From Mangrovicoccus sp. HB161399 (lineage in GTDB: Bacteria; Pseudomonadota; Alphaproteobacteria; Rhodobacterales; Rhodobacteraceae), in NCBI RefSeq assembly GCF_013184745.1, contig NZ_JAATVU010000066.1:1-32758 (forward strand): DNA of 32,758 nt, read 5' to 3'. Position numbers and translations under genes: made by a program. Shown piece by piece: positions 1-32,758 of the stretch (its first letter is position 1; every line of letters starts with the position of its first letter). The notes under the pieces were generated by a model that ran no database searches, was not told where the DNA came from, and was given only the letters and a program-made list of their open reading frames with translations.

Positions 1-215
1 CAACGGGCCGTTCCTTTGGCGAGGTCGAGTCCGTCAGGAGACTCCCTTCCGCCGATCGCCGCCACCCCAAATCAACCAGTGTCGTGTAGTCTGGGAAATC
101 CTGCAGGAACACGCCGAAAGCCTTTGATAGCAACGCCTTTCCGGCCCCGGGCTCGTCAGCGGCCCCGGTTGGCCGGTGCGAGCGGCACGCGGAGGACCAC
201 GCCCCCGGCACGGGC

Positions 216-259
216 CACGCGGAGCGCGCCTTGCGGCCACGCGGAGCGCGCCTTGCGGC
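216..259. repeat. Two perfect tandem copies of a 22-bp GC-rich unit
   Basis: Bases 216-237 and 238-259 are identical 22-mers starting CACGCGGAGCG and ending CTTGCGGC. A partial echo (GCACGCGGAGGACCACG) lies just upstream around 185-201. Two abutting copies without spacers are not a CRISPR. They look like a replication-slippage duplication in non-coding DNA. No function can be assigned. Confidence 0.85.
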
Positions 260-332
260 CACTCGCAGGCCGGACGCGGCCCGGCACGGGCGAACCGGGC
301 GAATCCCCGTCACGCAAATCCATCGAATTGGC

Positions 333-373
333 TATCCGGATTGACCAGATTTATCTAGATATCCGAATTCACC
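333..373. promoter_or_regulatory. Direct repeat, candidate operator of the TRAP operon
   Basis: TATCCGGATTGACC (333-346) and TATCCGAATTCACC (360-373) match at 12 of 14 positions and start 27 bp apart, so they lie on nearly the same face after two to three helical turns. A third partial copy (TCCGGATT) lies at about 385-392, inside the promoter spacer. Placement just upstream of and within the candidate promoter suits a regulator of solute uptake. The regulator is not identifiable from this window. Confidence 0.35.
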
Positions 374-375
374 CC

Positions 376-405
376 TTGACCCGTTCCGGATTTCGCTAAT
401 TCTAT
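376..405 (+). promoter_or_regulatory. Sigma70-like promoter candidate for the TRAP operon
   Basis: TTGACC (376-381) resembles a -35 box. TTCTAT (400-405) resembles a -10 box at 18-bp spacing, with an alternative TAATTC at 397-402. The local sequence is AT-richer than its surroundings and lies about 100 bp upstream of the first start codon, leaving a leader with two short hairpins. Placement is by eye. Confidence 0.4.
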
Positions 406-503
406 CGGCACGGGAACTGTCCGCGGCAGCTTGCCGCTGCAGGAGAACACCGAAAAAAGCCTAGCGAAAGAAGGACCGCCCCGAGCGGTCAAGGGAGGAA
501 AAA

Positions 504-1622
504 TTGTCGGACAAGATGAACCGCAGGAAATTCCTGCGTGCCACTGCGCTTGCCGGTGGCGCAGGCACGCTCGCCGCACCGGCCGTGCTGGCCCAGGCCC
601 CGATCGTGATGAAGATGCAGACCTCGTGGTCCGCCTCGAACATCTGGCAGGAATTCGCCCAGGACTATGCCGACCGCGTGGAGGCCATGTCGGGCGGCCG
701 GATCAAGATCGACCTCCTGCCCGCGGGCGCGGTGGTCGCAGCCTTCCAGGTGCTCGACGCCGTCAATGACGGGCTTCTCGACGCGGCGCATTCAGTGCCG
801 GTCTACTGGTACGGCAAGAACAAGGCCGCCTCGCTCTTCGGCACCGGCCCGGTCTTCGGCGGCTCGGCCACGACGATGCTCAGCTGGTTCTACGAGGGCG
901 GCGGCAAGGAATTCTACGACGAGCTGACCCAGGACATCATGGGGCTCGATGTCGACGGCTATCTCGGCTTCCCGATGTTCGCCCAGCCCTTCGGCTGGTT
1001 CAAGCAGGAGGTCAACACGGCCGCCGACCTGCAGGGCTTCAAGTACCGCACCGTCGGGCTTGCCGCCGACCTGATGCAGGAAATGGGCATGTCGGTGGCG
1101 CAGCTGCCCGGCGGCGAGATCGTCCCGGCGATGGAGCGCGGCGTGATCGACGCCTTCGAGTTCAACAACCCGAGCTCGGACAAGGATTTCGGCGCCCAGG
1201 ACGTGGCCAAGAACTACTACCTGTCCTCCTACCACCAGGCCTCCGAGAGCTTCGAGTTCCTGTTCTCCAAGATATTCATGGAGGATCTGGACGACGACCT
1301 GCGCGCGATCGTCAGATACGCGGTCGAATCCGCCTCCACGGCGAACACCGCCAAGGCGATGCGCCGCTACTCGGCCGACCTGCAATGGCTGCAAAACGAG
1401 GCCGGCGTCACCGTCCACCGGACCTCGAAGGAGATCCTCGACGCGCAGCTCGCCGCCTGGGACAAGCTCATCCCTCAGCTGGAGGAGGATCCCTTCATGA
1501 AGAAGGTCCTCGACAGCCAGCGCGCCTGGGTCGAGCAGGTCGCCTATTACGAGCTGATGAACGCGCCCGACTACGCGCTGGCCTTCGAGCATTACTTCCC
1601 GGGCAAGCTGAAGCTCGGCTGA
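504..1622 (+). CDS. dctP: TRAP transporter periplasmic substrate-binding protein (DctP/TakP class)
   Basis: This 372-aa extracytoplasmic solute receptor captures a small organic acid and hands it to the DctQM permease. The N-terminus has a twin-arginine signal (RRKFLR, residues 7-12), a hydrophobic stretch and an AQA-type cleavage site near residue 31, so export is probably by Tat. The mature protein fits the mannitol/chloroaromatic receptor class related to TakP. It has a TRAP-type core, GWFKQEVNTAADLQGFKYR around residues 165-185, whose final Arg corresponds to the conserved carboxylate-binding arginine of the family. The start is TTG at 504, 5 nt after AGGGAGG. The alternative ATG at 516 is too far from that site and would shorten the region before the RR motif. 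A monocarboxylate or keto acid is the likeliest substrate, but this is inferred from the class. Confidence 0.93.
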   Translation: MSDKMNRRKFLRATALAGGAGTLAAPAVLAQAPIVMKMQTSWSASNIWQEFAQDYADRVEAMSGGRIKIDLLPAGAVVAAFQVLDAVNDGLLDAAHSVPVYWYGKNKAASLFGTGPVFGGSATTMLSWFYEGGGKEFYDELTQDIMGLDVDGYLGFPMFAQPFGWFKQEVNTAADLQGFKYRTVGLAADLMQEMGMSVAQLPGGEIVPAMERGVIDAFEFNNPSSDKDFGAQDVAKNYYLSSYHQASESFEFLFSKIFMEDLDDDLRAIVRYAVESASTANTAKAMRRYSADLQWLQNEAGVTVHRTSKEILDAQLAAWDKLIPQLEEDPFMKKVLDSQRAWVEQVAYYELMNAPDYALAFEHYFPGKLKLG

Positions 1623-1631
1623 GCCCTGGAC

Positions 1632-1663
1632 GGCGCCCTCCCCCGATGCTCCGGGAGGGCGCC
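1632..1663 (+). terminator. Perfect 11-bp hairpin between dctP and dctQ (attenuator or 3' stabiliser)
   Basis: GGCGCCCTCCC (1632-1642) and GGGAGGGCGCC (1653-1663) are perfect inverted repeats with a 10-nt loop, followed by ACTTTCTTT. It lies 10 nt after the dctP stop and 21 nt before the dctQ start. In binding-protein transport operons such hairpins usually let the receptor be made in excess of the permease, by partial termination or by protecting the upstream mRNA. The weak T-run suggests partial rather than full termination. Confidence 0.75.
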
Positions 1664-1684
1664 ACTTTCTTTGCGGGAAATCCC

Positions 1685-2269
1685 ATGATCGGCTACATCC
1701 GTTTCGCCGACGCGCTCTCTGCGTGGTTCGGCAAGGCCTTCGCCTGGCTCATCCTGATGATGGCGTTCGGCACCGGCTACGAGGTCTTCGTCCGCTACGT
1801 CCTGAACAGCCCCACCGCCTGGGCGCTGGACGTCTCCTTCATCATGTACGGCGCGCTCTTCATGATGGCAGGCGCCTACACGCTGTCGCGCGGCGGCCAT
1901 GTGCGGGGGGATTTCCTCTACCGCCTGTGGAGCCCGCGCTGGCAGGCCCGCATCGACCTCGTGCTCTATGTCGTCTTCTTCTTCCCCGGCGTCCTGGCGC
2001 TGATCTTCGCGGGCTGGAAATACGCCGCGCGCAGCTGGCAATACGCCGAGGTTTCGGTCAACTCGCCCGCGGGCGTGCCGATCTACCAGTTCAAGACCGT
2101 GATCGTCGTCGCCGGCGTGCTGCTGTTCATCCAGGGCATCGCCCAGGTCATGCGCTGCATCATCGCCATCCGCACCAATGAATGGCTGGCGGCCGACGAA
2201 GACGTGCAGGAAACCGAGGACATCCTCATGGCAAGGGCCGCAGAGGCCGAGAAGGACGCCCATCCATGA
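1685..2269 (+). CDS. dctQ: TRAP transporter small permease subunit (DctQ class)
   Basis: This 194-aa inner-membrane protein has about four transmembrane segments (roughly residues 15-35, 45-70, 90-110 and 130-155), as in DctQ subunits, followed by a charged cytoplasmic tail. It pairs with DctM to form the Na+-coupled permease. The start at ATG 1685 gives the usual length for the family. An in-frame ATG at 1646 sits inside the intercistronic hairpin and is unlikely. The stop codon overlaps the next gene's start (ATGA), indicating translational coupling. Confidence 0.92.
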   Translation: MIGYIRFADALSAWFGKAFAWLILMMAFGTGYEVFVRYVLNSPTAWALDVSFIMYGALFMMAGAYTLSRGGHVRGDFLYRLWSPRWQARIDLVLYVVFFFPGVLALIFAGWKYAARSWQYAEVSVNSPAGVPIYQFKTVIVVAGVLLFIQGIAQVMRCIIAIRTNEWLAADEDVQETEDILMARAAEAEKDAHP

Positions 2270-3684
2270 CCGATCCCATGGTCGCGCTCAGCATGCTGGG
2301 CCTTTTCATCCTGATGGTCTTCCTCGGATTCCCGATCGCCTTCACGCTGATGGCGATGGGGCTGGGCTTCGGCTATTACGCCTATTTCGACGAGCGCCGG
2401 ATGTGGCGCGAGCACTTCCGCCTGCCCGAGGACTCGTCCTGGTGGGACCAGGCCAGCACATGGGTCGACGGCTGGCTGAACAACCGCGTCTTCGACCTCT
2501 TCATCAACCAGAGCTTCACGGTGATGTCGAACGAGGTGCTGACCGCCGTGCCGCTGTTCCTGTTCATGGGCTACATCGTCGAGCGCGCCAACATCGTCGA
2601 CCGGCTGTTCTCCACGCTGAACATCGCCTCGAAGAACGTGCCCGGCTCGATGGGGGTCGCGGCGCTGATCACCTGCGCGCTCTTCGCCACCGCAACCGGC
2701 ATCGTCGGCGCCGTGGTGACGCTGATGGGGCTGCTCGCCCTGCCCGCCATGCTGAAGGCGCGCTACGACAACTCCTTCGCCGCGGGCATCATCTGCGCGG
2801 GCGGCACGCTGGGCATCCTGATCCCGCCTTCGATCATGCTGATCGTCTATGCGGCGGCTTCCAACGTCTCGATCGTCCGCCTCTATTCCGGCGCGCTGCT
2901 GCCGGGGCTGACGCTGGTCGGGCTCTACCTCGTCTACGTGATGGGCCGCGCGATGCTGCAGCCCTCGGTGGCGCCGCGGCCGAGCGCGGAGGACATTCCT
3001 GACGTGCCCCGGCTCGAGCTGCTGCGGATGGTCGCCACCAGCTTCCTTCCGCTGGCGGCACTGATCCTGGCGGTGCTGGGCTCGATCCTCTTCGGCCTGG
3101 CCACGCCCACCGAAGCGGCCTCGATCGGCGCGCTCGGCGGCATCCTGCTGGCCTTCCTCTACCGCTCGATGACCTGGGGGCGGCTGCGCGAGAGCGTCTA
3201 CCTGACCGCGCGGACCACCGCGATGGTCTGCTGGCTCTTCATCGGCAGCTACATCTTCTCCTCGGTGTTCAGCTATCTCGGCGGCGAGCAGGTGATCTCG
3301 GAATTCGTCAAGGGACTCGACATGTCCCCGGTGATGTTCCTGATCATGGCGCAGCTGATCATCTTCCTGCTGGGCTGGCCGCTGGAATGGTCGGAGATCA
3401 TCATCATCTTCGTGCCGATCTTCCTGCCGCTCCTGCCGCATTTCGGGATCGATCCACTGTTCTTCGGCGTCCTCGTCGCGCTGAACCTGCAGACTTCGTT
3501 CCTGACGCCGCCGATGGCGATGTCGGCCTACTACCTCAAGGGCATCGCGCCCCCCGAGGTGCGGCTGACGCAGATCTTCGCGGGCTGCATGCCCTTCCTG
3601 TTCTGCGTGATCCTCGCGATGGTGCTGATGTACCTGGCGCCGGGCATCGTCTTCTACCTGCCGGACATGATCTATGGCAGCTGA
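2266..3684 (+). CDS. dctM: TRAP transporter large permease subunit (DctM class)
   Basis: This 472-aa protein has about 12 to 13 hydrophobic segments. It carries conserved DctM stretches such as FLFMGYIVERA and GGTLGILIPPSIMLIVY, the latter being the conserved pore hairpin. It forms the substrate and Na+ translocation path together with DctQ. Loop residues about 40-75 are polar (many W, R and D), as in the mannitol/chloroaromatic (FcbT3-like) branch, which agrees with the receptor's class. The start overlaps the dctQ stop by 4 bp. An 8-bp GC hairpin follows at 3695-3716. Confidence 0.94.
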   Translation: MTDPMVALSMLGLFILMVFLGFPIAFTLMAMGLGFGYYAYFDERRMWREHFRLPEDSSWWDQASTWVDGWLNNRVFDLFINQSFTVMSNEVLTAVPLFLFMGYIVERANIVDRLFSTLNIASKNVPGSMGVAALITCALFATATGIVGAVVTLMGLLALPAMLKARYDNSFAAGIICAGGTLGILIPPSIMLIVYAAASNVSIVRLYSGALLPGLTLVGLYLVYVMGRAMLQPSVAPRPSAEDIPDVPRLELLRMVATSFLPLAALILAVLGSILFGLATPTEAASIGALGGILLAFLYRSMTWGRLRESVYLTARTTAMVCWLFIGSYIFSSVFSYLGGEQVISEFVKGLDMSPVMFLIMAQLIIFLLGWPLEWSEIIIIFVPIFLPLLPHFGIDPLFFGVLVALNLQTSFLTPPMAMSAYYLKGIAPPEVRLTQIFAGCMPFLFCVILAMVLMYLAPGIVFYLPDMIYGS

Positions 3685-3741
3685 TCCCACCCCTCCCGGC
3701 GCTCTCCGGCGCCGGGCCGACAGCCGGAGGAGAAAGACCGG

Positions 3742-3900
3742 ATGAACAAGATCATGGCGCTGATCGCCTTCGCGACCCTGGCGGCCTTCCTGGGCATCCT
3801 GGTCTGGCACGTGCCGCATTGGGACCTGATCGCGGTGACCGCGGCGGTGGTCCTGCTGGCGGCGCGCGATTTCCTGACTAGCGCAAGGGACGGGCGCTGA
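3742..3900 (+). CDS. Small two-helix membrane protein at the end of the TRAP operon
   Basis: A 52-aa reading frame begins MNKIMALIAFATLAAFLG and ends ARDFLTSARDGR. It has a strong ribosome binding site (CGGAGGAG, about 10 nt upstream of ATG 3742) and good GC3 codon bias. Two hydrophobic segments (about residues 4-22 and 28-43) are separated by a short HVPHWD turn, and the C-terminus is charged. It follows dctM by 57 nt on the same strand, so it is probably co-transcribed. I recall small membrane proteins at this position in other alphaproteobacterial TRAP operons. A role as a permease accessory is inference. Its last 23 nt overlap the convergent diguanylate cyclase gene. Confidence 0.72.
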   Translation: MNKIMALIAFATLAAFLGILVWHVPHWDLIAVTAAVVLLAARDFLTSARDGR

Positions 3901-4960
3901 GGGCATCCCCCCCGCCCGCTGCCGCGGGCGGCGACGGCCGCGCCATCAGCCGCGCGGCCTTCCGGTCCGGGTCCTCGCCGGACGGTTCCACCCCAGGCAC
4001 ATAGGCGACGACCCGCGACCGACCCCCGCGCTTGGCCGCGTAGAGCGCGGAATCGACATCGGCGAGCATCTGCGCGGGCTCCCAGCCGTTGAACTGGCCG
4101 GTGGAGCAGACGCCGATGCTGGCCGAGATCAGGCAGTGCCCATCGGGCACCGGAATCGGCGTTTCCAGCGCGGCGATCATTTCCACGGCGCGGCGGCGCA
4201 CCGCGTCCAGATCGGTCTCGTCCTTCAGGACGATCAGGAATTCGTCCCCGCCGGTGCGCACCAGCGTGTCGCCCTCCGACGTGCGGTCCAGCATCAGTCG
4301 CGCGACATGCTGCAGGACCACGTCGCCCGCGCCGTGCCCCATCGTGTCGTTGACCCGCTTGAAATAGTCGAGATCGATCCCGACCAGCGTGAAGGACACG
4401 CCCTGCCGGCGGTGGCGCGCCAGCACCAGGTCAAGCGCCCGGCGGTTCTTCAGCCCGGTCAGCGTGTCGGTATAGGCTTGTTCCTCGGCCGCGATCCGCG
4501 CCGCCTGCAGCCGCAGGTTCAGCTCGTAGGAGGCATCCATCGCCGCCGATTTCGCCTCCACCAGATAGAGCATGTCCATGGTGGGATCGGTGGTGGCGAA
4601 ATCGCTGGCATGCAGCGCGTAATGCCGGATCGCATCGAACACATATAAGCCGAAGGACAGGTTCAGGAGCAGCCCGCCATCCGCAGCGGCCGTCACCTCG
4701 CCGCGCAGCTGCGTCTGCGGGTCGTCGCGGAAGTAGAGCCGCAGCGGCGTCCCCGCCGCCAGGCGCAGCGCCTCCATCGACGCGACCTCGCGCGGGCGCT
4801 TGAAGCGGAACAGCTCGAACAGCCGCGCGCTGCGGAAATAGCCGTCGGGCCGGGTCTTGGCCAGGGTCGGGCCGACATGCACGATATTGCCCGCGGCATC
4901 CGCCTGCAGGTTCATCGGCATCAGCACATCCAGCGCGTGACAGTCCAGACGGATCTCCAT
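3878..4960 (-). CDS. HNOBA-domain diguanylate cyclase
   Basis: This 360-aa protein makes c-di-GMP from two GTP. Residues about 7-115 resemble the heme-NO-binding-associated (HNOBA) domain, with a LMPMNLQAD...IVHVGPTLAKTRPDG pattern and a following FxFKRP. A helical linker (about 130-162) leads to a complete GGDEF domain (about 163-320) with DTLTGLKNRRA, DLDYFKRVND and GGDEF at 237-241. The product-inhibition I-site, RxxD five residues before the motif, reads SEGD (228-231), so feedback inhibition is probably lost. The start at ATG 4960 is 8 nt after the stop of the H-NOX-like gene. The two form an operon, and their domains are normally found together in NO-signalling proteins. The C-terminal 40 residues are low-complexity. 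Confidence 0.88.
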   Translation of the reverse strand: MEIRLDCHALDVLMPMNLQADAAGNIVHVGPTLAKTRPDGYFRSARLFELFRFKRPREVASMEALRLAAGTPLRLYFRDDPQTQLRGEVTAAADGGLLLNLSFGLYVFDAIRHYALHASDFATTDPTMDMLYLVEAKSAAMDASYELNLRLQAARIAAEEQAYTDTLTGLKNRRALDLVLARHRRQGVSFTLVGIDLDYFKRVNDTMGHGAGDVVLQHVARLMLDRTSEGDTLVRTGGDEFLIVLKDETDLDAVRRRAVEMIAALETPIPVPDGHCLISASIGVCSTGQFNGWEPAQMLADVDSALYAAKRGGRSRVVAYVPGVEPSGEDPDRKAARLMARPSPPAAAGGGDALSARPLR

Positions 4961-4968
4961 CGCGCGCC

Positions 4969-5553
4969 CTAGCTTCCCGCGGCCAGCTCGAAGCTGCGCC
5001 CGGAGGCGAAGCCATTGTCGATCAGCCGGATGCAGACATGGGCGAGCCCGGCGCTCGGCGGCAGGCATTCCAGCAGCACCAGCGAGCCGTAATCGTCGGC
5101 CATGGTCCGCATCAGCCCGACCAGGACATGTTCGAAGCCCGGCAGGTGCCATTCGCAGTCCAGCCTGTAGGACGCCTCGTCGATCGGCAGAAGTTCCAGC
5201 CGCGGCAGGTCGAGCTGCGGCACCGCCAGCCGCGCGCGGTCGGGCATCTCGTCGAGCGAATGCAGGAAATCGACGAAGGTCGCGCCGCCGAAGCGCAGCA
5301 GCCGCCGCACGGGCTCCAGGTTGGGATGGGACACCAGGTAGGTCCCCAGATCCTCGAGGACGCAATCCGCGGACTTGCCGAGATAGGCGGCGGCAGCAGC
5401 CAGCACGTCGCCGGTCAGCGCGTCGTCGTAGAGCAGCATCGCCTCGAACCCGGCCGGATCGACATCGGCGGCCTGCGCCACCTCGGTCCAGGCCCCGGCA
5501 CCGTAGGTGTCGCGGAGGAAGCACTGCAGCGATTTGTTGATGAGCCCGTGCAC
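4969..5553 (-). CDS. H-NOX-fold (HNOB) sensor protein lacking the proximal heme histidine
   Basis: This 194-aa protein has normal H-NOX length and the family start MHGLIN (GTG codon). H-NOX proteins bind heme through a histidine in a MDEVH-like motif and hold the propionates with YxSxR. An ungapped alignment by eye to the Thermoanaerobacter H-NOX (FAGRRLVNFL...DEVH) places FGGATFVDFLHSLDEMP on it exactly. Pro104 then falls where the proximal His should be, and YxSxR reads Y129-R-L-D-C133. Only His98, six positions earlier, is nearby. The fold is probably kept but canonical heme ligation is not. It precedes the HNOBA-GGDEF gene by 8 nt, so it probably modulates that cyclase, either with no heme or with another ligand. 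Confidence 0.85.
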   Translation of the reverse strand: MHGLINKSLQCFLRDTYGAGAWTEVAQAADVDPAGFEAMLLYDDALTGDVLAAAAAYLGKSADCVLEDLGTYLVSHPNLEPVRRLLRFGGATFVDFLHSLDEMPDRARLAVPQLDLPRLELLPIDEASYRLDCEWHLPGFEHVLVGLMRTMADDYGSLVLLECLPPSAGLAHVCIRLIDNGFASGRSFELAAGS

Positions 5554-5687
5554 CCGCCGGCCGTCCTGTCTCGGTTTCTCTGCAGGAGCCTAGGAGCCGG
5601 TCGGTTAACACGCCGCTAAATGCCGGGGGGCCGGCGCCGGTACCGGCCGGCCAAACCCCTAAGAGTAGATGCAAATTTGAGGCTTTC

Positions 5688-5707
5688 CGCCGGGCTCCGG
5701 CCCGGCG
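5688..5707 (-). terminator. 8-bp GC hairpin after the HAD phosphatase gene
   Basis: CGCCGGGC (5688-5695) and GCCCGGCG (5700-5707) pair perfectly around a 4-nt loop, 6 nt beyond the stop of the minus-strand HAD gene. There is no U-tract on the minus strand. It could be a weak terminator or a 3'-end stabiliser separating this gene from the H-NOX operon. Confidence 0.4.
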
Positions 5708-5713
5708 TCCCCG

Positions 5714-6427
5714 TCACGCGGCGTCGGTGCGGGCCTCTTCCGCCGCGTCGAGCCAGGCAGGCAAAGCCGAAATGTCCGGCAGCACCACGGAGGCCAGCGG
5801 CGCCAGCTGCTGTCGTGACGCCATTCCGGTCAGCACGCCCACGCGGTGGCAGCCCGCTGCCCGCGCCGCGATCAGGTCGTGCGGGGAATCGCCGACCATC
5901 ACCGTCTCGGACGGATCGGCGCCGGTCATTTCCATGAAGGCCTGCAGCTGCCCCGGTCCCGGCTTCTGGCCGAAACCGCAGTCGCTGCCGATGATGTGAT
6001 CGAAGCAATGCGCCACGCCTGAGGCGCGCAGATGCGCCATCGCCGGCGCGCGCGCATCGTTGGTGATCACGCCCAGGGCCAGCCCGCGCTCGCGCAGCCC
6101 GCCGAGCAGCGGCAAGAGCGGCGCGGCCTCATGCTGCGGCGCAGCTGCCGCCATCACGTTCATCCGCGATACCAGTCCGGCCGCGGATACGCCCGGCACA
6201 TACGGCAGAAGCTGCCGGACGATGTCGCCCGGCGTCCCGCCGATGAGAACGCTGTCTTCCTCGAAGCGCCGGTCCTGCAGATCGAAGCCCACCGATGCCG
6301 CCATCTGCGCAGCTTTGGCATGGTCGCCCGAACTCAGTTCCAGAAGAAAGGATGCGGCCCAGCCGCCCCAAGTTGCCCGAAAGTCAAACAGCGTCCCGTC
6401 CTTGTCGAAAAGGACTGTCTTGATCAT
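5714..6427 (-). CDS. HAD-superfamily phosphatase (phosphoglycolate phosphatase-like)
   Basis: This 237-aa hydrolase has all four HAD motifs. Motif I is FDKDGTLFDF (nucleophile Asp8, acid/base Asp10), motif II is the Thr in GVITND, motif III is the Lys in GFGQKPGP, and motif IV is VGDSPHDLIAA. Helical cap residues lie between motifs I and II, as in the Gph-type subclass. The likely role is dephosphorylation of a small phosphorylated metabolite such as 2-phosphoglycolate, but the substrate cannot be read from sequence. The start at ATG 6427 follows GGGAGGAG by 6 nt. An upstream in-frame start would place 14 residues before the usual N-terminus and is rejected. Confidence 0.85.
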   Translation of the reverse strand: MIKTVLFDKDGTLFDFRATWGGWAASFLLELSSGDHAKAAQMAASVGFDLQDRRFEEDSVLIGGTPGDIVRQLLPYVPGVSAAGLVSRMNVMAAAAPQHEAAPLLPLLGGLRERGLALGVITNDARAPAMAHLRASGVAHCFDHIIGSDCGFGQKPGPGQLQAFMEMTGADPSETVMVGDSPHDLIAARAAGCHRVGVLTGMASRQQLAPLASVVLPDISALPAWLDAAEEARTDAA

Positions 6428-6521
6428 TAGCGCTCCTCCCAGTGGCCGCACTATGCCACGGAACGCCACCGCCAGACAAGAAAGCCCTTATCCCTTCCGA
6501 AACCGCGGTTCGGCGGAAGGT

Positions 6522-6800
6522 TCATGTCCAGTTCGGAACCATTCCGCCGGGCAGGCATTGCCGCGCACGGCCGAAATCCAGCGGGTCCCGCCCGGCATGC
6601 TCCGCCGCCGACAGCACCCAGGAATCGTCCATCAGAACGAAATCCAGCACCGCCGCCAGGATCTCGAGGTCCCCCAGACCGGCCCGGAGCCCGTCGGCCG
6701 ACAGGCCCGAAGCGTTAAGGAACACCGGCAGCATGTCATCCGCCGAGCCCAGCCAGGAAAGGGCGCCCAACGCCACGGCAGAAGCGTTTTCAAGGTCCAT
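6522..6800 (-). CDS. DUF3572 family protein
   Basis: A 92-aa, mostly helical soluble protein. It resembles DUF3572, a family of about 90 aa restricted to alphaproteobacteria, with ALGALSWLGSADDMLPVFLNASGLS and AAVLDFVLMDDSWVL matching its conserved core. Function is unknown. ATG 6800 was chosen because CGGAGG lies 8 nt upstream and this gives the family length. A longer form starting at 6896 would nearly abut the divergent PleD-like gene and lacks support. DUF3572 genes are often near divK/pleD in alphaproteobacteria, as here, which suggests a link to that signalling pathway but does not prove one. Confidence 0.8.
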   Translation of the reverse strand: MDLENASAVALGALSWLGSADDMLPVFLNASGLSADGLRAGLGDLEILAAVLDFVLMDDSWVLSAAEHAGRDPLDFGRARQCLPGGMVPNWT

Positions 6801-6912
6801 GGCAGCAGCCTCCGGTCTGAGCCTTCGCAATTCGACTAAAATGCTCAAGGCTTCCTTAACTTCTTCCGTGGGAATGTGAAGCTGCACAACCTTCATATGT
6901 GGAGATCCCCGG

Positions 6913-8334
6913 ATGCCGGGCCAGATTCTTGTCATCGATCCCGTCGCGGCGAACCGAATCGTGCTGCGCAGCCGGGTGACGGTTTCGTGCCATTCCGTGG
7001 TGCAGGCCGGCAGTCCGGACGAGGCCTTCGACCGGGTCTCCGAAAACCGCCCCGACCTGATTCTGCTCGGACCCGGCCTGACCGGCCCGATGGCCTGCGA
7101 CATGGTCCGGCGCCTCGCCGGCTTCCCGGCCGGGCGCGGCGTGCCAGTGCTGATTCTCACCGGCTCCTTCGACCCCGAGGCGGTGCGCGCGGCGCTGCTG
7201 GCGGGGGCCGAGGACGCGCTCGACCCCGAAGCGCAGGGCGCTTTCCTGCTGGCCCGGATCCGCGCGCTCCTGCGCCAGCGCGGCGCGCTGGACGAGATCG
7301 CCGCGCGCAGCCTGACCGAGCAGCAGCTCGGCCTGTCGGAGGACGCGGCCGCCTTCGTCCAGCCCGCGCGGATCGCCCTGGTCACCCAGCGCCCGGTCAA
7401 GGGCCGGGCCTGGCAGGCGGCGCTGATGCCGCTGGTGCCGCACCGGCTGTCCTGGCTCGACCCGCAGGCGGCCCTTTCGCTCTCGCCCGAGGACGGCCAT
7501 CCGGATCTCTACATCGTGGAGGACAATCCCGACCAGCCCGACGACAGCCTGCGCTTCCTCGCGGAACTGCGCAGCCGCCAGTCCAGCCGCACCGCCGCCG
7601 CCATCCTTGTCAGCGATCCGCGCGCGCGGCGCCAGGAACGGCCGGCGGACCGCCTGGCGATGGCGCTGGACATCGGCGCGAACGATGTCATGCGCCACGG
7701 CTTCATTCCCGAAGAACTGGTGCTGCGCAGCGCGCTGCACCTGGCGCGCAAGCGCGACGGCGACCGGCTGCGCAACCGGGTGGAGGACGGGCTGCGCGAG
7801 GCACTGCGCGATCCGCTGACCGGGCTCTACAACCGCCGCTATGCCATGCCCCATATCGACCGCATCGCCGAGCGGGCGGTGCAGAGCGGACGCGGCTTCG
7901 CGCTGATGATGGTCGATCTCGACCGCTTCAAGTCGGTCAACGACACCCATGGCCACGCGGCGGGCGACCGGGTGCTGGTGGAGACCGCGGCGCGGCTTTC
8001 GGACAACATCCGCAAGCAGGACCTGCTGGCGCGGATCGGCGGCGAGGAATTCCTGATCGCCATGCCGGACACTGATCTCGACCGGGTGCGCATGGCCGCG
8101 GCGCGGCTGCGCCGGGTGATCGCCGACCGGCCCATGTCCGCGGGCCAGTTGCTCCTGCCGGTCACCGCCAGCATCGGCATCGCCATGGCCGACATCGCCG
8201 CCTTCCGCGAGGCGGCCGCGGCCGGACAGTCCGGCACTGCGGTGCAGGCCCTGCTGGAACGCGCCGACAAGGCGCTCTACAGCGCCAAGGCCCAAGGGCG
8301 GAACACCGTTAATTTCGGCCTTTCCGCCGCCTGA
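6913..8334 (+). CDS. pleD: PleD-like response regulator diguanylate cyclase with a degenerate receiver
   Basis: This 473-aa protein has the PleD order REC1 (about 3-120), REC2 (about 151-280) and GGDEF (about 295-470). The cyclase is complete: DPLTGLYNRRYA, DLDRFKSVNDTHGH, GGEEF (376-380), and an intact inhibitory site RKQD (367-370). The first receiver is not. Gly53 occupies the position of the phosphorylated Asp53 of Caulobacter PleD, the acidic pair DD is reduced to Asp9-Pro10, and the conserved Lys near 105 is missing. REC2 also lacks a clear acceptor, as is normal for PleD. It should therefore not be switched on by DivJ/PleC-type phosphotransfer. The start ATG 6913 gives the canonical N-terminus. 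Confidence 0.9.
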   Translation: MPGQILVIDPVAANRIVLRSRVTVSCHSVVQAGSPDEAFDRVSENRPDLILLGPGLTGPMACDMVRRLAGFPAGRGVPVLILTGSFDPEAVRAALLAGAEDALDPEAQGAFLLARIRALLRQRGALDEIAARSLTEQQLGLSEDAAAFVQPARIALVTQRPVKGRAWQAALMPLVPHRLSWLDPQAALSLSPEDGHPDLYIVEDNPDQPDDSLRFLAELRSRQSSRTAAAILVSDPRARRQERPADRLAMALDIGANDVMRHGFIPEELVLRSALHLARKRDGDRLRNRVEDGLREALRDPLTGLYNRRYAMPHIDRIAERAVQSGRGFALMMVDLDRFKSVNDTHGHAAGDRVLVETAARLSDNIRKQDLLARIGGEEFLIAMPDTDLDRVRMAAARLRRVIADRPMSAGQLLLPVTASIGIAMADIAAFREAAAAGQSGTAVQALLERADKALYSAKAQGRNTVNFGLSAA

Positions 8335-8340
8335 GCACCG

Positions 8341-8886
8341 TCAGTCCGGATCATGCGGCGGGTGGCCATGTCCGTCGCCGCCATCCCATTTGCGGCCGCC
8401 GTCCCGGTCCTTGCCGCCGCGATAGGTGCCGAAGCGCTTCAGCCGGTCGACATACTCCGCTCGCTCCTCCGGCGGCATCGCCGCAATCCGGTCGATGATC
8501 ACCGCATGGGCCCGGTCAGTGAAGCCCGCGAAGGCGGCGTTCGATCCGTCGAGCAGATCGCGCAGCGCCTCCGGATCGAAGGGCTCGGCCTCCAGCAGCG
8601 CGATCACCCGCAACCGAACCTCTTCCTGGGTTCCGCGGGTCACGCCCTCGGCCCGGCCGATCGCATGCAGTTCCGAAAGCACAGCGCGCCGGTCCCCCGG
8701 CGGCAGCACGCCGATCAGCGGAGCGACGAAGCCGGGCCGCATCGGCGGCGGCCGATCGCCGTCGAAGGCGCGCTTCGACAGGAACAGCCCGGCCACGGCG
8801 CAGATCACCAGCACGTTCAGCGCCAGCGAGACCCCGGTGAGGATCCGCCAGGCCAGCTTCCGGCGCGGAGATGCGGGTTCCGACAT
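8341..8886 (-). CDS. Periplasmic metal/stress sensor of the Metal_resist (CnrX-like) family
   Basis: This 181-aa protein has one N-terminal transmembrane helix (about residues 13-35) and a periplasmic helical domain. That domain carries LIGVLPPGDRRAVLSELHAIG, a helical hairpin around 75-150, and MPPEERAEYVDRLKRFG, like CpxP/CnrX-type periplasmic sensors. The C-terminal tail is Gly-, Asp- and His-rich (GDGHGHPPHDPD), compatible with metal binding. ATG 8886 is preferred over ATG 8892 because GGAGG sits 7 nt before the former and only 1 nt before the latter. It is the last gene of the ECF sigma unit and probably the sensory input. It ends 6 nt from the convergent PleD-like gene. Confidence 0.78.
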   Translation of the reverse strand: MSEPASPRRKLAWRILTGVSLALNVLVICAVAGLFLSKRAFDGDRPPPMRPGFVAPLIGVLPPGDRRAVLSELHAIGRAEGVTRGTQEEVRLRVIALLEAEPFDPEALRDLLDGSNAAFAGFTDRAHAVIIDRIAAMPPEERAEYVDRLKRFGTYRGGKDRDGGRKWDGGDGHGHPPHDPD

Positions 8887-8888
8887 GT

Positions 8889-9257
8889 TCATCCCTCCGG
8901 CAAGAGCCCGGCCAGCGCCGGGAATTCGTAGATCATCTGCAGCCCGAAGGCGCTGTCATAGACCGAAGCGCCGTTGAAATCGGCGCCGGTCCCGGCCGAG
9001 AGGCCGATCCAGAGCCCTGTCAGCCCGGCAGCCACCAGCCCGGCGGGCAGCGCCAGCCGCCCGGCCAGCGCCCCGAGCCCGGCCAGCCAGCTGCGGCGCG
9101 GCTCCGCCCGCGGCGGCGGAGCAGGCTGCAGCCGCGCCGCATCCGCCTCGATCCGCGCCAGCAGCGCGGCGGAAGGCAGCGGCGCATCCGCCCGCGCCCC
9201 GGCCAGGATCAGGTCGAGGGCGGCATCGTCAATGTCCAGGTCGCGTTCATGTGCCAT
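8889..9257 (-). CDS. Single-helix membrane protein, putative anti-sigma factor (CnrY-like position)
   Basis: A 122-aa protein with a charged N-terminal region (about 1-65), one hydrophobic segment (about 68-90, LALPAGLVAAGLTGLWIGLSAG) and a short periplasmic tail. No recognisable ZAS zinc motif is present. Its start overlaps the end of the sigma gene by 11 nt, and it is followed by the periplasmic sensor after 2 nt. That order is the reason for calling it an anti-sigma factor. The function is inferred from context, not homology. Confidence 0.6.
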   Translation of the reverse strand: MAHERDLDIDDAALDLILAGARADAPLPSAALLARIEADAARLQPAPPPRAEPRRSWLAGLGALAGRLALPAGLVAAGLTGLWIGLSAGTGADFNGASVYDSAFGLQMIYEFPALAGLLPEG

Positions 9258-9837
9258 CGATCAATCCCAATGCCTCCCTGTGCTTCGCCAGCGCCTTCGC
9301 CAGCGTCCGCTTGCCCCGCGCCGTCAGGCTTTCCACCGCCTCCACCGAGATCTCCAGGATCTCGGCGATCTCCGGATTGGGGCGGCCTTCCAGATGCCGC
9401 AGGATCACCGCCAGCCTCTGCCGCTCGGGCAGTTCGGCCAGCGCCGCCTGCAGCGCCCGTGCCCGCGCCGCGCCCTGCATCCGCGCCTCGTTTCCGGGGC
9501 GGTCGTCCTCCGGCTCCATCTCGGGCTCCAGCGGCGCCTGCCGCCGGCGCCGGCGCAGCCGGTCGGTGCAAAGATTTGCCGCCACCCGGTAGGTCCAGGT
9601 GGCGGGCGCCGCGCCCATGTCGCGCCAGTCCGGCGCGATCTTCCACAGGCGCAGCATCGCTTCCTGCGTGACGTCCTCGGCCTCCGCCCGGTCGCCCAGC
9701 ATGCGCACCGCCAGGGCATGGATCCTCGGTGCGATCCGCAGCATCAGCGTGCGGGCCGCCTGCGGGTCGCCCGCGGCATAGGCCGCGAGCAGGGCCGCAT
9801 CCTCCGAGGAGGTTCCTCTGGCGCTGTCAGCCTTCAT
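9247..9837 (-). CDS. ECF-family RNA polymerase sigma factor
   Basis: A 196-aa group IV sigma factor. Region 2 (about 17-85) includes LGDRAEAEDVTQEAMLRLW and a WTYRVAANLCTDRLRRRRR segment, matching the -10 recognition helices. Region 4 (about 128-185) is LPERQRLAVILRHLEGRPNPEIAEILEISVEAVESLTARGKRTL, a helix-turn-helix for the -35 box. There is no sigma 1.1 or sigma 3. ATG 9837 is used; an in-frame GTG at 9867 has no ribosome binding site. It is followed by a putative membrane anti-sigma factor and preceded by an exported EF-hand protein, so it likely answers an envelope or divalent-cation signal. The regulon is unknown. Confidence 0.88.
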   Translation of the reverse strand: MKADSARGTSSEDAALLAAYAAGDPQAARTLMLRIAPRIHALAVRMLGDRAEAEDVTQEAMLRLWKIAPDWRDMGAAPATWTYRVAANLCTDRLRRRRRQAPLEPEMEPEDDRPGNEARMQGAARARALQAALAELPERQRLAVILRHLEGRPNPEIAEILEISVEAVESLTARGKRTLAKALAKHREALGLIDGT

Positions 9838-9878
9838 CCCGGACCGGGCTAGGGGGCCGTGGAACACCGGTCAAGGCG

Positions 9879-10412
9879 TCAGTTGCGGTTCATGCCCTTG
9901 CCGTCCTGCGGACCGTGGCCGCCGCGCCCGTCATGGTGCCCGCCCATTATCGGGCGCTGCGCCATTTCCTCCTGGCTCAGCACGCCGTCGCCGTCGCGGT
10001 CCATGGCCTGGAACGCGCGCTCCATGCCCGCGGCCATGCCGGGGCCTTCCAGTTCGGCCATCGACAGGGTGCCGTTGCCGTCCTGGTCGCGGAATTCCAC
10101 CATGTTGGCGATGCGAGCGGCCATCCGTTCCTGCATCCGCGCCACCGCGGCGGCGGTCAGCTCGTCCGCGGTCAACTCGCCGTTGCCGTCGGCGTCGGCG
10201 GCCTGGAAGCGGGCTTCGCGATGAGCCTTGAACTCCTCGGCGGTGACCGTGCCGCTGCTGTCGGCATCGAGTTCGGAGAAGGCCGGGCGCTCGCCCGGGC
10301 CGAAGCCGCCCGGACCCATGCCGCGGGCGCCGTCCTGGCCGCGATCCGCGAGAACCGGCAGGGCCAGCCCGGCAGCGATGGCAGCGCTCAGTGCGATCAT
10401 CTTCTTGGTCAT
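9879..10412 (-). CDS. Exported four-EF-hand calcium-binding protein
   Basis: This 177-aa protein has a signal peptide (MTKKMIALSAAIAAGLALPVLA, cleavage near residue 22). Four EF-hand loops follow: DADSSGTVTAEE (49-60), DADGNGELTADE (73-84), DQDGNGTLSMAE (109-120) and DRDGDGVLSQEE (138-149). All keep Asp at 1, 3 and Gly at 6, and Glu at 12, so Ca2+ binding is expected. The C-terminal tail is Gly/His-rich (GGHHDGRGGHG). It lies 41 nt upstream of the ECF sigma gene on the same strand, and may be a target of that sigma factor or feed into it. ATG 10412 is chosen for the signal peptide. A longer N-terminus would bury it. Confidence 0.85.
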   Translation of the reverse strand: MTKKMIALSAAIAAGLALPVLADRGQDGARGMGPGGFGPGERPAFSELDADSSGTVTAEEFKAHREARFQAADADGNGELTADELTAAAVARMQERMAARIANMVEFRDQDGNGTLSMAELEGPGMAAGMERAFQAMDRDGDGVLSQEEMAQRPIMGGHHDGRGGHGPQDGKGMNRN

Positions 10413-10582
10413 CGGTCTTGCCTTTCGTGATGTCTGGGACGCGGCGATGCTCCTTGCCGCGTTCATCCATTCAACGGGGCTTCGCCGGGTTTCCGTCGCA
10501 GGCCTGCAAATTTTTCCGCCCCGCTGCTATAAGCGGCGGGGGCGCGACTCGGCTGCGAGGCCGCGCAGGGAAGGAGAACCGC

Positions 10583-10987
10583 ATGACAGACATCCGCATC
10601 GAGGAGGACCGGCCGCTGAACCAGGCGCTGCTGCGCGGCTGGCGCCGCCGCTGCCCGGCCTGCGGCGAGGGCCGGATCCTGCAGGGCTATCTCAAGGTGC
10701 GGCCCGCCTGCCCGGCCTGCGGCGAGGAACTGCACCACCACCGCGCCGATGACGGTCCGGCCTATCTGACGATCCTCGTAGTCGGCCATGTGCTCGCCCC
10801 GGTGATGCTGCTGGCCTGGGAACTCTGGCGCCCGCAGCCGATGGTCATGGCCGCCAGCCTCTCGGCGCTGACGGTCGGGCTGGCGCTGTGGCTGCTGCCG
10901 CGGATAAAGGGCGCGCTGATCGGCATCCAGTGGTCGCGGCGGATGCACGGCTTCGGCGGAGATGGGTCCCCGGTGGCAGATGCCTGA
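10583..10987 (+). CDS. DUF983 family membrane protein with two CxxC motifs
   Basis: A 134-aa protein with two zinc-ribbon-like CPAC motifs (CPACGEGRILQGYLK and CPACGEEL, about residues 25-50). Two transmembrane helices follow (about 60-80 and 86-105). This is the DUF983 layout, of unknown function. In alphaproteobacteria this family is often near cytochrome oxidase genes, but not here. AAGGAG lies 9 nt before ATG 10583. The end overlaps the NUDIX gene's start by 8 nt, so the two are probably co-translated. A possible -10 box (TATAAG) lies about 50 nt upstream. Confidence 0.85.
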   Translation: MTDIRIEEDRPLNQALLRGWRRRCPACGEGRILQGYLKVRPACPACGEELHHHRADDGPAYLTILVVGHVLAPVMLLAWELWRPQPMVMAASLSALTVGLALWLLPRIKGALIGIQWSRRMHGFGGDGSPVADA

Positions 10988-11660
10988 TCCCGAGATCCGC
11001 GACGCGGCAACCGTGATCCTGCTGCGCGACCGCGGCGGGCCGCAGGTTCTGATGGGCCAGCGCGGCGCGAAGGCCGTGTTCATGCCGTCGAAATTCGTCT
11101 TTCCCGGCGGCGCGGTCGATCCCGGCGATGTGGCCGTCCCGCTGGCGGGCCTTCCCGACGGGATCTGCCTGGAGCGGCTCGGCGAGGGCGTTGCGCCGGA
11201 CCTGCCGCGCGCGCTGGTCGCCGCCGCGATCCGCGAGACCTGGGAGGAGACCGGGCTGGTCCTCGGCCGCGAGGGCGCCTGGCCGGATCCGCCGGCAGAC
11301 TGGCAGGGGTTCGCCGCAACCGGGCACGTGCCCTCGGGCGAGGGGCTGCGCTTCTTCTTCCGCGCGATCACGCCGCCGGGCCGCCCCCGCCGCTTCGACG
11401 CACGGTTCTTCCTCGCCGATGCCGACGCCCTGGGGCTGGAGGCGGAGGATTTCTCCCGCGCCTCGGACGAGCTGAGCCTGCTGCAATGGATCCCGCTGCC
11501 CGAGGTGCGCCGCTTCGACCTGCCCTTCATCACCGAGGTGGTGCTGGCCGAGCTTGCCGCCATGCTGCGCCGCGGGGCACAGCCGGGACCCGTGCCGTTC
11601 TACGACAATGACGACGAGGAGTCGCTGTTCCGCCGCCTCGGCGGGCGCGCCCTGCTCTGA
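10980..11660 (+). CDS. NUDIX hydrolase, Nudt19-like (acyl-CoA diphosphatase type)
   Basis: A 226-aa NUDIX hydrolase. The NUDIX box is split: FPGGAVDPGD supplies the first glycine, and AAAIRETWEETGLVL supplies the REUxEExGU half, with an extra stretch of about 35 residues between them. That extended loop is typical of the Nudt19 branch, which hydrolyses CoA and acyl-CoA. CoA turnover would suit the convergent acyl-CoA synthetase next door. ATG 10980 overlaps the DUF983 gene by 8 nt; ATG 10962 is an alternative. Substrate is inferred from the subfamily. Confidence 0.82.
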   Translation: MPDPEIRDAATVILLRDRGGPQVLMGQRGAKAVFMPSKFVFPGGAVDPGDVAVPLAGLPDGICLERLGEGVAPDLPRALVAAAIRETWEETGLVLGREGAWPDPPADWQGFAATGHVPSGEGLRFFFRAITPPGRPRRFDARFFLADADALGLEAEDFSRASDELSLLQWIPLPEVRRFDLPFITEVVLAELAAMLRRGAQPGPVPFYDNDDEESLFRRLGGRALL

Positions 11661-11663
11661 GCC

Positions 11664-13559
11664 TCAGTCCTGCCAGCGCCACGGGGTGGTGTAGCAGCCC
11701 ATCACCTGCGCCAGCCGCTCGGCGTCGACATCGCCATGCGCTTCCAGCACCGCGGTCAGCCCGAGCTTGCGGTCCTCGACCACCTCGGCAACCGTGACCG
11801 GAAAGCCCTCGGCCGCCAGAACGCCGTCGAAGACCCGCTGGATCGCCATCTTGCGCAGGGCGGGCTTGAAGACCTTGCCGACCGCGGTCTTGGGCAGCTC
11901 GGCAAGGATCTCGACATGCTTGGGCACGGCGGCGCGCTCGTGAATGCGAGAGCGGCCGAACTCCATCAGGTCGCCGGTCATCACCTTGGCCCCGGCCACC
12001 AGCTCCACATAGGCGCAGGGCAGTTCGCCGGCATGGGCGTCGGGCTGGCCGATCGCGCCGACCATCGCCACCGCCGGATGGCCCGACAGCGCCTCCTCGA
12101 TCTCGGCCGGGTCGATATTGTGGCCGCCGCGGATGATCATGTCCTTCTTGCGGCCGGTGATCCACAGGTAGCCGTCGGCGTCGATCCGCCCCAGATCGCC
12201 CGTGCGCAGATATCGCCGGTCAGCGAAAAGGCCGAGATTCTTGCCCGGCTCGGTATAGGTCGACCCCTCGAAGACGCCCGGGTTGGCGATGCAGATCTCG
12301 CCCACTTCGTCGGTGCCGCATTCATGCCGGATGGTCCCGCAATCCTCGCAATCGAGGATCCGCACATCCGTGTAGGGCAAGGGCACGCCGACCGAGCCGA
12401 CCTTCTTCTTGCCGTCGATCGGGTTCACCGACACCAGGCAGGTCGCCTCCGTCAGCCCGTAGCCCTCGGCCACCTGCACCCCGGTCGCCTCCTCGAACCG
12501 GCGGTAGAGTTCCAGCGGCAGCGGCGCGGAACCCGAGATCGCGATCTTCAGGCTGGAGACATCGGCATCGACCTTGCGCTGCATCAGCGCGGCAAGCGCG
12601 GTCGGCACGGTGATCAGGAAGGTGACGCGGTAGCGCTCGATCAGCTTCCAGAAATTGTCGAAGACACCCTCGCCGCGGTAGCCGGCGGGGGTCGGAAAGA
12701 CGACATGCGCGCCCGACTGGATCGCCGACATCAGCACAGGGTAGCAGGCGAAGCAGTGGAACAGCGGAAGCGGGCAGATCATCACGTCGGTCTCGTCGAA
12801 CAGCAGCTCCTTGCCGAGCCAGCCGTTGTAGATCATCCCCGAGAACTTGTGCTGCGCCACTTTCGGCGTGCCGGTGGTGCCGCCGGTATGGAAATAGGCT
12901 GCGATCCGGTCCCCGCGGCTCTGCTCGAACGCCAGCCTGCCGCCCGGCTGGCGCTCCAGCTCGGCACGGAAATCCAGCACCTTCGCATGGTGCCGCCCGG
13001 ACATCTTCGGACGCAGCAGCGGCACCAGCCAGGATTTCGGCGGCGTCATGTAGCGCTTCAGGTCGACTTCCAGCACCGTCTTCACGGTTGGCGAGAAGGC
13101 GACCGCGGCAGCGGCCTTCTGGGCGACCTCGGATTTCGGGAAGGTGCGCAGCGTCACCAGAACCTTGGCCCCGGCATCGTTGAGGATGCCGGCGATCTGC
13201 TCGGTGTCGAGCAGCGGGTTGATCGGCAGCACCCGCCCCGCCGTCATGCCGCCCAGCAGCGCAAGGATCGTCTCGTTGCAGTTCGGCAGCAGGTAGGCGA
13301 CGACATCGGTCTCGCCGATGCCGAGCGAGCGGAACAGGTTCGCCGCCTGCGTCACCTGCCGGGCGAGCTCCGCCCAGTCCAGCGTTTCGGCGGGCGCCCG
13401 CGGTTCCGAGAACAGCTGGAACGTGACCGCGGGCCGCCCGCCATGGCGCGCCGCGGTCGCGGCCAGCGCATCATGGACGGTCTCGGGCACATCGCGCGCG
13501 CTCCACGGGCCCTCCGCCTCGATCAGGCGCGCAGAGGACACGTCCGTGAACATGTGCAT
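11664..13559 (-). CDS. AMP-forming acyl-CoA synthetase (FadD-like)
   Basis: A 631-aa ANL-superfamily ligase that activates a carboxylic acid to acyl-AMP and then acyl-CoA. The P-loop is AYFHTGGTTGTPKVAQH (about 277-293). The A5 motif is GYGLTEAT, and the A7 and A8 motifs are YLRTGDLG and ITGRKKDMIIRGGHNIDP. The catalytic lysine of A10 is in TAVGKVFKPALRK. Chain length cannot be told. A second-half insertion ILDCEDCGTIRHECG holds three cysteines, which is unusual. ATG 13559 follows GGGAGGAG at good spacing. It converges with the NUDIX gene (3-nt gap). Confidence 0.9.
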   Translation of the reverse strand: MHMFTDVSSARLIEAEGPWSARDVPETVHDALAATAARHGGRPAVTFQLFSEPRAPAETLDWAELARQVTQAANLFRSLGIGETDVVAYLLPNCNETILALLGGMTAGRVLPINPLLDTEQIAGILNDAGAKVLVTLRTFPKSEVAQKAAAAVAFSPTVKTVLEVDLKRYMTPPKSWLVPLLRPKMSGRHHAKVLDFRAELERQPGGRLAFEQSRGDRIAAYFHTGGTTGTPKVAQHKFSGMIYNGWLGKELLFDETDVMICPLPLFHCFACYPVLMSAIQSGAHVVFPTPAGYRGEGVFDNFWKLIERYRVTFLITVPTALAALMQRKVDADVSSLKIAISGSAPLPLELYRRFEEATGVQVAEGYGLTEATCLVSVNPIDGKKKVGSVGVPLPYTDVRILDCEDCGTIRHECGTDEVGEICIANPGVFEGSTYTEPGKNLGLFADRRYLRTGDLGRIDADGYLWITGRKKDMIIRGGHNIDPAEIEEALSGHPAVAMVGAIGQPDAHAGELPCAYVELVAGAKVMTGDLMEFGRSRIHERAAVPKHVEILAELPKTAVGKVFKPALRKMAIQRVFDGVLAAEGFPVTVAEVVEDRKLGLTAVLEAHGDVDAERLAQVMGCYTTPWRWQD

Positions 13560-13684
13560 TGAAATCTCCTCCCCAGGATGGCCGCCTTGTCCGTTCTTGC
13601 ATGCGAAGCGGGCGGCCTGCCGCGAGGATGGACCCGGGCCCGGGCGCAGCGCAAGAGTAACGCTGCGGCCCGGACCTGCGGCGG

Positions 13685-15478
13685 TCATTCGGCGGCGACG
13701 GCCTCGGTGAATTGCAGCCGCGCCAGACGGGCGTAGAGCCCGCCCTCGGCGACCAGGCTGTCATGGGTGCCCTGCGCCACGATCCGGCCCTTGTCGAAGA
13801 CGAGGATGCGGTCGGCCTTCTTCACCGTGGCGAGGCGGTGCGCGACGACCAGCGTGGTGCAGTCGCGGGACATCTCGTCGACGGCCTTCTGCACCGCTGC
13901 CTCGCTCTCGGCGTCGAGCGCCGAGGTCGCCTCGTCGAGGAGCAGGACCGGCGCATCGCGCAGGATGGCCCGCGCTATGGCGATGCGCTGCTTCTGACCG
14001 CCGGACAGCATCACGCCGCGCTCGCCCAGATAGGTGTCGTACCCGTCGGGCAGCTCGGAGACGAAGCCATGCGCCGCGGCGGCCTTCGCGGCGGCCTCGA
14101 CCTCGGCATCGGTGGCATCGGGACGGCCGAAGCGGATATTGGCGCGGGCGGTGTCGGCGAAGATCACCGGCTCCTGCGGGACCAGCGCCAGGTTGCGGCG
14201 GAAGGCGTCGCGCGCCATCGCGGGGAGCGGCACGCCGTCGAGCAGCACCTCGCCGGACTGCGGATCGTAGAACCGCAGCAGCAGCTGCAGCACGGTCGAC
14301 TTGCCCGCCCCCGAAGGACCGACCAGCGCGACCGTCTCGCCCGGCGCGACGCGGAAGGACAGGCCTTCCAGCGCGGCATCGTCGGGGCGGGTCGGATAGT
14401 GGAAACGCACGTCGCGGAACTCGATCTCGCCCTGCGCGGGCGCGGCCGGGGCGCGCGGGGTTTCGGGATCCGAGACGGTGTCCTCGGCATGGAGCAGCTC
14501 GACCAGCCGCTCGGTGGCGCCGGCCGCGCGCTGCAGCTCGCCCCAGATCTCGGACAGCGCGGCGACGGAGCCTGCCATGATGCCGGCATAGATGACGAAC
14601 TGCACCAGCTCGCCGATAGACATCGCCTGGCTGCGCACGTCGGTCACCCCGACCCAGAGGACCGAGATGATGCCGCCGAAGACGATGAAGATGACGATCG
14701 CGGTCAGCGCCGCGCGCACGACCATGCGCCGCTTGGCCGACTCGAAGGATTTCTCGGTCACGTCGGCGAACATCGCGCGGCTCGGCCCCTCGGCCGTGAA
14801 GGCCTGCACGGCCTGCGCCGACAGCAGCGCCTCGGACGCCTTGCCCGAGCCTTGCGCGATCCAGTCCTGGTTGTCCCGCGCCAGGCCGCGCAGGCGGCGG
14901 CCGAGCCCGAGGATCGGGATCAGCACCACCGGCACCAGCAGCAGCACGAGGCCGGTCAGCTTTGCCGAGGTCAGCAGCATCATCACGAGGCCGCCGCCGA
15001 ACAGCAGCAGGTTTCGCAGGAACCACGACACCGAGGAGCCGACGACCGACAGGATCAGCGTCGTGTCGGTGGTGATCCGCGACAGCACCTCGCCGGTCAT
15101 GATCTTCTCGTAGAAGGCCGGGCTCATCGAGATCATCCGGTCGAACACCGCCTTGCGGATGTCGGCGACCGTGCGCTCGCCCAGCCGGGTCACGAGGTAG
15201 TAGCGCGCCGCCGTGCCGAGGGCGAGCAGGCCCGCGATGCCGAGCGCGGCAACGAAGTACTTGTCGAGCAGCGCGGTCTCGCCGGTCAGGAAGCCGTCGA
15301 CCACCCGGCGCACCGCCACGGGCAGGACCAGCGAGACGGTGGCGGTGAATATCAGCGCCAGCAGCGAGGCGACCAGCAGGCCGCGATAGGGCTTCAGGAA
15401 GGGAAACAGGCCGCGGAGCGCCCCGATCTTCTTCGACTTCGCGCGGTCCTCGCTGGAATTGTTCGGGCGGCGGGCCAT
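13685..15478 (-). CDS. MsbA-type ABC exporter (fused membrane and ATPase domains)
   Basis: A 597-aa half-transporter that works as a homodimer in the inner membrane. Six transmembrane helices lie at about 30-320. The ATPase domain follows with Walker A GPSGAGKST (about 400), signature LSGGQKQR, Walker B VLLLDEATSALD and switch VAHR. This layout fits lipid A, lipid or multidrug exporters of the MsbA/BmrA type. Substrate is not readable. ATG 15478 has GAGGAG 6-7 nt upstream. An in-frame extension of about 38 residues upstream has no such site and is excluded. About 125 nt separate it from the acyl-CoA synthetase downstream. Confidence 0.9.
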   Translation of the reverse strand: MARRPNNSSEDRAKSKKIGALRGLFPFLKPYRGLLVASLLALIFTATVSLVLPVAVRRVVDGFLTGETALLDKYFVAALGIAGLLALGTAARYYLVTRLGERTVADIRKAVFDRMISMSPAFYEKIMTGEVLSRITTDTTLILSVVGSSVSWFLRNLLLFGGGLVMMLLTSAKLTGLVLLLVPVVLIPILGLGRRLRGLARDNQDWIAQGSGKASEALLSAQAVQAFTAEGPSRAMFADVTEKSFESAKRRMVVRAALTAIVIFIVFGGIISVLWVGVTDVRSQAMSIGELVQFVIYAGIMAGSVAALSEIWGELQRAAGATERLVELLHAEDTVSDPETPRAPAAPAQGEIEFRDVRFHYPTRPDDAALEGLSFRVAPGETVALVGPSGAGKSTVLQLLLRFYDPQSGEVLLDGVPLPAMARDAFRRNLALVPQEPVIFADTARANIRFGRPDATDAEVEAAAKAAAAHGFVSELPDGYDTYLGERGVMLSGGQKQRIAIARAILRDAPVLLLDEATSALDAESEAAVQKAVDEMSRDCTTLVVAHRLATVKKADRILVFDKGRIVAQGTHDSLVAEGGLYARLARLQFTEAVAAE

Positions 15479-15623
15479 GGCTACTCCTCGCTGGAAATCC
15501 GGGATTTGCCTACGCCATGGCGCCCGCCGCAACAAGGCCCGGGCCTTCATCACTTGGTACGGGATGCGCTGGGTCATGCGGCAGATGCACACGCATGACG
15601 GGAATGTGATCCGTCGGGCCCGC

Positions 15624-16793
15624 TCAGTCGCGGGTCACGTCGAGGCGGTAGAGCCAGTCGAACTGCCTCAGCGCCAGCCCGGGTTTCACCCGGTCGCCGA
15701 GTCCCAGGCCCAGATGCGCGAGCTGGCGCAGGCCGGGAACCCCCAGATGGTAGAGCATCGCGTTGCGGTCCGCCGCCGCGACGATGCGGCGGCAGCGCGC
15801 CTTGCGCCGCGCCTCGTAGAGCGCCAGCCCGGCCTCCACCCCGTCGCTGCCCGCCAGGCTGTCGCCCAGCACCCAGGCGTCCTCCAGCGCCATCACCGCG
15901 CCCTGCGCCATGAAGGGCAGCGTCGCATGCGCGGCATCCCCCAACAGCGCCACCCGTCCCCTGGCCCAGCGGCGCGCGACCGGACGGCGGAACAGCCCCC
16001 AGAGATGGGCGGTCTGCACCTGCTCCAGCTCGGCGCGGATATCCGCCGGGAAGCGCGCGAAGGCGGCGCGCAGGTTTTCTGGATCGTCCTCGTGGCTCCA
16101 GCCGTCCTCGGCCCAGGCGGCGCGCTCCAGCACGGCGACGATGTTGATCAGCCGCCCGCCGCGCAGCGGATAGCGCACCAGGTGGCGGCCCGGCCCCAGC
16201 ACCAGCTGCACCTCGGGCAGCGCGGTGCCGTCGCCCGGCACCAGCGCGCGCCAGGCGACCTGGCGGCGGAAGGCCGGCTCGGGTGCCGGGTCGACCAGCG
16301 GCCGGATGCGCGAGCGCACCCCGTCCGCGGCGATCACCACGCCCGCGCGCAGCACGCGGCCGTCGGCCAGCTCCACGCCGGTCCGGCCGTCCCCGGCCAG
16401 CCCGGTCACCTCTGCCCCGGTCTCGATCCGCACCCCGGCCGACACGGCGGCGGCGCGCAGCGCCTCCAGCAGGTCGGCGCGATGCACCATCAGCCAGGGA
16501 TGGCCGAATTTCGCTCCGGCCACGTCCATGCGCAGCACCTCGCGCCCGCGCGCGTGGTCGCGCATGCGCAGCGCGGACAAAGGTGTCCCGATTTTCGGAA
16601 TTGCGGGACCCAGCCCCATGGCCTCCAGCACCGCGGTGCCGTTCGGGCTGACCTGCAGCCCGGCCCCGACCTCGGCAAGGTCGGGGGCCTGTTCCAGAAC
16701 GGTGACGGAGGCCCCCCGCTGCGCCAGCGAAAGCGCAGCGGCGAGTCCTCCGATTCCTGCTCCGGCCACGATGGCCTGGCGGCCGATCAGCAT
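15624..16793 (-). CDS. FAD-dependent aromatic monooxygenase (salicylate hydroxylase-like)
   Basis: A 389-aa class A flavoprotein monooxygenase. The dinucleotide fold GAGIGGLAAAL is at residues 11-21, the DG motif VIAADGVRSRIR is about 155-166, and the FAD-ribityl motif ALLGDAAHATLPFMAQGAVMALEDA is about 284-310. FRRQVAWRALVP is typical of salicylate and 3-hydroxybenzoate hydroxylase-like members. It would use NAD(P)H and O2 to hydroxylate an aromatic substrate, but no aromatic pathway genes surround it. Its start is 48 nt from the dksA stop on the same strand, so it could be in the dksA transcript. Confidence 0.86.
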   Translation of the reverse strand: MLIGRQAIVAGAGIGGLAAALSLAQRGASVTVLEQAPDLAEVGAGLQVSPNGTAVLEAMGLGPAIPKIGTPLSALRMRDHARGREVLRMDVAGAKFGHPWLMVHRADLLEALRAAAVSAGVRIETGAEVTGLAGDGRTGVELADGRVLRAGVVIAADGVRSRIRPLVDPAPEPAFRRQVAWRALVPGDGTALPEVQLVLGPGRHLVRYPLRGGRLINIVAVLERAAWAEDGWSHEDDPENLRAAFARFPADIRAELEQVQTAHLWGLFRRPVARRWARGRVALLGDAAHATLPFMAQGAVMALEDAWVLGDSLAGSDGVEAGLALYEARRKARCRRIVAAADRNAMLYHLGVPGLRQLAHLGLGLGDRVKPGLALRQFDWLYRLDVTRD

Positions 16794-16841
16794 GTCTTCA
16801 CTGCCGCGGACGGCCCTCTGCCAGTGCCCATCGCCGGTGCG

Positions 16842-17264
16842 TCAGTCGTCCCGATGCACCTTCTCGCGGCGTTCGTGCCGCTCCTGCGCCTCGAGGCTGA
16901 GCGTCGCGATCGGACGCGCGTCGAGCCGCTTCAGCGAGATCGGTTCCCCGGTGGCCTCGCAATAGCCGTATTCGCCGTCCTCGATGCGCCTGAGCGCCGC
17001 GTCGATCTTGGCGACCAGCTTGCGCTGGCGGTCGCGGGTCCGCAGTTCCAGCGCACGGTCCGTCTCTTCCGACGCGCGGTCGGCAATGTCCGGAATGTTC
17101 CGCGTGCTCTCCTGGAGCCCTTCGATCGTGTCCCTGCTGTCCGCCAGAAGCTCGGCCTTCCAAGCATTGAGCTTGCGACGGAAATATTCCAGCTGGCGAT
17201 CGTTCATGAACGGCTCGTCCTCGGCGGGACGATAGTCGTCAGGAAGAAATGTTTCGGCCTTCAT
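16842..17264 (-). CDS. dksA: DksA/TraR-family transcription factor, single-Cys zinc-finger type
   Basis: A 140-aa RNA polymerase secondary-channel regulator that works with ppGpp. The N-terminus MKAETFLPDDYRPAEDEPFMN and the coiled coil with DIADRASEETDRALELRTRDRQRKL match alphaproteobacterial DksA. The acidic tip residues (DIADRASEETDRA) are kept. The finger region reads GEYGYCEATGEPISLKRLDARP, with one cysteine instead of four, as in the functional Rhodobacter sphaeroides protein. ATG 17264 is chosen. An upstream ATG at 17315 adds 17 codons with poor GC3 bias (AAA, CAA, CAT, TTG), although it does have GGGAGG before it. Confidence 0.88.
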   Translation of the reverse strand: MKAETFLPDDYRPAEDEPFMNDRQLEYFRRKLNAWKAELLADSRDTIEGLQESTRNIPDIADRASEETDRALELRTRDRQRKLVAKIDAALRRIEDGEYGYCEATGEPISLKRLDARPIATLSLEAQERHERREKVHRDD

Positions 17265-17381
17265 CACTGCTCCCAAATCATGGCCGGCTGCCGTTGGGTT
17301 TTTTTGATCCGACATCCGATGCCCTCCCGCGCGCGGCTGTAGCGCAATCAGCCGCGATTGTCACGGTCAAACAGGGGGTGC

Positions 17382-17409
17382 TTGAACCTGTCGCAGGGAG
17401 TGCTAGGCT
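17382..17409 (+). promoter_or_regulatory. Promoter candidate of the MoxR gene
   Basis: TTGAAC (17382-17387) and TAGGCT (17404-17409) are separated by 16 bp, about 45 nt upstream of the MoxR start. The divergent dksA gene begins just to the left, so this 190-bp gap must serve both directions. Assignment is by eye. Confidence 0.45.
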
Positions 17410-17454
17410 TTCGCTGCAAGGCAGCATCCGCCGCTTTACCGGGAGTTAGACGAC

Positions 17455-18297
<843 letters not shown>

Positions 18298-18380
18298 GCC
18301 CGCTGGCGGGGCTTTGCCTGAGGCAATCCATGCCGTAAGGTCATCCGGCCGGATGCGGGGACCGGCAGAGGGGGACCGCC

Positions 18381-19013
18381 ATGACCTTCCGTCCGGAAGA
18401 GACCGTTAGAACGCGCGCGCGCCTGCGCGAGATCATTCCCGAACAGGACTCGGTCCGGGTGCTGCAGAAGGATCTGGACCGGCTGAACCGCGTGGCGCGG
18501 GACTTCATCGCCCTCTCCCCCTTCCTCGTGCTCGCCACCTCGGGACGGCGCGGCCGCGTCTCGGTCTCGCCGCGCGGCGACCGGCCCGGCTTCGTGGAGG
18601 TCCATGACGACCGGACGCTGCTGATCCCCGACCGGCTTGGCAACCAGCGGCTCGACTGCTTCGAGAACATCCTCGACGATCCGCGTGTCGGGCTGATCTT
18701 CCTCGTGCCCGGCCATCCCGAGACCCTGCGCATCTCCGGCACCGCAGCGATCGTCCGCGATTCCGCGGCGCAGGCGCGGCTGGCGCATGGCGGACGGGAA
18801 CCCGCGCTGATCCTGGCGGTGCGGGCCGAACAGGTCTTCATGCACTGCGCCAAGGCCTTCCTGCGCTCCCGGCTGTGGCAGGCGGAGACATGGCCCGCCC
18901 GACGAACCGCGCCGAGCCTGGCGCAATGGGTGTCCGAAGCCGTGCCCTCCGAGCTGACCGAGGCCGAGATCCAGGAAATCCACGACGAGGACGCCGCCAC
19001 CCGGCTCTATTGA
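18381..19013 (+). CDS. FMN-binding PPOX-type flavoprotein (MSMEG_1061-like)
   Basis: A 210-aa split-barrel flavoprotein. The core FLVLATSGRRGRVSVSPRGDRPGFVEVHDDRTLLIPDRLGNQRLDCFENILDDPRVGLIFLVPG is split here only for description; it shows the SPRGD/PGF and IPDRxGN motifs of the pyridoxamine-phosphate-oxidase-like MSMEG_1061 family. The expected role is FMN-dependent redox chemistry or detoxification; substrate unknown. It starts about 80 nt after the MoxR stop. Confidence 0.82.
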   Translation: MTFRPEETVRTRARLREIIPEQDSVRVLQKDLDRLNRVARDFIALSPFLVLATSGRRGRVSVSPRGDRPGFVEVHDDRTLLIPDRLGNQRLDCFENILDDPRVGLIFLVPGHPETLRISGTAAIVRDSAAQARLAHGGREPALILAVRAEQVFMHCAKAFLRSRLWQAETWPARRTAPSLAQWVSEAVPSELTEAEIQEIHDEDAATRLY

Positions 19014-19077
19014 ACGGCGCCGCGGAATTTTGACCGCCGGGCCCGGAACCGCGGCGGCCGCGCGGCGTTCCCCGGAC

Positions 19078-19692
19078 ATGGACAGCAGCACCCCCAGAAC
19101 CGGCCCCGAAGCCGTTCCCGAACTCGTCGACCGGCTCGACCGGCTGGCCGGGGAGCGCAAGGAGGTCTCCATGGGCCGCCTGATAGAGGAGATCGGAGCC
19201 CAGGGGCACGCGCCGCTTCTGATGGTGGTCGCCCTCCTGATGATCCTGCCGCTGGGCATGGTTCCCGGCATCGGCGGCGCGCTCGGCGCCATTGCCGCGG
19301 CAATCGGGCTGCAGATGCTGCTGGGCCGCGGCAGCGTCTGGGCGCCGGGCTTCCTGCGGCGGCGGACCTTGCCCGCGGACCGGCTGAAGGGCGCGGCGCG
19401 GCGCCTGCGCCCGGCCTCGCGCTGGATGCGCCGCCATCTCCATGTCCGGTTCGAGGCGCTGTCCGCCGGGCGGCTGTCGCTGTCGCTGATCGCGCTGGTG
19501 CTGATCGCAGCGGGCGGCTCGCTGATCGTCCTGGGCGCGATTCCCGTGGCGACGCCGCTGATCGGCCTGCCGGTCGCCCTGTTCGCCGCCGGAATCCTTG
19601 CGCGCGACGGCGCCGTGGTGGCAGGCGGCTGGGCGGCGCTGGCAGTCTCGGCCGCGGTGCTCGGCTTTGCGTCCCGGCAGCTTGCCGGCTGA
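19078..19692 (+). CDS. ExoD-family membrane protein
   Basis: A 204-aa inner-membrane protein with three to four hydrophobic segments (about 42-65, 68-85, 138-158 and 160-195). It carries the ExoD features: an N-terminal GRLIEEIGAQGHAPLLMVVALLMILP run and a C-terminal membrane pair with a GLPVALFAAGIL stretch. ExoD proteins are linked to exopolysaccharide production and alkaline tolerance in rhizobia. ATG 19078 is used; TTG at 19030 is an upstream alternative. The ribosome binding site is weak at both. Confidence 0.82.
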   Translation: MDSSTPRTGPEAVPELVDRLDRLAGERKEVSMGRLIEEIGAQGHAPLLMVVALLMILPLGMVPGIGGALGAIAAAIGLQMLLGRGSVWAPGFLRRRTLPADRLKGAARRLRPASRWMRRHLHVRFEALSAGRLSLSLIALVLIAAGGSLIVLGAIPVATPLIGLPVALFAAGILARDGAVVAGGWAALAVSAAVLGFASRQLAG

Positions 19693-19806
19693 GCAGACGC
19701 TGTGCATCCGGGCCACCCGCGGCCGGGAAAACCGCGCTGCCGGGCAATCGCTGTTTCTTTCGCGCCCGCGCTCGCCTATGGGTTGGACGAGCAGCAAGAC
19801 GCAAGA

Positions 19807-20259
19807 ATGTCCATGACCCTGACCGTTCGCCCCCTCGCCTCCGGGGACCGTCCCGACTGGGACCGGCTCTGGACCGCCTATCTGGCGTTCTATGGAACCA
19901 CCCGGCCGAAGGAGGTCTTCGACGCCACCTTCGCGCGGCTGCTCGGCGACGCGCCGCAGCACGGGCTGATCGCCCTGAGCGGCGGCCAGCCCGCCGGCCT
20001 CGTCCACTACCTGTACCACGCGCATAACTGGCACATCGCGCCGGTCTGCTACCTGCAGGATCTCTACGCCGATCCGGAGGTCCGCGGACAGGGCGTCGGG
20101 CGCGCGCTGATCGAGGCGGTCTATGCCGCCGCCGACGCGGCCGGGGCGGCCGACACCTACTGGATGACGCAGGAGTCCAACGCCACCGCGCGGCAGCTCT
20201 ACGACCGGATCGGCCAGGTCACCCCCTTCATCAAGTACAGCCGCGGGCCGAAGGCATGA
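19807..20259 (+). CDS. GNAT-family N-acetyltransferase
   Basis: A 150-aa GNAT acetyltransferase using acetyl-CoA. Motif A is LQDLYADPEVRGQGVGRALIEAVYAAA, with the pyrophosphate-binding RGQGVG at about residues 96-101. Motif B is NATARQLYDRIGQV. Acceptor substrate is unknown. ATG 19807 (with ATG 19813 two codons later) gives the usual N-terminus LTVRPL. Its stop overlaps the next start in an ATGA, so it is translationally coupled to the lipoprotein gene. Confidence 0.87.
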   Translation: MSMTLTVRPLASGDRPDWDRLWTAYLAFYGTTRPKEVFDATFARLLGDAPQHGLIALSGGQPAGLVHYLYHAHNWHIAPVCYLQDLYADPEVRGQGVGRALIEAVYAAADAAGAADTYWMTQESNATARQLYDRIGQVTPFIKYSRGPKA

Positions 20260-21599
20260 GGGCGCTGCCGCTTCTCGCCGTCCTGGCCGCGCTCGCAGGC
20301 TGCGCCGCGACGCCACATGCCCCGCCCCAGCCCGCCGGCACGCCGCTGCCCCTGCCCAAGGCGATGAGCTTCGGCGCCACCGACGTGCAGCCGCCGCAGC
20401 GCGCCAATTCGGACATGGCGCGGGATTTCCTGGACCTGTCCTTCAATCTCGAAAGCGGCCAGCACCTGACGGTCTTCACCCGCTTCGAGGACCCGATCAC
20501 CGTGGCCGTCACCGGGATCAGGAGCCCGGCGCTGGAGAAGGAGCTGCGGCGGCTGATCCACCGGCTCTCGAGCGAGGCGGGTCTCGACATCCGCCGCACC
20601 GCCGATCCCGCCACCGCCTCGGTCACGATCGAGGGCGTCACCACCCGCGACATGCAGCGCACCGTCCCCGAGGCGGCCTGCTTCGTCCTGCCGACCCGGG
20701 TCAGCTGGGACGAATTCCGCAAGACGCCGCGCAGCCCCGACTATTCCTGGACCCGGCTGACCGAGCGCAAGGCAGTCTCGGCCTTCGTGCCGGTCGACAC
20801 CTCGCAGCAGGAGATCCGCGACTGCCTGCACGAGGAGATCGCGCAGGGGCTGGGCCCGCTCAACGACCTGTTCCGGCTGGGCGACTCGGTCTTCAACGAC
20901 GACAACCTCAACCCGATCCTTACCGGGTTCGACATGCTGATGCTGCGCGCCACCTACCATCCGGCGCTGCATTCGGGGATGAGCGAGGCGCAGGTGGCGG
21001 CCAAGCTGCCTTCGATCCTCGCCGCGCTGAACCCGCGCGGCCAGTCGATCCCGGCCCGCGGCATCCGGCCCTCGACCGAAAGCTGGCTGCGCGACATTTC
21101 CCGCTCGCTCAGCCCCGGGGCCACGTCGACCCGCCGCTCGGCGGCCAAGCGCGCGACGCTGGAATCGGCGCAATGGGCGGATGTGCGCACCGGCTTCAGC
21201 CTGTTCACGCTGGGACGGCTCAGCATCGCCCGCGACGGCGAGGCCGCGCTGCAGGCCTTCATCGCGGCGCAGGAGATCTTCGGGAAGCGGCCCGAGACCC
21301 AGGTCCATGCCGCCCAGGCCGGGTTCCAGATCGCCGCCTTCGCGCTGAGCTCGGGCCAGTGGGACATCGCCATCGGGCTGTGCGACCGCTACGCCCCGGC
21401 GGCGCGGCGCCACGAGGATGCCGCGCTGCTGTCGGATCTGGAGCTGGCCAAGTCGGCAGCCCTGGCCGCCAAGGGCCGGCCCGATCCGGCGCTGCGCCAG
21501 GAAGCCATCGGCTGGGGAGTCTACGCCTTCGGCAGCACCGCGCGCGCCACCGAGCGCGCCGAGGAAATCGAGTCCCTGGCCAGCCGCCAGGGCGTGTGA
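20256..21599 (+). CDS. DUF2927 lipoprotein
   Basis: A 447-aa protein with a type II signal and lipobox (LLAVLAALAGC, lipid-modified Cys about residue 16). The first half (about 45-240) carries the DUF2927 pattern, including DMARDFLDLSFNLESGQ, LTVFTRFEDPITV and REIRDCLHEEIAQGLGPLNDLF-like segments, with a HEE(x)2Q motif resembling a metallopeptidase site. The second half (about 300-440) looks like a helical repeat region. It is anchored to a membrane, probably outer. Function unknown. The gene is coupled to the GNAT gene upstream. Confidence 0.84.
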   Translation: MRALPLLAVLAALAGCAATPHAPPQPAGTPLPLPKAMSFGATDVQPPQRANSDMARDFLDLSFNLESGQHLTVFTRFEDPITVAVTGIRSPALEKELRRLIHRLSSEAGLDIRRTADPATASVTIEGVTTRDMQRTVPEAACFVLPTRVSWDEFRKTPRSPDYSWTRLTERKAVSAFVPVDTSQQEIRDCLHEEIAQGLGPLNDLFRLGDSVFNDDNLNPILTGFDMLMLRATYHPALHSGMSEAQVAAKLPSILAALNPRGQSIPARGIRPSTESWLRDISRSLSPGATSTRRSAAKRATLESAQWADVRTGFSLFTLGRLSIARDGEAALQAFIAAQEIFGKRPETQVHAAQAGFQIAAFALSSGQWDIAIGLCDRYAPAARRHEDAALLSDLELAKSAALAAKGRPDPALRQEAIGWGVYAFGSTARATERAEEIESLASRQGV

Positions 21600-21609
21600 G
21601 GAGACCAGC

Positions 21610-21774
21610 GTGATCGTCATAGTCACGACCCTTGCGGGAGCCGCCTGGGGCGGTTTCCTGGCCCGCCGCCGGGGCGGCAACCGCTACGACATCGCGCAAT
21701 ATGCGGTCGTCTTCGCCATCATCGGCGGGCTGATCGGGCTGATTGCCGCAATCTGGCTGCAGCGGGCGGGCTGA
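21610..21774 (+). CDS. Conserved 54-aa two-helix membrane protein
   Basis: A GTG-started frame with GAGGAG about 7 nt upstream. It encodes two hydrophobic segments (about residues 1-17 and 30-48), with an ARRRGGNRYDIAQYA connector. I recall very similar small proteins downstream of DUF2927 genes in Rhodobacteraceae. It starts 10 nt after the DUF2927 stop, consistent with one transcript. Function unknown. Confidence 0.75.
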   Translation: MIVIVTTLAGAAWGGFLARRRGGNRYDIAQYAVVFAIIGGLIGLIAAIWLQRAG

Positions 21775-21822
21775 GCCCCCACGGGAGTGGCAATGCCGCC
21801 CCGCCGGAGCTATCTTCCGCCC

Positions 21823-23007
21823 ATGTTCCTGCCGTTCTTCGAAAACCTGCGGAAAGCCGGCGTCCCGGTTTCCCTTCGCGAATATCTCGCCTTCCTCGAA
21901 GCCATGAGGACCGGCCTCGTCACCTATGACGTGGACGGCTTCTACTATCTCGCCCGCGCCGCCATGGTGAAGGACGAGCGCAATCTCGACCGCTTCGACC
22001 GCGCCTTCGCTGCCACCTTCGAAGGTCTGGAGGCGATCAGCTTCGAGGAGATGATCGAGGCCGTCGAGATCCCCGAGGAGTGGCTGCGCAAGATGGCGGA
22101 GAAGCACCTCTCGGACGAGGAGAAGGCCGAGATCGAGGCATTGGGCGGCTTCGACAAGCTGATGGAGACGCTGAAGAAGCGGCTCGAGGAGCAGAAGGAG
22201 CGCCACCAGGGCGGCAACAAGTGGATCGGCACCGGGGGCACCTCGCCCTTCGGCGCCTATGGCTACAATCCCGAAGGCATCCGCATCGGCCAGAAGGAAA
22301 GCCGCCACCGCAAGGCGGTCAAGGTCTGGGACAAGCGCGAATTCCGCAATCTCGACGACAGCGTCGAGCTGGGCACGCGCAACATCAAGGTCGCGCTGAA
22401 GCGGCTGCGCCAATGGGCGCGCTCGGGCGCGCATGAGGAGCTGGATCTCGACGGCACGATCCGCGCCACCGCCGAGCACGGCTATCTCGACGTCAAGACC
22501 CGGCCCGAACGGCACAATGCGGTCAAGGTGCTGCTGTTCTTCGATATCGGCGGCTCGATGGACGACCATATCAAGGTGGTCGAGGAGCTGTTCTCGGCCG
22601 CCCGTTCCGAGTTCAAGCACCTGGAGCACTACTACTTCCACAACTGCCTCTACGAGGGCGTGTGGCGCGACAACTCCCGGCGCTGGACCGAGCAGATCCC
22701 GACCTGGGACGTGCTGCACACCTACGGACACGACTACAAGTGCATCTTCGTCGGCGACGCCTCGATGTCGCCCTACGAGGTACTCTATCCCGGCGGCGCC
22801 AACGAGCACTGGAACGAGGAAGCCGGCGAGGTCTGGCTGCGCCGCGCGATGGAGCAATGGCCCGACTGCCTCTGGCTGAACCCGGTGCCCGAGCGACACT
22901 GGCCTTATACCCAGTCGATCGGACTGATACGGGAGCTCTTCGGCGAGCGGATGGTGCCGATGACGCTGGAAGGGATCGACCGCGGCATGCGGCTGCTCGG
23001 ACGATAG
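21823..23007 (+). CDS. CoxE-like VWA-domain protein (MoxR partner)
   Basis: A 394-aa cytoplasmic protein of the CoxE-like VWA class. The N-terminus MFLPFFENLRKAGVPVSLREYL is typical. A charged helical region (about 75-125) precedes the VWA domain (about 210-390). The metal-site motif reads DIGGSMDD, where the first serine of DxSxS is replaced by glycine, as in much of this branch. A later YGHDYKCIFVGDASMSPYEV completes the domain. These proteins act with MoxR ATPases in maturing enzymes. ATG 21823 matches the family; ATG 21793 with GGGAG nearby is an alternative that adds 10 residues. Confidence 0.87.
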   Translation: MFLPFFENLRKAGVPVSLREYLAFLEAMRTGLVTYDVDGFYYLARAAMVKDERNLDRFDRAFAATFEGLEAISFEEMIEAVEIPEEWLRKMAEKHLSDEEKAEIEALGGFDKLMETLKKRLEEQKERHQGGNKWIGTGGTSPFGAYGYNPEGIRIGQKESRHRKAVKVWDKREFRNLDDSVELGTRNIKVALKRLRQWARSGAHEELDLDGTIRATAEHGYLDVKTRPERHNAVKVLLFFDIGGSMDDHIKVVEELFSAARSEFKHLEHYYFHNCLYEGVWRDNSRRWTEQIPTWDVLHTYGHDYKCIFVGDASMSPYEVLYPGGANEHWNEEAGEVWLRRAMEQWPDCLWLNPVPERHWPYTQSIGLIRELFGERMVPMTLEGIDRGMRLLGR

Positions 23008-23026
23008 CCGCCCCGCGCGCACCGAA

Positions 23027-23045
23027 CCGCGGGTTTTTTCCGCGG
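23027..23045 (+). terminator. CCGCGG hairpin with a T6 loop after the VWA gene
   Basis: CCGCGG (23027-23032) and CCGCGG (23040-23045) are self-complementary arms, with GTTTTTT in the loop, 20 nt past the VWA stop. The T-run is in the loop rather than after the stem, so this is not a textbook terminator. Confidence 0.35.
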
Positions 23046-23265
23046 CCGGATGTGCAGGATCCGAAAATTGGCGTCCCATTCGGAAACATTTGCAGTCTGT
23101 GCAAGCAAAACACCCTAGAATGCTTGACAGAATCAGTTGAGGCGGCCCCGGAGAAAACTTCGGACCAATTCACGTGTTTCGGCAGCGGCGGAGCGAATTT
23201 GCCCATTCCGCAGGCAATCCGTGGCGCACCGCGTTCCGGAGCCCGTGAAGTTCGACGAGGATCGC

Positions 23266-23329
23266 GAAAATATCGATAATAAATGTATCGATTCATTCAT
23301 TTGATTGATTAAATTGGATTTTTTCCAAT
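23266..23329. promoter_or_regulatory. AT-rich regulatory-looking island (about 22% GC)
   Basis: By hand count 14 of 64 bases are G or C, in a region otherwise well above 60%. It contains two TATCGAT words 15 bp apart (23271-23277 and 23286-23292), an ATTCATTCATTTGATTGAT run, and a small inverted repeat ATTGGA/TCCAAT (23313-23318, 23324-23329). It may be a control region for the downstream GAF gene or a foreign scrap. Confidence 0.4.
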
Positions 23330-23457
23330 GTCTTCCGTTGCGTGCCCTGCATTGCCCGGCGGGAATTCCCGCACGCGGAGCATCGTACCCCATCGCGGCA
23401 CCTGCGGCATGCGGAGCTCCGGCTTGACGGACCGGGCCATCGCCGTACCGTGGCAAC

Positions 23458-23934
23458 ATGCGTGGAAAGACACTGACCAGCCTTGCGGTCCTCATGGAAA
23501 ATGCTCTTGCCGATCTGCGGGCCGACTGCATCGCCTTGGCAATACCCTCGCCGCTCCCGGGCTGCGTTCTCGTGCTGGCCCGCGGGAAAAGCTTCCCCGA
23601 TGCGCCCGAACTGGTGCCGGTCTCGTCGACCGGCAGCAGCCTGTGTCAGAGGGTCATTCAATCGGGACAGGACGTGCAGGCGCATATCGGCACCGGGTCG
23701 GCGCGCTGCGGACTGATGGCCGCGGAGGAACTGACCTCGTATTGCGGCACCCCGATCCTCGCTCCCGGCGACGGCGAGGTTCTGGCCGCCGTCTCGGCGA
23801 TGACCCGGATGTCGCGGATCTGGTCGCGCGACGACACCAGCCGCCTGCATGCGCTGGCCCGCGCGCTGGCCAGCCACGGCCTCCCGGGCTGGGCCAGCGC
23901 CGGTCCGCGGCGGCTGGGCGACTCGCGGCGCTGA
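23458..23934 (+). CDS. Small single GAF-domain protein
   Basis: A 158-aa soluble protein consisting essentially of one GAF domain. The pattern LVPVSSTGSSLCQRVIQSGQ, an ELTSYCGTPILAPGDGEVLAAVSAMT block and a final helical RLHALARALASH fit the fold. Two cysteines (about 63 and 99) could respond to redox or bind a ligand. No output domain is attached, so it would act by protein contact. No strong ribosome binding site precedes ATG 23458; ATG 23494 is an alternative. Confidence 0.65.
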   Translation: MRGKTLTSLAVLMENALADLRADCIALAIPSPLPGCVLVLARGKSFPDAPELVPVSSTGSSLCQRVIQSGQDVQAHIGTGSARCGLMAAEELTSYCGTPILAPGDGEVLAAVSAMTRMSRIWSRDDTSRLHALARALASHGLPGWASAGPRRLGDSRR

Positions 23935-23980
23935 GCGCGGGCATCTTGCCCGCGGCCCGCCGGATCGCCATATCTGCAGG

Positions 23981-24670
23981 ATGCTGAAGCTCGCGCCCAT
24001 CCTCGCCGCAGTCCTCTACGGCATCGCCTACTACATGTTCTCGGCCTGGCGCACCCGCCAGCAGCTGGACCAGCGCTCTGCCGAGCTGGCCGATGCGCAG
24101 CTGACCCGCGTGCTGGAGCCGATGGCCGAGGCGCTCGAGGTGCCGCGGATCCCGGTCTACCTGTACGAGATCGAGCCGGTGAACGGGCTGGCCGCGCCGG
24201 ACGGGCGGATCTTTCTGACCCGCGGCTTCTACAACCGCTTCCGCCAGGGCGATGTCTCCGCCGAGGAACTGGCCTCCGTCGTCGCGCACGAGCTGGGACA
24301 TGTGGCGCTCGGCCATTCGCGGCGGCGGATGATCGACTTTTCCGGGCAGAACGCGATCCGCGTGGCCAGCGCCATGGTGCTGTCGCGGATCATCCCGGGC
24401 TTCGGCCCGGCCATTGCCAACCTGCTGACCGGCATGCTGGCCGCGCGGCTGTCGCGGCAGGACGAGTACGAGGCCGACGCCTATGCCGCCGCTCTGCTGA
24501 CCCGCGCCGGGATCGGGACGGAGCCGCAGAAGGCGCTGTTCCGCAAGCTGGAGGCGCTGACCCAGGGCGGCACCCCCGCCCCGGCCTGGTTCCTCAGCCA
24601 CCCGAAGACGGCCGAGCGGATCGCGGCGATCGAAACGCTCGAACGCCGCTGGCAGCCTCAGGCCAGGTAG
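23981..24670 (+). CDS. M48-family zinc metallopeptidase, membrane anchored
   Basis: A 229-aa peptidase with an N-terminal membrane helix (about residues 3-20). The zinc motif is [13 protein letters not shown] (His103, Glu104, His107), and the third ligand is in [15 protein letters not shown]-terminal SHPKTAERI motif is typical of M48 proteins. It is probably a periplasm-facing quality-control protease. ATG 23981 gives the membrane anchor. Its last 13 nt overlap the convergent rppH gene. Confidence 0.88.
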
Positions 24671-25143
24671 GGCCGGAACTCCGCCACCACCTGCTCGTAG
24701 ACCGCGCGCTTGAACGGCACGATGCGCTCGGCCACCTGGTCCAGCTCGATCCAGTGCCATTCGCTGAATTCGGGATGCTCGGTCTCGATGTTGATCGCGT
24801 CATCCGTGCCGTGGAAGCGCAGCAGGAACCACTTCTGCTCCTGCCCGCGGTACCTGCCCTTCCAGATTTTCGGCACCAGGTCATGCGGCAGGTCATAGGC
24901 GATCCAGCCGGCGCTCTCGGCCTCGACCGTCACCAGCGAAGCGGAAACGCCGGTCTCCTCCTCCAGTTCGCGCAGGGCGGCCGCGCGCGGATCCTCGCCC
25001 TTGTCGATCCCGCCCTGCGGCATCTGCAGCGCGGGCCCCGGATTGTCGATCCGCTGGGCTACGAAGACCCGGTTCGCGGCATTGACCAGCATGACGCCGA
25101 CATTCTGCCGGTAGGGCAGCTTCGCGATCTCTTCGGGGGTCAT
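24658..25143 (-). CDS. rppH: RNA pyrophosphohydrolase RppH
   Basis: A 161-aa NUDIX hydrolase that removes pyrophosphate from mRNA 5' ends and so triggers decay. The start [13 protein letters not shown] and the [13 protein letters not shown] stretch are RppH hallmarks. The NUDIX box [23 protein letters not shown] is intact. [17 protein letters not shown] is the usual downstream motif. The start overlaps the stop of the inositol-monophosphatase-family gene (ATGA). Confidence 0.93.
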
Positions 25144-25988
25144 GCGTCCGCTCCGTCCGACATCCAGGACAGCTTCGCCATCATTTCGTCGAACAGCGCC
25201 GGGCTCTGCGCGGACAGCAGGATGCCGTCCGGCGCCGGGCCGGGCCGGTAGGGCGTGCCGTCGAGCATGCCCGCCTTGCCGCCCGCCTCGATCACGGCCA
25301 GAACGCCTGCCGCATGGTCCCAGGGCTTGGGCTTCACGCCCATGCAGTAGCGGCCGAAGCCCTGCGCCATCATCCGGTATTCATGGCAGGCGCAGGCCAG
25401 GGAATAGGTGCGCGTCCCCGCCATCAGCTCGGCCGCCAGCCGCGGCTGGTCGGCCAGCGGGAACAGCCGCAGCGGCACGAAGCCCCCCGTGGCGGGCGAG
25501 GGATGGGCCGGCATCGTCAGCCGCCGCGGCTCGCTGTCGGGGCGGCAGAACCAGGTGCCACCGCCCTTGCGCGCCAGGATCCAGTCGTCCAGCACCGGGT
25601 CGTAGAGCAGCGAGAACACGGTCTCCCCTTCCTCGACGACTGCCACGATCACGCCGAAATTGGCCAGCCCGTGGGCAAAGTTCCAGGTCCCGTCCACCGG
25701 ATCGACGATCACGCAGCGCGCCGCGCCGGGGATGCGCGCGGTCAGGGCGGGATCGTCCTCGACCGCCTCCTCGCCGACGACCAGCACCTCGCCTAGCGCG
25801 CCGCCGGCCAGCGCGGCCGCGATGTGCTTCTCGGCCTGCTGGTCGGCAATGGTGACGAGATCGTCATCGGCGGATTTGGCGGCGATTGCGTCCTCGGGCA
25901 ACTGGCGGAAGCGGGGCAGGATATGCTGCCGCGCCGCTTCGCGCACGATGTCGATGAGGAAACTCTCTTCGTCTCGGGTCAGGGGCAC
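25140..25988 (-). CDS. Inositol monophosphatase-family phosphatase
   Basis: A 282-aa Mg2+-dependent sugar or amino-alcohol phosphatase. The metal-binding motifs are complete: GEEAVEDD near residue 72, [15 protein letters not shown] at about 92-106 and [15 protein letters not shown] at about 221-235. Candidate roles are SuhB-like, histidinol-phosphatase (HisN) or 3'-phosphoadenosine nucleotide phosphatase; sequence alone does not decide. It begins at GTG 25988, with GAAGGA upstream. It overlaps rppH by 4 bp and follows the GDPD-like gene by 71 nt, so the three may form one operon. Confidence 0.86.
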
Positions 25989-26059
25989 GTGGGGAGGGTC
26001 CTTCTCTGCCTGTCACTCACCGAGTCATGCCCTGACGGAACACGGGTGGCAATAAGACG

Positions 26060-26863
26060 TCAGGCCGCGACCCGCCCGGCGCGCCAGCGCAGCAGCGCAT
26101 CTGCCCGCGCAGTGGACAGAACCCGCGCCCCTGCCTCCCAGAGCGCGCCCCAGATCCCGTCGGGATCGGCTTCGGCCGCATCGTCGCCCGGTCCGTCGGT
26201 CGCGGCCGCGACCGCGATCCCGGCCGCGGACAGCGGCCCCGCCAGCCGCGACACCTGCTCTGGCGCGGCGCGGCGCAGCTCCGCCATGGCGGGCCGCGCC
26301 GCCAGGAGGGCGTCGAGGATATCGGTGCCGGAGGACTGCGCCAGGCAGAGGCTCGGCATCGCCGCAAGCCCGTGGCGCTGGACCCGTGCCGTGAATTCCG
26401 CCGCCGCCGCCGGCCGCGCGAAGCGGGCGCGCAGCGCGACATCCCCGGCGGCGTTGCAGGCGCAGAGCCACAGCGCCAGCGCGTCGAGATCGGCGCAATC
26501 GGGCAGCGACAGCACCAGCGCGCATCGCCCGCGGGCCGCTGCGAGGATCTCGGAGAGCATCGGAAGATAGGCGTTGGTCAGGGGCTGCGCACCGCCCTCC
26601 CCGCCGCGCAGCGGCAGCCGGGTCAGCGAGGCGGTGGCCAGCCCCGCGACCGGACCGCGCGCGGCGGTCATGCGCGACAGCTCGGGATCGCGGAAGGCGA
26701 CCAGGTCGCCCTCGCGCGTCCGGCGCAGATCGAAAGCGGCCATCTCGCACCCCTCCGAGATGGCCGCCTCCAGCGCCGGAACGCTGTTCTCGGGCGCGCG
26801 CGCGGACCACAGGCCGCGCTCCGCGCAGGCCAGCGGCGCCGGCCCGCGCAATGCCTCGTTCAA
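26060..26863 (-). CDS. GDPD-fold protein with degenerate active site
   Basis: A 267-aa protein of the glycerophosphodiester phosphodiesterase TIM-barrel family by pattern (ERGLWSARAPENSVPALEAAI, then FDLRRTREGDLVAFRDPEL). The usual catalytic residues are altered. The HRG histidine is Glu15, the ExD metal ligand is Ala43-x-Asp45, and the HD histidine is Arg58. It is therefore unlikely to be a standard phosphodiesterase. TTG 26863 is chosen because GGAAGG lies about 4 nt upstream and the length fits. Upstream frames to 26923 lack support. It may bind rather than cleave a phospholipid-derived ligand. Confidence 0.72.
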   Translation of the reverse strand: MNEALRGPAPLACAERGLWSARAPENSVPALEAAISEGCEMAAFDLRRTREGDLVAFRDPELSRMTAARGPVAGLATASLTRLPLRGGEGGAQPLTNAYLPMLSEILAAARGRCALVLSLPDCADLDALALWLCACNAAGDVALRARFARPAAAAEFTARVQRHGLAAMPSLCLAQSSGTDILDALLAARPAMAELRRAAPEQVSRLAGPLSAAGIAVAAATDGPGDDAAEADPDGIWGALWEAGARVLSTARADALLRWRAGRVAA

Positions 26864-27117
26864 CGCGCCTTCCCGTACTCGTACCTGCACGTGCCTGTCC
26901 CGTCTTCCTGTGGATATCCGCAAGCGGACTCCGCAGCAGTCCCGACTTGTTGATCCATGTTTATCTCAACTTGCCTCCAACCGCCCGCCCGGATTTGGTT
27001 CTTGGTTTACGGGCTGCCGCCCGCCGTCCCGCCGGAGAGGCCAAAGAGCGCGTTTTCCTCGGGGCAGTGATAGGCTAGATATCCCGCAACCTGTTCCAAG
27101 ACCGAGGAGCCCGATCA
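26864..27117. other. Divergent intergenic region between the GDPD-like gene and gpmI
   Basis: About 250 bp with no gene. It must hold the promoters of the minus-strand phosphatase cluster and of gpmI. A TAGGCT hexamer at about 27071 is a possible -10 for gpmI, without a convincing -35. The gpmI ribosome binding site GAGGAG is at about 27104-27109. Confidence 0.4.
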
Positions 27118-28632
27118 ATGGCACCGAAACCTGTCGTCCTCTGCATCCTCGACGGCTGGGGCAAGAGCTCCCGGACGGAAGACAATGCCCCAGCCCTCGC
27201 GGACACGCCGACCTTCGACCGCATCATGGCGACCTGCCCGAATGCCGAGCTGACCACCCACGGGCCGGTCGTCGGCCTGCCCAAGGGGCAGATGGGCAAT
27301 TCCGAGGTCGGCCACACCAATATCGGCGCCGGCCGCACCGTCGCGATGGACCTCGGCCAGATCGACCTGGCCATCGAGGACGGCAGCTTCGCCGGGAACG
27401 AGGCGCTGAAGGCTTTCATCGCCACGATGAAGGACACCGGCGGCACCGCGCATCTGATGGGCGTGGTCTCCGACGGCGGCGTGCACGGCCATATCCAGCA
27501 CATCCTCGCCGCAGCGCGGGTGCTCTGCGATGCCGGCGTGCCGGTGTCGATCCACGCGGTGACCGACGGGCGCGACGTGGCGCCGTCCTCCGCCGCGGGC
27601 TTCATGGCCGAACTGGTCGAAGGGCTGCAGAACGACGCCAAGATCGTCACCGTCACCGGGCGCTACTGGTGCATGGACCGCGACAAGCGCTGGGACCGTG
27701 TGGAAAGCGCCTACCGCGCCTGGACCGCCGCCGAGGCGCGCCGCGCGGGCAACCCGGAGGCGGCCGTCGCCGAGGCCTACGAGGCGGGCGAGACCGACGA
27801 ATTCATCAAGCCCACGGTGATCGGCGAGTACCGGGGCATGCAGGAGGGCGACGGCTTCTTCTGCCTGAACTTCCGCGCCGACCGCGCGCGCGAGATCCTC
27901 TCGGCGCTCGGCGAGCCGGGCTTCGACGGGTTCGACCCGATGCCGCGCCCGCATTTCGCGGCGATGCTGGGGATGGTCGAATACTCCACCAAGCACAACG
28001 ACTTCATGGCCACGGTCTTTCCCAAGCGGGCCATCGTCAACACGCTGGGCGCCTGGGTGGCCAAGCAGGGACTGACCCAGTTCCGCCTCGCCGAAACCGA
28101 GAAATACCCGCATGTCACATTCTTCCTCAACGGCGGCAAGGAAGAGCCCGAGGAGGGCGAGGACCGCTTCATGCCGCAATCGCCGAAGGTCGCCACCTAT
28201 GACCTGCAGCCCGAGATGTCGGCCGCAGAGGTGACCGACCAGTTCGTCGGCGCCATCGAAAAGGGCTACGACCTGATCGTGGTGAACTATGCCAATCCCG
28301 ACATGGTCGGCCATACCGGCGACCTGGAGGCGGCGAAGAAGGCCTGCGAGGCGGTCGACCAGGGGCTCGCCCGCGTGCTGCCCGCGCTGGAGAAGGCCGG
28401 GGGCGCGATGGTCATCACCGCGGATCACGGCAATTGCGAGCAGATGTGGGACCCGGAAACCAACGGTCCGCATACCGCGCATACGCTGAACCCGGTGCCG
28501 GTGGCGCTGGTCGGCGGACCGCAGGGCGCGACGATCCATGACGGCATCCTGGCCGATCTGGCGCCGACCGTGCTGCAGCTGATGGAGCTGAACACGCCGC
28601 CCGAGATGACCGGAAAGTCGCTGATCAATTGA
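27118..28632 (+). CDS. gpmI: 2,3-bisphosphoglycerate-independent phosphoglycerate mutase
   Basis: A 504-aa glycolytic and gluconeogenic enzyme interconverting 3- and 2-phosphoglycerate. Metal-ligand Asp12 (LCILDGWG) and the catalytic Ser62 in GQMGNSEVGHTNIGAGR are at canonical positions. DGGVHGH and VTDGRDVAP are intact, as is the second metal site ITADHGNCEQM and TAHTLNPVP. GAGGAG lies 8 nt before ATG 27118. Its stop overlaps the start of the next gene. Confidence 0.96.
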   Translation: MAPKPVVLCILDGWGKSSRTEDNAPALADTPTFDRIMATCPNAELTTHGPVVGLPKGQMGNSEVGHTNIGAGRTVAMDLGQIDLAIEDGSFAGNEALKAFIATMKDTGGTAHLMGVVSDGGVHGHIQHILAAARVLCDAGVPVSIHAVTDGRDVAPSSAAGFMAELVEGLQNDAKIVTVTGRYWCMDRDKRWDRVESAYRAWTAAEARRAGNPEAAVAEAYEAGETDEFIKPTVIGEYRGMQEGDGFFCLNFRADRAREILSALGEPGFDGFDPMPRPHFAAMLGMVEYSTKHNDFMATVFPKRAIVNTLGAWVAKQGLTQFRLAETEKYPHVTFFLNGGKEEPEEGEDRFMPQSPKVATYDLQPEMSAAEVTDQFVGAIEKGYDLIVVNYANPDMVGHTGDLEAAKKACEAVDQGLARVLPALEKAGGAMVITADHGNCEQMWDPETNGPHTAHTLNPVPVALVGGPQGATIHDGILADLAPTVLQLMELNTPPEMTGKSLIN

Positions 28633-29726
28633 GCCCGCACCGTCTTGCCCTGGCTGCCTGCGCTGCCGCCCTGCTGTCGGCAGGGTCGGCCTGCGCCGCG
28701 CAGGGCATCTGGGAAACCAAGGTGGCAGAGGCCGCCCGCGCCGCCGGAGAGGCCACGGCCCCCTCGGCCCGGCTCAATGCCCTGACCCAGCTTATCGCCG
28801 CCCAGGAAGAGGGCCAGGCGGCGCTGCGCACCAAGCTGGCTCTGCTGCGCGCCGAGGAAGAGAAGCTCTCGGCCGACCTCTCGGGCGAGGAGGACCGCAC
28901 CGCGCGGCTGCTGGCCGGGCTGGAACGGCTGGGCGACGCGCAGGCGCCGCTGCCGCTGCTGCATCCGCAGGGCGCGCTCGCCGCGGCCCGGACCGCCACG
29001 ATGGCCGATGACATGGTGCAGGCGCTGGCCGCGGAGCGCGAGGGGCTGATCCTCCGGCTCGACCGCGTGCAGGGATTGCGGCGTGCCGCCGAGGAGGCCT
29101 CGGACAGCCTGGCCGGGCTGCGGGCCGAGACCGCCGAGGCGCGCCAGACCCTGATCGAGGCGATGGCCTCGCGCGGCCCGCTGCCCCCGGCCTTCGACAG
29201 CGAGACCGCGGCCGCCCAGGCCGTGGCGCTGGGGATTTCCGATCTCACCGGACTCGGCCGGCGGCTGGGCCCCGAACAGCCCTCCGGCGTGCAGCCCATG
29301 GGCCTGCCCCTGCCGGTGCCAGGCACCCCGGCACAGGACGGCCCCGGCTGGCGGCTCTCGCCGGGCTTCGGCACGCTGGCCAGCGCGCCCGCGGCGGGAC
29401 ACGTGCTCTATGCCGGCCCCCTGCGCGGGCACCGCCTGGTGCTGGTGATCGAACTCTCGCCGGGACGCACCCTGACGCTGGCCGGACTTGGCCGGCTGCT
29501 GGTGCGCTCGGGCGATCCGGTCTCTCCCGGGCTGCCGCTGGGCTTCCTTCCCGAGGAAGGGCAGGTCTCCGCCGGCGACGCCGATGGCCACGGAAATGTG
29601 ACGCCTGCCCCGTTTACATCTGGCGACCTGCCGGGAGACACGCTTTATATGGAAACGAGAGACGCCAACAGGCCCGTGGACCCCGCCCTGTGGTTCGCGG
29701 CGGAAGAGGACAAGAGACCGCAATGA
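28629..29726 (+). CDS. EnvC-like murein hydrolase activator with degenerate LytM domain
   Basis: A 365-aa exported protein with a signal peptide (about residues 1-24), a long coiled coil (about 30-190) and a C-terminal M23/LytM-like domain (about 230-355, ending LYMETRDANRPVDPALWF). The zinc histidines are missing: the HxH region reads VIELSPGRTLTLA. This matches EnvC, which activates amidases at the division septum instead of cutting. It begins at TTG 28629, overlapping the gpmI stop by 4 nt, and ends by overlapping the ctpA start. Confidence 0.85.
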   Translation: MSPHRLALAACAAALLSAGSACAAQGIWETKVAEAARAAGEATAPSARLNALTQLIAAQEEGQAALRTKLALLRAEEEKLSADLSGEEDRTARLLAGLERLGDAQAPLPLLHPQGALAAARTATMADDMVQALAAEREGLILRLDRVQGLRRAAEEASDSLAGLRAETAEARQTLIEAMASRGPLPPAFDSETAAAQAVALGISDLTGLGRRLGPEQPSGVQPMGLPLPVPGTPAQDGPGWRLSPGFGTLASAPAAGHVLYAGPLRGHRLVLVIELSPGRTLTLAGLGRLLVRSGDPVSPGLPLGFLPEEGQVSAGDADGHGNVTPAPFTSGDLPGDTLYMETRDANRPVDPALWFAAEEDKRPQ

Positions 29727-31057
29727 GATCCTTCGTGATGGCCGCACTGGCCGGAACCGTCGCCGGCGCCGTGCTGACCGCCGAAATCGCCGGCCCCGTG
29801 CTGGCGCAGGAACAATCGGACTCGATGTCGGTCTACCAGCAGCTCGACCTGTTCGGAGACATCTTCGAACGGATCCGCAGCCAGTACGTGGAAGAGGTCG
29901 ATGACGGCAAGCTGATCGAGGCGGCGATCAACGGCATGCTCACCTCGCTCGACCCGCATTCGAGCTATCTGGCCCCCAACGATGCCGAGGACATGCGCGT
30001 CCAGACCCGCGGCGAATTCGGCGGCCTGGGCATCGAGGTCACGCAGGAGGACGGCTTCGTCAAGGTCGTCTCGCCGATGGACGGCACCCCCGCCGACGAG
30101 GCCGGTATCCAGTCGGGCGACTACATCACCCATGTCGACGGCGAGAGCATCCTCGGCCTGACGCTGGACGAAGCGGTCGAACTGATGCGCGGCCCGGTGG
30201 GCTCGGACATCACCGTCACCGTGGTCCGCGAGGGCCAGGACGAGCCGTTCGACGTAACCATCACCCGCGACACGATCAAGCTGACCGCGGCGCGCGTGCG
30301 CACCGAGGGCGATGTCGTCGTGCTCCGCGTCACAACCTTCAACGACCAGACCTATCCCAACATGGAAGAGGGCCTGAAGAAGGCGGTCGACGAACTCGGC
30401 GGCATGGACAACGTCAAGGGCTTCGTGCTCGACCTGCGCAACAATCCCGGTGGCCTGCTGACCCAGGCGATCAAGGTTTCGGACGCGTTCCTGAACGCGG
30501 GCGAGATCGTGTCGACCCGCGGCCGCAACCCGGCCGACGGCGACCGCTACAACGCCACCGAGGGCGACCTGGCCGACGGCAAGCCACTGGTCGTGCTGAT
30601 CAACGGCGGCTCGGCCTCTGCTTCGGAGATCGTCGCGGGCGCGCTGCAGGACCACCGCCGCGGCGTGGTCGTCGGCACCAAGAGCTTCGGCAAGGGCTCG
30701 GTCCAGACCGTCATGCCGGTGCCCGGCGGCGGCGCGATGCGCCTGACCACCGCGCGCTACTACACCCCCTCGGGCCGCTCGATCCAGGCGCTCGGCGTTT
30801 CGCCGGACATCGTGGTGGAGCAGCAGGCCCCCGAGGAAACCCCGTCCGAGGATGACGCAGCCGCCGCCCGCACCCGCACCGAGGCGGATCTGCGCGGCAG
30901 CCTCGACAATGACAGCCTGACCGAAGACGAGCAGAAGCAGATCCAGCAGGAGCAGGAGGCCGCGCTGGCCGCCGCGCACCTGCGCAACCAGGATTTCCAG
31001 CTCTCCTACGCGATCGACCTGCTGAAGGGCCTCTCGGCGCTGAACAAGCCCGAGTGA
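29723..31057 (+). CDS. ctpA: Carboxy-terminal processing protease (S41, CtpA)
   Basis: A 444-aa periplasmic serine protease. A signal peptide (about 1-28), an N-terminal helical part, a PDZ domain (about 95-180, with GGLGIEV and GIQSGDYITHVDG) and the S41 domain are in order. The catalytic dyad by family comparison is Ser299 (in GGSASASE) and Lys324 (in SFGKGSVQ). It trims C-termini of envelope proteins. It overlaps the EnvC-like gene by 4 bp, so a septal hydrolase regulator and a processing protease are co-translated. The C-terminal tail is a charged coiled coil. Confidence 0.94.
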   Translation: MRSFVMAALAGTVAGAVLTAEIAGPVLAQEQSDSMSVYQQLDLFGDIFERIRSQYVEEVDDGKLIEAAINGMLTSLDPHSSYLAPNDAEDMRVQTRGEFGGLGIEVTQEDGFVKVVSPMDGTPADEAGIQSGDYITHVDGESILGLTLDEAVELMRGPVGSDITVTVVREGQDEPFDVTITRDTIKLTAARVRTEGDVVVLRVTTFNDQTYPNMEEGLKKAVDELGGMDNVKGFVLDLRNNPGGLLTQAIKVSDAFLNAGEIVSTRGRNPADGDRYNATEGDLADGKPLVVLINGGSASASEIVAGALQDHRRGVVVGTKSFGKGSVQTVMPVPGGGAMRLTTARYYTPSGRSIQALGVSPDIVVEQQAPEETPSEDDAAAARTRTEADLRGSLDNDSLTEDEQKQIQQEQEAALAAAHLRNQDFQLSYAIDLLKGLSALNKPE

Positions 31058-31090
31058 TCCCCGGGGCCTCCGGGCCCTGACAGGACATGG

Positions 31091-31130
31091 AACCGCCCCG
31101 GATGCCGCCTGCATCCGGGGCGGTTTCCGT
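31091..31130 (+). terminator. Strong hairpin terminator of the gpmI–ctpA operon
   Basis: AACCGCCCCGGATGC (31091-31105) and its exact complement (31111-31125) form a 15-bp stem with a 5-nt loop, followed by TCCGTTT. It lies 33 nt after the ctpA stop. The stem AA/TT base gives a U-rich exit, as in a bidirectional terminator. Confidence 0.88.
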
Positions 31131-31237
31131 TTCCGGCCCTGCCCGGGGAACCAGTCCCGCCGCAATGTCCGGCGCGACCGCTTAGCCACCCTGCCGAGAT
31201 GCCTCCCGACCTATGGAGTCGATGCTGAACAACGAGG

Positions 31238-32375
31238 TCATGCGGCGTCAGAGGCCTGCTCCGGAGCCCGGCATCCGGTCATGGACGCGACGATGGTTGC
31301 GGTGAGCCGGGCCCAGATGGCCCGGAGGTGGGCGAGGGTCTTGCGGATGTCCTGCCCGCAGCCGCAGGGCACGGCAAGGACCGCGTCGCCCTGCGTCCCC
31401 TTCAGCGGACATCGCGCCCGGCGCCATCCGCCTTCATGTGGCCGATCTCGGGCTCGATTGAACTCCGGCGCCGAAGGTCAGCCGCCAGCTTCGGCGTCAT
31501 GCCGCGGCGCTGGCCGCTGATCAGCACCCATGTGGAAGCGACCTTGTGGCCGCGATGGCCGCGGTCGGCCATGGCCAATCCCGGCCTTTCGCCGGCGAGA
31601 ACCTCGACCTGCTCCAGCGCGGCTCCGAGCGCATGGCCGTCATGCGGGTTGCCGGGAAAGCTGCGCGCGCCGACCACGAGGCCCTCGTGCAGCGTCGCCG
31701 CCAGGCTGGCCCTGCAGCCGGACTCGGAGCGGATGCGGGCCTAGCCCCCGGAGATGCAATCCGCCGCGGGCCCGTGCGGGGCGCGGATCCTGCCCCGACC
31801 TTTCGGCTTCTGGTGCAGCAGCCGCAGCACCAGCGCGATCTTCGCCACCACCCGGTCGCGCAGGCCGCCCTCGGGGATGCCGCCGAGATGGCGGTGCAGG
31901 TCGTGCGCTGAGCAGGTGCACCACCGGTACGAGCGCCCTGCGAAGGCGCCCGGTGCATCCCCTGAGCTTTTTCAGGGCCTTGCGCATGCGCTTGAACTGC
32001 CCGGGACGGGCGCAGCGGCCGACCTGCCGGGACAGGCGCGGCACGAGCCGGGCATGGGACTGGCGCAGATCCCCCGTCCTCCTGCGCCAGGGCCACCAGC
32101 CGTGCCCGGGCCCGCTCGCAGAGACGGGAGTCCGCCGGATGGGCGATGGCGTCCTTCGGGGCTTTCGCGGCGCCGCTGGCGCCACGGTCCCCTCCGAACT
32201 CCATGACCGTCGTGCCGAAGGCCAAGCGCTTCAGGCTGCCGTCGCCGATCGCCCCCGATGCCTTGCCCGCCTCATTCGTCGGGGAAACGGTCCGCTGGGG
32301 CCTTTCCTGATCCTGCTCATTCTGCGAGAGCATCCACTCGGCGCCGTTCGGCGCCATGCCCGGACCATGCATGGA
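31238..32375 (-). pseudogene. Degenerate IS5-type transposase remnant
   Basis: On the minus strand, blocks in three frames read as one DDE transposase. N-terminal scraps are GAEWMLSQ and then SGAIGDGSLKRL and AIAHPADSRLCERARARLVALAQ in one frame. A second frame continues RQSHARLVPRLS and QFKRMRKALKKLRG. A third reads VVGARSFPGNPHDGHALGAA, then ADRGHRGH, ISGQRRGMTPKL and IEPEIGHMKADG. A fourth step gives LKGTQGDAVLAV and IRKTLAHLRAIWA to a stop at 31238. Lesions include frameshifts near 32075, 31912 and 31405, a TAG at 31743-31741, and in-frame insertions after the WMLSQ and TTVME blocks. The N-terminus is missing. The family call rests on recalled motif patterns. Confidence 0.8.
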
Positions 32376-32445
32376 TGGCCCCTCGGCAGGAGCCTTGCAT
32401 GGGTTCGGCATTCCGGTTGGTCGCGGCCATGCAGCGAGGGGCAAG

Positions 32446-32758
32446 TGACCTTGCCCCCGGATCCCGGACCGGGAGTTAAAGTACTCCCAGAGAGAGGGAC
32501 CCGCTATGAGCAGACAACCCCGTCGTCACTTCACCGCCGAGTTCAAGGAGCAGGCCGTTGCGCGCCTGTCGGAGCCCGGCGCCACCCAGACCAGCGTCGC
32601 GCGGGAACTTGGCGTGACGCCGTCGCAGCTGAAAGGCTGGCGGCTTGAACTGGCGGCTGGAGGGGCGGCCGAGGCGATCCGCAAGCAGCAGGCCGAGGCC
32701 GCCGAACTGGCCGAACTTCGGCGCGAGAACCGTCGCCTCAAGGAAGAGGTGGAGGTCA
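32446..32758 (+). mobile_element. Left end of an IS3-family insertion sequence (cut by the window edge)
   Basis: The element probably starts at TGACCTTGCCCCCGG (32446), since IS3-family ends begin with TG. A small inverted repeat (GGGAGT at 32471-32476, ACTCCC at 32483-32488) and an AGAGAGGG ribosome binding site precede the first gene. The right end, orfB and target duplication lie outside the window. The element abuts the broken IS5-type remnant. Confidence 0.65.
32506..32758 (+). CDS. IS3-family transposase OrfA, N-terminal part
   Basis: The first 84 residues are visible; the gene continues beyond the window. A helix-turn-helix (RRHFTAEFKEQAVARL...TSVARELGVTPSQLKGW, residues about 6-47) is followed by a leucine-zipper-like helix (AELAELRRENRRLKEE), the standard OrfA layout. 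OrfA binds the IS ends and is normally joined to OrfB by frameshifting. The truncation here is due to the window, not visibly to decay. Confidence 0.88.
   Translation, partial: MSRQPRRHFTAEFKEQAVARLSEPGATQTSVARELGVTPSQLKGWRLELAAGGAAEAIRKQQAEAAELAELRRENRRLKEEVEV

Follow-up and report, generated by a model that had tools for sequence, protein, structure and literature searches.

What can an H-NOX protein do for a cyclase once the histidine that holds its heme is gone? The question is raised by a gene of Mangrovicoccus sp. HB161399, carried on a stretch of 32,758 nt that was analysed at its full length and is called here the window. A full-length H-NOX-family gene had been predicted at this place from the sequence alone, and the open reading frame is there (Table 1). 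Residues 2–157 of its product match Pfam HNOB (PF07700, named ‘Haem-NO-binding’) at 4e-22, with 79.3 bits for a cut-off of 25.5, and a phmmer search of the PDB with the protein retrieves the Nostoc H-NOX Alr2278 (best 1.6e-14) together with beta chains of soluble guanylate cyclase (sGC). It is the only HNOB gene in the 7.18 Mb genome; NCBIfam has no family for it. An AlphaFold2 model of the protein alone, based on 14 aligned sequences, reaches a pLDDT of 74.6 and a pTM of 0.72 and recovers the H-NOX fold. Its top Foldseek match is the Nostoc H-NOX structure 4iae (E 4.4e-11, TMq 0.74), with further H-NOX proteins and sGC ranking behind it. At E ≤ 0.001 there are 49 PDB matches: 47 H-NOX or sGC chains B, one sGC chain A and one designed protein. 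The predicted fold is that of an H-NOX, and the regions flanking the missing ligand are among its least certain parts, the weakest stretches being 87–89, 107–112 and the C-terminus 182–194. With confidence low near residue 104, the modelled state of the pocket is no more than tentative. Collectively, the sequence, the fold model and a family-wide survey support an H-NOX-fold protein that lacks the heme histidine and is paired with a c-di-GMP cyclase.

Table 1. Features of the H-NOX–cyclase pair, with positions in the window
Feature	Positions	Strand	Basis
H-NOX-fold (HNOB) gene, GTG start, 194 aa	4969..5553	minus	ORF, translation, Pfam HNOB, Foldseek
Pro104 codon (CCC), aligned with the proximal heme His of Nostoc Alr2278	5242..5244	minus	phmmer and family alignment
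C133-E-W-H-L137, aligned with YxSxR (heme-propionate motif); 0/3 motif residues kept	5143..5157	minus	alignment to YQSTR of Alr2278
Codon of His98, candidate alternative ligand of the original prediction	5260..5262	minus	alignment columns
Partner diguanylate cyclase, 360 aa	3878..4960	minus	ATG at 4960, 8 nt past the H-NOX stop
N-terminal domain of the cyclase, HNOBA-like, sub-threshold	4511..4960	minus	17.3 bits; 12/14 alignment members
GGDEF domain, residues 162–316	4013..4477	minus	Pfam GGDEF, 1.7e-36
GGDEF active-site motif, intact	4238..4252	minus	sequence reading
RxxD inhibitory-site position, reads SEGD, Arg absent	4268..4279	minus	comparison with partner cyclases

Two features of a heme-based NO sensor are absent from the window protein, the proximal His (Pro104) and the YxSxR motif (CEWHL). 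In the gapless alignment of DFLHSLDEMPDRARLAVPQL to Alr2278, Pro104 falls on the proximal heme His (LDEMP versus LDNLH), as the original prediction had placed it by eye. The loss of YxSxR had likewise been seen, but in a faulty register: the motif had been read at Y129–C133, four residues too early, and YQSTR of Alr2278 aligns with C133–L137. How widespread both losses are was assessed in the Rhodobacteraceae, where HNOB is matched in 221 of 295 genomes. The survey set holds 245 non-redundant H-NOX proteins, in which 218 of these 221 genomes are represented, mostly with one genome per genus; fragments in three genomes (G064, G223 and G039) and second matches in five (G137, G158, G102, G005 and G248) were left out, and five identical loci and L226 were removed before counting. 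On a FastTree phylogeny, 216 of the 245 proteins group in a single clade that contains the window protein, and the other 29 lie outside it (branch support 0.84, length 1.18).

Within the clade, residue 104 is Pro in 152 members, His in 18, Gln in 10, Arg in 9, Ser in 8 and Asn in 6, the remainder being Ala (4), Gly (3), Glu (2), Thr (2), Lys (1) and Asp (1). Thus, 198 of the 216 members have something other than His, with 11 different residues among them. Outside the clade, the same column is His in 28 of the 29 proteins and Gln in one. Leaving aside ten loci that were found solely by scanning for the query's close relatives, Pro is counted 149 times and His 17 times in 206. The substitution is common to most relatives; it is therefore neither a sequencing error nor a local oddity, and it exceeds what chance would give. 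YxSxR is found in none of the 215 clade members that cover the motif, His-bearing ones included, and in 27 of the 29 proteins outside. The gene is also carried by three other genomes of the genus, among them those of Mangrovicoccus ximenensis and Poseidonocella sp. HB161398; counting the window's own, all four encode Pro104.

In the order, 237 of 292 genomes match the variant profile, in part through canonical H-NOX, and the module is thus a very frequent one in a large bacterial family. Searched against 289 genomes of the class, the profile matches six: four are Rhodobacteraceae (the window's genome and one canonical case included), and the two elsewhere (L265 and L266) keep both His and YxSxR and hence are canonical. 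From this class-wide search, the variant clade looks restricted to Rhodobacteraceae. The exception is L037, from a record titled as a Hyphomicrobiales MAG, with a Pro104 variant 63% identical to the window protein and its cyclase; it may be a wrongly named bin, or else a case of gene transfer. In 14 genomes examined that carry both a variant and a canonical H-NOX (paired by hand), the variant has Pro at 104 in 13, Thr in one and His in none. A tendency of His to be retained in genomes without a second, canonical H-NOX was considered and dropped, 14 genomes being too few for a conclusion.

The partner gene follows at the predicted distance, the H-NOX stop codon being separated by 8 nt from the ATG of the cyclase. 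The HNOBA partner domain assigned to this cyclase is less certain for the protein taken singly, which scores 17.3 bits over its whole length and 20.4 bits over its first 150 residues, below the Pfam cut-off of 23.4 for PF07701. HNOBA is nevertheless matched at E ≤ 0.01 by 12 of the 14 sequences aligned for the N-terminal domain, that of the window being one of them (best 1.2e-7). A whole-genome search of the window genome for the HNOBA family gives no match, but its controls are equally empty and the negative carries no information. The RxxD site is kept in 206 of the 213 GGDEF-bearing partner cyclases and absent in seven, including the window's own and the three from the same genus. Judged by this residue pattern, product inhibition may have been lost in the partner cyclases of the genus.

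The pairing is nearly constant. In 214 of the 216 clade members the next gene downstream, in the same orientation, is a cyclase, and in the other two (L054 and L247) the contig ends first; 213 of these 214 partners have the GGDEF motif, and the frame of the last (L094) reaches the contig end. The partner N-domain was also searched for in 38 genomes, listed by name, that have no match to the variant H-NOX, and 36 of them are without a match to this domain at E ≤ 1e-8. The two exceptions are an N-domain fragment at a contig start (G031) and a genome that keeps the cyclase (G327), as a 403-codon frame with GGDEF, and has no H-NOX-like frame within the 3.4-kb locus (L272). Ten genomes have canonical H-NOX only, and in two of them (G296 and G007) an HNOBA-type domain lies immediately beside it; the frame in G296 has 636 codons and GGDEF, with an EAL string seen by regex only. 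Two canonical H-NOX of other families also adjoin a frame similar to the window cyclase. These arrangements are consistent with the variant pair having descended from an ordinary one that bears heme. Natural fusions of H-NOX and cyclase do not occur among the 216; a regex match in L095 is a chance GGDEF string inside the H-NOX.

Conservation extends to the H-NOX itself. The dN/dS values of the window gene against its three genus mates are 0.043, 0.050 and 0.067; among 40 pairs listed, 23 are without an estimate and values for the remaining 17 lie between 0.042 and 0.281. Such ratios point to strong purifying selection on the window H-NOX. Column 104 is ordinary in entropy (rank 88 of 158), and near-invariant columns (G70, R84, R87, F96, R106, P117, G146 and Y155) are common to His-bearing and His-lacking members. 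It is hardly credible, then, that the gene is decaying with no function left: the loss of two heme features and the G327 locus, with a cyclase and no H-NOX-like frame, would suit decay, but a full-length gene with dN/dS of 0.04–0.07, near-invariant columns and an operon held in 214 of 216 cases speaks against it.

A substitute for the lost ligand was sought among the residues of the protein. His98, the candidate of the original prediction, was rejected as a replacement, since it is not enriched in the members without the proximal His (114/198 His-lacking versus 11/18 His-bearing). The other His columns behave alike (His76, 128/198 versus 11/18; His2, 175/198 versus 14/18), and among columns with His in >15% of the 198 His-lacking members none is clearly gained. 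Met was inspected at the columns where the window protein has Met. These counts bear on the possibility that heme is still bound without proximal His, held by water, by a different side chain or by no protein group at all, and that NO is still sensed. We consider this rather unlikely, as no His column is gained, H98 is equally common in both sets and the 11 residues found at 104 imply that no ligand is kept there. Nor is the proximal His tied to NO handling, for which NnrS was taken as a mark: it occurs in 9 of 17 His-bearing genomes and in 31 of 60 His-lacking ones, hand-picked from the survey with the window's included, and a link between the two was accordingly discarded. The possibility draws its strength from published relatives. 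In Paracoccus denitrificans an NO pathway has been proposed through an H-NOX without the His (PMC5588039), and the H-NOX of Dinoroseobacter shibae is listed as a heme NO sensor (PMC8846402) although, in our alignment, it is without the Tyr and Ser of YxSxR. The window genome itself has no NnrS match. It contains two FIST-domain genes (G000:C1:9134-9712 and G000:C35:113542-114132); FIST is the domain of NosP, another NO sensor, and the two are possible NosP-like NO sensors.

Cysteine offers a further route, and the window protein has five (C11, C64, C133, C163 and C174). A Cys or zinc redox switch of the kind used by the heme-free Vibrio cholerae H-NOX could draw on Cys133, the sole Cys column above 30%, which is commoner in His-lacking members (115/198) than in His-bearing ones (5/18). 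This is nevertheless very improbable: Cys133 is absent from 83 His-lacking members and reaches only 120 of 216 overall, C64, C163 and C174 are each present in at most six of the 198 (C163 in six, C174 in three), and Group 5, the published group discussed below, is described as having no conserved Cys (PMC8738867). A widely conserved set of columns was not found, nor is a site of three Cys with His or Gln conserved, and the switch was rejected. The V. cholerae protein works heme-free in vitro, through a Cys/Zn site that is not conserved in the window's clade; in the V. cholerae H-NOX groups, the proximal His is given as absolutely conserved (PMC8738867).

A pocket kept without its own ligand may hold something else. 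It is conceivable, though on balance unlikely, that the pocket is occupied by a small molecule that is not a gas, or by some tetrapyrrole apart from His-ligated heme, and that the protein is a ligand-gated switch of the cyclase. The retained fold, the strong purifying selection, the near-invariant columns of both sets and the failure to find a substitute His or Cys column would all agree with this, as would the top fold match, since 4iae is the Nostoc H-NOX in complex with the drug BAY 60-2770. In that structure the drug presumably occupies the place of the heme, which would show that the fold can bind a non-heme compound. Against this stand the low confidence of the model near residue 104 and a neighbourhood with no enzyme hinting at a ligand. 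The phrase ‘heme-free or alternatively liganded’, used for the protein in the original prediction, is a fair inference.

The loss of the histidine is not new to the literature. Kumar and Spiro 2017 (PMC5588039) describe the H-NOX of P. denitrificans, like that of Rhodobacter sphaeroides, as lacking the axial His. From the P. denitrificans protein, Lee-Lopez and Yukl 2022 (PMC8738867) built a ‘Group 5’, in which <10% of members have the His and most have Pro; how these proteins sense is asked in that account, and not answered. The window H-NOX resembles Group 5 in its H-NOX fold, in the replacement of His mostly by Pro and in the adjoining GGDEF gene, and no difference in kind was found; the 18 His-bearing members of our clade of 216 (8%) agree with the published ‘fewer than 10%’. 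It is very likely another Group 5 member. The ‘departure from known NO sensing’ announced for it is thus right in kind and wrong as to novelty: the loss of the axial His, mostly to Pro, was published in 2017 and 2022, and the window protein adds another example.

Function is best documented in two relatives. In P. denitrificans, biofilm formation is lowered in an hnoX mutant and raised in one that has neither cyclase; the suggestion made there is that DgcA is inhibited by H-NOX in response to NO (PMC5588039). The biofilm defect of the hnox mutant is confirmed in a metabolome paper of 2025 (PMC12582929), in which the terms ‘proximal’ and ‘His residue’ do not occur. In D. shibae, the NO-bound form of a His-bearing H-NOX is reported to inhibit the adjacent Dgc1 (PMC8846402, PMC7232146), and a review table enters this protein as a heme NO sensor (PMC8846402). 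Genome G038 of the survey was identified as D. shibae, because its plasmid contig is identical to NC_009955.1 at 5001 of 5001 bases. Its H-NOX (L123) keeps His104 (LDDLHDR) and, at the place of YxSxR, reads CIWHR, with Arg kept and Tyr and Ser lost. It shares with the window protein the clade, the gene order and 48% identity over aligned columns, but differs from it in the proximal His, in the Arg of YxSxR and in its reported role as a heme NO sensor that inhibits Dgc1. As a side point, YxSxR is called absolutely conserved in PMC12329717, and this NO-sensing H-NOX departs from it (C-I-W-H-R). Canonical H-NOX with partners of the GGDEF type are known in Legionella (Hnox1) and Shewanella woodyi (PMC8846402). 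In our own set, G296 and two alphaproteobacteria (G629 and G684) have canonical H-NOX beside a cyclase related to that of the window; unlike the window protein, these keep His and YxSxR. A heme-free H-NOX domain that serves a cyclase also exists in the alpha subunit of sGC. This domain differs from the window protein in being eukaryotic, fused and paired with a heme-bearing beta subunit.

As a tentative answer, which we prefer while holding it open to doubt, it can be proposed that an H-NOX without His-ligated heme acts as the inhibitory subunit of the adjoining cyclase in a two-gene c-di-GMP module of the Rhodobacteraceae. The H-NOX-fold protein would dock on the HNOBA-like domain of the cyclase encoded downstream and lower its activity. 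Activation of H-NOX by NO is believed to go through rupture of the Fe–His bond (PMC12329717). Without a proximal His, the usual holding of heme and the resting, His-bound state would be impossible, and the protein could be locked for good in the inhibiting form that corresponds to a broken bond. Such a subunit would lack heme, or its heme would have no protein ligand; its effect would depend on how much of it is present, on binding and release, or on some other ligand, rather than on NO acting at a His-held heme. An inhibitor that is heme-free or loosely hemed would follow from the Fe–His-breaking model taken together with the P. denitrificans genetics. What the present data show is the H-NOX fold, the loss of both His and YxSxR, an operon that stays constant, purifying selection and an intact cyclase motif. 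Inhibition of the cyclase is argued by analogy, from the His-bearing D. shibae orthologue and the genetics of P. denitrificans; for the window organism, we infer docking, a heme-free state, a locked conformation and inhibition. There are counterpoints to a locked inhibitor: the P. denitrificans authors read their His-less H-NOX as NO-responsive (PMC5588039), and the columns conserved alike with and without His are open to the reading that the pocket is still occupied.

The history of position 104 is one of repeated change. On FastTree trees built from the cyclase alone and from both proteins minus column 104, at least nine changes are required between His and not-His and 31–32 between Pro and not-Pro, minimum counts that do not separate loss of His from its regain. 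Codons for Ser, Ala and Thr at this position lie one step from Pro, with one exception, and those for Asn and Asp one step from His, which is the pattern expected if changes started from both Pro and His. Residues 8, 75 and 135 differ between His-bearing and His-lacking members with low p in a plain Fisher test; as candidates for change together with His they were rejected, since only two independent supported pairs are left on the tree. It is tempting, if rather speculative, to see here a re-purposed sensor, its pocket given over to another ligand. Rhodobacteraceae would then control c-di-GMP by the fold of an NO sensor that has turned to something other than heme and gas, and the switch from His to Pro would have been made or reversed several times.

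What follows for the field is in part a caution. With about nine in ten members (198/216) lacking the residue that holds the heme, a role in NO sensing taken from the name ‘Haem-NO-binding’ is unsafe in this group. The surviving His-bearing relatives are natural pairs, in which the His-heme and the His-less forms of one module can be set side by side. Two His-bearing members, L038 and L039, share 60 and 59% identity with the window protein. With such pairs, the question of sensing posed in PMC8738867 becomes directly testable.

The surroundings of the pair in the window add some minor observations. A HAD-type hydrolase gene (5714-6469, minus strand) lies just upstream of the H-NOX gene on the same strand. 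On the plus strand, positions 504-3684 encode a DctP-type solute-binding protein followed by ORFs that look, by eye, like TRAP-transporter membrane components. Another diguanylate cyclase, this one carrying a receiver domain (Response_reg plus GGDEF), is encoded at 6913-8334 on the plus strand, ∼1.4 kb from the start of the H-NOX gene.
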